DNA from: Nitrosomonas oligotropha
GTDB taxonomy: Bacteria; Pseudomonadota; Gammaproteobacteria; Burkholderiales; Nitrosomonadaceae
Length of the DNA: 64,000 nt
Assembly (NCBI RefSeq): GCF_900106555.1
Contig: NZ_FNOE01000002.1
Location: forward strand, 124,001 to 188,000
Direction: 5' to 3'
A program made the translations under genes and the position numbers. The notes below the pieces were generated by a model. The model searched no databases. It saw nothing but the letters and a program-made list of their open reading frames with translations, and was not told where the DNA came from. This document shows, one piece after another, positions 1 to 64,000 of the stretch (its first letter is position 1; each line of letters opens with the position of its first letter).

Positions 1-1
1 A

Positions 2-49
2 TTTGGAACAGTGGTACAAGAATTACGCAGCAAAGCAAAAGTAGAGTAA
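2..49 (+). CDS. C-terminal end of an unidentified protein (partial)
   Basis: An open frame enters from the left edge and reads FGTVVQELRSKAKVE before a TAA stop. It has the charged, lysine-rich look of a real protein tail and converges on the following minus-strand gene, with about 50 bases between the stops. Fifteen residues are too few to name a family, and it could also be chance reading. Confidence 0.3.
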   Translation, partial: FGTVVQELRSKAKVE

Positions 50-100
50 AACTTGTAATTGAGATATGCCCTGAGTAGATCGGATTGTGATGTTGTGCTT

Positions 101-1180
101 CTACAGCGAAGCAGTCTTTTCTACTCGGGGAGATAGTGCGCAAAGTAATTCATAGCTGGTTGTACCGGCGCTCTGAGCAACTTCATCAACACCCAATCCC
201 TTCCCCCACAATGTAACGGGGCTATTCAATCCGGCGTTTTCAATACCGGTTAAGTCTACCGCGAGCATGTCCATTGACACCCGGCCCAACAACCGGCTGC
301 GTTGATTATTGATCAATACGGGAGTGTTCGTCGGCGCGTGGCGTGGATATCCATCCGCGTAACCGCATGCGACAATGCCGATGCGCATTGGCTCGGCTGT
401 TTGAAAAAGGCCGTGATAACCGACTCTATCACCAATTCCCAAATCCTGTGTGGCAATAATTCTGCTCGAAAGCGTCATGACGGGTTGCAGGTCCAACTCC
501 GCCGCGGTTTTATCCGTAAAAGGTGAGGCCCCGTATAGCATAATGCCAGGGCGCACCCAATCGGCATGCGTGACAGGATAACGAATGATTGCTGCGGAAT
601 TTGCGAGTGAGCTGGGATAATGGCGGTATTCTTTCGTGATGGCTTCGAAGTACTGCAACTGCCGAAGGACATTTTTTTCTTCGTCAGGTTCATCAGCGGA
701 AGCAAAGTGTGTCATCAAGGTAATGTTTTTGTAGTATTGCTTCTCGATCAGTGTGCCGATGGCTTGTGAAAATTGCTGTGGCGCCAGCCCCAAACGATTC
801 ATTCCGGTATTAATCTTTAAAAACAAATCGATGTTGTAATGCTTGGAAGCTGACAACATGGCAACTTGCTCAGCATGATGGATGACCGCGCTCAAACGGT
901 ATTGCTCAAGGATCGCTAATTCTGCGGTTGAAAAAAAACCTTCCAGGAGCAAGATCGGATGCTGGTAGCCGGCATCACGCAGGCATATTGCCGCATCCAG
1001 CTCCAGTAATCCGAATCCATCGGCGTTTTTTAGGGCGTTGGCGCTATGGAGTAATCCATGACCGTAAGCATTGGCTTTAAGGATTGCCATGATGCGCGAC
1101 TGTGGAGCATGTTTGCGGACTATGGACAGATTATGAGTTAAAGCGGCAAGGTCGATAAAAGCTTGGGTAGGGCGTGGCAT
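101..1180 (-). CDS. alr: alanine racemase
   Basis: PLP-dependent racemase that makes D-alanine for peptidoglycan, in the cytosol. The N-terminal barrel carries the PLP lysine in AILKANAYGHG (residue 35 from the chosen start), and the C-terminal domain has the second catalytic base in DRVGYHG, the usual RVGYG-type site. I start at the ATG of MPRPTQAF (359 residues, normal for the family); a TTG 24 bases further upstream would add eight residues that look like leader sequence. No clear Shine-Dalgarno is visible before either start. The gene stands alone, divergent from lplT across about 250 bases. Confidence 0.95.
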   Translation of the reverse strand: MPRPTQAFIDLAALTHNLSIVRKHAPQSRIMAILKANAYGHGLLHSANALKNADGFGLLELDAAICLRDAGYQHPILLLEGFFSTAELAILEQYRLSAVIHHAEQVAMLSASKHYNIDLFLKINTGMNRLGLAPQQFSQAIGTLIEKQYYKNITLMTHFASADEPDEEKNVLRQLQYFEAITKEYRHYPSSLANSAAIIRYPVTHADWVRPGIMLYGASPFTDKTAAELDLQPVMTLSSRIIATQDLGIGDRVGYHGLFQTAEPMRIGIVACGYADGYPRHAPTNTPVLINNQRSRLLGRVSMDMLAVDLTGIENAGLNSPVTLWGKGLGVDEVAQSAGTTSYELLCALSPRVEKTASL

Positions 1181-1427
1181 TAATTTAATGTTCAGAATAA
1201 GCAAGAGCGAGTATTATTCGCAAGTTTTTTATAATAATCTAATTTTGTGATACCGATTTAACTATTATGCCGCCATACCTTAACATGCGAAGCGGCATGA
1301 TATGCTAATCTTGGTACCCGACCAGAGGCGTTTGAAGGGATCAGCAGCGGGTGATTTTATTACACAAGTGATGTATTGGATTCAATCCTGAATCTACTCA
1401 GAAAAAATAAATATACAAGGAAATAGC

Positions 1428-2702
1428 TTGGAACGCGGTTTTTATACGATTATGGCGGCGCAGTTTTTCTCTTCATTAGCAGATAACGCGTTGCTGGTTG
1501 TGGCGATTGCACTGTTGATTGATTTACATGCGCCTGCCTATTTAACACCCATGCTGAAGTTTGTTTTCGTGTTGTTCTACGTGATTCTGGCGCCTTTCGT
1601 TGGCGCATTTGCGGATTCTATGCCCAAAGGGCGCGTCATGTTTATTAGCAACACCATCAAGATTACCGGTTGCGGATTGCTCTTCATTGCCATGCATCAA
1701 TATTTTGCATTGGCTGCGTACGCGGTAGTAGGGCTGGGTGCGGCCGCTTATTCGCCTGCTAAGTACGGTATTTTGACCGAATTATTGCCTGCGGAGAAAT
1801 TGGTGATTGCCAATGGCTGGATCGAAGGATTGACGGTAGCATCGATAGTACTGGGTACGGTATTGGGCGGAGTGCTGATTACTCCTTCCGTTGCCGGTGC
1901 GCTGCTGCAGTTTGATTTTCCTGTTATCGACACGGGAATCGATAACGCATTGGAAAGCGGTATCCTGATCATCGCTGTCATTTATGCCATCGCGGCGTTG
2001 TTCAATCTGTACATTCCGAATACCGGTGTTGATCATCGTATTCCCAAAAAGAATCCTTTCTTTCTGATTCACGAGTTTAGTCACTGTTTGAAATTATTAT
2101 GGGCCGACAAGCTGGGACAAATCTCGCTTGCGGTGACCACGCTGTTTTGGGGGGCGGGTGCGACATTGCAGTTTATTGTGTTGAAATGGGCCGAAGTGGC
2201 GATGAATTATCCGCTCAATCAAGCCGCGCAATTGCAGGGTGTGGTCGCAGTGGGGATTGCCGTGGGTGCTGTGATGGCAGCCCGGTGGATTTCTCTGAGG
2301 CAATCCGTCAAAGTAATCCCGTTGGGCATCGCGATGGGCATTGTTGTGATGGCGATGATTCTGGTAAAAGATCTGTGGATTGCCATCGCATTGCTGATGC
2401 TGATTGGCGGATTGGCGGGATTCTTCGTCGTGCCGATGAATGCTTTACTGCAACATCGTGGACATATTTTGATGGGTGCCGGGCATTCCATTGCGGTGCA
2501 AAATTTCAATGAAAACCTGAGTATTCTGGCGATGCTGTTACTCTATGCGTTGCTGATATGGTTTGAAGTGCACATCTATATTGTGATTGCCGCTTTCGGA
2601 TTATTTGTTTCTGTCATGATGGCATTGATCCGGAAATGGCATTTGTTAAATCAAAGTAAAGAAGACTCGCTTCATTTGATCGGGGCAAAGAAAATACACT
2701 GA
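1428..2702 (+). CDS. lplT: lysophospholipid transporter LplT (MFS)
   Basis: Major facilitator superfamily permease of 424 residues with about twelve hydrophobic segments. LplT flips lysophospholipids inward across the inner membrane for re-acylation. The opening ERGFYTIMAAQFFSSLADN and the AYSPAKYGILTELLP segment between the first helices are typical of LplT. The start is TTG, preceded at good distance by AAGGAA. In many proteobacteria lplT sits beside or is fused to the acyltransferase aas; no such partner is present here. It converges on the uracil-DNA glycosylase gene with 34 bases between stops. Confidence 0.88.
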   Translation: MERGFYTIMAAQFFSSLADNALLVVAIALLIDLHAPAYLTPMLKFVFVLFYVILAPFVGAFADSMPKGRVMFISNTIKITGCGLLFIAMHQYFALAAYAVVGLGAAAYSPAKYGILTELLPAEKLVIANGWIEGLTVASIVLGTVLGGVLITPSVAGALLQFDFPVIDTGIDNALESGILIIAVIYAIAALFNLYIPNTGVDHRIPKKNPFFLIHEFSHCLKLLWADKLGQISLAVTTLFWGAGATLQFIVLKWAEVAMNYPLNQAAQLQGVVAVGIAVGAVMAARWISLRQSVKVIPLGIAMGIVVMAMILVKDLWIAIALLMLIGGLAGFFVVPMNALLQHRGHILMGAGHSIAVQNFNENLSILAMLLLYALLIWFEVHIYIVIAAFGLFVSVMMALIRKWHLLNQSKEDSLHLIGAKKIH

Positions 2703-2736
2703 TTTCGGGTGGGGTGTGCTGCATGAAGAACAAATG

Positions 2737-3468
2737 CTATCGCAGTGATTGCATCGTTGTTTGTGCAAAACACAAATCTTTCCAGGCTTTTGCCTTTTCA
2801 GGCAAAGAACGCAGCAGATAAGCCGGATGGTAGGTAACAATCAGCGGTATGCCTGAATAATCGTGTACTTTGCCACGCAAGCTGGAGATGCTGTCGTCGC
2901 ACTTCAAAAGATTCTGTGCAGCAACTTTGCCCAACGCGACGATGAGCTTGGGTCTGATTAATGCGATCTGCCGGGTTAAGTAAGGCTCGCATTGCGCTGT
3001 CTCATTCGCGCTCGGATTTCTGTTATTGGGCGGGCGGCATTTGACAATATTGGCGATATAGACTTGCTCGCCGCGCTTTAAGTGAATCGCGGCGAGCATC
3101 TGGTCCAGCAGCTTGCCGGCTTGCCCGACAAACGGTTCACCGATTTCATCTTCGCGCGCGCCTGGTCCTTCTCCAACGAACAGCCAATCGGCATTCTCAG
3201 CGCCAACGCCAAACACGGTTTGTGTACGTGTTTGGCTTAATGGGCACTCGACACAATGCGCTACCGCCGCCTTCAATTGATTCCAATCCATTTGCGCGAT
3301 GGGCGACGACTGCGCTGTACTTTTCACAGACTCGGACGGTAGCGGTGAATTTTCGTTTGCAGCAACATACGGCTCTGCGGCTTCGCTGTGCTGGGTGGTA
3401 TCTGATTTTAAGCGCCACACCGGAAGCAAATTCAATTCCTTCAGTATTTGTCTGCGCCGGGTGTTCAT
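2737..3468 (-). CDS. type 4 (family 4) uracil-DNA glycosylase
   Basis: Removes uracil from DNA; family 4 enzymes carry a 4Fe-4S cluster. Visible are CVECPLS and a later pair of cysteines ([14 protein letters not shown]...QC) that would ligate the cluster, motif A ([20 protein letters not shown]) and the C-terminal TYHPAYLLR motif. The start is the ATG of [12 protein letters not shown], which overlaps the rimI stop as ATGA; the reading frame extends 13 codons further up, inside rimI, without a credible start. An acidic, low-complexity linker follows the first 20 residues, as in many betaproteobacterial versions. 243 residues. Confidence 0.93.
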
Positions 3469-3926
3469 AACATCAGCCGCATGACAAGCGCATCTTCGCG
3501 TCCGCACATGGCGGGGTAATAGCCTTTGCGTGTGGCGATGTGCTGAAAACCCATTTGTTTATAGAGCTGTGCGGCGCCTTGATTGGATTCGCGCACGTCC
3601 AGGAAAATCGATTTTGCACTTTGTTCTTTGGCATGCTGAATAAAGAATTGCAGCATTTTTTTTCCCAAGCCCTTTTTTTGCCAATTGGCGGCAATGCCGA
3701 GGGTGAGGATATGGGCTTCTTCAGGACTCATCATCATGATTCCGTAACCCATCAGCGTATCGGTTTGTTGCAGAACCCGGCACACATATCCGGTTTTGAT
3801 GGAATCGGCAAAGTTTCCCAGTGACCATGGAAACAGAAAAATTTCCCGCTCGATCAGGATAATGCGATCCAGATCCGAAAGCTGCATCGGTCTGATTTCT
3901 ATAGGTTGTTGCGCTGCCATGTTCAT
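3465..3926 (-). CDS. rimI: ribosomal protein S18-alanine N-acetyltransferase RimI
   Basis: GNAT-fold acetyltransferase of 153 residues. RimI acetylates the N-terminal alanine of ribosomal protein S18. The acetyl-CoA binding loop is visible as WQKKGLGKKML, and the C-terminal part RESNQGAAQLYKQMGF is characteristic of RimI. It overlaps tsaB upstream and the glycosylase gene downstream by ATGA each, so tsaB-rimI-udg is one translationally coupled operon; tsaB-rimI adjacency is common in proteobacteria. A second in-frame ATG two codons later is an equally possible start. Confidence 0.92.
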   Translation of the reverse strand: MNMAAQQPIEIRPMQLSDLDRIILIEREIFLFPWSLGNFADSIKTGYVCRVLQQTDTLMGYGIMMMSPEEAHILTLGIAANWQKKGLGKKMLQFFIQHAKEQSAKSIFLDVRESNQGAAQLYKQMGFQHIATRKGYYPAMCGREDALVMRLML

Positions 3927-4594
3927 CGCTCGTTTTCCTTTAGCGCGACTTTGTTGCGGATGTATACGGGCATTGCATGAGCAGGATCAACGCATGCGCC
4001 ATCGCGGAATTTAGGAAGCGCAAGTTGCGCCACTTCGTGCGCTCGCGGGTGCAGTTCATAGTGGATCTGCTGAATATGTTCGCGATACAACTGTGATAAA
4101 TCCGGATAAACATCAAAACCGCTGCCGCATCCATGCCACCCATTACCGGAAACTGCAGGCGCTTGTTGCGGCAGGCAAAGCGCGGGCGGGTTGATAATTG
4201 TCCAATCAGCAGATGCTGACTTCTGATAGGCGGCATAATAAAGCTCACCCATACGGGCATCAAGGGCGACGATCACTTTCTCTGCATCAGTTTGTTGCGC
4301 GACGGCTTCCAGTGTGCTGATTGCCGCAACCGGAAGACCGGTGGCGTAAGCCAAACCTTGCGCGACGCCACAAGCAATGCGTAGACCGGTAAATGATCCG
4401 GGGCCTGCGCCGAAAGCGATGCCATCCAATTGTTGCAATGCTAATTCTGCTTCGGCCAGGAATTTTTGTACCATCGGGAGAATCATTTCAGAATGGTTGC
4501 GCCCGGCAAGGATTTCCTGACCGGATACTGTGCCGTCCAGACTAAGTGCAACGGAACAAAATTCAGTAGAAGTTTCGAGAGCGAGAATTTTCAA
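3923..4594 (-). CDS. tsaB: tRNA threonylcarbamoyladenosine biosynthesis protein TsaB
   Basis: ASKHA-fold protein of 223 residues, partner of TsaD and TsaE in forming the t6A37 modification of ANN-decoding tRNAs. The N-terminus MKILALETSTEFCSVAL, the HSEMILPMV segment and GAGPGSFTGLRIACGVAQGLA are family signatures. TsaB is catalytically inactive by itself and serves as dimer scaffold for TsaD. First gene of the tsaB-rimI-udg operon. Confidence 0.94.
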   Translation of the reverse strand: MKILALETSTEFCSVALSLDGTVSGQEILAGRNHSEMILPMVQKFLAEAELALQQLDGIAFGAGPGSFTGLRIACGVAQGLAYATGLPVAAISTLEAVAQQTDAEKVIVALDARMGELYYAAYQKSASADWTIINPPALCLPQQAPAVSGNGWHGCGSGFDVYPDLSQLYREHIQQIHYELHPRAHEVAQLALPKFRDGACVDPAHAMPVYIRNKVALKENER

Positions 4595-4682
4595 GTTAAT
4601 TGCGGGCCGAGGTATGTGGGAATTTCACTGTCAATACGGTTGAGAAATAAGTTTGAGCCATAGAACTCTTGCCGCTGGCTGC

Positions 4683-5231
4683 TTATTTTAACCGCCAATG
4701 ACCGAGTGGAACATAGTCAATCCCTGTTTGTGTTGGTTTCGACTGCAACAGAGTCCATTGATTGACAGGCCAATGAATAGGATTGATCAGCTCCGTATTG
4801 ACTGGATGCGCGGCTTTCCGGAAGAGCGTAATGTGCGGTTTGTACACCCGGTGGTCAAATACGAATCCAGCTTCTGACAGAGTTGATTGTAATGCAGTAA
4901 CCAGATCGAACAGTTCAGCCGGGAATTGCTTCGCGTGGAGGTAAATAATTTGATTGTGTTTCCAGTAGCTGATTTTATTCAGACAAAGCGCAAATTTCTT
5001 TGCCGCTATATTTCTCATGGTGTGCCGGAGCGTTTCGATGCGCTGAACGCTGACATTACCCAGAAATACCAGCGTGAGGTGAAAATGCGGCATTACGATT
5101 TGGCGCCCGCCGCAAATTGGCGCCAGTAATTCGGCTTGGTGCGCCAGCTGTCTTTGTATAAATTTACTGGGAGAAATAGCAAAGAATACACGAATGGATT
5201 GTATTTCCAGATCAGTATCTTGTTTAGTCAA
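4683..5231 (-). CDS. thpR: RNA 2',3'-cyclic phosphodiesterase ThpR (2H family)
   Basis: 2H phosphoesterase with the two catalytic HxT/S-hydrophobic motifs: HLTL in [11 protein letters not shown] and HITL in PHITLFRK. The family opens RNA 2',3'-cyclic phosphates and was first known as 2'-5' RNA ligase. No ATG is available at the N-terminus. I chose a TTG that overlaps the end of ispF by a few bases (182 residues); another TTG at 5252 adds seven residues. Position just after ispF suggests co-transcription with ispD-ispF. Confidence 0.85.
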
Positions 5232-5721
5232 TCTTACTTTCCGCGCGGTCAATCAGGCATACGACTTCGGCTGCGATGCCTTCTTTGCGGCCGATCGCGC
5301 CCAGATGCTCGGCGGTTTTGGCTTTGATATTGATGTTGCGTGCTGAGGCTTGCAGATCTTGCGCAATATTGGCGATCATTGCCGGGATATGCGGTGCCAT
5401 TTTTGGGGCCTGCGCAATAATGGTTGCATCAAGATTGACGAGTTTGTAGTGATTATTTTCCAGCAAGCTGTATACATTGCGTAGCAGCACGCGGCTATCA
5501 ATATTTTTGTAGCGCGGATCGGAGTCGGAAAAGTGTTGTCCGATGTCTCCCAATGCCGCCGCACCCAATAATGCATCACAGATGGCATGCAATAACACAT
5601 CCGCGTCCGAGTGGCCAAGCAGGCCTTTTTCATGCGGGATCGTAACGCCGCCTATGATCAGCTGACGGCCTTCAGCCAGTTGATGAACGTCAAAACCTTG
5701 TCCTATTCTTATTGTGCTCAC
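5224..5721 (-). CDS. ispF: 2-C-methyl-D-erythritol 2,4-cyclodiphosphate synthase
   Basis: Fifth enzyme of the MEP isoprenoid pathway; converts CDP-ME 2-phosphate into the cyclic diphosphate and CMP. Metal ligands are visible as D-x-H in GFDVHQL and the histidine in [18 protein letters not shown]; the GDIGQHFSD segment follows. 165 residues, slightly longer than the E. coli enzyme at the C-terminus. The start is GTG, overlapping the ispD stop (GTGA). ispD-ispF adjacency is standard. Confidence 0.96.
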
Positions 5722-6422
5722 GGATGATTCCTTTTTTGTATGATCAATTCGGCCAAAGCCAGATCTTGGGGGTAGGTTACTTTAAAATTGTACGCATCGC
5801 TAGGTACCAATTTGGGATGAAGCCCTAATGCTTCAATGGCGCTGGCATCATCGGTCACATTAATGTTTGTCGCATTTTGCAGTGCCCAGGTGAGCAGTTC
5901 ATAGCGGAACATTTGCGGTGTTTGTGCCTGCCATAAATTTTCCCGTGATTCGGTTTGTTTCACGTGGTTGTCTGCGTTGCTGCGCTTCAGGGTATCGGCT
6001 ACAGGTACAGCCAATAATCCACCGACTGCGTCACCGGCTAATTCACTGATCAATTTATCCAGTTGATCGGATGTCAAGCAGGGTCTGGCAGCATCGTGCA
6101 CCAACACCCAGTCTTGTGGATTGATCAGGCCCTGTTGTTGTGCGGTGGTAAGGCCATTGAGCACGCTGTCCGCCCGGGTTGCTCCGCCACAGTGTAATAC
6201 CGTTAATTTTTGAGAAAATTCGGACCAATCGTATTGAGACCAGTGAGTATCGTCGGGCGCCAGTACGATAAATACTCCCGCAATCGACCGATTGTTACTT
6301 AATGTTCTGATTGCATGATAAATCATTGGCCTGTTGCATAACGGCAAGTATTGTTTGGGGAGTTCGTTCCCCATGCGTGAGCCTGAGCCTGCGGCAGGAA
6401 TTAAAGCAAAAAATTGGGACAT
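5718..6422 (-). CDS. ispD: 2-C-methyl-D-erythritol 4-phosphate cytidylyltransferase
   Basis: Transfers CMP to MEP in the isoprenoid pathway. The nucleotide-binding signature [20 protein letters not shown] lies at the N-terminus, with VHDAARPCL in the middle, both typical of IspD. 234 residues. It is the first gene of the ispD-ispF-thpR operon and is divergent from prfB across about 240 bases. Confidence 0.96.
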
Positions 6423-6662
6423 TATTTAAGAATGTGATGAGACCAAGTTTAGAAAATAAGCCGGTGGATAAAAATGCACGATCAGCTAACTATATATAAG
6501 CTGAGCATTATAATTTTTTATTAGCGGCTTGTTTGAAATTGTTACCAATTCGTCTTGCGTGATATTGGGGATGTGTATGCAATGGCTGGATTGACGGAAG
6601 GCGCTCGGAACTTAAATCTAGTAAACGGTATAATCAGTAAATTCAAACTAAAGGTGAAATAT

Positions 6663-7770
6663 ATGGAAGCAGAACAAATTAATGCAGTTTCTAATCATCT
6701 CCAGGATCTGGGTAATCGTGCCGGTGAATTACGGAGGTTTCTTTGACTTCGATGCTAAACAGACCCGATTAAACGAGTTAACGCGTTTGCTTGAGGATCC
6801 GGCAATCTGGAATGACAGTAAGCGCACCCAAGAAATCGGACAAGAAAAAAAGCTGCTGGAAGATACTGTGGTGACATTGGTATCGATGGAACAACAGTTG
6901 CAGGATGCGGAAGAGTTATTTCAAATTGCAAAGGAAGAAAATGATGAAGCGGTGCTCGAGAGTATTGCCGTTGATGTCAATAAGGTAGAGCAAGTCATTG
7001 CGAATCTGGAATTTCGCCGTATGTTTTCCGATCCGATGGATCCGAAGAATTGTTTTGTGGATATTCAATCAGGTTCGGGAGGAACGGAGGCGCAAGATTG
7101 GGCAGCCATGCTTGAACGCATGTATCTGCGCTATTGTGAAAGGCAAGGATGGACAGTTGAAGTATTGGAAGAGTCACCAGGGGATATTGCCGGCATCAAG
7201 AGTGCTACCTTGAAAGTGACAGGTGAATATGTGTATGGGTATTTGCGCACTGAAACGGGTGTGCATCGTTTGGTTAGAAAATCACCGTTTGATTCCGGTA
7301 ATCGGCGTCACACCTCATTTGCAAGTGTTTTTGTTTATCCGGAAGTCGACGACACGATAGAAATCGAAATTAATCCGGCCGATTTGCGCATAGATACATT
7401 CCGCGCATCGGGTGCGGGAGGTCAACATATCAATAAAACCGATTCCGCTATCCGGATTACCCACAACCCGACGGGGATTGTTGTGCAATGCCAAAGCGGG
7501 CGTTCACAACATCGGAACAAAGCGGATGCTATGGTTATGTTGAAATCGCGGTTGTATGAAGCAGAGTTGCGTAAACGTAACGAAGAAAAGCAAGCTATAG
7601 AAGAAACGAAGACAGATATAGGCTGGGGCCATCAAATCAGGTCTTATGTATTAGATCAGTCCCGCATAAAAGATTTGCGGACAAATATTGAAATTGGGAA
7701 CACGCAAGGTGTTTTAGATGGGGATTTGAACAGCTTCATTGAGGCAAGCCTTAAACAGGGTGTGAAATAA
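6663..7770 (+). CDS. prfB: peptide chain release factor 2 (with +1 programmed frameshift)
   Basis: RF2 reads UGA and UAA stop codons. The first 27 codons start at an ATG and end at an in-frame TGA at 6744-6746; translation must slip +1 on CTT-T to continue with GAC at 6745. The joined product is 368 residues. The recoding site has an internal Shine-Dalgarno GGAGG followed by TTT CTT TGA C, the classical arrangement. Downstream are the UGA-recognition SPF tripeptide (VRKSPFDSG) and the catalytic GGQ ([12 protein letters not shown]). Expression is autoregulated, because low RF2 favours slippage at the UGA. The usual partner lysS does not follow; the rRNA operon does. Confidence 0.96.
6733..6747 (+). 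promoter_or_regulatory. RF2 programmed +1 frameshift site
   Basis: The sequence ACGGAGGTTTCTTTGAC places an SD-like GGAGG just upstream of the slippery CTT TGA C, the same layout as E. coli prfB. Slippage of tRNA-Leu from CTT to TTT joins the 27-codon leader to the main frame. Confidence 0.93.
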
Positions 7771-7878
7771 TAATTTAAGTAAAAAAATTTGAGTGGTATG
7801 AGTGACTGTAATAAAAGGAGTTTTCTCGTAATATAAGCTTCATGGCACTATTTAATTAAAATTATCTACAGAAATTAC

Positions 7879-7906
7879 TTGACCGGTCTTTTAGACTCTG
7901 TATAAT
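7879..7906 (+). promoter_or_regulatory. rRNA operon promoter
   Basis: A -35 TTGACC and a consensus -10 TATAAT are separated by 16 bases, and the stretch upstream (about 7845-7877) is rich in A and T like an UP element. It lies about 190 bases before the 16S gene, as expected for an rrn promoter. The remainder of 7771-8099 holds only the leader with boxA and the processing stem; I see no gene in it. Confidence 0.8.
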
Positions 7907-7948
7907 TCCGCTTCTCGCTACTGCGCAACATTAAAAACAAGTAGCGAC

Positions 7949-7960
7949 GCTCTTTAAAAA
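7949..7960 (+). promoter_or_regulatory. boxA antitermination element in the rrn leader
   Basis: GCTCTTTAAAAA resembles the boxA consensus TGCTCTTTAACA, bound by NusB/S10 to make rRNA transcription resistant to Rho. A second, similar element (GTTCTTTAAAAA) lies at 9983-9994 in the spacer before 23S. Confidence 0.7.
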
Positions 7961-7966
7961 ATTACA

Positions 7967-7990
7967 ATCGATAGGTGTGAGTACTTAAAT
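7967..7990 (+). other. 5' arm of the pre-16S processing stem
   Basis: This segment pairs with 9650-9674 just behind 16S; the arms are complementary over about 24 bases with one bulged base. Such stems are the RNase III substrate that releases pre-16S RNA. Confidence 0.75.
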
Positions 7991-8099
7991 TGAGAGTAGA
8001 TTCGAAAGAATCAAAAAATTTAAATACTCGCAAGAAATAAAAGATATTGGTTTTATTAATCAACATCATAATACGTCAAGCGAGAGTTTTACCAGAATT

Positions 8100-9638
<1,539 letters not shown>

Positions 9639-9649
9639 AAGAGTATCTC

Positions 9650-9674
9650 ATTTAAGTACTCACAACCTATCGAT
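9650..9674 (+). other. 3' arm of the pre-16S processing stem
   Basis: Complementary to 7967-7990 in the leader, with one bulge. Together they loop out the 16S precursor for RNase III. Confidence 0.75.
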
Positions 9675-9740
9675 TGTTATTAAGGCAAGACTAAAAATCA
9701 AAAGCTTGTGCTAATGTTTGAGTGGAATTTAGACTCTCAA

Positions 9741-9817
<77 letters not shown>

Positions 9818-9823
9818 ACATAA

Positions 9824-9899
9824 GGGGGTGTAGCTCAGCTGGGAGAGCACCTGCTTTGCAAGCAGGGGGTCATCGGTTCGATCCCGTTCACCTCCACCA
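9824..9899 (+). tRNA. tRNA-Ala (TGC)
   Basis: Cloverleaf of 76 bases with encoded CCA. The anticodon stem-loop CTGCTTTGCAAGCAG gives anticodon TGC; the acceptor GGGGGTG pairs with CACCTCC, including one G-T pair. Second spacer tRNA, six bases after tRNA-Ile. Confidence 0.97.
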
Positions 9900-10137
9900 A
9901 TTTATAGTTCTTGAGTTTAAGTAAACTATTTTTTATCATCATAAGCTTGTGTGATAGATTTCTTGCCTTCGAAATTAATTTCGTTCTTTAAAAATTTGGA
10001 AAAAGTAAAATATTTATTTTTTATAAAATGATCGTGAGTTTTTGATTGTTTGTAAAATAAATTATGGGTTAGATTGTATCTTAAAAATAATGCAACAAGT
10101 ATAGAGACTATAACTTTATTAAGTTGTTAAAGTTATA
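9900..10137 (+). other. tRNA-23S spacer with boxA and pre-23S stem
   Basis: AT-rich, non-coding. It holds a boxA-like GTTCTTTAAAAA at 9983-9994 and the sequence GGAAAAAGTAAAAT at 9998-10011, which is the exact complement of 13109-13122 behind 23S and so forms the pre-23S processing stem. Confidence 0.7.
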
Positions 10138-13070
<2,933 letters not shown>

Positions 13071-13164
13071 TAACTTTGATAATTTATGCTATTGATATAT
13101 TCTGATCCATTTTACTTTTTCCTTTTTGAATAATATTTGTTTAATATTATTCAGTGTCAAGTTA

Positions 13165-13281
13165 CGCTTGGCGGCCATAGCACTTTGGACCCACCTCTTC
13201 CCATCCCGAACAGAACCGTGAAACGAAGCTGCGCCGATGATAGTGTGCATTCGCATGTGAAAGTAGGTTACCGCCAGGCAC
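13165..13281 (+). rRNA. rrf: 5S ribosomal RNA
   Basis: About 117 bases, starting CGCTTGGCGGCC and ending CCGCCAGGCACT so that the two ends pair. The internal GAACAGAACCGTGAAACG segment is the conserved 5S loop region. Last gene of the rrn operon. Confidence 0.95.
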
Positions 13282-13291
13282 TCTTTTTTAG

Positions 13292-13330
13292 AAACCTCTC
13301 ATCAAAATTTTACTTGATGAGAGGTTTTCT
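13292..13330 (+). terminator. rrn operon terminator
   Basis: AAACCTCTCATCAA pairs perfectly with TTGATGAGAGGTTT around an eight-base loop and runs into TTTTCT. It lies ten bases after 5S. Confidence 0.85.
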
Positions 13331-13457
13331 AGTTTCTGCTTCCCTAATTTGTAAAACTGCAAAATTTCTTCAATAATCTTGTTGCTGATGATCGACAAGA
13401 ATTTCCTTAGAATCAAATTGCAATATTTTCAATAATATTCATTTCTAATTTGAGTGG

Positions 13458-14417
13458 ATGGCTATGATGGCTATGAGTGAATCTAAAGTTAAAAAAGATG
13501 ATTGGGAAAGAGATCTACTTGAAAATCTTGCTCTGGCATCTCTTCGTGAGCAGCGTCGCACGCGCAATTGGGGGATTTTTTTTAAGCTAATTACTTTTTT
13601 ATATCTGTTTATTTTATTATTTTTTGCCTTAGGCTGGATAGAAGACGGTAGAGTTCGAATTGCAGAGAAGCATACAGCACTGATTGATTTACGCGGTATG
13701 ATTACTCCCGATAGCATGAGTAATGCTGATAAAGTTAATGCCAGCCTACGCTCAGCGTTTCAAGATAAAAATACTAAAGGTGTAGTATTACGCATAAATA
13801 GCCCTGGAGGAAGTCCGGTTCAAGCTGGCAATATCAATGATGAGATACGCCGTTTACGAATCAAATACCCGGATATACCACTTTATGCAGTGGTTGGAGA
13901 CATTTGTGCTTCGGGTGGATATTATGTGGCTGTGGCTGCTGATAAAATTTTTGTTGATAAAGCCAGCTTGATTGGTTCAATTGGTGTGCTGATAGATGGC
14001 TTCGGCTTTACCGGCACCTTAGAAAAACTAGGCATTGAAAGGCGATTGCTTACTGCTGGCGAGAATAAAAATTTCCTGGATCCTTTTGCACCTTTAGATC
14101 CTATACAAAAGGAACATGCGACACATTTGCTGCGTGAAATTCACGAGCAATTCATTCAGGTAGTAAAGCAAGGTCGAGGTGAACGTTTAAAAGATGCTCC
14201 GGAAATATTCAGCGGAATTGTGTGGACAGGCCAAAAAAGCATTGATTTAGGGCTAGCTGATGAAATGGGCAATGCCGAATATGTCGCACGGGAGATTATT
14301 AAGGCAGAAGTCCTGGTTGATTTTTCGCCGCATGAAGGTTTGTCGGACTTGTTCAGCAAACGATTTGGTCAAATCGTTTTTAATATGCTTTCCGACTATG
14401 TACTGACAATGCGCTAA
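13458..14417 (+). CDS. sppA: signal peptide peptidase SppA (S49 family, short form)
   Basis: Membrane-anchored serine protease that degrades cleaved signal peptides. A single membrane helix lies at about residues 40-60. The catalytic serine is S152 in DICASGGYYVA; the general base is probably K204 in GENKNF, 52 residues later, matching the spacing in short S49 proteases. At 319 residues it is the single-domain form rather than the duplicated E. coli form. Several ATG codons cluster at the start (13458, 13464, 13467, 13473), so the exact N-terminus is open. It follows the rrn terminator and converges on rfbD. Confidence 0.92.
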   Translation: MAMMAMSESKVKKDDWERDLLENLALASLREQRRTRNWGIFFKLITFLYLFILLFFALGWIEDGRVRIAEKHTALIDLRGMITPDSMSNADKVNASLRSAFQDKNTKGVVLRINSPGGSPVQAGNINDEIRRLRIKYPDIPLYAVVGDICASGGYYVAVAADKIFVDKASLIGSIGVLIDGFGFTGTLEKLGIERRLLTAGENKNFLDPFAPLDPIQKEHATHLLREIHEQFIQVVKQGRGERLKDAPEIFSGIVWTGQKSIDLGLADEMGNAEYVAREIIKAEVLVDFSPHEGLSDLFSKRFGQIVFNMLSDYVLTMR

Positions 14418-14451
14418 GAGCACATATTTTTGTTTGATCGTATTTTTCAAA

Positions 14452-15348
14452 TTACTCACTGAGCAGTTCTGTTAGCGTTCGTGCTGTTCCGGTTTGCCAT
14501 GATGGCAAAATAAGACCAAAAGTTTTTGTCAGTTTTTCAGTATTGAGACGAGAATTGAACGGACGTTTTGCAGGCAGAGGAAAATCACTGCTGGGGATCG
14601 GTTGCAATGCAGCAGGTTGGATTTTGAGCTGGTAGTTCATGCGTTCTGCATTTTCCAGGATAAATTTAGCAAACCCATACCATGAAGTGCTTCCACCGGC
14701 AGTTAAGTGATATAAACCGGAGACCTCGGGTTTTTGCTTAACCATGCGCAATGCATGAGCGGTGATATCTGCAATTAGCTCTGCTCCGGTTGGTGAGCCG
14801 ACTTGATCATCCACGATGGTCAATTTATCGCGCTGCTGCGCCAAGCGAAGTATTGTTTTTATGAAATTATTTCCATGAGCGGCATAGACCCAGCTGGTAC
14901 GAAAAATCAAATGTGAGCAGCCGGAAGTGAGGATGTTTTTCTCACCCTCCAATTTAGATTTACCATAGACGCTGAGCGGATCGCAATCATCAGTTTCAAG
15001 ATAGGGTTGACTGCTATGTCCATTGAAGACGTAATCGGTTGAGTAGTGGATGAGCCATGCGTTGAGTCTTTTGGCCTCTTGTGCCAGCACAGCAGGTGCT
15101 TGAGCATTGAGCGTATATGCCCGTTCAGGCTCACTTTCTGCTTTGTCGACTGCAGTATAAGCTGCTGCATTGACGATAATATCGGGCGAGATTAGCCGCA
15201 GGGTTTGTTGTATACCGGCGAAATCGGTCAAGTCACCGCAAAATTCTTCACTGCTTGAACTTAATGCGATTAATTCACCCAGCGGTGCGAGACTGCGCTG
15301 CAATTCCCATCCGACCTGGCCGTTTTTGCCGAATAATAGAATTTTCAT
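14452..15348 (-). CDS. rfbD: dTDP-4-dehydrorhamnose reductase
   Basis: Short-chain dehydrogenase-type enzyme that makes the last step of dTDP-L-rhamnose synthesis. The NAD(P)-binding loop is [16 protein letters not shown] and the active-site YGKSKLEGE carries the YxxxK pair. The start is the ATG that overlaps the rfbB stop as ATGA; the frame extends 11 codons upstream within rfbB. 298 residues. rfbA and rfbC, which complete the pathway, are not in the window. Confidence 0.93.
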
Positions 15349-16403
15349 GACTGCAATCCGGCGTAATGCGTTTTGATCCATTCCTGGTAAGCACCGGTTT
15401 GCACATCAGTTACCCATTGCCGGTTGTTCAAGTACCATTGGATCGTTTTTCGTATGCCGGTAGCGAATGTTTCGACCGGTCTCCAGTCGAGTTCGCGTTC
15501 GATTTTCGTCGCATCAATGGCATAGCGTCTGTCGTGTCCTGGCCGATCCTGAACGTACGTGATGAGGTTATGAAAATTTGTGTTGGGATAAGATTCTTCT
15601 AGCAGGCTGCAGATGGTCTGCACAATTTCAATATTAGGCTTTTCGTTCCAGCCGCCTATATTATAAGTTTCACCGGGAGTGCCGCGCTCCAATACACGCC
15701 GGATCGCGCTGCAATGATCGGCAACATAGAGCCAGTCACGCACTTGTTGACCATCTCCATATACCGGTAAGGATTTTCCTGCCAGCGCATTAACAATCAT
15801 TAAAGGAATCAATTTTTCCGGAAACTGGAACGGGCCATAATTGTTAGAACAATTGGTGGTCAGTATGGGTAACCCATAAGTATGGTGATAGGCGCGCACT
15901 AAGTGATCGCTGGCTGCTTTGCTGGCTGAATAGGGGCTGTTGGGTTCATAACGATGTGCTTCGGTAAATGCGGATTCATCTTTTCTCAATGAGCCGTAAA
16001 CCTCATCGGTTGAAACATGAAGAAAACGGAAACTTTGTTTTGCAGCCGATTCCAGCTCGCGCCAATAAGCATGTGTTGCTTCCAATAAGCGAAACGTACC
16101 CAGGATATTGGTTTGAATAAAATCTTCCGGACCTAGAATGGAACGATCGACATGACTTTCAGCTGCCAGGTTAAGGATTGCGCGCGGCTGGTACTGGGGC
16201 AGCAATTGTGAAACCAATTGGGTATCACCGATATCGCCTTTTACAAATATATGCCGAGAATCTTGAGACAATGGCGCTAGATTTTGTAAATTCCCGGCAT
16301 AAGTCAATTTATCAAGATTGATGATCTGTTCATCCGATTGTGCCAACCAATCGAGAACAAAATTACTGCCAATAAATCCTGCGCCTCCCGTGACTAAAAT
16401 CAT
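15345..16403 (-). CDS. rfbB: dTDP-glucose 4,6-dehydratase
   Basis: NAD-dependent dehydratase of 352 residues, second step toward dTDP-rhamnose and other dTDP-sugars. The Rossmann motif [11 protein letters not shown] is at the N-terminus, STDEVYG gives the catalytic T-D-E, and [10 protein letters not shown] has the YxxxK pair. It is coupled to rfbD by a 4-base overlap. The product goes into lipopolysaccharide or exopolysaccharide. Confidence 0.95.
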
Positions 16404-16449
16404 GCAATTTTCCAGTTGAGTAAATCAGTAATCTGAATTCCGGTCTTGT

Positions 16450-17802
16450 TCATGCTGAATCCCACAGCGGTAAAATCCCCGTTTCTCCCGATTTTACTTG
16501 AAATTCACAATCGATGCCGATTCCCGGAACCCATACCAGCTGTTCGCCGCAGAACAGTAGCGGTAGGGTATTGCGTTGCCAGGGAGGGATGGATGCTTCT
16601 TGTAATAAGTTTTTCAAACTTCTGCGCGGGCGATTGCAAGCCGGCATGAAACGTTCGCCGCCCTTCCGGGAACGGACGGTTACCGGTGCATCTGATAATT
16701 TATGTTGGTTGATACCTTGATCCTTTACGTGTGTAAAGCGGATACTGCCGCTCAGATGCCGCAGCGCTAAACACGGTTCTCCTTGCCATGTGCATTGTTC
16801 CGGGTCTTGCGGTGAAGATTGCTTAGGCAGGATATGAACGGCGCCTTTGAAACAACGAATTTCGCTATGGCCAAAAACGATGTGTAGGCGGTTGTCCTTA
16901 TTCGCGGACAAAAGCTGATTCACAATATCTTCCAATTTTGCCGTGCTGGGAAGTAGCGCACCCTGTTGCGACAACATATAGCGTAGGAGATTTTTTGCAC
17001 GCGCAAAACTGAGCTTGCGCATGCGCTCGACTTGCAGCAAGCCGGAGACAACGCAATTTTCACTGTCCATTGCAGCCAGTTCGTCCAGTAATAACGATGC
17101 TTCAGACAGGTGACGGCTGGTGCGCAGCAGTGTTTTGGGATAACTGGGATAGCGTTTTTTCAGTAAGGGCAGAATCTCGTGCCGCAGGAAATTCCGATTG
17201 AAACCGGTGTCGTCATTGCTTTCGTCGTTGATCCAGGTTAATTCATTTTTATGAGCGTAGGCTTCGATTCTACTACGGGAAATTTCCAATAGCGGGCGGA
17301 GAATTTGCGGCGCGGTATCGGAATCTTGCTTTCTGATTAGCGGCATTGCGCTCAACCCGCGGATTCCGGCACCGCGAAATAATTGCAGTAACAGTGTTTC
17401 GGCCTGATCGTCCAGGTGTTGCGCAACAACCACGTAATCCGCATGCATACGGCTGAAGATGCGATAACGTTCTTCCCGGGCAATGGCTTCAAGGCTAACC
17501 CCGGCTTCTTTTTTTATTTGCAGAGAAGCTACGTGGATTGAAACACCATAAGCTGCGCAGAGATTGCTGCAGAAATTGCTCCAACCGGCTGCATTGCGGC
17601 TGATGCCATGATTTACATGCACAGCGGAGAGCGTAAAGGGTATTTGTCGGGATAATTGAGCGAGTATGTCCAGTAACACGACTGAGTCGATACCGCCGCT
17701 CAGTGCTATGGTGAGATGATCGCCTGGTTTGATATGCGCGAGTAATACTGCTTCAGCGTCACCTAGCAAGCTATTCGATTTTGACTTCCTTGAATGAGCC
17801 AT
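16450..17802 (-). CDS. tilS: tRNA(Ile)-lysidine synthase
   Basis: Modifies C34 of the minor tRNA-Ile(CAU) to lysidine so that it reads AUA. The PP-loop [10 protein letters not shown] near residue 40 is the ATP pyrophosphatase signature; the C-terminal half carries the TilS-specific domains, with RKGGERF near the end. I start at the ATG of MAHSRKSK (450 residues), overlapping the accA end by 32 bases; an ATG 42 bases further up also exists. accA-tilS neighbourhood is seen in many gammaproteobacteria and betaproteobacteria. Confidence 0.92.
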
Positions 17803-18739
17803 ATGCCATAAGCCGGTCCAGACGTTTTGCCAGAAGCGTTTCACTGGAATGATCCTGAGATTTACGCAGCGATTCCTGCAACACGGCTTTTACCGATTGC
17901 ATGATGGCCGGGTAATCCCGGTGAGCGCCCCCGATCGGTTCCGTAATGATGCTGTCGATCAAATTCATTGCTTTCAAGCGGTCGGCCGTAATACCCATGA
18001 TTTCTGCGGCTTCCGGTGCTTTGTCGGCACTTTTCCACAAAATGGAGGCGCAGCCTTCCGGTGATATGACGGAATAGGTGGCATACTGCAGCATGTGTAT
18101 CACATCACCGACGGCAACAGCTAAAGCACCGCCGGAGCCGCCTTCACCGATCACGATGCAGATAATGGGAATTCTTAATTCCGCCAGAACATAAAGATTT
18201 CTGCCGATGGCTTCGGATTGTCCGCGCTCTTCCGCATCGATGCCGGGATATGCGCCGGGTGTATCGATAAAAGTAATCAGCGGAATCGAGAATTTTTCCG
18301 CCAAGCGCATTAAGCGCAATGCCTTGCGATAACCTTCCGGTTTTGGCATACCAAAGTTGCGGTAGATTTTTTCCCGAGTGTCGCGTCCTTTCTGATGGCC
18401 GATCACCATAACGGTCTGGCCGTTAAATCGGGCCAAGCCGCCGACAATCGCATGATCATCCGAGAAATTCCGGTCGCCATGCAGTTCTTCGAAGTCGGTA
18501 AATAGATGCTCTATGTAGTCCAATGTATAGGGGCGTTGCGGATGGCGGGCCACTTGCGAGATTTGCCAGGGTGTCAGTTTTGCGTATACATTTTTTGTTA
18601 GGGATTGGCTTTTTGCTTGTAAGCGTGCAATTTCAGCAGAGATATCCAAGGCCGAATCATCTTGCGCAAAGCGTAATTCTTCAATTTTTGATTCAAATTC
18701 TGCGATATTTTGCTCAAATTCCAGAAAAGTGATTTTCAT
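17771..18739 (-). CDS. accA: acetyl-CoA carboxylase carboxyltransferase subunit alpha
   Basis: Alpha subunit of the carboxyltransferase that moves CO2 from biotin to acetyl-CoA, the first step of fatty acid synthesis. 322 residues, the family's usual length. Recognisable segments are the N-terminal [19 protein letters not shown] helix, [16 protein letters not shown], and the oxyanion-hole region [11 protein letters not shown]. It is upstream of and overlaps tilS. accD and the accB/accC pair are elsewhere. Confidence 0.96.
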
Positions 18740-18930
18740 GTGGGCTAAGATATAATCCTAAAAACGAAATGATACAGGATTTGCGATTAAATCTGCACCG
18801 CCGGATGCAGCAAAATCTTAGTTAGCGCGACCTGAGCATTTTACGTTTTAATTCAACTTGTCTGTTCAATGGACATTCTTTTTCAATGAAATAAGGCCGA
18901 CGGGCCGCTTGGATGACATGAGGGTTTTTT

Positions 18931-19452
18931 ATGAACCGGCGCATTTTTCTGCAACGCATGAGCTTATTGGCGGTGTTACCTGCCGTTTCGCTGATGTGGC
19001 CGTTGCGGCTCGCAGCAACAGGTATCAATCCGGCGATTGTGCCGCTTAATAAGCCGCACGAAGCATGGCACGGATTAGTGGCTCCGGACGCTTACCGGAT
19101 TTTGTTTGAAGAACAAACCGAAGAACCCGGCAGTAGTGAATTAAATGACGAAGAGCGAGACGGGACATTTATTTGTGCCGCTTGTTACTTACCGCTGTTT
19201 GAAAGCCGGAATAAATATGAAAGCGGAAGCGGCTGGCCAAGTTTTACGCAACCGATTGCCGGGCATGTCGGCACCAAACCGGATTATCAGTTAATTTTTC
19301 TGCGCACCGAGTACCATTGTGCGCGTTGCGGGGGGCATCAAGGGCATGTTTTTAAAGATGGCCCGTCGCCCAGAGGGGAGCGCTGGTGCAATAACGGATT
19401 GGCGCTAAAATTCGTACTGCGCACAGAATCATTGCCGGCATTGAGAAACTGA
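18931..19452 (+). CDS. msrB: methionine-R-sulfoxide reductase MsrB, probably Tat-exported
   Basis: Reduces methionine-R-sulfoxide in oxidised proteins. Zinc ligands are C82-x2-C85 and C130-x2-C133, and the catalytic cysteine is C153 in RWCNN; the usual asparagine-serine after it is replaced by NG. The first 30 residues are a signal sequence with a twin-arginine start, NRRIFLQR, followed by a hydrophobic stretch ending in LAAT, so the enzyme is likely exported to the periplasm by Tat. 173 residues. It is three bases upstream of the ribosomal oxygenase gene, so the two are probably co-transcribed. Confidence 0.88.
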   Translation: MNRRIFLQRMSLLAVLPAVSLMWPLRLAATGINPAIVPLNKPHEAWHGLVAPDAYRILFEEQTEEPGSSELNDEERDGTFICAACYLPLFESRNKYESGSGWPSFTQPIAGHVGTKPDYQLIFLRTEYHCARCGGHQGHVFKDGPSPRGERWCNNGLALKFVLRTESLPALRN

Positions 19453-19455
19453 GAA

Positions 19456-20604
19456 ATGGTAAAGGAATTGAACATCAGTAGGATAAAAACTATTTCCTTG
19501 GGTGATGTGACTCCGAAGAATTTTTTGCGTGATTACTGGCAGAAGCAGCCTCTGCTGGTGAGAAATGCTTTACCGGGCTTTAATGGCTTACTGACACGCG
19601 AGGAATTGATGGCATTGGCGTGTGATGGAGATGCGCAATCCCGTCTTGTTATACAAAGAAACGGCAAATGGCATCTCACGCATGGTCCGTTAAGTGATCA
19701 TGATTTGGCAAAGCTGCCTAAAAAACAATGGACATTGCTGGTGCAAGATGTGAATCATTTTCTTGCTCCGGCGCGCGATTTGTTATCAAAATTCCGCTTC
19801 ATACCGCACACCCGGCTGGATGATTTGATGGTGAGTTATGCCCCTAAGGGCGGCGGGATTGGCCCACATTTCGATTCCTATGACGTGTTCCTATTGCAAG
19901 GGATGGGTTCCAGGCGGTGGCAGATATCCGCGCAACTGGATGATGAATTTATCGCCGATGCGCCGCTCAGGATTTTGAAGAATTTTCAACCTGAGCAGGA
20001 ATGGGTGCTAAACCCCGGTGATATGCTCTACTTGCCGCCCAAATACGCACATAACGGTATTGCTGTGGATGATTGCATGACATATTCCATTGGTTTCCGT
20101 GCTCCGAGTCAGCAAGAATTGATAACGCAATTTCTCGTTCATTTGCAGGATACTATTTTAACGGATGGCTGGTATTCCGATCCTGATTTGCAATGGCAAT
20201 CACACCCGTCAAAAATTAGTGCTGCAATGCAATCTCAGGTTAGTTCAATCTTGAAGAAGATTAACTGGGAGCGAGATGACATCGAGGATTTTCTGGGTAT
20301 TTATCTCTCGGAACCTAAATCACATGTTTTCTTTGCGCAGCCCGCTAAACCATCGTCATTGCGTGTTTTTCTCAAGCGAATTAAAGAAAATGGAGTGCAG
20401 CTGGATTTAAAAAGCAGAATGTTAAGCGGCCGTGATAAATTTTTTATTAACGGTGAGACTGTTCAAGTCGGCGCTGATGCATACAAGATATTGATTGAGC
20501 TGGCTGATAATTATGAATTGCCACCCGCTTGCGAAATGGATAAAGAAACTGAGGAAATTCTTTATCAGTGGTATGTCAGTGGTTATATTCTAGATAATAA
20601 CTAA
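19456..20604 (+). CDS. cupin (JmjC-type) ribosomal protein oxygenase, YcfD/RoxA family
   Basis: Fe(II)/2-oxoglutarate oxygenase of the cupin-4 family. The E. coli member YcfD (also called RoxA, not to be confused with rubber oxygenase) hydroxylates an arginine of ribosomal protein L16. The iron triad is H138-x-D140 in GPHFDSYDV and H199 in PPKYAHNGIA. The C-terminal part (about residues 300-382) is the winged-helix-like domain used for dimerisation in the family. 382 residues. Second gene after msrB. Confidence 0.88.
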   Translation: MVKELNISRIKTISLGDVTPKNFLRDYWQKQPLLVRNALPGFNGLLTREELMALACDGDAQSRLVIQRNGKWHLTHGPLSDHDLAKLPKKQWTLLVQDVNHFLAPARDLLSKFRFIPHTRLDDLMVSYAPKGGGIGPHFDSYDVFLLQGMGSRRWQISAQLDDEFIADAPLRILKNFQPEQEWVLNPGDMLYLPPKYAHNGIAVDDCMTYSIGFRAPSQQELITQFLVHLQDTILTDGWYSDPDLQWQSHPSKISAAMQSQVSSILKKINWERDDIEDFLGIYLSEPKSHVFFAQPAKPSSLRVFLKRIKENGVQLDLKSRMLSGRDKFFINGETVQVGADAYKILIELADNYELPPACEMDKETEEILYQWYVSGYILDNN

Positions 20605-20794
20605 GCGCTGTCTAAAGTAAAGTTTTTGTTCAATGGAGTCGCTGGCTATCTTCTCTGTGGTCACTTATTACTGCACTGTATTAATTGAATAATGCAAGGA
20701 AATGAAGCAGAATTTTTTGAATCAAATTTGTATAATCGGATGAGTTCGATTATCCTATCGCACGCAAATCAAAACGAAGAAAATGGGAGATTGA

Positions 20795-20944
20795 ATGTTT
20801 AGATTTTCACTGGTAATAATCGCTTTTGCTATATTGACATTAAGTGCTTGTGAAGGAAAGAAAAGTCTTGATGGTTATCCAATGGATAAACCACCTCCAT
20901 CCGCTTATGGACCTAGAGATTCTGAACCTCAAGAATCAAAATAA
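20795..20944 (+). CDS. very short lipoprotein (49 residues)
   Basis: The ATG-initiated product starts MFRFSLVIIAFAILTLSACE. The lipobox LSAC makes C19 the lipidated residue, leaving a 31-residue mature peptide rich in proline, serine and charged residues. No Shine-Dalgarno better than GGGAGATTGA is visible, but that is well spaced. The start AC-EGKK resembles the AC-GGKP start of the lipoproteins at 21345 and 63508. Function unknown. A TATAAT at 20731-20736 could be its -10, without a good -35. Confidence 0.65.
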   Translation: MFRFSLVIIAFAILTLSACEGKKSLDGYPMDKPPPSAYGPRDSEPQESK

Positions 20945-21276
20945 AAAGGATTAGCAAATAGCAGAGTTATTGCGAAAATATGATCGCAGTAATCGTCAAA
21001 AAGCTGTATAGAAATGCGCTTTTTGAGTCACAGATTCTCGCAAGAAAATTTGTGACTTGCTGATTGATTATAAAAAGATAAATTTACTGGATTTTGTTGG
21101 CGGTTTGTTTTTTTGTACATCAATCAAAATCTCTGGTTTCCATTTTCTCACTGCTATACTCAAGTAACAGGAAATGGATTTGCAGAGAACAGGGATCATT
21201 TAGATGTCTTTATTGTCCGGATGATTAAAACCTGAATGGCAGATATGAATGGATTACTTTCGGCTAAGTAAACAGC
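20945..21276. other. non-coding stretch between two short lipoprotein genes
   Basis: No credible gene. A hairpin GTCACAGATT (21027-21036) with AATTTGTGAC (21047-21056) follows the first lipoprotein gene at a distance; it has no T-run, so I do not call it a terminator. The rest is AT-rich without recognised structure. Confidence 0.4.
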
Positions 21277-21306
21277 TTGAAAGATGAGTTAAATTTATTA
21301 TATACT
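21277..21306 (+). promoter_or_regulatory. sigma-70-like promoter of the 47-residue lipoprotein gene
   Basis: TTGAAA and TATACT are separated by 18 bases, ending about 38 bases before the ATG of the lipoprotein gene. The good match, correct spacing and position support it. Confidence 0.55.
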
Positions 21307-21344
21307 GCGTTGTTATTTTAAGAACTTTTTATAAGGAAAATCAT

Positions 21345-21488
21345 ATGAAATATGCTCTTCTGGCTGCATTTTTACTATCTTTAACTTTATCAGCATGTGG
21401 TGGAAAACCTAGCCAAGCACTGCCTGAAACTGAAAAAGCAAACTACGAAAAAGTTATGAGTGGTGGAGAACCAGATAGTAAAAAATAA
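21345..21488 (+). CDS. very short lipoprotein (47 residues)
   Basis: MKYALLAAFLLSLTLSACGG is a full lipoprotein signal with lipobox LSAC (C18). The mature part of 30 residues is GGKPSQALPET followed by a charged tail. The gene has a promoter upstream (21277-21306), an AAGGAA ribosome site and a strong terminator 20 bases downstream, so it is an independently expressed single gene. The ACGGKP start is shared with the lipoprotein at 63508. Function unknown. Confidence 0.78.
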   Translation: MKYALLAAFLLSLTLSACGGKPSQALPETEKANYEKVMSGGEPDSKK

Positions 21489-21510
21489 TTCTTCTATTTG
21501 GAAGGAATAA

Positions 21511-21537
21511 AAAAACCGCCTTCGGGCGGTTTTTTTA
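21511..21537 (+). terminator. terminator of the short lipoprotein gene
   Basis: AAAAACCGCC, a TTCG tetraloop and GGCGGTTTTTTT form a strong intrinsic terminator. Confidence 0.93.
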
Positions 21538-21642
21538 TTTGTAAACTTGTTTCTATTTTTGTATTTTTTTCTTTTGTTACTTTAATAAGAATAACTACAA
21601 AACTAACTCTTCAAGAATCTGATCTGGGCTTCATTGCTTTTG

Positions 21643-22797
21643 CTATTTAAGTTGCTCATGCAATAGCTTCAGAATGCGGCTTGCAGTGGCAGAGCCCACG
21701 GCTGTTCCATCATCATTCAGCAAAGTGACATTACTGGTGTTTGTACCGGTGTTGTGTACCTGGATACGGTATTTCTCGGCTTTCGCGCTATCTTTATCCC
21801 CGCTTCGCCAGAACATAATATTGGAAAGAATACCTTCGTCATCACCTTTTTTCTTACTGTCTTTGTCAGGGCTAACGTAACGTACAAAATAGATGCCTTG
21901 CTCCCGATTGCGATCCTCAACAGTAAAGCCAATTCGATCCAGCGCTAGGCCGACTCGCCGCCATGACCGGTCAAATGCTTCGTTAACGACCAGCGAAGTG
22001 CCCTCTGAGTTGATGAATGCGCGTTCCGTGGTCGAGCTTCTGCCGGTGGTTAACTCCAGTTTTGCCTTTTGTTCCTCGACACCGAAGCGCATCATCAAGC
22101 GGGATAGCATTTCGGCTTCCAAATCAGGATCGGCCGGGCGTGGTTGCCAGACTGTGCGGTTGAGACTACCACCTTCCAGTACTTCAGTCATACCGCGATG
22201 GCTGATATAGACCTCAGTGCTGGTGTCGTTACGTTCCAGCCGGGTGCGGAATTTGTCGCGTTCAGCGGTTGAATAAATACTATCCAGAAAGGTGGAGAGA
22301 AAAGTACGAATAATATCTTGTGGAATCTTGGCGCGATTCTCAGCCCAATCGGTTTCCATAATACCGGCTTCAGGAACTTCCATTTTGATGAGGAAACCCA
22401 GCTCTTGCCAGAATTCCTTAACCACCGGCCAAACGGCTTCGGGAGGCTGAGGAATGACCAGCCAGCGTTGTGTTCCGGCGCGTTCAATATGCACATTCTG
22501 AATGGATAGCGGTATTAAGGAGGAACTGACAGTTTTTTGTTGTCCGCCGCGTTCGTTGTTGTAGCTGGAGAAAGTGGTGCTGCCGGATGAACTCGCCTCG
22601 GGAATTGCGTAACGCTCATCAATAGCCGGTTGAATCAGATCGGGCGGAATTTCCAACGGCGGCAGTTTTCCTGCTGACTTGTAATCGATGGTTTTAGTTT
22701 CTGGGAACAGGTCGATCATTTTACAACCTGTACTTGCCAATGAAAGCGTCAATACCAGAGACGGTATGGTGACTTTCCGCCATTTCATTTTTGACAT
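21643..22797 (-). CDS. bamC: outer membrane assembly lipoprotein BamC
   Basis: BamC (NlpB) is an accessory lipoprotein of the BAM complex that inserts outer membrane barrels. The signal peptide ends in the lipobox STGC (C25). After it comes the unstructured segment that wraps BamD (IDYKSAGKLPPLEIPPDL), then two helix-grip domains. 384 residues, a little longer than in E. coli. It follows dapA with only one base between the stop and start, the same dapA-bamC order as in E. coli. An alternative ATG is three codons in. Confidence 0.9.
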   Translation of the reverse strand: MSKMKWRKVTIPSLVLTLSLASTGCKMIDLFPETKTIDYKSAGKLPPLEIPPDLIQPAIDERYAIPEASSSGSTTFSSYNNERGGQQKTVSSSLIPLSIQNVHIERAGTQRWLVIPQPPEAVWPVVKEFWQELGFLIKMEVPEAGIMETDWAENRAKIPQDIIRTFLSTFLDSIYSTAERDKFRTRLERNDTSTEVYISHRGMTEVLEGGSLNRTVWQPRPADPDLEAEMLSRLMMRFGVEEQKAKLELTTGRSSTTERAFINSEGTSLVVNEAFDRSWRRVGLALDRIGFTVEDRNREQGIYFVRYVSPDKDSKKKGDDEGILSNIMFWRSGDKDSAKAEKYRIQVHNTGTNTSNVTLLNDDGTAVGSATASRILKLLHEQLK

Positions 22798-22798
22798 C

Positions 22799-23686
22799 TT
22801 ACCTCTTCAAATCGTGGATATTGGCTGATTGCATTGCTTCGCGAATAAGTTGGTGGTACTGGCTGGATAAAGGCGTGAGCGGCAGACGGATTCCAGGGCC
22901 GATGAGTCCCATTTGCTCGACAGCCCATTTTACCGGGATAGGATTGGCTTCAACGAACAGATCAAGGTGTAAACGCAAAAGCTTATTATTGAGCGCACGC
23001 GCGGTATTGAGGTCGCCTGTAAATGCTGCAACGCACATGTCGTGCATCATCCGGGGCGCTACATTGGCCGTGACTGAAATCACACCATGCCCGCCCAGCA
23101 GCAAAAATGCCAGCCCACTGACATCATCTCCGCTATAAATGAAGAAATCAGACGGCGCGCGTTGTAACAGATCGGAACCTCGTCCGATATCGCCGGTGGC
23201 GTCTTTAATGCCGACGATGTTGGGAATCTGCGCTAAACGTAACGCCGTATCGTTACGGATATCAGCCACGGTCCGGCCCGGAACATTATATAAAATGTGC
23301 GGGATATCAACGGCCTCGGCGATTGCTTTGAAGTGTTGATACAGTCCTTCCTGCGTTGGCTTGTTGTAATAAGGCGCAACCGAGAGGCAGGCATCGACCC
23401 CCGCATTCTTGGCGTAAACCGATAAATCGATCGCTTCTCGTGTTGAATTGGCACCCGTACCGGCAATCACCGGTATGCGTCCGGCCACATGATCAACCGC
23501 GGTACGCATCAACAGATGATGTTCCTCAAAATCTACTGTTGGGGATTCGCCTGTCGTACCAACGATGACGACACCGTCGGTACCTTGGTCTATGTGGAAA
23601 TCGAGCAGAGCGCGGAAGCGATCCAGATCCAATCCGCCTTCTTCATCCATCGGGGTGACGATAGCAACCAAGCTACCTTTAAACAT
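22799..23686 (-). CDS. dapA: 4-hydroxy-tetrahydrodipicolinate synthase
   Basis: Condenses pyruvate with aspartate semialdehyde in lysine and diaminopimelate synthesis. The Schiff-base lysine is in GIKDATGD, the YNVPGRT motif has the catalytic tyrosine, and GTTGESPT is the N-terminal pyruvate-binding loop. 295 residues, barrel fold. Upstream gene of dapA-bamC. Confidence 0.96.
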
Positions 23687-23820
23687 GACAATCTATCCGG
23701 TAAAAAGAATACATTTTACCCGAATCTCGTAGTGTTTAAGTATATTCACCACGTCTCCCGGTCTATTTTTTCTGGCTGTTCATTTCCAATCCTATTTTGG
23801 GATTCACTGATAGCACGCGG

Positions 23821-26424
23821 TTATCCGCTTACACGTGTAAAACGGATCGTGTCATCGCTGAAATCAACCTTAATAGTATCTTTTGCAACAAATTTTCCTT
23901 CCAGAATCTCTTTGGCGAGCGGGTTCTCGATTTGCGTCTGGATCGCTCGTTTTAGAGGGCGTGCGCCGAATACCGGGTCAAAGCCTGCTTGCGAAATAGA
24001 AGACAAAGCGGCATCGCTGACTTCAAGCTTCATTTCCAGCTTGGCCAATCTTGCTTCAAGGTATTGTAATTGGATCTTGGCAATCGACTGAATATGTCTC
24101 TGATCAAGCGCATGGAATACGACCACTTCATCAATGCGATTAATGAATTCCGGACGGAAGTATGTTTTGACTTCACCCATGACAGCCTGTTTGATAACTT
24201 GATAATCGTTTCCGGACATTTCCTGAATCATTTGCGATCCTAAATTGGATGTCATGACGATCACGGTATTCTTAAAATCAACCGTGCGTCCTTGACCATC
24301 GGTCATGCGCCCATCATCGAGTACTTGCAGCAGCACATTAAACACATCTGGATGCGCTTTCTCCACTTCATCCAACAAGATGACCGCATACGGTTTTCTG
24401 CGCACCAGTTCGGTTAAGTAGCCGCCTTCCTCATAGCCGACATAGCCCGGTGGCGCGCCGATCAAGCGTGCGACCGAATGTTTCTCCATGAATTCAGACA
24501 TATCGACGCGGATTAAATGATCTTCCGAGTCAAACAAGAATCCGGCCAAAGCTTTGCACAGCTCAGTCTTGCCCACGCCGGTTGGGCCCAGGAACAGGAA
24601 CGATCCGTAAGGCCGGTTGGGATCGGACAGCCCGGCGCGGGAACGCCGGATCGCATCCGATACCAGCCGCACGGCTTCATCCTGTCCGACCACGCGATCA
24701 TGCAGCTTTTGTTCCATCAGCAGTAGTTTTTCACGTTCTCCCTGCATCATTTTCGATACCGGAATGCCGGTCGCGCGCGATACCACTTCGGCGATCTCTT
24801 CCGCGCCAACTTGCGTGCGCAATAACTTAGGCGCGTTTGCAGCGCCTGGTTCAGCGCCTTCACTCTGTTGTTTCAGCTGGGATTGCAATTGCGCTTCCAG
24901 TTGCGGAAGCCGTCCATACTGCAATTCCGAAACTTTTTGCCAATCGCCTTTGCGGGTGGCCGCTTCGATTTCCAGCTTGATTTTTTCCATTTCCTCTTTA
25001 ATATGCTGCGAACCTTGCACCTGGAATTTTTCGGTTTTCCAGATTTCGGCGAGATCGGCATACTCACGTTCTTTTTGTCTTATTTCTTCTTCCAGCAATT
25101 GCAGCCGCTTTTGCGATGCCTCGTCTTTTTCTTTTTTGATCGCTTCACGTTCAATTTTGAGTTGGATTAAACGGCGGTCCAGTTTATCCAATGCCTCCGG
25201 TTTGGAGTCAATTTCCATGCGGATGCGTGCCGCGGCTTCGTCGATCAGGTCGATTGCCTTGTCCGGCAGAAAACGATCGGTAATGTAGCGGTTGGATAAT
25301 TCCGCAGCTGCGACAATAGCGGGATCGGTGATATCCACGCCATGATGCACTTCGTATTTTTCCTGTAAGCCGCGCAGGATTGCAATGGTGGCTTCCACAC
25401 TCGGTTCTTCCACCAAGACTTTTTGGAAGCGCCGTTCCAGTGCGGCGTCTTTTTCAATGTATTTGCGGTATTCATCCAAGGTTGTCGCGCCGACGCAGTG
25501 TAATTCTCCACGCGCCAACGCCGGCTTCAACATGTTGCCCGCATCCATCGCACCTTCCGCTTTACCGGCACCCACCATGGTATGCAGTTCGTCGATGAAG
25601 ACAATGGTTTTTCCTTCGTCTTGTGCGAGTTCTTTGAGTACCGATTTGAGGCGTTCCTCGAACTCACCGCGATACTTGGCGCCGGCCAGCAGGGCGGCCA
25701 TATCCAAAGAGAGAACACGTTTGTCTTTCAAGCTTTCCGGCACTTCCCCGTTGACTATGCGCTGCGCCAAGCCTTCAACGATGGCGGTTTTGCCCACACC
25801 CGGCTCACCGATCAGCACCGGATTGTTTTTGGTGCGTCGTTGCAACACTTGTACTGCCCGGCGGATCTCGTCGTCGCGGCCGATGACTGGATCCAGTTTG
25901 CCTTGGCGTGCCCGTTCGGTAAGGTCCAGGGTATATTTTTTTAACGCTTCGCGGCTGCTTTCTGCTTCCGCGCTGCTGACTTGCTCGCCGCCACGGATGG
26001 CGTTGATGGCGCGTTCCAGTGCCGCGGCATTGGCGCCGTGTTGCTTGAGCAGTGCGCTGATCTCGCCTTTGTCCTGCAAACAAGCGAGCAGGAACATTTC
26101 TGAAGCGATGAATTGATCATTGCGTTTTTGCGCTTCCTTATCCGCCAGATTGAGCAGATTATTCAGGGTGCGAGAGATATTGACTTCCCCGCCTGCGTTT
26201 TCCACTTTCGGCAGACGCTGCACGTTCTGTTTGAGGCTCTCCAGCAGCGGCGTGGTATTGACACCGGAGCGTTGCAGTAAAGAAACGGTACTGCCATCGT
26301 CTTGTTGCAGTAAAGCCAACAGAAGATGCTGTGGTTCGATGGCCGGATTATCCTGACCAACGGCGATACTTTGCGCATCCGCGAAAGCTTGTTGAAACTT
26401 AGTGGTTAGTTTGTCAAAACGCAT
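23821..26424 (-). CDS. clpB: ATP-dependent disaggregase ClpB
   Basis: Hsp100 disaggregase of 867 residues that works with DnaK to rescue aggregated protein. In order: N-terminal double Clp-N domain (1-150), first AAA+ domain with Walker [15 protein letters not shown], the coiled-coil M domain (about 405-525), and second AAA+ domain with [14 protein letters not shown]. The start [14 protein letters not shown] is typical of ClpB. No ClpP-binding loop is expected in this family. It is preceded by a sigma-32-like promoter. Confidence 0.97.
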
Positions 26425-26455
26425 TAAATTCTCCCATCGTAGGTTGTTATTGCCT

Positions 26456-26483
26456 ACGTGGGGGAAATGTGTGAAATTTCAAG
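26456..26483 (-). promoter_or_regulatory. sigma-32 (heat-shock) promoter of clpB
   Basis: Read on the minus strand: CTTGAAA, 13 bases, then CCCCACGT, close to the sigma-32 consensus CTTGAAA / CCCCATnT. It lies about 35 bases upstream of the clpB ATG, just behind the end of the GGDEF-EAL gene. A short hairpin (CGTAGG with CCTACG, 26438-26458) falls in the resulting 5' leader. Confidence 0.72.
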
Positions 26484-26489
26484 AGTGGA

Positions 26490-29400
26490 TTAACCGGCCG
26501 AACGGATGGCGTGAATCTTTCTATGGCGTGATGCGGGTTTAATGAGCATGTACTCGATTTCAGCAGCGGTGACCGGCTTGCTGAAATAATAGCCTTGATA
26601 GTGATTGCAATGCTGAGCACGCAAAAGATTGAGTTGTTCCTCTGTTTCTATGCCTTCTGCGATGACATCCATTTCCAGGCTGTGTGCCATCGCGATGATC
26701 GTTGCAACAATGGTGTGATCGCTTCTGTCGGTGACGATGTCGCGCACAAAGGTGCGGTCGATTTTGAGGGTGTGAATCGGGAAACGCTTCAGATAACTGA
26801 GACTTGAATAGCCGGTGCCGAAATCATCAATTGAGATACGAATGCCCATGGCGTTGAGACAATTGAGTGTTTCCACGACTTTCTCAATATTATCGATCAG
26901 CATACTTTCTGTGATTTCCAGCGTGATGTGGTGGGCTGCTACGCCGGTTTCATCCAAGATACGCGCAATATTATTGATTAACTCCTTATCACGGAATTGC
27001 CGCGCGGATAGGTTAATGGCTACTTTGGGGATGCGGTAGCCTCGCGCCTGCCAGGCATTGATTTGTTCGCACACCGTTTTTACCACCCATTCACCGATCG
27101 GAATAATTAAACCGGTTTCTTCCGCCAGGTTGATGAATTTATCTGGTGCGATCAGCTTGTGTTGCGGATGCCGCCAGCGCAACAACGCTTCGACACTGTG
27201 CAACTGATGATCCGGCATATCCATGATCGGCTGGTAATGTAAAACTAGCTCATTGCGCTCTAATGCATAACGTAAATCGAGGCCGAGCGTATGTCTTTCA
27301 TGGGCTGATTTATTGAGTTCATCGGTGAAGAACTGATAGTTGTTCCGGCCATTTTCCTTGGCATGATACATCGCCACATCGCTGTTTTTCAGCAATGTTT
27401 CGGCATTAGCGCCATCGTCCGGGAAGACGGCGATACCGATGCTGCCGCAGATATGTAATTCATTTTTGTGGATATAGTAGGGACGCATCAATGCATCGAG
27501 AATTTTCTGCGCCACTTTGGCGGCATCCAGCGATTCCGCTATCGCATTCAGCACTACAATAAACTCATCGCCGCCCTGACGGGCCACGGTATCTTCGCTG
27601 CGCACGCAAGTCAGCAATCTCTCCGCGACCGCCTGCAACAGCAGGTCACCGATATCGTGACCGAGCGAGTCATTGATGGTTTTGAAATGATCCAGATCGA
27701 TAAATAACACTGCCATTTGTTTTTGACTGCGTGTATCGTGAACCAGTGCCTGTTCGATGCGATCTTGCAGCAAATGCCGGTTGGGCAGTCCGGTTAGTGC
27801 ATCGTGCGTGGCCATTTCGATAATGCGCTTTTCGGCTTCTTTGCGCTCGTACCAGCGGCTCAGATCATGCGCGATCGTGTCAATAAGATTCTGCTCATAA
27901 GGTAAGGCGAATGGAATATCCTGTGTATAGGCTACTTCCAATCGCCCGCATGCTTCTCCATTAGCGATGATCGCGGCGTTTATCGTATGAGTAAAATTGT
28001 CTTGATATCCGGCAGTGGCGAACTGTGTGCCGCCTAGTGTAATCGCAGCGGCGGCTATGTCAGAAAATTGCAGCGCCTGTATTAATGACCGTAATATGCT
28101 CTGGCAGGTTTTTTCGGTATCTTGATCCTGCTCCAGATAATTGCGCACTACATGCAAGCAATTGCTTTCTTTCAGCCGTTCGCTTAGGTCCAGATCATTT
28201 TGCTTACGTGCGGTGATATCCACCCACACGGCAAGGTAACGATCGATTTCTCCGTGAACGTTCACCAGCGGTACGATGGTCGAATCAACCCAGTAGAGCT
28301 TGCCCGATTTATCGCGATTGCAGACTTCCCGGTGCCAAGTTTGACCTTTTGCGATAGTGGCCCACATTTCGTCGAAAAATGATTTTGGATGCGTGCATGA
28401 GTTCAGAATACGATGATTCTTACCAATCAATTCTTCCTGCGTATAGCCGCTGACCTCGCAAAACTTTTCGTTGACCTGAATAATGTTGCCTGTGCGATCC
28501 GTGATTGAAATTAAGGCGAGTTTCCCTATGGCATTTAAATAAGCGGTCAGCTCCAATGAAATCTTTTCAGCGTTGTTTTTAGCTTGTAGCAATTCCTCAT
28601 GCGCTTTGATCGAGGCATTTTTCGATTTAATCGTTTTGTGAATAAGCGGCTTGGTTAACCAATAAACAATCGCCATGCCGGCCAGAACAAGCAGAGCCAG
28701 ATAAAATAAAATCGTTATGATTTGCTCGGAGAAATTGCCATAAAGTTCTTTTTCATCCATCTTGAGCACAGCGCCTAGGCCGAAGGCGACGGGCGAATGT
28801 GCCGCGACGACATCCATTTGCCGGTAATCCTTCGTAAATTTAACGCCGTTTTGTCCTTCAAGCGCAAAGTGTACCGGTAATGGTTTGTTGTGCATGATGC
28901 GTTGCATGCGTTTAAATTGACTTCCATCCAACCCGCGCACGAAGCAATTCATATCGAGATTACTTTCTTGGACCGGCGCGCAAAGAAGAAAGTCGCCGGT
29001 TCTACCGATCAAAACGGCTTCTTTGAATATCCTCGTAAGATCGGGTATGTGTTCTTCGGTTGTGATCCGGCCAATGACGTGATTCTTGCCATTCAGTACC
29101 GGAAGGGAATTACGGATAATGAACTGTTCTTGCCACAATAATATTGTGCGGATACCGGGAGTGGCGCTCAGTTCGATACCCGGATGCGCGTGACTGGAAT
29201 TAATGCCTGCATCGACGATGAGATTGTCTTCGGAGTCATAGATTTTGATGCCGGAGAAAGACGTGGTTAGTATTTTTTCCGTGGTTTTTAGCAGTACGGC
29301 TATGTCTTCGTTTCCGGATTCAGCGGCATTAAGCTTTTCCAAACTTTCAATCAGAACGGTATTAACGGATATTGCCCGGCTATTTGCCAGGGAGTGCGAG

Positions 29401-29642
29401 ATCTGATTTTCGATCAGTCTAACGGTATTCTCTAAAGTGGCACGGAGTCCTGAAGTGGCCATGGCTTCGGTTTGCGGCTGCATGACGCTGTAAACGGAGA
29501 AACCCGCTGACAAGATCAGGATACTCAGTGTCAATCCGCTGATAACACGAATCTTTTTGTCGTCCTGATTGATGAAAAAACGAAACATGTTTTGTCGTAT
29601 GTCTATTGGCCGGTCAGTGGGTGTGGTTTCAGCGTAAGGCAT
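26490..29642 (-). CDS. membrane sensor with PAS, GGDEF and EAL domains
   Basis: A 1050-residue c-di-GMP turnover protein. Two membrane helices (about 34-54 and 307-329) enclose a periplasmic sensor domain. A cytoplasmic PAS domain (367-480) and a GAF-like region (485-600) follow, then a GGDEF domain with an intact GGDEF at 690-694 (RQGGDEF), then EAL with VEALLRWRHP and the DDFGTGYSS loop. Both catalytic signatures are present, so it may make and break c-di-GMP. A second ATG 18 codons in (MFRFFINQ) is another possible start. The input signal cannot be told from sequence. Confidence 0.88.
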   Translation of the reverse strand: MPYAETTPTDRPIDIRQNMFRFFINQDDKKIRVISGLTLSILILSAGFSVYSVMQPQTEAMATSGLRATLENTVRLIENQISHSLANSRAISVNTVLIESLEKLNAAESGNEDIAVLLKTTEKILTTSFSGIKIYDSEDNLIVDAGINSSHAHPGIELSATPGIRTILLWQEQFIIRNSLPVLNGKNHVIGRITTEEHIPDLTRIFKEAVLIGRTGDFLLCAPVQESNLDMNCFVRGLDGSQFKRMQRIMHNKPLPVHFALEGQNGVKFTKDYRQMDVVAAHSPVAFGLGAVLKMDEKELYGNFSEQIITILFYLALLVLAGMAIVYWLTKPLIHKTIKSKNASIKAHEELLQAKNNAEKISLELTAYLNAIGKLALISITDRTGNIIQVNEKFCEVSGYTQEELIGKNHRILNSCTHPKSFFDEMWATIAKGQTWHREVCNRDKSGKLYWVDSTIVPLVNVHGEIDRYLAVWVDITARKQNDLDLSERLKESNCLHVVRNYLEQDQDTEKTCQSILRSLIQALQFSDIAAAAITLGGTQFATAGYQDNFTHTINAAIIANGEACGRLEVAYTQDIPFALPYEQNLIDTIAHDLSRWYERKEAEKRIIEMATHDALTGLPNRHLLQDRIEQALVHDTRSQKQMAVLFIDLDHFKTINDSLGHDIGDLLLQAVAERLLTCVRSEDTVARQGGDEFIVVLNAIAESLDAAKVAQKILDALMRPYYIHKNELHICGSIGIAVFPDDGANAETLLKNSDVAMYHAKENGRNNYQFFTDELNKSAHERHTLGLDLRYALERNELVLHYQPIMDMPDHQLHSVEALLRWRHPQHKLIAPDKFINLAEETGLIIPIGEWVVKTVCEQINAWQARGYRIPKVAINLSARQFRDKELINNIARILDETGVAAHHITLEITESMLIDNIEKVVETLNCLNAMGIRISIDDFGTGYSSLSYLKRFPIHTLKIDRTFVRDIVTDRSDHTIVATIIAMAHSLEMDVIAEGIETEEQLNLLRAQHCNHYQGYYFSKPVTAAEIEYMLIKPASRHRKIHAIRSAG

Positions 29643-29808
29643 GTATTATCGGTGGACTGACAATAGACTTAAGTCATATTTAAAGGGCATTTTTACCCCT
29701 TATTTTCAGTATGATGAGGCGGGATTTAGTCGGGTTAATTCTTTAAGGCTGGCGCTAACGCTCGATAAACAGCAGGCCAGCCGGGAAATGACCAGTGGAT
29801 TTTTAAAT

Positions 29809-31296
29809 CTATATTTTTTTCTTGTTAGGCTCCGGGTAAGGATAAAGGATATTCAGCGCTACGCTTTTGCCCGCCGTTTCGACGATACGCACATGTTCAC
29901 GTTTAAATTGCCGCGCGTGGCGCAAACCGCATGAATGGGCGATCATGTTGATTTCTTTATTGACATTCCGGGCGTAGTTCGCGACCCGCAGATATTTTTC
30001 TTCCACCACTAAACCGTTTTGCAGCCGTTCGTCATGCGTAGTAATGCCGGTCGGGCAGGTATTCAGATGGCAGCGCATCGCCTGGATGCACCCGAGTGAA
30101 AACATAAAGCCGCGCGCAGTGTTGACAAAATCAGCACCGGCGCACAGCGCCCAAGCACCTTCCGCGGAAGTCACCAGTTTTCCGGCTGCCACCACATAGA
30201 TGCGCTTCTTAAGATCGGATTGCAGCAGCGCATCGACGACGCGTGGCAGGGCTTCCGCGATCGGTAAACTGACGTGATCCATCAAGGTCTGCGGTGCCGC
30301 GCCGCTGCCGCCTTCGCCGCCGTCGATGGTCAAAAAGTCCGGGGCATATTCGAGTCCGCGGCGATTGATACTGTCGCACAGCTCATTGATGAAATTCCAC
30401 CCGCCGATCGCTGTTTTGATACCGACCGGACGGCCTGTCAATTCTCGGATGTAATGGATTTTATCGAGCAGCTCGTCGATGTTGTTAATGTCCTTGTGGC
30501 GGTTCGGGCTGATCGAATCCTGATGCACCGGAATGCCGCGGATCGAGGCGATTTCTTCATGCACTTTGCCCGCCGGCAGCAATCCGCCCTTGCCGGGTTT
30601 TGCGCCTTGCGATAGCTTGATCTCGAAGGCTTTGACGACTTTGCTTAGCTCTTTCGCGCGCTGCGCTGAGAAATTGCCGTGCTCATCGCGGATGCCGTAC
30701 TTCGCGGTGCCGATTTGCATGATCAAATCGCAATCGCCTTCCAAATGATACGGTGCCAACCCGCCTTCACCGGTATTCATCCAGCAACCCGCCTGCGCGG
30801 CACCGAGCGATAACGCCCGCACCGCCGGTTTCGAGATGGCGCCGTAACTCATGCCGCTGATATTGATGATCGATTTCGCCTCGAATGGCTGTTCGCAGTA
30901 ACCTTCACCGATGCGTAACGACGGTGTCGGCAACTGGTCTTCTTCCTGAATCGGAAAGGCAGCGTTGACGAAAATAATCGAACCCGGCTGGCGCAAATCG
31001 TTTGTCGACCCGAAACCGACCAGACTGCCCTTATTCTTGGAATTCTTGTAAATCCAGCCGCGCGTGGCGCGATTGAACGGCATCTCGTCGCGGTCATTGG
31101 CGAAGAAATATTGCCGGAAATACTTGCCCTGGATTTCAAAAAAATAACGCAACCGGCCAATCACCGGGTAATTGCGCAGGATCGAATGCTTCTTTTGCGT
31201 GACATCCTGGATGAACCAGACGGCGATCAAACCGACAGCGGCTACGCCCAGCATTGCGGCAATACTGAAAAAGATCAAGTCAAAAGCGCTGGACAT
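29809..31296 (-). CDS. FMN-binding glutamate synthase-family membrane protein
   Basis: 495 residues: one N-terminal membrane helix (about 7-29) and a glutamate synthase central/FMN domain (PF01645 type). Glycine-rich FMN and substrate loops such as GAKPGKGGLLP and TIDGGEGGSGAAP are visible, and CIQAMRCHLNTC supplies the C-x5-C-x4-C pattern of the 3Fe-4S cluster. It lacks the N-terminal glutaminase domain of GltB, and no GltD-like partner is nearby, so it is unlikely to be an ordinary glutamate synthase. Family function is not settled. Stands alone, divergent from nadC. Confidence 0.82.
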   Translation of the reverse strand: MSSAFDLIFFSIAAMLGVAAVGLIAVWFIQDVTQKKHSILRNYPVIGRLRYFFEIQGKYFRQYFFANDRDEMPFNRATRGWIYKNSKNKGSLVGFGSTNDLRQPGSIIFVNAAFPIQEEDQLPTPSLRIGEGYCEQPFEAKSIINISGMSYGAISKPAVRALSLGAAQAGCWMNTGEGGLAPYHLEGDCDLIMQIGTAKYGIRDEHGNFSAQRAKELSKVVKAFEIKLSQGAKPGKGGLLPAGKVHEEIASIRGIPVHQDSISPNRHKDINNIDELLDKIHYIRELTGRPVGIKTAIGGWNFINELCDSINRRGLEYAPDFLTIDGGEGGSGAAPQTLMDHVSLPIAEALPRVVDALLQSDLKKRIYVVAAGKLVTSAEGAWALCAGADFVNTARGFMFSLGCIQAMRCHLNTCPTGITTHDERLQNGLVVEEKYLRVANYARNVNKEINMIAHSCGLRHARQFKREHVRIVETAGKSVALNILYPYPEPNKKKI

Positions 31297-31404
31297 ATGC
31301 TCTCCTTATTTCGCAAGCCAATCGCTATACTAGCTGTTCGATTGGCGGAAGTGAACCACTTGTGTGCACTATAATGCATGGCTTCATGGCGGTTGAGGAT
31401 AAAA

Positions 31405-32259
31405 ATGCTGGATTTACACGATGAAATTTGCGCTAATGTGCAACGCGCGTTGCAAGAGGATATCGGCAGCGGTGATCTGACGGCGTCGTTGATACCGGTT
31501 GACAAAACCTTGCAAGCAACGGTGATCAGCCGGGAAGATGCCGTGTTATGCGGGATGCAATGGTTTGAAGCGTGTTTTGTATCGCTGGCGGCGGACACAG
31601 AGATCGAATGGTGCGCCAAGGATGGCGATGCAATTCACGCTGGACAGACATTATGCAAGATCAAAGGAAATGCCCGCGCGCTGTTGACGGCGGAGCGCTC
31701 AGCGCTGAATTTTCTGCAATTGCTGTCCGCCGTGGCGACGCAAACCCGACGGTATGCCGATGCTGTCGCTGGTACCCGGACGGTGATCGTCGATACGCGC
31801 AAAACGCTGCCGGGGTTGCGCCTAGCGCAGAAATATGCGGTGACCTGTGGCGGCGGGGTGAATCATCGCATTGGCTTGTACGACGGGATTCTGATCAAGG
31901 AGAACCACATCATCGCCGCAGGAGGGATTCAACCGGCTTTAAGCAGGGCGCGCGAAATCGCGCCGCCGGGTGTGTTTATCCAGATCGAAGTGGAGTCGTT
32001 GCAGGAATTACAGGAAGCATTGGCAGCGGGTGCCCACATGGTGTTGCTGGACAATTTCACGTTGAATCAGCTAGCGGATGCGGTGACGTTGGCTCGCAAG
32101 CAAGCGGGTAAAGCTGTCATATTGGAAGCATCCGGCAACATTACCTTGGATAACCTGCGGCAGGTGGCGGAAACAGGGGTGGATCGGATTTCGATTGGTG
32201 GCTTAACCAAAAATATTCAAGCGATCGATTTGTCGATGCGCTTTGCCGAGCCGGAATAA
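31405..32259 (+). CDS. nadC: nicotinate-nucleotide pyrophosphorylase (carboxylating)
   Basis: Quinolinate phosphoribosyltransferase of de novo NAD synthesis. Recognisable are the N-terminal EDIGSGDLTASLIP, the TRKTLPGLR loop with substrate-binding basic residues, and VLLDNFT and EASGNI near the C-terminus. I start at the ATG of MLDLHDEI (284 residues), which has GAGGATAAAA in front; a frame extension of nine codons upstream lacks such a site. It converges on cysG with 23 bases between stops. Confidence 0.94.
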   Translation: MLDLHDEICANVQRALQEDIGSGDLTASLIPVDKTLQATVISREDAVLCGMQWFEACFVSLAADTEIEWCAKDGDAIHAGQTLCKIKGNARALLTAERSALNFLQLLSAVATQTRRYADAVAGTRTVIVDTRKTLPGLRLAQKYAVTCGGGVNHRIGLYDGILIKENHIIAAGGIQPALSRAREIAPPGVFIQIEVESLQELQEALAAGAHMVLLDNFTLNQLADAVTLARKQAGKAVILEASGNITLDNLRQVAETGVDRISIGGLTKNIQAIDLSMRFAEPE

Positions 32260-32282
32260 AACGGTCGAGCCGGGCGGGATTG

Positions 32283-33734
32283 TTATTCGGATGATGGTTT
32301 TGCCGGTTGATCCAATGCCAGGAAGTGCGCCTGCGTATTTTCCGCTTCCGAAGCCGGTTCGAACCAGGCGAGATTTTGATGCAGTTTGACGACTTGCCCG
32401 ACGATGATCAGGGTCGGCGGGGTCAAATGAGCGGCTTCCGCCAGCTCCGGCAATGTTTGCAGGGTGCCGGTCACAATTCTTTGTTTCTGCGTGGTACCCT
32501 GCTGAATGATGGCGGCGGGTGTGCTGTCCAGCAGGCCGTGCACAATCAATTGCTGGCATAGTACGGGCAGACCCAGGAGTCCCATATAAATCACGATGGT
32601 CTGATTGGGGCGGGCGAGATGGGGCCAGTCGAGATCGATACTGTTATTTTTCAAGTGGCCGGTGACAAAAATGCACGATTGCGCGTAATCGCGGTGCGTC
32701 AATGGAATACCGGCATAAGCGGCGACCCCCGATGCAGCAGTAATGCCGGGCACGACTTGAAAAGGAATGCGGTGCGCAGCTAGGGTTTCGATTTCTTCGC
32801 CGCCGCGGCCGAAAATAAACGGGTCGCCGCCTTTCAGCCGCAGCACGCGTTTGCCTTCTTGCGCCAGCCGCACCAGCAGTTGGTTGATCGATTCCTGCTG
32901 CAAAGTATGGCGGTTGCGCTCTTTGCCGGCGTAAATGCGTTCGGCGTCGCGGCGCACCATGTCGAGAATCGCAGGCGAAACCAGACGGTCGTAAACCACC
33001 ACGTCGGCTTGCTGCATCAGGCGCATGGCGCGGAACGTCAGTAAGTCGGGATTTCCCGGTCCGGCACCGACCAAATAAACCTCGCCTTGCGGTGGCTGGT
33101 CTTTTTCCTGCTGCAAGGACTGCAACAAATAATCCTGCGCAGCTTCGTCTTGTCCCGCCAGTACCATTTCGCTGAACCGGCCTTGCAGTGTTTTTTCCCA
33201 GAAAATCCGCCGCTTTTCCGGGTGCGTGAAATGTTGCTTAACGTGCTCGCGGAATTTACCCGCCAACGTGGCGAGGTGCCCGTAAGCGGCCGGTATCATG
33301 GTTTCCAATTGCGCGCGTAAAAGTCTCGCCAGTACGGGCGATTGCCCGCCGCTGGAGATGGCGATCAGCAGCGGTGAACGGTCAACGATGGAGGGCATGA
33401 TAAATGTGCAAAGATCGGGATTATCGACCACATTGACGGGAATCTGCCGCTGCTGTGCTGCTGCGGAAACTTGCCGGTTGGTGTCGCGGTCGTCGGTGGC
33501 GGCAATTACCAAAACGATCTCTTCCAAATGTCCGGGCTGAAAGAATTCAGCATGGTGTTTGATTCTGCCTTGTGCGTGGAATTCATTTAATGCGCTACTC
33601 AGCTCTGGTGAGACCACCGAAACATATGCACCGGTCTGAAGCAAAAGCATAACCTTGCGCGTGGCGACCTCGCCGCCACCGACGACCAAGCAAGCTTTGT
33701 TTCTGATGTTGAGGAAGACCGGTAAAAAATCCAT
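32283..33734 (-). CDS. cysG: sirohaem synthase CysG
   Basis: Fused enzyme of 483 residues. The N-terminal part is precorrin-2 dehydrogenase/ferrochelatase with an NAD-binding loop ([18 protein letters not shown]); the C-terminal part is uroporphyrinogen-III methyltransferase with [18 protein letters not shown] and [11 protein letters not shown]. Together they make sirohaem, the cofactor of sulfite and nitrite reductases. No reductase gene lies next to it. Confidence 0.95.
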
Positions 33735-33766
33735 GATGTTTCGACGAGTTCTTTAATCCCAATAAT

Positions 33767-33826
33767 AAGGAAGCGCTGATCAATTCTAAGCCAAATACCG
33801 GCTTATGGGTTAATCAGCGCTTCCTT
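33767..33826. repeat. 60-base palindromic element, possible REP or MITE-like repeat
   Basis: AAGGAAGCGCTGAT and ATCAGCGCTTCCTT form perfect 14-base inverted arms. Inside them TAAGCC and GGCTTA form a second stem. No T-run follows on either strand, which argues against a simple terminator. It lies upstream of cysG and downstream of pstS. There is no second copy in the window. Confidence 0.6.
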
Positions 33827-33882
33827 GAGTTGCGGCTATTTTCTACAGCGCTATCCGTGTAGAAGTTTTTACCGGGTGAAGG

Positions 33883-34878
33883 CTATAAGCTGGATTCCAG
33901 TTTAAGTATATCTTCCAGCTTGATGTTCGTTCCGGTTCCTTTGAACACAGTGCCTACTTTCTTCTTGTTCAGATGCTCGATGTTGAGGTTATAGACTTCT
34001 TTTGAGAGCGGGAAATATTTGACTTCCGTCACCAGCGCCGCGGCATTTTGCATATAAAAATTAACAAATTCCTGAATTTCTGGTTTTTCGGTGGACTTGG
34101 CGTTAATGTAGATGAATATCGGGCGCGATAATGGTTTATAGCTATTATTTTCAACCGTTGCAGCGGATGGCAGCACGCCGCCGTTGCCGTTGTCGATCGC
34201 GACGGCGCTGATTTTTTTGCTATTCTCGATGTAATACGCGAAACCGAAGAATCCTAACGCGTAAATGTCGCTTGCGACACCTTGCACCAGCACGTTGTCA
34301 TCTTCAGAAGCGGTGAAATCGCCGCGGCTTGATTTGGCTTTGCCGACGACGGCTTCGGTGAAGTACTCAAATGTGCCAGAATCCGCGCCTGGACCGTAGA
34401 GTTTAATTTTTTTGTCCGGCCATTCGGGATTGATTTGATTCCAGTTGGTGATTTTACCTTGCGCACCCGGTTCCCAGATTTTTTTCAGTTCCTCGACGGT
34501 GATGGTTTTGCTCCAGGTATTTTTGGGATTAACAACGACGGTCAGAGCATCAAATGCGATCGGCATTTCAATATATTGCACACCTGTTTGCTTACAGGCT
34601 TCCATTTCCAATTCAGTGATGGGGCGCGAGGCATTGACGATATCAATTTCATTGCGGCAGAATTTTTTGAAGCCACCGCCGGTTCCGGAGATGCCGACAG
34701 TGACACGAACCGCGCCGCGCTTGGCGATCTGGAAGTCTTCCGCAACCGCTTCGGTAATCGGGAAAACCGTGCTGGAGCCGTCAATCTTTACGATCGGACT
34801 GGCGATTGCTGTTGTAATAGCGGACGCACTCAACAGTGTAGCCGCTAGGAATGTTCTGAAGTTAAACGAGGTCAACAT
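33883..34878 (-). CDS. pstS: phosphate-binding protein PstS
   Basis: Periplasmic phosphate-binding protein of the Pst ABC transporter family, 331 residues. A signal peptide ends near TTAIAS. The phosphate loops are IDGSSTVFPI, ISGTGGGFKKF and GADSGTFEYF. I start at the ATG of MLTSFNFR, preceded by CTGGAG at normal distance, rather than 12 codons further up. The pstCAB permease genes are not adjacent, which is unusual. A Pho box lies upstream. Confidence 0.92.
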   Translation of the reverse strand: MLTSFNFRTFLAATLLSASAITTAIASPIVKIDGSSTVFPITEAVAEDFQIAKRGAVRVTVGISGTGGGFKKFCRNEIDIVNASRPITELEMEACKQTGVQYIEMPIAFDALTVVVNPKNTWSKTITVEELKKIWEPGAQGKITNWNQINPEWPDKKIKLYGPGADSGTFEYFTEAVVGKAKSSRGDFTASEDDNVLVQGVASDIYALGFFGFAYYIENSKKISAVAIDNGNGGVLPSAATVENNSYKPLSRPIFIYINAKSTEKPEIQEFVNFYMQNAAALVTEVKYFPLSKEVYNLNIEHLNKKKVGTVFKGTGTNIKLEDILKLESSL

Positions 34879-34938
34879 GAATATGTTCTCCAGGTGAGTC
34901 AATAAAATGGTCATGAAAGATCGTGCGACCAGTGCGGT

Positions 34939-34972
34939 ATCTTATTTCAGAATTGTTACAGGATTATGACAA
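34939..34972 (-). promoter_or_regulatory. Pho box and -10 of pstS
   Basis: On the minus strand TTGTCATAATCCTGTAAC matches the PhoB consensus CTGTCATAAATCTGTCAC at 15 of 18 positions. Ten bases later comes TAAGAT as -10, the canonical spacing for PhoB-dependent promoters. It lies 77-94 bases upstream of the pstS start. PhoB control under phosphate limitation is the natural inference. Confidence 0.78.
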
Positions 34973-35058
34973 TGTCTTTTTTGTCTTAAGGTCGATGCAC
35001 ATGTGTTGATTTTTTGCGAATTTTTGTAAAAAATCTGCCGGTAAAAATGACGCCTGTA

Positions 35059-36420
35059 TCAAGAATTGCTGGCCGTCTGTATGGTTGCAGCGATGCGCTC
35101 GGCCCAGTGGTTGATTTTATGCTTCGATTCACCTTCCACCATAACACGGATCAGCGGTTCCGTGCCTGATGCGCGAATCAGCACGCGTCCTTTGTCATTC
35201 AGATCGGTTTCGGCTTCTTCGCGTACGGCTTGGATTGCTTTATTGGCACTGAAATTAAACGGTTTGGGAGTTTTCACGTTGATCAAGCGTTGCGGGTAAA
35301 GCGAGACGCCGCGCAGGAACTCAGCCAGAGTTTTATTCGTATCGCGTAACGCATACAGCACTTGCAGAGCGGAAATAATGCCGTCGCCTGTCGTATGTTT
35401 GTCCATGCAGATGATATGTCCGGAATTCTCGCCGCCGAGCTGCCACCCTTTCTCTTGCAATGCCTCCAACACGTAGCGGTCACCGACATTGGCGCGAAGA
35501 AATGGAATATTCATTTTTTTGAATTGCGCTTCGATCGCCAGATTAGTCATCAAAGTACCGGCAACCCCGCCGGTCAGCATTTTATTCTGCTGGCGGTGTT
35601 TGGCGATAATATAAATCAGTTGATCGCCATCATAAATCCGGCCATTTTTGTCGACCATCATGAGCCGGTCGCCGTCGCCATCCAACGCGATACCTAAGTC
35701 GGCGTGGTGCTGTTTGACAGCTTTTTGCAATGTCGCGCAATGCGTCGCACCGCACTCCAGGTTAATATTCAGTCCATTGGGCTGTACGCCAATGGTGACG
35801 ACGTCTGCACCCAATTCGTGCATGACGTGACCGGCGATATGATAAGCGGCGCCATGCGCGCAATCGACAACGATACGTAGTCCGCGCAGGTCAAGGTGAT
35901 AAGGGAAAGTACTTTTGCAAAATTCGATATAACGTCCGGCGGCATCGTCAATACGCTGTACTTTTCCTAATTGCGCGGAAGGTTTGGTTTCGATCGGCGC
36001 ATGGATGCCGCTTTCGATTTTATGCTCTATTTCGTCAGGCAATTTTCTACCTTCGGCAGAAAAGAATTTGACGCCGTTATCCTCGAATAGATTATGCGAA
36101 GCTGAAATGACGATCCCGGCTTGCAGCCGCAAGGCGCGAATCAGGTACGCGATGGCCGGGGTCGGCATCGGCCCGGATAGAATGACATCCACACCGGCGG
36201 CGCATAAGCCTGCTTCCAAAGCGGATTCCAGCATATAACCCGATACCCGGGTATCCTTACCGATCAGAACGGTTGGGCGTTTGCCTTGCATCAGATGCCA
36301 ATCGGCAGCAGCGAGAACTTTGCCGGCGGAATAGCCTAGATGCAGAATAAAATCCGGCGTAATGGGTTCTTTGCCGACACGCCCGCGGATACCATCTGTT
36401 CCAAAATATTTTTTAGTCAA
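35059..36420 (-). CDS. glmM: phosphoglucosamine mutase
   Basis: Interconverts glucosamine-6-phosphate and glucosamine-1-phosphate for UDP-GlcNAc synthesis. The phosphoserine loop is [13 protein letters not shown], the metal-binding loop is DGDGDRL, and YFGTDGIRG is the N-terminal signature. There is no ATG at the right place; the start is the TTG that overlaps the folP stop as TTGA (453 residues). An in-frame extension of 20 codons lies inside folP and looks non-native. folP-glmM order follows E. coli. Confidence 0.93.
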
Positions 36421-37301
36421 TTTGAGTGGTGTTGTCTGTTGCGATTCGACGCGGTTAAGTTGATTTTCTGTGCAGCACAATTTTTCATGGCATTGTAGAT
36501 CGCAAGCGCTTCCTTGCTTACTTTGACATCGTGTACACGTACAATTTTGGCACCTTTAGTTACTGCTAGCAAGGCTGCCGCGATACTTTCATGAATGCGG
36601 TGATCTACGTTGTTTCCGGTAATCGCTCCGAGCATGGATTTGCGCGACAAGCCTGCTAACAGTGGAACACCAAGTGTGGTCAATTGATCCAGTTGATTTA
36701 ACAGGGTGAAGTTATGTTGCAGCGTTTTGCCAAAGCCGAACCCCGGATCGATAACCAGCCGGTCTTTCGATATACCAGCTGCTGCTGCTGCCTGGATGCG
36801 TTGTTGCAGGAAATCTTTCACTTCATGAACGATATTGTGGTATTGCGGGTTTGCTTGCATGGTTTGCGGCGTGCCTTGCATATGCATTAAGCAAAGTTGC
36901 ACGTGATTGCTTTGTGCGACGGTTTCCAATGCGCCGGGGCTGCGTAACGCATTCACGTCATTGATCATGAAAGCGCCTGCAGCTATGGCGTGTTTCATCA
37001 CTTCGGGCTTTGAAGTATCGATCGATATAGGAATTCCAGTATCGGCAAGCGCTTCCAGCACAGGGATAACACGCTTTAACTCTTCTTCGGTACTGACTTG
37101 CTGACTTCCCGGGCGCGCTGATTCTCCACCGATATCCAGGATATCGGCGCCTTCATCGATCAGATTCCTGGCATGCGCAATGGCTTGCTGTGTTGATAAA
37201 TACAATCCGCCATCCGAGAAAGAGTCCGGCGTTACGTTGATGATGCCCATGATTAACGGGCGGCTGCTTGAGAGAATAAGGTTTTGCTGTAATGAAGGCA
37301 C
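36417..37301 (-). CDS. folP: dihydropteroate synthase
   Basis: Joins p-aminobenzoate to the pterin in folate synthesis; the sulfonamide target. Signatures: [27 protein letters not shown] and DPGFGFGKT. 294 residues, with a slightly long basic C-terminus. It overlaps glmM downstream and follows ftsH. Confidence 0.96.
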
Positions 37302-37328
37302 AATGCGTTAAGGAATTGTAGAAGTGAA

Positions 37329-37360
37329 AACGGGATACGATTTTTTAGTCGTATCCCGTT
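37329..37360 (-). terminator. hairpin behind ftsH
   Basis: AACGGGATACGA and TCGTATCCCGTT form a perfect 12-base-pair stem around an eight-base loop, in the 77-base gap between ftsH and folP. On the minus strand only four T follow, so termination may be partial and leave read-through to folP. Confidence 0.6.
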
Positions 37361-37378
37361 GATTTGGATTGCAGATGA

Positions 37379-39301
37379 TTAGTCTGCTTCTTTAGCTATT
37401 TCTTGCGGTGCTGCGGGTTCCTTGGGTTCATCCGTTTTTACCGCAGTAGATGATCCTTCGGTTGCCACTGTGGAAGACATTGATTGAGGCGGTTTGGGTG
37501 GACGTGGTGGACGGCCGTCCATGATATCGTTGATTTGATCGCTATCGATCGTTTCCCATTCCAGCAATGCTTGTGTCATTGCTTCAATCTTATCTTTATT
37601 TTCTTCAATGAGTTTACGAGCAATCGCATACTGTTCATCCACAATGCGGCGAACTTCCGCATCAACGGTTTGCATCGTTTTTTCACTCATATTTTTATGC
37701 GTGGTTACTGAACGGCCGAGAAAAACCTCGCCTTCATTTTCACCATAAACCATCGGTCCAAGTACGTCAGACATCCCCCACTGGGTGACCATTTGCCGCG
37801 CCAATTCGGTAGCACGCTCAAAGTCATTGGATGCGCCGGTGGTCATTTGATGCATGAAAACTTCCTCAGCAATACGGCCACCAAACATCACGGAAATTCT
37901 TTGCAGAATTTCTTCACGTTCCATGCTGAAACGGTCTTCCGTTGGCAATTGCATCGTGACACCCAATGCGCGGCCACGCGGAATAATCGTCACTTTGTGC
38001 ACCGGATCGGTTTTCGGCAGCAATTGAGCCACTACCGCATGTCCCGATTCATGGTAAGCGGTATTGCGGCGTTCGTGCTCCGGCATGACCATCGAGCGGC
38101 GTTCCGCGCCCATGAAAATTTTGTCTTTGGCGCGTTCAAAATCTTCCATGTCGACCAATCGCTTGTTACTGCGAGCGGCAAACAACGCTGCTTCATTGAC
38201 CAGGTTGGCCAGATCGGCGCCCGACATACCGGGAGTGCCACGCGCCAGAATATCCGCTTTGACATCGGGTGAAAGCGGTACTTTGCGCATATGCACATGC
38301 AGAATTTGTTCCCGTCCACGAATGTCCGGTAACGGTACCGTAACTTGACGGTCAAAACGGCCAGGACGTAACAATGCAGGATCCAATACATCAGGACGGT
38401 TCGTTGCTGCGATTACGATCACGCCCATAGCACCTTCAAAACCGTCCATTTCCACCAGCAATTGGTTGAGCGTTTGTTCGCGCTCATCGTTTCCGCCACC
38501 CAGTCCGGCACCGCGTTGACGGCCAACCGCATCAATCTCGTCAATGAAGATAATGCAGGGTGCATGTTTTTTAGCTTGCTCGAACATGTCACGCACACGG
38601 GATGCGCCCACACCGACAAACATTTCAACGAAATCCGAACCGGAAATGCTGAAGAAAGGTACTCCTGCTTCTCCTGCGATGGCTCGCGCCAGCAATGTTT
38701 TACCAGTACCTGGGCTGCCTACCATCAAAACGCCGCGTGGGATTCGTCCGCCAAGTTTCTGGAATTTGGATGGGTCGCGCAGGAATTCAACCAGCTCCGC
38801 TACTTCTTCCTTTGCTTCCTCGCAACCTGCGACGTCGTTGAAAGTCACTGTGTTGGCTGATTTATCTAACATGCGCGCTTTGCTTTTACCAAACGAGAAT
38901 GCGCCGCCATTACGGCCGCCACCTTGCATTTGCCGCATGAAGAAAATCCATACTGCAATCAGTAATAGCATTGGGAACCATGAGATGAAAATACTCATCA
39001 GCATAGATGGTTCTTCTTCAGGCTTAGCTTCAACAATGACGCCAGCCCTGAGTAAATCACTGACCATCCATGGATCAGAAGGTGCATAGGTTGTAAAGCG
39101 TCTGCCATCGGATTTCGTACCTTTCAGGGTACGGCCTTCAATGACAACTTTGGCAATTCTGCCTTGATTCAATTCAGAAATGAATTGAGAGTATTCCATT
39201 GGTACTTGCGTCGGTTGACGTACGCTGAATTGGTTAAATACGGTCATCAACACAAGTGCAATTACCAGCCAAATGGCCATGTTTTTAATTAAGTTATTCA
39301 A
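37379..39301 (-). CDS. ftsH: ATP-dependent zinc metalloprotease FtsH
   Basis: Membrane-bound AAA+ protease of 640 residues that degrades misassembled membrane proteins, and in E. coli also LpxC and sigma-32. Two N-terminal membrane helices (about 7-26 and 103-124) flank a short periplasmic domain; the AAA domain has Walker A GSPGTGKT and the second region of homology; the protease domain has HESGH zinc motif. The C-terminal tail is proline, alanine and acid rich. Part of the rlmE-ftsH-folP-glmM block. Confidence 0.97.
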
Positions 39302-39474
39302 GATAGCTCCTTGGTTTGCACCTTAAAAATCATTGATTGGGCATTCTAACTCTATTTTGTCAAATAGAACAGAACAGTTCATGTTATAGAAATTTGCTAT
39401 CAAACTATCATCCTACTCTTTACATTTGTCTTAATCACTGGGGGGATCCATTCATTTCTCAGCGATTTCCGGTG

Positions 39475-40092
39475 TTACTTTTTTCCGAGTCCTAATAAAT
39501 ATAATTCGTTGCTGCGATCACGCGAGGCTTCTGGTTTTCGTACCACAACGCTTTTGAATCCGGTGCGCATGTCGCGATGAAATTGCTCAAAATCCCTACC
39601 TTGAAAAACTTTGACTAGGAAATTTCCGCCATAGTTCAGTTGTTCCATCGAGAATGCCAGCGCCAGTTCAGCCAAATACATACTTCTGGCTTGATCGCTG
39701 ACTACAATACCACTCATATTGGGCGCCATGTCTGAAATGACAAGATCCGGCTGCCGCTCCTCCAGATGTTTTCTTAATTCAAACAGAGCGCGTTCTTCCC
39801 TAAAATCATCCTGAATAAATGCCACACCGGGCAAAGGCGCCATTTCCAGGATATCTAATGCAATTACTTTTCCTTTCTGGCCCACTTTCTGGCTGGCGAC
39901 TTGCGACCAGCTGCCGGGTGCAGCACCTAAATCGACAACAATCATACCGGATTTAAATAGATGATCCCGTTCGGCGATCTCAAGCAGCTTGTAAGCGGCG
40001 CGAGAACGATAACCTTCTTTCTTGGATTGCTTGACGAAAAAATCATTAACATGTTCTTTCATCCAAGCTTTGCTGGTTTTAGCCCGTTTCAT
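39475..40092 (-). CDS. rlmE: 23S rRNA (U2552) 2'-O-methyltransferase RlmE
   Basis: Heat-shock-linked methyltransferase (FtsJ/RrmJ) that acts on the large subunit A loop. SAM-binding motif [12 protein letters not shown], the SDMAPN motif and lysines of the K-D-K-E tetrad are present. The start is the ATG of [10 protein letters not shown] (205 residues); a TTG directly before it is possible. Upstream of ftsH, as in E. coli; divergent from yhbY across 30 bases. Confidence 0.95.
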
Positions 40093-40122
40093 CAAGTAAA
40101 ATAATACGTTTAAAGAGAATTT

Positions 40123-40476
40123 ATGTTAACACTAACAATTGCTCAACGGCGCGAATTGAAAGCGCAAGCACACGCGCTCAATCCGGTCGTCATGATTGGG
40201 AAGTCGGGGTTGTCGGCCACGGTTATCGAAGAATTGGAGCGCGGGCTTACAAGTCATGAACTGATTAAGGTTAAGGTTCAAGTCGACGACCGGGTCGCCA
40301 GGAATACGCTATTTGAAGAAATTTGTGAGAAGCTGAGTGCCGCACCGGTGCAGCATATTGGGAAAACTTTTGTTATTTACCGTCCCAAGCCGGAAGAGGC
40401 TGATAAAAAATCCACGCGTCCTTCCCAGAAAAAGAAACGTGAGCCTTTTCGTACCAAACGTAGTTATCAGAATTGA
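40123..40476 (+). CDS. yhbY: YhbY family ribosome-assembly RNA-binding protein
   Basis: CRM-domain protein of 117 residues associated with pre-50S particles. The GxxG-type RNA-binding loop is IGKSGLS, and the opening [19 protein letters not shown] is typical. The last 25 residues are a lysine and arginine-rich extension. It is divergent from rlmE and converges on greA, the same cluster as in E. coli. Confidence 0.93.
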
Positions 40477-40488
40477 GTTTTAGCGGCA

Positions 40489-40965
40489 TCAAATGTATTT
40501 AACATCCAATATTTCGTATTCACGTATTCCGCCGGGTGCCTGAACTTCGGCGATATCGCCCGCATATTTGCCGATTAAGGCGCGTGAAATGGGGGAGCTG
40601 ATGGAAATTTTTCCATTTTTGATGTTGGCTTCGTCGTCACCGACGATTTGATAGGTGACCGTATCACCGCTTTGCAAATCTTCTAGTTCAACAGTGGCGC
40701 CGAAAACACAAGCACCGTCGGCGTTAATCAGTGCAGGATTAATGATCTGAGCGCTGGAGAGTTTGCTTTCCAGCTCGGCAATACGGCCTTCAATAAACCC
40801 TTGTTTTTCCTTGGCAGCATCATATTCGGCATTTTCGGACAGATCGCCGTGCGAACGCGCTTCTGCAATCGCCGCGATGACTGCGGGACGATGTACGGTT
40901 TTCATTTCGTGTAATTCTTTGCGTAGCGCTTCCGCTCCGGCTACTGTTAAAGGGATCGTGCTCAT
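40489..40965 (-). CDS. greA: transcription elongation factor GreA
   Basis: Stimulates transcript cleavage by backtracked RNA polymerase. The N-terminal coiled coil carries the acidic tip ([15 protein letters not shown]), and the C-terminal FKBP-like domain ends [17 protein letters not shown] start at the ATG of MSTIPLTV (158 residues, the standard length); 15 further codons upstream look like leader. Downstream of carB with 59 bases between. Confidence 0.96.
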
Positions 40966-41024
40966 TGTGGTTGTTTGCCTTTCATTTTCATTCTGTTTCT
41001 TAATAATCAAGAAAAGTTAATTGC

Positions 41025-44234
<3,210 letters not shown>

Positions 44235-44261
44235 ACTATCTAGCGGATGAACATGGCGTAA

Positions 44262-45416
44262 TTATTGGGAGTGCGGGCTTTTATAGCGCTGCATCATGGC
44301 GATGAATTTATCAAACAAATAATCCGCTTCATGCGGCCCTGGGCTTGCTTCCGGGTGACCCTGAAAACAAAAGGCCGGTTTATCGGTTAACTCGAATCCT
44401 TGCAGACTCCCGTCGAAAAGCGAGACATGCGTGATCCGAGCGGTCGCGGGTAATGTGTCGATATCGACAGCGAAACCGTGATTCTGGCTGGTAATAATCA
44501 CCTTGCCATTGGCCACATCCTGCACCGGATGGTTGGCGCCATGATGGCCGAATTTCATTTTAATGGTGCGTGCGCCGCTGGCTAAACCGAGCAATTGATG
44601 ACCTAGGCAAATACCGAATAGCGGGATATTTTTTTGTAGCAAAGCTTGCGTGGCGGAGATGGCGTAATCGCACGGTTCCGGATCACCGGGGCCATTGGAC
44701 AGAAAAATGCCATCAGGCTGTGCCTTTAGAATCTCCTCGGCCGGGGTTTGCGCCGGGAATACCGTCACCTTGCAGCCGCGCTGCACCAGTTTGCGCAAAA
44801 TCGTGCGTTTGATGCCGAAATCAAAAGCGGCGACGTGAAATCTGGGATTGTCCTGAGTCTGGAAACCGGATTCGAGCGACCATTCGCCTTCTGTCCAGGT
44901 ATACGGCTGGCGGCAGCTCACCACTTTGGCGAGATCCATCCCGGCTAATCCGGGAAATGCCCGGGCAGCTTGCAATGCTTTTTCCTCGTCGATATCGCCC
45001 GCCATGATGCAACCGGCTTGCGCACCTTTTTCGCGTAAAATCCGCGTCAATTTGCGTGTATCGATTTCGGCAATAGCGACGACATTCTGCTCTTGGAGAA
45101 ACTCCGGTAATGTGCGGGTTTTACGAAAACTGCTGGCCATGAGCGGCAAATCACGGATTACTAATCCGGCGGCGTACACTTTATTGATGTTACCGGATTC
45201 AAAATCTTCCGGATTGGTGCCGGTGTTGCCAATATGCGGATAAGTCAGCGTGATGATTTGCTGGCAATACGACGGATCGGTCAAGATTTCCTGATAACCG
45301 GTCATTGCCGTATTGAACGCCACTTCGCCGGTATTGATGCCTTCAATGCCAATAGACACGCCACGAAAAATTGTTCCATCGGCAAGTGCGAGGATGGCGT
45401 GCGGTCGTTGTGACAC
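44262..45416 (-). CDS. carA: carbamoyl-phosphate synthase small subunit
   Basis: Glutaminase subunit that supplies ammonia to CarB. The class I amidotransferase nucleophile is in [11 protein letters not shown]; the oxyanion loop [10 protein letters not shown] and the C-terminal HPEASPGP histidine-glutamate complete the triad. The start is probably GTG ([11 protein letters not shown]), with AAGGAG six bases before it (384 residues); an in-frame TTG-type start eight codons up is less likely. Confidence 0.95.
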
Positions 45417-45843
45417 AAAAAACTCCTTGGAAACTGACAAGATCTGGAAAATGGACCGGGGTTATTCATTGAAATGCCCCAGCTATTGAAGACGGAATTA
45501 TACGTGAAAAAGGTTTATTTTTGTATGTATGTGCGCGGTTTCGCATGCTACAAAGTTGTTCATACATTCCGGATAATCGGGTGGGTGGGGTGCGCATTCA
45601 ATGCTGGAAGGGGGAAAATAAGCTCCGGTTTCCTTGCGTTTGTTTGCAATGATCATCAATACAGAGATCGTCACTAGGGCTTTTTAAAGTAATGGTGGCG
45701 CAAGTTTTGTTTTTAAAACGATAATAGGGCAAAATTTGCCCATTTTTCTTGGCTGGTATTTTTGCAGTGCGGCCATTCATTGCGATCAAAACCAAGCAGG
45801 TTTTGTGCGCTTCATCGAATCAATATTTTAAGAACGAATAATC
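45417..45843. other. carA upstream region, non-coding
   Basis: I see no gene in this 427-base gap. It must hold the carAB promoter on the minus strand. A perfect palindrome GGGCAAAATTTGCCC at 45727-45741 is followed by ATTTTTCTT and could be a weak terminator on the plus strand or an operator. No pyrimidine or arginine regulatory element could be recognised. Confidence 0.4.
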
Positions 45844-46338
45844 ATGCATGTCTTTAAGTCTAAAATCGATAACTGGGTACTGGTTTGTTTATTGCTATCC
45901 GTCTCCGCCTGCTTAATGGGCGCATCCGTCCCGCTGACGGTCGGCGGAATAGCCAATTATGTGTTTGCGGCGATTATATTGATTGCGGGTGCTGGCTTCC
46001 CCATTTGGATCTATGTTTCGACCCGGTATATCGTCAGTGGCGATGATCTCAAGATCATCAGCGGTCCGTTTACATGGAATATCCCCATTCAATCGATCGT
46101 ATCCCTAGAGGAAACTCAGGTCGCGGCGACAAGTCCGGCTTTGTCGTTCGATCGCCTGCAAATAACCTACGGAGAAGATAAAGTCATTATCGTCTCGCCG
46201 GTCGATAAAGAAAAATTCATACAGAAATTGGGTAAGGAAAAATTAATCGGTAGCGCTCAGCGGAACGGAACAGGAGCCGCTGCTAAGGATTCCAGAAAAA
46301 AGGCTAAGAAAAACAAAATAAACCGGAACAATCCATAA
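45844..46338 (+). CDS. membrane protein with bacterial PH domain
   Basis: 164 residues: two hydrophobic helices (about 11-31 and 36-58), then a compact region (STRYIVSGDDLKIISGPF, then IPIQSIVSLEET) that looks like a bPH_4 domain, then a lysine-rich C-terminal tail. Proteins of this kind are uncharacterised inner membrane proteins. It stands alone upstream of the GGDEF-EAL gene, 140 bases away. Function unknown. Confidence 0.72.
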   Translation: MHVFKSKIDNWVLVCLLLSVSACLMGASVPLTVGGIANYVFAAIILIAGAGFPIWIYVSTRYIVSGDDLKIISGPFTWNIPIQSIVSLEETQVAATSPALSFDRLQITYGEDKVIIVSPVDKEKFIQKLGKEKLIGSAQRNGTGAAAKDSRKKAKKNKINRNNP

Positions 46339-46478
46339 GTCATGATGGCAAGCGGAAAGGACGCAAGGGCAGGGTGCCGTCATACTATTTTTTTTCGGGA
46401 TCATGCCTATCCATCATCACTTGCAAAATCCTAATTTAGATGGTTATCTTCGCACATTGATTTATCATTGAGGTAACC

Positions 46479-48797
46479 ATGGGTAATACCAAGCAAACCA
46501 AGTCTCAACTACTGGAAGAACTGCAGCGATTGCGTTCCGAATTGGCTGCTATCGAGTTGATGACCGAGAAACGTACCCATGAGCTTTATGTTAGTGAGGA
46601 GCGGTTTTCGTTAGCGATGCGCGGCGCCAACGATGGACTATGGGATTGGGATCTGGAAACGGATGAAGTGTATTACTCGCCACGCTGGAAAAGCATGTTG
46701 GGTTATGCGGAGAATGAGCTGGCGAATCAAATAAGCACCTGGGAGAACCTAGTCAATCCCGATGACAAAATCATCGCACTGGAGAAAGTGCAAGATTACT
46801 TTGATGGCCGCAAGGATTCGTTTGAAGTTGAAATGCGCATGCGGCATAAGGATGGCCACGAGGTTTTTGTACTATCGCGCGCATTTCTGGTCACGCGCGC
46901 GTTAGACAATAAGCCGTTGCGTCTCATTGGTACTCATGTCGATATTACCGAACGCAAAAAAGCCGAAACCTTTGATAATCAATACGCCGAAATACTCGAG
47001 ATGATTGCGATAGGGCGTCCCGCGCCGGATATTTACGATGCGATTGCACTCATGTACGAAGCCCGCCACCCCGGCATGCGCTGCTCGATGCTCGAATTGA
47101 GCGGTAATAAACTGCTGCACGGTGGCGCGCCCAGTTTGCCGCAGGCTTATTGCGAAGCCGTGCACGGCCTGGAAAACGGACCGAGTGTCGGTTCCTGCGG
47201 GACATCCACTTATACCGGGCAACGGGTGCTGGTGGAAAACATCGAAACCGATCCGAAGTGGGCGGAAATTAAACACATTGCGTTACCGCACGGTATGCGG
47301 TGTTGCTGGTCCGAACCGATCAAAAGCTCCAGCGGGAAAGTTTTGGGTGCATTCGGCATGTACTACAATCACCCCGCACTGCCGGACGAGAAAGAGTTAA
47401 AAGATCTGATATCCGCTGCCCGGCTGACGGGGATCGTCATGGAACGGGATCAAGCGCAAAAACGCATCCGCACGCTGGCGTATACTGACGAACTGACTGG
47501 ATTGGCCAGCCGCGCCTCGTTTATGCAGCACATGGAAGAAATCACCAAATCCTCCAGCCGGCACGGCCGCCGCTTCGGGTTGCTGTACATTGACCTGGAT
47601 AACTTCAAATACATTAACGATTGCCTGGGGCACGACGCTGGCGATTTGTTGCTCAAAACCATTGCAACGCGATTAATCCACACCTGCCGCGACATAGACT
47701 TCATTGCCCGGCTGGGTGGCGATGAGTTCTGTATCCTCATTGAAGAAGTCGAAGCGGATTACGCCGCCAATGTCGCGAAACGCTGTCTTGAGGCCATATC
47801 CCAACCGATCGGGATTTATTCCAGAAAAATCGCCCCGGCTTGCAGTATTGGCATCGCCTATTACCCCGATGACGGCGAAACTCTTTCCGCTTTACTCAAA
47901 GCCGGTGATATCTCGTTGTACACCGCCAAGGAGAATGGGAAAAATCAGTATGCATTTTATAAAGCCGAGCTGACTCACAAGGCGGAGTATCGTTTTCAAA
48001 TCGAGCAAAACCTGCGGGAAGCCATCGAAAAACAGCAATTGTCTTTGGTGTATCAACCGCAAATCAATATCAAGGGCGGGGAAATTTTTGGCGTCGAAGC
48101 GCTATCGCGGTGGTATCACCCGCAATTGGGGCAAGTCCCGCCCAACGATTTTATCGCCACCGCCGAAAGAATCGGCATGATCAAACCGCTCACCGAATGG
48201 GTGTTACGCACCGCGTGCAGCCAGCTGGTGGTTTGGAAGCAAGAAGGTTTCCGCACGCTGCGCATGGCCGTCAATATTTCCCCCAGTCTTTTTCTGGACA
48301 AAGGATTTGTGCTGCTGGTTAAGCGTATCATCGATGAAGTTGGCATCGCGCCAGCCGAATTGGAACTCGAAGTGACCGAAGGCATCGTGCAAACCGATCC
48401 GCGCAATCTGACCATTTTTCAAGACTTGAAAGACCTTGGCGTGTTACTGTCCATCGACGATTTCGGCACCGGCTATTCCTCTTTCGCATCGCTTAAGCAC
48501 CTGAAAGCGGATTACCTGAAAATCGACAAATATTTCATCGACGATATGCTGATCGACCAAAAAACCCTCACCTTGGTCAGTTCCATGATAGAAATGGGAC
48601 AAAAACTCGGTTACGGCATCATTGCCGAAGGCGTGGAAACGTCAGAACAACTGGATATTCTCAAGAACCTTGACTGTGAAATGGTGCAAGGCTATCTGTT
48701 TAGTAAACCTGCCGCTCCCGCCAGCATTTCAGAATTTCTGAACAATCAAGCGCACAAGACGATTCTTGCTCAAGGCCGTGTAGATGAGACCGCGTAG
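46479..48797 (+). CDS. PAS-GAF-GGDEF-EAL signalling protein
   Basis: Soluble c-di-GMP protein of 772 residues with no membrane segment. A short coiled coil (1-38) leads to a PAS domain (about 41-160) with the PAS-fold WDLETDEVYYSPRW start, a GAF domain (170-322) with the SVGSCGTSTYTGQ signature, GGDEF (330-495, intact GGDEF at 413-417) and EAL (505-760, GVEALSRW at 538-545, DDFGTGYSS loop). Both outputs look catalytically competent. A broken copy of the end of a close relative lies 0.9 kb downstream. Confidence 0.9.
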   Translation: MGNTKQTKSQLLEELQRLRSELAAIELMTEKRTHELYVSEERFSLAMRGANDGLWDWDLETDEVYYSPRWKSMLGYAENELANQISTWENLVNPDDKIIALEKVQDYFDGRKDSFEVEMRMRHKDGHEVFVLSRAFLVTRALDNKPLRLIGTHVDITERKKAETFDNQYAEILEMIAIGRPAPDIYDAIALMYEARHPGMRCSMLELSGNKLLHGGAPSLPQAYCEAVHGLENGPSVGSCGTSTYTGQRVLVENIETDPKWAEIKHIALPHGMRCCWSEPIKSSSGKVLGAFGMYYNHPALPDEKELKDLISAARLTGIVMERDQAQKRIRTLAYTDELTGLASRASFMQHMEEITKSSSRHGRRFGLLYIDLDNFKYINDCLGHDAGDLLLKTIATRLIHTCRDIDFIARLGGDEFCILIEEVEADYAANVAKRCLEAISQPIGIYSRKIAPACSIGIAYYPDDGETLSALLKAGDISLYTAKENGKNQYAFYKAELTHKAEYRFQIEQNLREAIEKQQLSLVYQPQINIKGGEIFGVEALSRWYHPQLGQVPPNDFIATAERIGMIKPLTEWVLRTACSQLVVWKQEGFRTLRMAVNISPSLFLDKGFVLLVKRIIDEVGIAPAELELEVTEGIVQTDPRNLTIFQDLKDLGVLLSIDDFGTGYSSFASLKHLKADYLKIDKYFIDDMLIDQKTLTLVSSMIEMGQKLGYGIIAEGVETSEQLDILKNLDCEMVQGYLFSKPAAPASISEFLNNQAHKTILAQGRVDETA

Positions 48798-48889
48798 TTG
48801 ATTATGCTTTGCGGGTAGTGCTACTGCTGTTAATTCTTGTAAACTGTAAGGCCTGACGCTTTTGGTGTGCTTATCTTCTTGTTCGACGA

Positions 48890-49603
48890 ATGAATCAACG
48901 CTTCCCTAATCGACAATTTTTAATTGGCATTCTGTTTTTGTGGTGTTGGACGTCGTTTGCCGCAGCGAATGAAAAAATTGTTCATGTCATCGATTTTTCC
49001 GGCAATTCGAATGGCAGTGCCGTTTCCTGGTTGGAGGAAAGAGGATTCGAGCTTCAGTTGGATGCAAAAAAATTAAACCCTAGATTTGAAAATGATGCCC
49101 TAGTGATCAGCGCGGACGGCGAGATGGCCGGATTGTTTGGTTTGCAGCTGAGACAACAGAACTTTATTCACAATGTTAAGCGGGTGGAAATCGTTTGGGG
49201 CGTGAATAAATATCCCCAGGGCGCAAATTGGAATGCGGGAATTAACAGTGTGCCTATCGCCGTGATGCTGTCATTTGGAACCGAAAAGCTTTCCAGCGGC
49301 TTGCCGTTGGGCATCTATGCAGCGCCCTATTTTTTGAGCGCTTTTATCGGCAAAGCTGAAGAACTGGGCCGTATGTATTTGGGCAAGCTATGGAAAAAAG
49401 GCGGGCGATATTTTTGCGTGGCATCCGGTGATCAGCCGGGTAAAGTGATTACCACCGATTTTGAAGTCGATGAAAAATTTCGTACCACTTTCAAACACCC
49501 TAAAACACCGCCGATTACAGGAATTGCTTTCCAAGCCAATACCAACAATACCCAAGGCGGCGCTGAGGCGTTTATCAAGAAGATTACTTTTTTATCGCGT
49601 TAA
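48890..49603 (+). CDS. exported protein of unknown function
   Basis: 237 residues with a signal peptide (FLIGILFLWCWTSFAAA, cleaved near residue 26). The mature part looks like an all-beta sandwich, with a C-terminal GIAFQANTNNTQGG segment that loosely recalls DUF3047 proteins; I cannot confirm that. It lies between an intact GGDEF-EAL gene and an eroded EAL fragment. Function unknown. Confidence 0.65.
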   Translation: MNQRFPNRQFLIGILFLWCWTSFAAANEKIVHVIDFSGNSNGSAVSWLEERGFELQLDAKKLNPRFENDALVISADGEMAGLFGLQLRQQNFIHNVKRVEIVWGVNKYPQGANWNAGINSVPIAVMLSFGTEKLSSGLPLGIYAAPYFLSAFIGKAEELGRMYLGKLWKKGGRYFCVASGDQPGKVITTDFEVDEKFRTTFKHPKTPPITGIAFQANTNNTQGGAEAFIKKITFLSR

Positions 49604-49706
49604 GCAGCAGGCGTTTCGTCTGCAAGACATAAAGCGTAGCCTCCGCTATTCAGGTTCACTCAAGAACTGGCCTTGTTGGGAAAATACCTCGTAAATCCGG
49701 TCTCAA

Positions 49707-50070
49707 GCCATTGGCGTGTTGTTGTCGATCGACGATTTCGGCACCGGTTATTCGTCGTTTGCCTCGCTGAAATACCTGCAAGCCGACTACCTGAAAATCG
49801 ACCGGTATTTATTGACGACATGCAGGCTAACCCGAAAACCTGTACCTTGGTCAGCTTGATGATAGAAATCGGACGGAAACTGGGCTACGGCTCGTGGCCG
49901 AAGGCGTCGAAACTCCCGCGCAATTGAATATTCTCAGAAACCTGAATTGTGAAATCGTACAAAGCTATCTGTTTAGCAGACCAGCCGCCGCCGGCAGCAT
50001 CTCAGAATTGCTGAACAGTCAGGCGTACAAGGAAATTCTCGGACGGCGCCGGTTGAATGAGGTGATGTGA
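49707..50070 (+). pseudogene. decayed EAL-domain fragment
   Basis: Read with two frame changes the DNA encodes the last third of an EAL domain: [19 protein letters not shown], then [20 protein letters not shown], then VAEGVETPAQLNILRNLNCE and a C-terminus with a TGA stop at 50068-50070. It matches the end of the 46479-48797 protein closely. Single-base losses lie near 49810 and 49893. There is no upstream domain and no start, so it cannot be functional. The preceding 100 bases (49604-49706) show no homology. Confidence 0.88.
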
Positions 50071-50123
50071 GTGGTAATAGAAAGGATTTAAGCAGACAAA
50101 GCTGATATTAACACTCCATATAT

Positions 50124-52130
50124 TTAATTCGCTTCCGGCATCTTTAATTTAGCTTGTTGCTCTTCAATTAATTTAATGACTTCCTTGTGGGAAGAGATTT
50201 CAAGTGACGATTCATCCTTTCCCTTAATGGATTGGATAATACCCCGCATTAATTCGTTAGTAGCAGGACCAAAACTTTCTTGGGTAAAGATTTTTCGAAA
50301 AGCAGCCAATCCTTCTTCCGTTTTGCACATTTGATCAATCGCTGCATAAGATTCAGAATTATCATTGTCATTTAATTGTGTGAAGCGATGTAAAATCAAA
50401 TGAAGATAGATTTCTTGAAGCAGATTGTTTTCCCGAATGGATTTTCTTACTTGATCGGACCAAGTTTTAGTCGCTTGATTTCCTTGATTTTTTTCGGCGA
50501 TAGATAGCACCATCATAGAAATAGACAATGGTAAGTTACTTGCAATGTCCTGAAAGCATTGTTCATAATTCGGAGGCTCTAATAATCGCAGCAGGCGTAT
50601 CATTAAATCGCTGATACCATGTGCAAGTTCTTTGGTTAGCAGGGAGTCGCTAGTTAGTTTTTGTGAAATTTTCGTTAGTTTATTAATACATCCTTTAATA
50701 TCCCGTTCGTCACACGAAGGTGCGTAAGTGCTCAACCAATTCAACAGAAACAGTTTTTCCTCGCTATCTGCACGATTCAATTTTTTTTCTAGCTCTTCCG
50801 GTTCCATCAGAAGTTTATGGATATCTTTAACTTCAGGAACTTCTTCAATTGAAGTTAATGAGAGTAAACGAGCTAACTGATCCGGATCAGCTATTCTTAA
50901 GTCATCTACACCATTTCTTGCTTTCTTTTCAAAAAGAAACAAACAGGTTTTGTTTGCAATTTGAAGATCATGTTCATTATCTTTTGGTAGGTGTTTTAAC
51001 CAAGTATGCTCTGCTTCATCTTCTCTTGATCCAAGGGATACGCCCCAATCAAATGCATATTGCTTACTGATTAGATCACCTCGAAAGAAATGCCCAGTGA
51101 AGTCAGCCGAATGCTCAAGAACTGCTTTCCGAATTGCAGGAAAGCGTTGAGTAAGCGCTTCAAACGCGATGACGTCAGCAGTATTAACTTCACCCTTTGT
51201 AGCTGGTAGGCTGAGACAAAGACGGTTTGTGATTCTGATGACATCGCGGGGGTGACGTGATAGCTGAGTAAATAAGATGATTGCTTCTTCATAACGATCA
51301 TTTTCATATGACTGCAAGTCGATTTCGAGTTGCTTTAACAGATCTCGAGTTTTTTCGTCAGCAAATCGCTTGAGCTGCCGCCTAGATAGCGGTGGGAGCG
51401 GATAAGCAACTTGCACAATTTTTTCCAAATAGGAAAGGCCAGATTTCTCATTTTCGGTAAGGGCTCGGGCAATAATGCCCGGATCATAGGCCAGTAGGTA
51501 GGTGATTTGCGGAAAATCAGCTACCGCTTTGATTGCCTGAATCATGGTCCGTACTTCTTCAGCAGGAAGGCGATCAAGATCATCAATGACAACGATTATT
51601 GGGTGATCCAATTTTTTCAGTGCATTGATGACATCATTCTTTTTTTGTGCCAAATCCATGTCGGGCAATAGTTTTTTAATGTCATCAAGATTTACTTGTG
51701 CTGCTTCAGTGACATCTTCAGCTATATGGCCCGCCCAGGATAATGCAGGAATATATTTGAGCGGTTTTAGTAAGCGAACAAAGTTGATCAATTTCTGACT
51801 AGCATCGATTCCTTTTTTTCCTCTAGTGACTTTTTTACCAATCGAAACTGCAATTTGTTCAATTAGGGTTTCAACTAAAGCCCCGGTAGTGCTGACCATC
51901 CAGGGATTGAAATCAATGACAATTGCTTTCTGATTCGCTCTGAGATGCTTTGTAATAAATCCAATTAATGTGCTCTTTCCTGAACCCCATTCTCCTTCGA
52001 TCCCGACAACCAATCCAGGGCTGTTGTTTGGTAGAACAAGAGAACAGGCCAGACTTTTTGCAAAAGGTTCGCGGCCGAATGCATCGTCCTCAGCAGGTTG
52101 ATCATGAAGAAAGGTGGGATGTAATGTCAT
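50124..52130 (-). CDS. KAP-family P-loop NTPase
   Basis: 668 residues. Walker A is EGEWGSGKST (about 45-54), the KAP-typical FNPW follows at 74-77, and Walker B is IIVVIDDLDR (178-187). Many KAP NTPases have membrane helices inserted between these; here the insert has no strong membrane segment. The C-terminal half is helical without recognised domain. KAP proteins are scattered by horizontal transfer and some belong to phage-defence loci. The gene is visibly richer in A and T than its neighbours and stands beside a toxin-antitoxin pair. Role unknown; defence is an inference. Confidence 0.83.
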   Translation of the reverse strand: MTLHPTFLHDQPAEDDAFGREPFAKSLACSLVLPNNSPGLVVGIEGEWGSGKSTLIGFITKHLRANQKAIVIDFNPWMVSTTGALVETLIEQIAVSIGKKVTRGKKGIDASQKLINFVRLLKPLKYIPALSWAGHIAEDVTEAAQVNLDDIKKLLPDMDLAQKKNDVINALKKLDHPIIVVIDDLDRLPAEEVRTMIQAIKAVADFPQITYLLAYDPGIIARALTENEKSGLSYLEKIVQVAYPLPPLSRRQLKRFADEKTRDLLKQLEIDLQSYENDRYEEAIILFTQLSRHPRDVIRITNRLCLSLPATKGEVNTADVIAFEALTQRFPAIRKAVLEHSADFTGHFFRGDLISKQYAFDWGVSLGSREDEAEHTWLKHLPKDNEHDLQIANKTCLFLFEKKARNGVDDLRIADPDQLARLLSLTSIEEVPEVKDIHKLLMEPEELEKKLNRADSEEKLFLLNWLSTYAPSCDERDIKGCINKLTKISQKLTSDSLLTKELAHGISDLMIRLLRLLEPPNYEQCFQDIASNLPLSISMMVLSIAEKNQGNQATKTWSDQVRKSIRENNLLQEIYLHLILHRFTQLNDNDNSESYAAIDQMCKTEEGLAAFRKIFTQESFGPATNELMRGIIQSIKGKDESSLEISSHKEVIKLIEEQQAKLKMPEAN

Positions 52131-52206
52131 TGCAAAATCCTACTTGAAGTCACATTTTACGCAGACATTAACTATGTTCAGGCAAGGGAAGTGAGTATGT
52201 GGTGCG

Positions 52207-52422
52207 TTACGCGTACACCAACCTGCCTTTGGGTTCCGGGATCGGTTTGCCCAGTTCGCGAGCGGTTTCTATCCATTGACCGATGACGATTTTCACGTTG
52301 GTGACTGCTTGCTCGTAGGTTTCTCCATCCGCCATACAACCGGGTAGTTCCGGTACTTCGACGATAAAAGCGTGATCTTCCTCGCTCCAGTAAATAATTA
52401 ATTCGTATTTAATCAATGTCAT
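52207..52422 (-). CDS. hicB: HicB-like antitoxin (short form)
   Basis: 71 residues of the HicB partial RNase H fold, with YWSEEDHAFIVEVPELPGCMADG, the signature of the HicB/UPF0150 family. It ends before the C-terminal DNA-binding domain that longer HicB proteins have. It overlaps hicA by 14 bases and has GGGAGAAC before its ATG, so it is translationally coupled to the toxin. It should bind and silence HicA. Confidence 0.82.
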   Translation of the reverse strand: MTLIKYELIIYWSEEDHAFIVEVPELPGCMADGETYEQAVTNVKIVIGQWIETARELGKPIPEPKGRLVYA

Positions 52423-52669
52423 GTTCTCCCATGCGATACTTTGTCAATAGAATTCTAACTTGTTTGACCTGATACGGCTTTGCCTTACTGTTCTTTGGTT
52501 GCAAATTAATAATCTCTTCAATGTTCTCGCGAGTGAATAAGTGATGACTTCCTTTTATTCGCTCGATGAACCCTAACCGGGTCAATAATTGGCAAAGCTC
52601 GGAAAATGCAATGTCGTTGTCTGCACTTCCCATCAGGATTTTCATCCTGAGTTTTGAATACTTTCCCAT
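52409..52669 (-). CDS. hicA: HicA-like mRNA interferase toxin
   Basis: 86 residues with a double-stranded RNA-binding-like fold. The catalytic histidine is in KGSHHLF (H42 or H43), and the C-terminal KPYQVKQVRILL follows the family. HicA cleaves mRNA and tmRNA and stops translation. Toxin-first order is the normal hicAB arrangement. Starts at codons 1, 9 and 13 are possible. A palindrome sits directly before the first ATG. Confidence 0.8.
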   Translation of the reverse strand: MGKYSKLRMKILMGSADNDIAFSELCQLLTRLGFIERIKGSHHLFTRENIEEIINLQPKNSKAKPYQVKQVRILLTKYRMGEHDID

Positions 52670-52688
52670 TTAAATCGTCCCGATTTAA
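52670..52688 (-). promoter_or_regulatory. palindrome at the hicA start codon
   Basis: TTAAATCG and CGATTTAA are separated by three bases. On the minus strand the centre GGGA falls where the Shine-Dalgarno would be, and the palindrome ends right against the ATG of hicA. It could be an operator or an RNA hairpin that hides the ribosome site. Confidence 0.45.
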
Positions 52689-52742
52689 TCAACTTACACA
52701 ATGATTACTGTACGTAATATTGAGTTCATCGCTTATACGCAA

Positions 52743-54569
52743 TCATCCCGCCACAATCTCAATCAACACCTCATTTGGATTCACCGATTCGCCTTTGACG
52801 ACGTGCACGGCTTTGACAATACCTCTGATCGGGGCGGTGATTTCGGTTTCCATTTTCATGGCTTCGGTGATGAGTACTGGCTGCCCGGCGGTGACTTTTT
52901 GGTCGATTTTGACCAGCACGTCGAGAATATTGCACGGCATGCTGACAACGACGTCGCCTTCGTTTGCGGGGCTGCGGCGTTTGCTGGCGATGGTGCTTTT
53001 GACGGCGCCTTGGGTGCCGCCGTCGAGCACGATTTCATCGAGCGTTTCGACGACGATTTCTTCGGGCATGCCGTCGACCATGAAATAGAAATGGCGTAAG
53101 GATTCGTTTTTCGGACTGGTGCCGGTGACTTTGACGTGATACGACTCACCGTGCAACGCGACGTTGAATTCAGTTGGCGCTTTTTGTATGCCGCTACCCG
53201 CTGCTGACGCTACTTCCAGCGGTTCCGGCACGAGGTGGCCGGTGGAGCGCAGTTCCAGGAATTGCTTTCCGACTTCGGGAAACATCGCATAGCTCAGCAC
53301 ATCTTCATCGTTCAATGCCAAGTGGCCGATTTCCCGGCGCAGATGCTCGAACTCCGGTTTCAACAAATCGGCGGGGCGGCAGTCGATGATGTCTTCCTTG
53401 CCGATGGCACGTTTTTGCAATTTGGCATCGATCGGCGCGGGTGCTTTGCCGTAACCGCCTTGCAGATAACGTTTCACTTCATTGGTGATAGTGTCATAGC
53501 GCTTGCCGGTCAGCACATTGAGCACCGCTTGTGTGCCTACGATCTGCGATGTCGGTGTGACCAGCGGCGGATAACCTAAGTCTTTGCGCACACGCGGAAT
53601 TTCCGCATAAACCTCGTTGATGCGATCCAGCGCGTTGCGTTCCTGCAACTGATTGGCCAAATTCGAAATCATGCCACCGGGCACCTGGAACACATGCACG
53701 CGGGTGTCGACGCCGGTGAATTCACTCTCGAAACGGTGGTATTTTTTGCGGATTTGCGCGAAATAGTCGTTCACTTCCTGCAATTTTTGCGGATTCAGTC
53801 CGGTATCGTGTTCCGTGCCTTGCAACGCCATGACCAGGCTTTCGGTCGGCGGATGGCTGGTGCCGCCCGACCACGATGACAGCGCTGTGTCGATATGGCG
53901 GCAACCGGCTTCGATGGCTTTCAATTGGCACATTTCGGCCAATCCGGCGGTGGCATGCGAATGCAAATGGATCGGCAGGTCGACGGTATCTTGCAGTGCC
54001 TTGACCAGTTCGCTGGTCGCATACGGTGTCAACAGACCGGCCATATCCTTGATCGCGATCGAATCGCAACCGAGCTCGGCCAAATCCTTGGCCAGTGTCA
54101 CGAAGCTCTTGGTGTCGTGCACCGGGCTGGTGGTGTAGCAGATCGTGCCTTGCGCGTGTTTGCCGGATTCCTTAGCGGCTTCGATGGCGGTTTTGAGATT
54201 GCGCACGTCGTTCAGCGCGTCGAAAATGCGGAAAACATCCATGCCGTTGGCTGCGGCTTGTTTGACAAAAGCGCGCACCACATCGTCGGAGTAATGGCGG
54301 TAACCGAGCAGATTCTGGCCGCGCAGCAGCATTTGCAGCGACGTGTTCGGCAGCGCGGCCTTGAGTTTGCTCAGGCGCTCCCACGGATCTTCCTTCAGAA
54401 ACCGCAGACAGGCGTCAAACGTCGCGCCACCCCAGCATTCCAGCGACCAGTAGCCGATGCTGTCGAGCATCGAACAAGCCGGCAGCATGTCTTCGGTACG
54501 CATGCGGGTGGCGATCAGGGATTGGTGCGCGTCGCGCAAAATGACGTCGGTGATATGAACTTTTTGCAT
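52743..54569 (-). CDS. pycB: pyruvate carboxylase subunit B (or oxaloacetate decarboxylase alpha)
   Basis: 608 residues: carboxyltransferase barrel starting VHITDVILRDAHQSLIATR, with the carbamylated lysine in IAIKDMAG and the metal-binding HSHATAG, then a biotinyl domain with EAMKMETEI at the C-terminus. I start at the ATG of MQKVHITD, which has AAGGAAAACCT before it. The partner biotin carboxylase is the next gene upstream. No membrane subunits of a decarboxylase sodium pump are nearby, so I read this as anaplerotic pyruvate carboxylase. Confidence 0.88.
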   Translation of the reverse strand: MQKVHITDVILRDAHQSLIATRMRTEDMLPACSMLDSIGYWSLECWGGATFDACLRFLKEDPWERLSKLKAALPNTSLQMLLRGQNLLGYRHYSDDVVRAFVKQAAANGMDVFRIFDALNDVRNLKTAIEAAKESGKHAQGTICYTTSPVHDTKSFVTLAKDLAELGCDSIAIKDMAGLLTPYATSELVKALQDTVDLPIHLHSHATAGLAEMCQLKAIEAGCRHIDTALSSWSGGTSHPPTESLVMALQGTEHDTGLNPQKLQEVNDYFAQIRKKYHRFESEFTGVDTRVHVFQVPGGMISNLANQLQERNALDRINEVYAEIPRVRKDLGYPPLVTPTSQIVGTQAVLNVLTGKRYDTITNEVKRYLQGGYGKAPAPIDAKLQKRAIGKEDIIDCRPADLLKPEFEHLRREIGHLALNDEDVLSYAMFPEVGKQFLELRSTGHLVPEPLEVASAAGSGIQKAPTEFNVALHGESYHVKVTGTSPKNESLRHFYFMVDGMPEEIVVETLDEIVLDGGTQGAVKSTIASKRRSPANEGDVVVSMPCNILDVLVKIDQKVTAGQPVLITEAMKMETEITAPIRGIVKAVHVVKGESVNPNEVLIEIVAG

Positions 54570-54602
54570 AGGTTTTCCTTGATTAACCAATGAATCCGGT
54601 AT

Positions 54603-56024
54603 TTACAGACCGGTATGCGAGGCCACGACCGCGGCGATCACGCTGGCCAGCACTTCAGGCCGGGGTTTATCGGAATATTGGATGAGATTCGGATTTTGTT
54701 CGACGAAACCGGTATTGAAGCGGGCGGCGCGAAACTGCGGATGTTTCAGAATCCGCAAATAATAGGGAATCGTCGTTTTGATACCGAACAATCCCATATC
54801 GCGCAACGTGCGCTCACCGCGCTTGATCACGTCTTCCCAGGTCATCGCGCTAACGATGACTTTCGCCACCATGGAATCGTAAAAAGGCGGAATTTCGTAA
54901 CCGGTGTAAATCGCGGTATCGGTGCGCACGCCCGGGCCGCCCGGCGCGTAATAGCGCGAAATGCGGCCGAAACTCGGCAGAAAATTGTTTTTCGGGTCTT
55001 CGGCGTTGACACGGAACTGAATGGCAAAGCCGCGTCGGACAATTTCTTCCTGCTTGAAGCGCAATGGCAAACCCGCGGCCACGCGAATTTGTTCCTCGAC
55101 GATGTCGACGCCGGTAATCGTTTCGGTGATGGTGTGCTCGACCTGCACGCGCGTGTTCATTTCCATGAAATAAAAGCGGCCGCTATCGTCGAGCAGAAAC
55201 TCCACCGTACCGGCGTTGGTGTAGCCGACCGATTTCGCCGCGATCACCGCGAGACCGCCGATATATTGGCGCTGTGCTTCATCCAGTTGCGGCGACGGCG
55301 CGATTTCGATCAGCTTTTGATTGCGGCGCTGAATCGAACAATCGCGCTCGTAGAGATGAATTACATTGCCGTGATGATCAGCCAGCACTTGCACTTCGAT
55401 ATGCTTCGGATTGACGATGCATTTTTCCAGAAATACGTTGGCGCTGCCGAAGGCTTTGGTTGCTTCGGAAATCACCCGGGCGTAATTGCGCTGTAGTTCT
55501 TCGGCATTGTCGCAACGCCGGATACCACGCCCGCCGCCGCCGGATGTCGCTTTCAGCATCACCGGATAACCGATCTGCGCCGCGACTTTGAGCGCTTCGT
55601 CAACCGAATGCAGGTTGCCATCCGATCCCGGTGTCACTGGAATCCCCGCCGCGATCATCGCCTTGCGGGCTTCGGTTTTATCGCCCATGCGATGAATCAC
55701 ATCCGCCTCGGGGCCAATGAACGTCAGTCCGCGTTCTTTGCAGGCGCGGGCGAATTGCGCATTTTCGGACAGAAATCCATAACCCGGATGTATTGCATCG
55801 CAACCGGTCGCGAGAGCCAGATCGACCAGCGCGTGAATATTCAGATAGCACGCCATCGGCTCGCTGCCGATGCAATACGACTCATCGGCCTTCTTGACAT
55901 GCAACGCGAAACGATCTGCTTCCGAATACACCGCTACCGAACGGATACCCATCTCGGCACACGCGCGAATGATACGAACCGCAATCTCGCCGCGATTGGC
56001 GATGAAGATTTTACGTAACATCAT
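54603..56024 (-). CDS. pycA: pyruvate carboxylase subunit A (biotin carboxylase)
   Basis: 473-residue ATP-grasp biotin carboxylase, very like AccC. Signatures are FIANRGEIAVRIIRAC at the N-terminus, ATSGGGGRGIRRC (ATP loop) and FMEMNTRVQVEHT. The fact that it directly precedes a biotinylated carboxyltransferase gene (33 bases from its own stop to the pycB start) and not accB points to pyruvate carboxylase rather than acetyl-CoA carboxylase. Confidence 0.88.
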   Translation of the reverse strand: MMLRKIFIANRGEIAVRIIRACAEMGIRSVAVYSEADRFALHVKKADESYCIGSEPMACYLNIHALVDLALATGCDAIHPGYGFLSENAQFARACKERGLTFIGPEADVIHRMGDKTEARKAMIAAGIPVTPGSDGNLHSVDEALKVAAQIGYPVMLKATSGGGGRGIRRCDNAEELQRNYARVISEATKAFGSANVFLEKCIVNPKHIEVQVLADHHGNVIHLYERDCSIQRRNQKLIEIAPSPQLDEAQRQYIGGLAVIAAKSVGYTNAGTVEFLLDDSGRFYFMEMNTRVQVEHTITETITGVDIVEEQIRVAAGLPLRFKQEEIVRRGFAIQFRVNAEDPKNNFLPSFGRISRYYAPGGPGVRTDTAIYTGYEIPPFYDSMVAKVIVSAMTWEDVIKRGERTLRDMGLFGIKTTIPYYLRILKHPQFRAARFNTGFVEQNPNLIQYSDKPRPEVLASVIAAVVASHTGL

Positions 56025-56206
56025 TTTTTGGGCCGCTTTGAAAAACGTAATGCCGGTATTCTACCTGATTGATTCCGGTTAAGGCGGTTGCGGTTAGGTT
56101 TGCGCAACGGCAGCCTGAGAAATGATCGCGTTTTTACCCTGATCATGGTCTTCCCTTGCAGCCGCTCGCATCATTTTCCCGGGCTTCTTTGGGCCGGAGT
56201 TTATTT

Positions 56207-57517
56207 TTAAAATGGTATCATCGCATCCAGCGAGAATAACCACTGATCCTTTTTGCCGTCGAAAGGGTGAAACGCCATGTCGATGCTGTCCGTCCGGTCG
56301 TAGCGGATATTCTTGCGGATATTGAGATTGCGCATCGGCTTCCAGCCTTTGTTCCAGTGCATCGCCGGTTTCCAGTTCATGCCCGCGGTAACGGCGTAAT
56401 AATCCGCGGGCGCGCTCACGAGAGGAATATTGCCGGCGTAACTAACGCCCTTGTTATTCATCGCCGACAGAATGCGGTAAGGGGAGAACACCCGCCAGCC
56501 GTTGCGGTCGTGAAACCGTTCGGCGCGAATGCCGATCGACAGGTTTTTTTTCAGATCGTAAGTCAGGTGGGTATTGATGCTATACCAGGCGGCGTTGCGG
56601 ATTCCTTCGGGTAGATTGATGTCGGCCGCCCAGCCGTTGGTATGCTGCAATACGCCGTGCATCTTGGGTGTGAACCAATGTTGCAGCACCACGCTGTACA
56701 TCATCCAAGGTTGATTTACCGCCGTTTGGCCGTAGGTGCCGCCCAATGCCATACTGGTTCTTTTATCGTCGCTGCTCCATGATAGGTTGGCCAGTCCGCC
56801 CCAGTTGTCGAGCTGTTTGTCAAAGCCGCCGTCCCATCCGCCGGTGGCGCTGCCGGTCGTCGCCGCGCCCTGGATGGTCCAGTTTTTATCGATATTGTAA
56901 GTGCCTAGAAAACCGGTATGCGTGAACGGTTCGCCGCTGTTCAGAATATAAGCGCGGGTGTAAAAGAAATTGTCGGGCGCGGGGACGCTCTCATAACCCA
57001 GCGGAGTATAAAAATGCCCCGCCTTGATGTTCAAGCCGTTGCCGACCGGTACGTGCGCCTCCAGATAGGCTTGCGGCAGCGCAATGCCATAGGTGCGCGT
57101 CGACTTGCAGCAGAGATTCAGATCCCAGTTGCCCCGTTCCGACGGTTCGCCGGTATTTTCATCGAATGCGGAAATACCAAAAGCCTGCGTGTAAATGGCG
57201 TCGGTTCCGAACATGAAATCGAAACGGCCGCCAAGGCTCCAATTCGAAGTTTCCGTATCGACGCTGCGTTCGATGAAGAGATTGAGCTGATTTAATTGAA
57301 ACCGGTTGGCGCGATCGGCGAAAGTAACCGTGCCGTTGAAACCATCCGACGGATTATTGGCATTGTAGGTTGCCCCGCCATTGATCCAGCCGCCGATTTG
57401 CAGGCCGCTGCGCTTGTATAATTCCGGTAAGCTGTTGGCAAAAGCTTGGTCAACGATGATGATCGCCGATAAAACCATGCCGAGTACTGTACTGATCGTT
57501 TTAATGTGGTCATTCAT
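56207..57517 (-). CDS. outer membrane beta-barrel protein (BBP2/OmpL-like)
   Basis: 436 residues. The signal peptide ends at DQAFA. The mature protein begins LQIGGWINGGATYNANNP, the opening of the BBP2-type barrel family, alternates aromatic-ended strands and ends in a terminal phenylalanine (AMIPF), a hallmark of outer membrane barrels. I start at MNDHIKTIS, preceded by CAGGAAACAAT, not at the first in-frame Met 25 codons up. Substrate unknown. Confidence 0.78.
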   Translation of the reverse strand: MNDHIKTISTVLGMVLSAIIIVDQAFANSLPELYKRSGLQIGGWINGGATYNANNPSDGFNGTVTFADRANRFQLNQLNLFIERSVDTETSNWSLGGRFDFMFGTDAIYTQAFGISAFDENTGEPSERGNWDLNLCCKSTRTYGIALPQAYLEAHVPVGNGLNIKAGHFYTPLGYESVPAPDNFFYTRAYILNSGEPFTHTGFLGTYNIDKNWTIQGAATTGSATGGWDGGFDKQLDNWGGLANLSWSSDDKRTSMALGGTYGQTAVNQPWMMYSVVLQHWFTPKMHGVLQHTNGWAADINLPEGIRNAAWYSINTHLTYDLKKNLSIGIRAERFHDRNGWRVFSPYRILSAMNNKGVSYAGNIPLVSAPADYYAVTAGMNWKPAMHWNKGWKPMRNLNIRKNIRYDRTDSIDMAFHPFDGKKDQWLFSLDAMIPF

Positions 57518-57969
57518 ATTGTTTCCTGATTTTGGATCACGATAACGTAGAAGTTGTTGAAAAGCTGATGCATCGCGCTTTAAAGCGTTCAAATCGAGCG
57601 CATAACACTCAATGATTTTTCACAAACTTGCGTTTTTTGCTTGATTCCGTCTTGCTGGATCGTTTGTTGGCTTCTTTCTTCAGAATTGCCCAAGCTAAAG
57701 TGATCGCATTGTACCTTAATGCGGTTTATTATTGAGATAATAGGGTAAAAAATTGATTATAATTAATAACATAGAGTGCATTGTGTGGCAATAAAGAACT
57801 ATATTCCGACGGCTAAAATAGTACATGGGAAACCATGAAAATAGCGATGGCGAGCAGCGGAGGAGTGCTCAGGTTTGCAGTAGGCAATAAGTTTATGTGT
57901 ATTTGAATGCGGTTCTGTCTCGTTTTTCTTGTGATGTGCTTTATCTCGTCAGGAGGCTGCCCAAACTTT
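57518..57969. other. non-coding region upstream of the barrel gene
   Basis: No gene seen. A perfect 12-base palindrome CGCTTTAAAGCG lies at 57576-57587, about 60 bases before the barrel gene, and may be an operator. The rest is AT-rich. No convincing promoter could be assigned. Confidence 0.35.
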
Positions 57970-59463
57970 TTAATTTCGCTTCAACTGATCAATTAACATT
58001 TGACGGATATCGGTGTTTTCTCCCCGATTAACAATGACGAAATCCGGATTACCTGGTTTCAGATAGTCTAAACCATGGTCTTTGCCGGAAGCGAGGAAGT
58101 CGTTGATCGCCAGTTTGTAGGTTTTTTTCGCATCGATTGGGGTGCCGCTGATTTGCCAGGCGCCGTTCACTTGTTGGGTATTGGCGGATTGCAGGAATCC
58201 GCCCGCGCCGGAATTTGCCATGCCTTGGTTCAGCACTTTGATGAGCAGACTGCCTTTGATCGTAGCCAGTTGCACTTTGCCGCCGAACGGTAGCACCCGG
58301 ATGACGTCGTAGACGGTGATTGGACCGGCAGGCAGTACGTCGTCGATGCGGATTGAACCGCTGTTGTACAGCGAAAGCTCGGCTTCGGGGTAGGGGCGTA
58401 GCAGGCTTTTGGCGATCAGTTCGGTCAAATTGGTTTTACGGGTGCGCACATTGGATTCGAGTCCGTCCAATGCTTCGGTGGTGGTCGTGACCACGGCTTC
58501 GGGCTCAAACCCTTGTTGCCGGAAGGCATCGAAGGCGATGTTCATCCATTTATCGACTACGGTTTTGACTGCGGGATCTTCCGTCAGTGTGTCATTGATC
58601 GGGACAAATTCGGGTTTGACCTGGGTTTTTCCGGTTTTCGGATCGAAATGAAGATCGACCACGTAAACCGAGCGTACATTGGCGTCGCCTTTCAGCAGCG
58701 GCGTGAAATTACCGCGCCAGTTTTGATAGTTGACATGTTCATGCCCGCCCAGCAGTAATCCGATTTGCGGAAATTTTTGCAGCAACTCGATGTCGTCGTC
58801 GATGGCTTGATGCGTCAGGGCGACCACAAAATCGGTTTGTCCGCTGAGTTGTTTGATTTGATCGGCGGTGGCTGCGATGGAGTCGGAATAACGCACATAA
58901 CCCGGATTATTGGCCGCCAGCGTCAAGCCGAACATGCCGATTCTGAAGGTTTTCCCGCTTTTTTTATCCGTAACAGGAATCACCAGATTCTGTTTTATAC
59001 CGGCATAAGGCTGACCATCCGCGGCAAACACATTGCTCGATACCCAGGTGAATTTTGCTTCTTTCATGCGCTGGTTGAATTGATTTTCTTTGACGTCGAA
59101 TTCGTGATTGCCGAAGGTGGCATAGTCGAGTTGAAAGTGATTCAGCACATCGACCATTTGCCGCCCGGCGAGCCGGTCGCCTTCATATTGGGCGGTGCCG
59201 ATCGCGGACGGACTGAACAGATCGCCACCCAGGGTGGTGATGGTATTCGGGTTGCGCGCCAGCAGTTGCTTGCGCAGCGTGGCGACCCGTGCAATGCCGC
59301 CTTCCTTGCCGCCGCTGACCGGGGTGATTTCGTAAATATCGTTAAAATGCAAAATGGTTACATGAATCCGGTCATCATCAGCGGGCGCAGTGGGTGCTGT
59401 GGCGTACGCAGTCAGCGCAAAGACAATAATGACCGAGAGTAAAACGGCGAATGGTTTTTTCAT
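57970..59463 (-). CDS. secreted 5'-nucleotidase / metallophosphatase
   Basis: 497 residues of the UshA/5'-nucleotidase family. A signal peptide (FAVLLSVIIVFALTAYATA) is followed by a metallophosphatase domain with ILHFNDIYEI, GGDLFSPS, GNHEFDV and LLGGHEH, then the 5'-nucleotidase C-terminal domain (YNSGSIRIDD). The start is the ATG of MKKPFAVL, with GAGAGGG before it. Periplasmic; releases phosphate and nucleosides from nucleotides or UDP-sugars. Substrate cannot be told. Confidence 0.88.
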   Translation of the reverse strand: MKKPFAVLLSVIIVFALTAYATAPTAPADDDRIHVTILHFNDIYEITPVSGGKEGGIARVATLRKQLLARNPNTITTLGGDLFSPSAIGTAQYEGDRLAGRQMVDVLNHFQLDYATFGNHEFDVKENQFNQRMKEAKFTWVSSNVFAADGQPYAGIKQNLVIPVTDKKSGKTFRIGMFGLTLAANNPGYVRYSDSIAATADQIKQLSGQTDFVVALTHQAIDDDIELLQKFPQIGLLLGGHEHVNYQNWRGNFTPLLKGDANVRSVYVVDLHFDPKTGKTQVKPEFVPINDTLTEDPAVKTVVDKWMNIAFDAFRQQGFEPEAVVTTTTEALDGLESNVRTRKTNLTELIAKSLLRPYPEAELSLYNSGSIRIDDVLPAGPITVYDVIRVLPFGGKVQLATIKGSLLIKVLNQGMANSGAGGFLQSANTQQVNGAWQISGTPIDAKKTYKLAINDFLASGKDHGLDYLKPGNPDFVIVNRGENTDIRQMLIDQLKRN

Positions 59464-59901
59464 GATAACCCTCTCTATTTTGATAGTTGCTGTATTTAAA
59501 GTGTCGCTCAATGCCAGTCATGACTTATAGCGAGAAACCCGCTGTTGCCAATTCGCTTCCCCATCCGGGCGCTTGAGTTGCTGGCAAACGGTTTTAAACC
59601 GGTGCAGCGAAAAAGCTAATGCGATTCCTTAAGGTTATACCGTAAAGTTACTATTTGTATCAAATATGTTTCTGAGATGTGCGAGTATTGCTATGATCAG
59701 CAATGGATTGTGCATATAATCGGGAACTGCCAATAAGAAAAATACAATCCGCCAAGATTGAGCTTTAGCGTCAGGCGCACGGGCCTCGAGAAGAAATAAT
59801 CCAAAGTCAGGTAATGTAAGGAGCAAGAGTTTACGGGTATTAGTAATGCACATTGTCCTAACAATGCTGATTAAACAAATTCAAATGAAAGGGGATTTAT
59901 C
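59464..59901. other. non-coding region before the two-haem cytochrome gene
   Basis: No supported gene; a 72-codon frame on the minus strand has no family look. A -10-like TATAAT is at 59715-59720. An inverted repeat TTGCT-ATGATC-AGCAA is at 59688-59703, and ATTTGTATCAAAT (a 5-3-5 palindrome) is at 59653-59665. These could be regulator sites for the cytochrome gene. Confidence 0.35.
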
Positions 59902-61959
59902 GTGAAACAATATTTCATTTTGTCAGAAAAACGATCTTTATTTTCTTATGCCGCCTCGATGCTCTCCATCGGCATACTATCCGCTTGCACCCTTATCCCG
60001 GGAAACGAACCTGATGATCGCCACGCATCTGCTGTTGAGAACGATCATCTTGGCGATAGCTATACAAAGGTCCAATACCTAGATCAGGGTTGGAATTCTG
60101 CCGAGAGTTTGTGGTTTTACTACACCACACAGGGATCAAACTTGATGCCCTATGATTTCTTTTTGGCGCTGGAGAAGCCGGGACAGTCCCAGCTTTTCCG
60201 TTCCGATGAGAATATGAATTTTTACCGCTACTTACCTCAGAAGGCTTCATCGATAAACCCTGATGCACTGCCGGTCGGTTGGGTTAAGGATAAATACAAA
60301 GGCAAAGAATATGTCGGTTTGACTTGCGCGGCTTGCCACACCGGACAGATCAACTATAACGGTGTAGGTATCCGTATTGATGGTGGTCCGGCCAGCGCGG
60401 ATATGGAAAACATCATGATCGATCTGGCCAAAGCCTTGAAACATACGCGTGAAGATGCGGAAGCTAAGCAGCGGTTTGTCAAAAATGTATTAGCCAAGGG
60501 GAATTACAAGTCGGAAGCTGATGTGCTTGCTGATTTAAGTAAGTATGAACAGCGCATATACAGTTATACCTATATCAATGCAAGTCAAACTTCTTATGGC
60601 TATGCACGGCTGGATGCCTTCGGACGCATATACAATCGTGTGCTTGAACATACCATTAACGCAAGAGAGCTGAGAGAGATACTGAGCGACCGGAAGATAA
60701 TGGATGATAAAGTGATGACGAAGGAGCAAATCGATGAAATCCTGGCAAAAATTGATAATGTGATCACGGGAGAGCAGCGTGATCATTTGATGGAGCGTCT
60801 GAGTAAGTATCTGACCTTTGAGCAAATAGCGCTGTTGAATAATGAGATTTTCAATCGGCCTGATGCACCCGTTAGCTATCCTTTCTTATGGGATATTGCG
60901 CAACACGATTATGTGCAATGGAATGGGATCGCTGACAATGCCGGGCTGGGGCCGATTGGCCGGAATACCGGTGAAGTGATTGGTGTATTTGGCACGCTTG
61001 ACTGGAAAGAAGAAAAAGGAACGTCATTGACATCGATTCTTTTCCAAGGCTCCGGTAACACGCGAGTCAAATTTGATTCTTCCGTTGATGTGCAAAACTT
61101 GCACAGAATTGAATCGCACTTGAAGAAATTGAATTCTCCGGTATGGCCGCAAGAAATTCTAGGAAAAATCAATGAGGAGCAAGCTGCAAAAGGCAAACTA
61201 TTATTCGATGAATATTGTGCGGCCTGCCATGCCAGAATTGATCGTGACGATCCAAACCGGCGCGTCGTCGCTCATATGACGAAAGTCAGCGCGATAGGAA
61301 CGGATTCCACGATGGCAGAGAATAGCTTCAAATATCAGGGTTATTCCGGCATTTTGCGCAACCAGTATGTAGGACTTGAAGTGGGTAATATTTTGCTGGA
61401 TAAGGAAGCGCCCGTTGCAGCTTTGCTGACTCAAGCAACAAAAAATGTAGTGGCTACTCCTGATCCCGATAAGTGGTTTTTCCAACGTTGGACGGATTGG
61501 GCTGCCAATCTCGTAACAGCCTATGCGGAAAATGAGATTAAATCCTCAATCAAAAATGGTAACTATGATCCGGATACTACAGTCAATCCATTGGCCTCAC
61601 TTAATGCCTACAAGGGACGGCCTTTGAATGGAATCTGGGCAACCGCGCCGTATTTGCACAATGGTTCTGTTCCATCATTGTATGATTTGTTATTACCCAA
61701 AAAGCGTGAAGGTGATCCGGAAGATGGGGAATACCGTCCTGATCAATTCGAAGTGGGTTCACGCGAATTTGATCCGGTCAAAGTGGGATTAAAAAGTAGC
61801 GGATATAAAAGCTTTACTTTTGATACCAGTTTTCCTGGCAATAGCAACGCCGGGCACGAATATGCATCCGGCAAAACAGCGCAACCGAATGGTGTAGTTT
61901 TAAGACCGCTGAATAAGGATGAAAAACTCGACGTGCTGGAATATCTCAAAACTTTGTAA
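59902..61959 (+). CDS. two-haem c-type cytochrome lipoprotein, RoxA/MauG-like
   Basis: 685 residues. A lipobox LSAC at 26-29 predicts an outer-membrane or periplasmic lipoprotein. Two haem c sites are present: CAACH at 142-146 and CAACH at 439-443, about 300 residues apart. The segment APVSYPFLWDIAQHDYVQWNG (322-342, given only by its ends here: APVSYPF and YVQWNG) resembles rubber oxygenase RoxA and the di-haem peroxidase superfamily. The usual use of such proteins is oxygen or peroxide chemistry; the substrate here is unknown. A P450 gene follows 87 bases downstream. Confidence 0.8.
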   Translation: MKQYFILSEKRSLFSYAASMLSIGILSACTLIPGNEPDDRHASAVENDHLGDSYTKVQYLDQGWNSAESLWFYYTTQGSNLMPYDFFLALEKPGQSQLFRSDENMNFYRYLPQKASSINPDALPVGWVKDKYKGKEYVGLTCAACHTGQINYNGVGIRIDGGPASADMENIMIDLAKALKHTREDAEAKQRFVKNVLAKGNYKSEADVLADLSKYEQRIYSYTYINASQTSYGYARLDAFGRIYNRVLEHTINARELREILSDRKIMDDKVMTKEQIDEILAKIDNVITGEQRDHLMERLSKYLTFEQIALLNNEIFNRPDAPVSYPFLWDIAQHDYVQWNGIADNAGLGPIGRNTGEVIGVFGTLDWKEEKGTSLTSILFQGSGNTRVKFDSSVDVQNLHRIESHLKKLNSPVWPQEILGKINEEQAAKGKLLFDEYCAACHARIDRDDPNRRVVAHMTKVSAIGTDSTMAENSFKYQGYSGILRNQYVGLEVGNILLDKEAPVAALLTQATKNVVATPDPDKWFFQRWTDWAANLVTAYAENEIKSSIKNGNYDPDTTVNPLASLNAYKGRPLNGIWATAPYLHNGSVPSLYDLLLPKKREGDPEDGEYRPDQFEVGSREFDPVKVGLKSSGYKSFTFDTSFPGNSNAGHEYASGKTAQPNGVVLRPLNKDEKLDVLEYLKTL

Positions 61960-61999
61960 TATCTGGACACTCTTGAGTAATCATTCTTAACTTGCGATT

Positions 62000-62020
62000 C
62001 CCCGTGGTCTTGCCACGAGG
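62000..62020 (+). other. hairpin between the cytochrome and P450 genes
   Basis: CCCCGTGG and CCACGAGG pair with one mismatch around TCTTG. No T-run follows, so it may be a stability or partial-termination element in a shared transcript. Confidence 0.4.
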
Positions 62021-62046
62021 ATGTTTATTGAACAAGGAGTATTGAA

Positions 62047-63321
62047 ATGAGTACAAACTATCTTGAACGGTATGATGCGACTCCCGATACGGAAAAATTT
62101 CCCTTGGTACGCCGCTGGATGGATACAGAACCTTTACCTTTCTTTAAGGAATTGCGCGCTAAGCGTCCGATCCTGGTGACGCCGGATTGCACCTTGGTGA
62201 CCCGGTTTGACGATGTCAGGGAAATACTGCTGATGTACAAAGTATTCACCGTTAAGCCGTACGTTCCAAAAATGGACAATTACCTTATGGCGCATGATGA
62301 CGATGCACTGCATACCCGTGAGAAATCGCTGATGCAATTTATGCTGAATCGTGATGATTTGCCCAGAGTGCGCAATATGGTTGCAGATATTGCCGGTGGC
62401 ATTCTCGGTAATGCCAGTGGGCAGATCGAAGTTGTGAATAAATTTTGCCGGATGGTTCCCGCGACATTGGTGCAAAAGTATTTTGGACTGACGGGCGCTA
62501 ATCGGGAAGACTTGATCGAGTGGTCGTATTGGAATCAATACGATACGTTCCATAATCAACCATTCGATTTATTGCCTCCGGAACTGTCAAAACGCATTAT
62601 CGACCGGCATAATGAAACTTCCAAAAAGCTGGGAGACTATATCACGATGCTGATTGCGAAACGGTTATTGGCAGTGAAACTCGAGAAATTGACGTTTTCA
62701 ACAATCGTCAGATTGGATGATGATATCGTCACTCGGATGCTGCGCACCAGTTTTGCGAAAGAATTGGATTTTGATATCAAACGGCTGGGTGTGAATGCCG
62801 GCGGCTTGTTGATCGGTGCGATCGAGACCACTGCGCAAGCCGTAGCGCAAGTGCTGCAATATTTGTTCCAGCATTCGCAATGGCTGGCGGCGGCTAAAGC
62901 GGCTGCACAAAAGGAAGATACAACCGAGTTCGACGGTATCGTGTGGGAAGCATTGCGTTTTGTTCCGATCACGTCGTATTTGTTCCGCACTACGGTGAGC
63001 GATTACACGGCTGCGAAAGGAACAGACCACGAAACGGTTTTGCGTGCCGGTACTTATGTTTTGCCGGTGACGTTATCCGCGACGTTCGATGAGCGGGCAT
63101 TTGAGTCGCCGGATGAGTTTATTCCGCAGCGCAATTGGTATAACTATTTTCACTTCGGATTCGGTAACCATGAATGCCTGGGGCGTTACGTGGGTATGGT
63201 GATGATTCCTGAAATGGTTCGGCAAGTAATGCTGAAGAAAGATGTGGAGCCGAAAGGGGATATAGACTACAAATCCGGACCGTTCCCTGAAGCATACGAC
63301 CTTTCCTGGGCAACAGCGTAG
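62047..63321 (+). CDS. cytochrome P450
   Basis: 424 residues. The haem-cysteine loop FGFGNHECLGR (C377) is canonical, the ExxR motif is EALR at 301-304, and the I helix AGGLLIGAIETT (251-262) has the acid-alcohol pair E260-T261 used in oxygen activation. No membrane anchor. AAGGAG lies well placed before the ATG. No ferredoxin or reductase gene is nearby; the only redox protein alongside is the two-haem cytochrome upstream, though it would be across the inner membrane. Confidence 0.93.
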   Translation: MSTNYLERYDATPDTEKFPLVRRWMDTEPLPFFKELRAKRPILVTPDCTLVTRFDDVREILLMYKVFTVKPYVPKMDNYLMAHDDDALHTREKSLMQFMLNRDDLPRVRNMVADIAGGILGNASGQIEVVNKFCRMVPATLVQKYFGLTGANREDLIEWSYWNQYDTFHNQPFDLLPPELSKRIIDRHNETSKKLGDYITMLIAKRLLAVKLEKLTFSTIVRLDDDIVTRMLRTSFAKELDFDIKRLGVNAGGLLIGAIETTAQAVAQVLQYLFQHSQWLAAAKAAAQKEDTTEFDGIVWEALRFVPITSYLFRTTVSDYTAAKGTDHETVLRAGTYVLPVTLSATFDERAFESPDEFIPQRNWYNYFHFGFGNHECLGRYVGMVMIPEMVRQVMLKKDVEPKGDIDYKSGPFPEAYDLSWATA

Positions 63322-63433
63322 GTCATTGGTTTTGTGGTGGTTAAAGTGTGCAGAGCTGGTGAGATAGGTTGGACAGGGTGTCCGGATCAGTGTTCTCTCT
63401 GTACTGTGTGTAAGTAATTTCTTCTCGCATGAT

Positions 63434-63491
63434 AAAAAGACAGCGCTCTATAGCCTCAGTTGCTTGTGATTTTCAACTATAGAGCACTGTC
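63434..63491 (-). terminator. terminator of the 63-residue lipoprotein gene
   Basis: GACAGCGCTCTATAG and CTATAGAGCACTGTC pair over 15 bases with one G-T pair. On the minus strand the stem runs into CTTTTTATC, just behind the lipoprotein stop. Confidence 0.75.
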
Positions 63492-63507
63492 CACCCTCTA
63501 GCAAACT

Positions 63508-63699
63508 TTAGTAACTCGATTTTTCTTCAGTTGATCTGGCTTTTCCGCCGCCTTCCTGATCGCCCGATGGTATTTGATGGAAAGGCTGAATGGTTTTACC
63601 GTAAGCATCCGGATCAGGTGATTCCGGCGCTGTAGGCTTCCCACCGCAGGCAACTAGAACTAAAACCGCCGATACTGCTAAAAATTGTGTAATTCTCAT
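63508..63699 (-). CDS. short lipoprotein (63 residues), FNR-type promoter
   Basis: MRITQFLAVSAVLVLVACGG is a lipoprotein signal with lipobox LVAC (C18). The mature 46 residues are GGKPTAPESPDP, then YGKTIQPFHQIPSGDQEGGG and a charged tail. AGAAGG lies before the ATG. The gene has its own terminator and a promoter with an FNR-type box. The ACGGKP start matches the lipoprotein at 21345. Function unknown. Confidence 0.8.
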   Translation of the reverse strand: MRITQFLAVSAVLVLVACGGKPTAPESPDPDAYGKTIQPFHQIPSGDQEGGGKARSTEEKSSY

Positions 63700-63751
63700 A
63701 TAGAACCTTCTGAATGTTATTTGTAATTAATTTTGTATGACGACGATTCGC

Positions 63752-63793
63752 AGAATACCGTTTACAGTTACGCGAAATATTGATCTTGATCAA
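63752..63793 (-). promoter_or_regulatory. FNR/DNR box and -10 of the lipoprotein gene
   Basis: TTGATCTTGATCAA (63780-63793) is a perfect TTGAT-N4-ATCAA palindrome, the FNR/Anr/DNR consensus. Read on the minus strand, exactly 22 bases separate it from TATTCT, which puts the box at -41.5, the class II position. The transcript would start near 63745, 45 bases before the lipoprotein ATG. The box also lies 76 bases before the plus-strand gene at 63869. Confidence 0.8.
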
Positions 63794-63868
63794 ATTAAAT
63801 TCACCTTGACATCAAACACCTGCAGGCAATCCGAATCCAAGCGATAACTTATGCTGGGAATGTAATCA

Positions 63869-64000
63869 GTGGCGCAGATCGGAATACGCTTTTATCAATC
63901 ATTGAATGATTTTCTTGCACCCGGTCTCGGTGATACGGAGATTATTTACAACTTAGAGCGAAAAGCTTCGATTAAGGACATGATCGAATCTTTCAATGTG
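63869..64000 (+). CDS. Mut7-C-like protein, N-terminal part (partial)
   Basis: The frame starts at GTG (an in-frame TAA lies just upstream) and runs off the right edge after 44 codons. MAQIGIRFYQSLNDFLAPG and ERKASIKDMIESFNV look like the ubiquitin-like domain that precedes Mut7-C RNase domains in bacterial proteins. The RNase domain would lie beyond the window. The Shine-Dalgarno is weak. Confidence 0.6.
   Translation, partial: MAQIGIRFYQSLNDFLAPGLGDTEIIYNLERKASIKDMIESFNV

Follow-up and report, generated by a model that had tools for sequence, protein, structure and literature searches.

A conserved gene pair for a RoxA-like di-haem cytochrome and a cytochrome P450 in Nitrosomonas oligotropha that may oxidise an acyl lipid in two steps

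A gene for a lipoprotein with two haem sites is followed by a gene for a cytochrome P450 in a 64,000-nucleotide stretch of DNA from Nitrosomonas oligotropha, which is called the window in the following. In the whole 3.32-Mb genome, PF00067 matched this P450 and no other protein. This raises the question of whether the two haem proteins act on one substrate, and what this substrate may be. The answer that is tentatively preferred here is an oxidation of an unsaturated acyl lipid in two steps, with a hydroperoxide or another oxygenated intermediate that the P450 would convert.

Gene arrangement

The first-pass annotation had described the cytochrome with CAACH motifs at residues 142 and 439, 87 bases in front of a P450 with the catalytic motifs Cys377, EALR, and a Glu-Thr pair. 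Both open reading frames and all of these motifs were found (Table 1), and the P450 matched PF00067 with 54.9 bits versus 22.8 (E 8.2e-15). No terminator-like site was found in the gap between the two genes, and the RNA folding of this gap equaled that of shuffled sequences (z -0.01). As judged from the sequence, the two genes very likely form one transcription unit. A Mut7-C gene downstream (positions 11837 to 12595 of locus L002) was considered as a further member of this unit and discarded because the downstream genes vary between genera.

A lipobox marks a lipid anchor as a general rule, and the cytochrome was assigned to the lipoproteins by this motif rather than by a signal-peptide predictor. 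No export signal was recognised by eye on the P450. The two proteins are apparently located in different compartments.

Table 1. Features of the cytochrome-P450 locus in window coordinates
Feature	Position	Strand	Basis or remark
Di-haem c-type cytochrome lipoprotein gene	59902..61959	+	ORF, GTG start, 685 aa
Lipobox LSAC, Cys29, predicted lipid anchor	59977..59988	+	sequence
First haem site CAACH, residues 142-146	60325..60339	+	aligned with RoxA C191-H195
Inter-haem insert, mostly helical, about residues 250-318	60649..60855	+	gaps of short members in alignment; model; haem spacing
Gln339-Trp340, taken as equivalent of RoxA Phe301-Trp302	60916..60921	+	28/28 invariant; hand alignment
Second haem site CAACH, residues 439-443	61216..61230	+	sequence and alignments
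MauG-type motif PYLHNGSVP, residues 583-591	61648..61674	+	sequence; PF21419 6.4e-18
His652, aligned with RoxA His641	61855..61857	+	28/28 invariant; HMMER alignment to 4b2n
Gap between cytochrome and P450 genes	61960..62046	+	87 bases
Hairpin in the gap	62000-62020	+	present also in 3/5 other aligned loci
Ribosome site AAGGAG before P450 gene	62034-62039	+	within the gap
Cytochrome P450 gene	62047..63321	+	ORF, ATG start, 424 aa
Glu260-Thr261, acid-alcohol pair of helix I	62824..62829	+	both invariant in 27/27
ExxR motif EALR, residues 301-304	62947..62958	+	sequence, alignments
Haem-thiolate loop FGFGNHECLGR, Cys377	63154..63186	+	sequence, alignments

A RoxA-like cytochrome with a longer inter-haem stretch

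By its curated cut-off, the NCBIfam model NF040606, "di-heme-cytochrome C peroxidase," includes the window cytochrome (630.8 bits versus 150, profile positions 1 to 524 of 524); no tested function of this family was found. The curated models for RoxA (38.6 versus 1000 bits), RoxB (56.8 versus 900), and RoxC (56.5 versus 900) stayed far below their cut-offs. An AF2 model of the cytochrome (pLDDT 76.5) aligned with RoxA (4b2n) at a Z score of 12.1, with 392 of the 685 residues aligned at an rmsd of 4.2 between residues 64 and 685. RoxA was the sole chain with a Z score of at least 5 among 526 aligned, followed by one of 4.8, whereby the absence of a family from such a list of matches is no proof by itself. 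An ordinary cytochrome c peroxidase was rejected because RoxA stood alone at this Z score and because PF03150, the family of these peroxidases and MauG, gave no match at E values up to 1, with the proviso that weak matches may be hidden by the HMMER filters. The PF03150 proteins have two haem sites and the C-terminal motif in common with the window cytochrome but are usually 35 to 40 kDa in size (PMC4496055, available in part), about half of its mass.

These results support a RoxA-like protein of a distinct subfamily, as had been proposed. Its haem histidines are 297 residues apart, compared to 222 to 246 in the short members of NF040606 and 199 in RoxA (PMC4496055, in part), so that the earlier remark on a spacing longer than in rubber oxygenase was correct. 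The added length, an insert of the window branch, should be largely helical according to the predicted structure.

The fold, the two haem sites, the MauG-type motif, and an equivalent of His641, which is the axial ligand of the C-terminal haem in RoxA (PMC10837239, available in part), are shared with RoxA, RoxB, and RoxC. RoxC is also a lipoprotein, and a pair of RoxC proteins has Phe and Ala at the sites of Trp302 and Phe317 of RoxA (PMC10837239, in part), whereas the window cytochrome keeps the Trp. Since a profile comparison with RoxC reached only the C-terminal part, the Gln-Trp match rests on an ungapped hand alignment to RoxA along P..W(9)[FQ]W[DN]G. In a gapped alignment, either F363 or N355 may take the position of Phe317. 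RoxC itself was found in 2 of 369 genomes at E values up to 1e-60.

Conservation of the pair in Nitrosomonadaceae

Such a pair had been regarded as unexpected in an autotroph-like genome, which was not borne out. A window-type P450 was present in 56 of 120 Nitrosomonadaceae genomes. For 54 of these 56 P450s, the cytochrome gene was located directly upstream on the same strand, and the other two had a different RoxA-like cytochrome directly downstream, so the two genes are not found apart in most relatives. The pairing extended over several branches of the cytochrome tree (82 rows reduced to 30, three partial loci excluded, rooted on one RoxC row). It was counted from 70 P450 and 137 cytochrome matches, and 79 instead of 83 genomes with the cytochrome were parsed because cytochrome rows below 386 bits were excluded. 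The reverse relation was looser: 82 of the 137 parsed NF040606 matches were not adjacent to such a P450, and 20 of the 79 parsed genomes with NF040606 had no P450 of the window profile. Thirteen Nitrosomonas P450s scored near 250 bits, and all eight of those examined had a DyP partner.

A joint decay of the pair in one genome (G008), where a split cytochrome frame at L082 is followed by short P450 remnants (41 to 52% over 27 to 44 residues), was set aside; a sequencing error may explain the frameshift because the other copy in this genome (L081) is split, too.

Haem-peroxidase partners of the P450 lineage

A search of 398 genomes that used only the P450 sequence gave 15 relatives outside Nitrosomonadaceae, in ten genera, and each of them either had a gene for a haem peroxidase no more than 2.1 kb away or was fused to one in frame. 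None of 40 control P450s had such a neighbour, although common DyP genes beside the controls may be under-counted because the detectors were built from the partners of the P450 family itself, and some control contigs had short flanks. No haem peroxidase was among the 25 most common of the 152 Pfam families listed for 115 of the 120 ORFs nearest to the controls, the 5 longest being left out, and each haem-peroxidase family should therefore have about two members at most beside the controls. A partner was missing at 5 of all 97 loci. All five are inside a 77-locus set and belong to one set of 22 loci outside Nitrosomonadaceae.

The partners have three mutually unrelated folds: the RoxA-type di-haem proteins, DyP-type peroxidases, and cyclooxygenase-like animal haem peroxidases (PF03098). 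A GxxDG-like motif was present in 20 of 20 DyP-type partners. The PF03098 partner occurred at three loci only (L067, L097, and L098), as an unfused neighbour, and contained a Tyr-x-Trp-His (Y-x-W-H) motif in all three cases; cyclooxygenase has Tyr385-x-Trp and the proximal His388 (PMC13049297, available in part). Five frames in two genera were P450-DyP fusions. By parsimony, the partner changed at least three times, as read from a P450 tree made by a quick method (103 rows reduced to 44 by removal of near-copies, control L126 without a match) with long branches and several open forks. The lineage was seen in Pseudomonadota, Cyanobacteriota, and Acidobacteriota, including methanotrophs and cyanobacteria, and one Nitrospirota contig with the P450 ends before any partner could show.

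That one haem-peroxidase fold has replaced another next to a single P450 lineage hints that the P450 may use the product of a peroxidase or dioxygenase. With some hesitation, the lineage, with its near-constant partner swapped at least three times among non-homologous folds and fused at least once, might be seen as a general bacterial counterpart of the cyclooxygenase-thromboxane synthase and fungal dioxygenase-P450 cascades, with which ammonia oxidisers could make oxylipins. No description of the cytochrome-P450 pairing was recognised in open-licence PMC papers; the word "peroxidase" was absent from PMC10879549, RoxA from PMC6405878, and a term search in the first 300,000 of the 522,781 characters of PMC11719350 gave no match.

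Proposed two-step oxidation of a lipid

Since the P450 relatives nearly always adjoin or are fused with a haem peroxidase, a two-step lipid oxidation much like the cyclooxygenase pathway is suggested. The exported, lipid-anchored di-haem protein would bind O2 at its N-terminal haem, and Trp340 might link both haems in the manner suggested for RoxA and for PA2077, a 10S-dioxygenase. Dioxygen would be added to an unsaturated fatty acid or acyl chain, yielding an oxygenated product, probably a fatty-acid hydroperoxide. The cytosolic P450 could then convert this product, either by an isomerisation that gives a diol or an epoxy alcohol or by further hydroxylation, and it may also clear the toxic hydroperoxide. 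The conserved pair, the RoxA-type fold with its haem ligands, and the link between the P450 lineage and haem peroxidases of three unrelated folds, fusions included, are observed; we infer the lipid substrate, the hydroperoxide hand-over, and the passage through the inner membrane.

A close published likeness is FadCcp of Pseudomonas aeruginosa, where PA2077 and the 7,10-diol synthase PA2078 are RoxA-type periplasmic di-haem proteins encoded in one operon; overexpression of PA2077 is toxic unless it is matched by PA2078, and the toxicity disappears when both are co-expressed (PMC4496055, in part). Compared by this description, both systems have export and a two-gene operon, a probable one in the window, in common, and the Gln-Trp of the window cytochrome agrees with F301Q and W251 of PA2077 at the Phe301-Trp302 site of RoxA, which come from homology models (PMC4496055, in part). 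In FadCcp, however, another di-haem protein carries out the second step, whereas the P450 takes its place in the window, and the haem spacings are 245 and 235 versus 297. Fungal DOX-CYP fusions and the cascades from cyclooxygenase to thromboxane or prostacyclin synthase combine a haem dioxygenase with a self-sufficient P450 (PMC13049297, in part), and the relatives at L067, L097, and L098 resemble them with their dioxygenase-like animal haem peroxidase. In contrast to the fungal fusions with an animal-type dioxygenase, the window pair consists of separate genes with the unrelated RoxA fold and a P450 that keeps Glu-Thr.

Lipid genes of three kinds were sought and found at 4 of the 97 P450 loci, three of which had supplied the queries. 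L048 and L050 each have a member of the Zn-dependent phospholipase C family, L045 has a phospholipase C-like phosphoesterase, and at L099 a gene annotated as oleate hydratase lies about 3 kb in front of the cytochrome. Together with the RoxA-fold fatty-acid enzymes of Pseudomonas and the Tyr-x-Trp-His motif of the cyclooxygenase-like partners, these genes speak for a lipid. Their small number, on the other hand, counts against the two-step scheme, as do the five partnerless loci, the frequent cytochromes without a P450, the retained Glu-Thr pair, and the membrane that the intermediate must cross between the exported cytochrome and a P450 that seemingly is not exported.

Other explanations for the pair

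Hydroperoxide-using P450s of the CYP74 and CYP152 kind usually do not have the acid-alcohol pair of helix I, which is typical of O2-dependent monooxygenases. The window P450 keeps it. The Glu was present in 27 of 27 rows with a di-haem, animal-type, or no partner, including all 20 di-haem-partnered rows, and in 0 of 12 DyP-partnered rows; its loss is confined to the DyP-partnered branch of the alignment. Together with the apparently different compartments, this argues for an ordinary monooxygenase that depends on O2 and NAD(P)H and is supplied by a general ferredoxin. It would act either before or after the cytochrome on a shared lipid or terpenoid, and no hydroperoxide would be handed over. 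The annotation of the four examined plasmid clusters that contain the P450 listed neither a ferredoxin nor a reductase, none was recognised by eye among the neighbouring ORFs in the window, no reductase fusion was noticed in passing at the 97 loci, and a DyP domain is the fusion partner in five relatives. This explanation appears rather unlikely.

Scavenging of reactive oxygen, another earlier suggestion, is possible but not favoured. The pair would remove lipid hydroperoxides or peroxide originating from ammonia oxidation, with the cytochrome as peroxidase and the P450 as hydroperoxide reductase or isomerase. The NCBIfam name, the DyP-type and animal haem-peroxidase partners, and a gene resembling GST in the DyP cluster at L089 are consistent with such a defence; however, the name is no test but a label, the three partners of the animal type bear a motif of dioxygenases, and oxygenases are among the characterised proteins with the RoxA fold (PMC10837239 and PMC4496055, both in part). 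A defence function is improbable.

A RoxA- or RoxB-like cleavage of a terpenoid or of polyisoprene would agree with RoxA as the only solved structure at a Z score of at least 5 and with the Trp at the Trp302 site. It was nevertheless abandoned as the main reading because the curated Rox models were missed by far; two expressed RoxC proteins had no rubber activity (PMC10837239, in part), and the RoxC model scores just as badly here. This makes such a cleavage very improbable, and a fatty acid would suit the context better than rubber.

Ammonia-oxidising bacteria make NO, and the PDB matches included CYP55A1 entries (E 4.5e-8 to 1.6e-7), but more than 30 other PDB sequences scored higher, and the pairing with the cytochrome and the relatives in methanotrophs and cyanobacteria leave hardly any probability for a nitric-oxide reductase of the CYP55 kind with the cytochrome as a mere neighbour. 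Equally negligible is the probability of two unrelated neighbours, which would explain the 20 genomes with a cytochrome and no P450 but not the 54 of 56 pairings, the several paired cytochrome branches, or the partner rule of 15 of 15 versus 0 of 40.

Meaning of the gene pair

The two-step oxidation of a lipid would provide a testable function for NF040606 and for a P450 of unassigned substrate, both of which are common in ammonia-oxidising Nitrosomonadaceae. If true, it would also give a hint at the role of RoxA-like proteins that do not have rubber activity, and it points to an oxylipin-like chemistry in chemolithoautotrophs.

Gene pair and identity of the cytochrome

The first-pass annotation had assigned a di-haem c-type cytochrome lipoprotein and a cytochrome P450 to adjacent genes, and both were confirmed in the sequence with the motifs listed in the table. 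The genes are separated by 87 bases, an AAGGAG site precedes the start of the P450 gene, and a search of this gap found no terminator-like site. The stretch of the gap that contains the hairpin is shared with three of five other aligned loci, and its RNA folding was no better than that of shuffled sequences. The P450 is the sole PF00067 match in the genome.

Features of the cytochrome-P450 gene pair (nucleotide positions in the window, forward strand)
Feature	Position	Details
Cytochrome gene	59902-61959	GTG start; CAACH at residues 142 and 439; PYLHNGSVP at 583; GHEY with His652
Predicted lipobox of the cytochrome		Ends at Cys29; from the sequence
Short hairpin in the intergenic gap	62000-62020	Within a stretch of ~40 bases
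P450 gene	62047-63321	Cys377, EALR, Glu260-Thr261

The cytochrome covered the full NF040606 model (“di-heme-cytochrome C peroxidase”) with 630.8 bits against a cut-off of 150, and scored 38.6, 56.8, and 56.5 bits with the RoxA, RoxB, and RoxC models against cut-offs of 1000, 900, and 900, respectively. By the curated models it is not an ordinary cytochrome c peroxidase: the Pfam profile search gave no PF03150 match at E up to 1. The best solved structure for a profile of 28 relatives was RoxA (E 3.6e-22), with His652 aligned to RoxA His641. An AlphaFold2 model (pLDDT 76.5) matched RoxA 4b2n at Z 12.1 over 392 residues, and no chain other than RoxA reached a Z of at least 5 among 526 aligned. 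The annotation had also noted a longer distance between the haem sites than in rubber oxygenase, and rightly so: the haem histidines are 297 residues apart versus 199 in RoxA, 245 in PA2077, and 235 in PA2078, the values reported for these enzymes in PMC4496055. Gln339-Trp340, invariant in 28 of 28 relatives, occupies the position of RoxA Phe301-Trp302 in a hand alignment to one RoxA stretch. According to the homology models in PMC4496055, both Pseudomonas enzymes, PA2077 and PA2078, carry F301Q, and the second site is Trp251 in the 10S-dioxygenase PA2077 and Ser in PA2078; this site is Phe in two RoxC proteins described in PMC10837239.

A second NF040606 copy of the same genome (L077:7373-9463, G000:C48; 696 aa, 612 bits) has a hydrophobic N-terminal stretch, but a lipobox was not found in it and no P450 adjoins it; in L030-L033 and L043, the counterpart of this copy precedes the cytochrome-P450 pair in tandem. 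A third, distant RoxA-like lipoprotein (L078:5791-7605, G000:C79; 604 aa) remained under the NF040606 cut-off with 131.6 bits, and the P450s of L086 and L087 have a cytochrome of this kind next to them. At L094:5766-9548, two distinct RoxA-like di-haem genes stand in tandem with no adjoining P450, an arrangement that resembles the PA2078-PA2077 operon. Both NF040606 copies of genome G008 (L081:1452-3543 and L082:7209-9562) are frame-split, by either decay or sequencing error, and short P450 remnants follow the L082 copy. One short contig of genome G001 (L084:2292-5689) contains a RoxA-like cytochrome together with an unknown protein of 431 aa and a fragmented frame that resembles a P450. In a quick tree of the cytochromes, those linked to a P450 fell into several separate branches.

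Haem-peroxidase partners of the P450

Of 120 Nitrosomonadaceae genomes, 70 were matched by the P450 profile and 83 by NF040606. The gene order was kept in relatives: an NF040606 gene precedes 54 of the 56 P450s above 650 bits in the same orientation, with 49-295 bases between the two matches, and the two exceptions (genomes G100 and G101) had a different RoxA-like cytochrome directly downstream. The pairing does not extend to the opposite direction: 82 of 137 parsed NF040606 matches had no such P450 next to them, and a P450 of this profile was absent from 20 of the 79 genomes parsed with NF040606.

Among 77 P450 loci (67 found by the P450 sequence plus ten others), 66 had a RoxA-type gene within 3.5 kb, three an animal (cyclooxygenase-like) haem peroxidase, three a DyP-type peroxidase, and five no partner, these lying either at contig ends (L060, L063) or in contigs with at least 6 kb on both sides (L051, L064, L068). 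All five partnerless loci came from the 22 non-Nitrosomonadaceae loci of the P450-sequence search. Of the 66 RoxA-type genes, 62 precede the P450 in the same orientation; those of L045, L086, and L087 are downstream, and that of L062 is on the opposite strand. In Methylobacterium radiotolerans (L096:3805-8260), the two genes are separated by one annotated as a helix-turn-helix regulator, and the gap in L107 is similar in length. The Methylovulum P450 at L051:11443-13137, with no haem peroxidase found nearby, is followed by a multicopper oxidase gene.

Across the phylum, 17 of 398 genomes carry a P450 of this profile (E up to 1e-25). All 15 loci outside the Nitrosomonadaceae were taken, plus five more from Nitrosomonas, and in 20 of 20 a haem-peroxidase gene lay no more than 2.1 kb away or was fused in frame (3 RoxA-type, 17 DyP-type), compared to 0 of 40 controls, which were other P450s chosen among the PF00067 matches of these 398 genomes. 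The contrast of 15/15 outside relatives with 0/40 gives a Fisher p of about 8e-14, for loci not fully independent of each other since they represent ten genera and, by code, seven families. Because the detectors derive from the partners of this very family, the count of common DyP genes next to controls may be too low; when 115 control neighbours were scanned with Pfam, the 25 most frequent of the 152 families included no haem peroxidase. P450 and DyP were fused in five frames of 1408-1535 aa from two genera, and in the two scanned, Pfam placed the P450 domain towards the N-terminus and Dyp_perox_C towards the C-terminus. Parsimony on a quick P450 tree of 44 rows, with several forks open and some branches long, required at least three changes of partner type, counting rows with a known partner. 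A Nitrosomonas cluster (L089:4354-9457) encodes two unknown small proteins, a DyP-type peroxidase, a P450, and a GST-like protein; the joining stretch of the two fused frames compared (L117, L119) is related to one of these small proteins.

Active-site residues and possible function

A GxxDG-like motif was present in all 20 DyP partners, and Y-x-W-H in all three animal-type partners. In cyclooxygenase, the latter pattern comprises the catalytic Tyr385 and the proximal His388, and it is reported as retained in fungal and cyanobacterial dioxygenases (PMC13049297). The helix I Glu was kept in 27 of 27 reduced rows of P450s with a di-haem, animal-type, or no partner and lost in 12 of 12 DyP-partnered P450s (11 Pro, one Ala). 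Judged from these residues, the DyP-branch P450s therefore look unfit for the usual O2 activation and those of the window branch look fit for it. Because of this fitness, it is still conceivable, if rather unlikely, that the P450 of the window is a normal O2- and NAD(P)H-dependent monooxygenase, fed by a general ferredoxin and not by hand-over of a hydroperoxide; the retained Glu speaks against a pure hydroperoxide isomerase.

The proposed mechanism is that the cytochrome would be an acyl-lipid oxygenase, working as RoxA and the Pseudomonas enzymes do, and that the P450 would act on its product. The compartments of the two proteins appear to differ, so that the product would have to cross the inner membrane, which is the weakest step. 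A gene of the zinc-dependent phospholipase C family is located behind the P450 at L048 and L050, and a phospholipase C-like phosphoesterase under the PC-PLC cut-off at L045; on a Bradyrhizobium plasmid, a gene annotated as oleate hydratase precedes the pair by about 3 kb. These lipid enzymes are putative and named by family, which is not proof of activity. Searches with these three proteins as queries gave matches at 4 of 97 P450 loci, three of these being the query-source loci, and at 0 of 40 control loci.

Dioxygenase-P450 couples are already known from fungi and animals (PMC13049297), as are fatty-acid oxygenases of the RoxA type from Pseudomonas (PMC4496055). No description of a di-haem-P450 pair or of the partner swap was recognised in the open-licence literature searched. 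Overexpressing the first enzyme is reported to be toxic in P. aeruginosa, and co-expressing the second to relieve this toxicity (PMC4496055). Such an effect would explain why so few of the P450 loci (5 of 97) lack a peroxidase, while the cytochrome often occurs without this P450.
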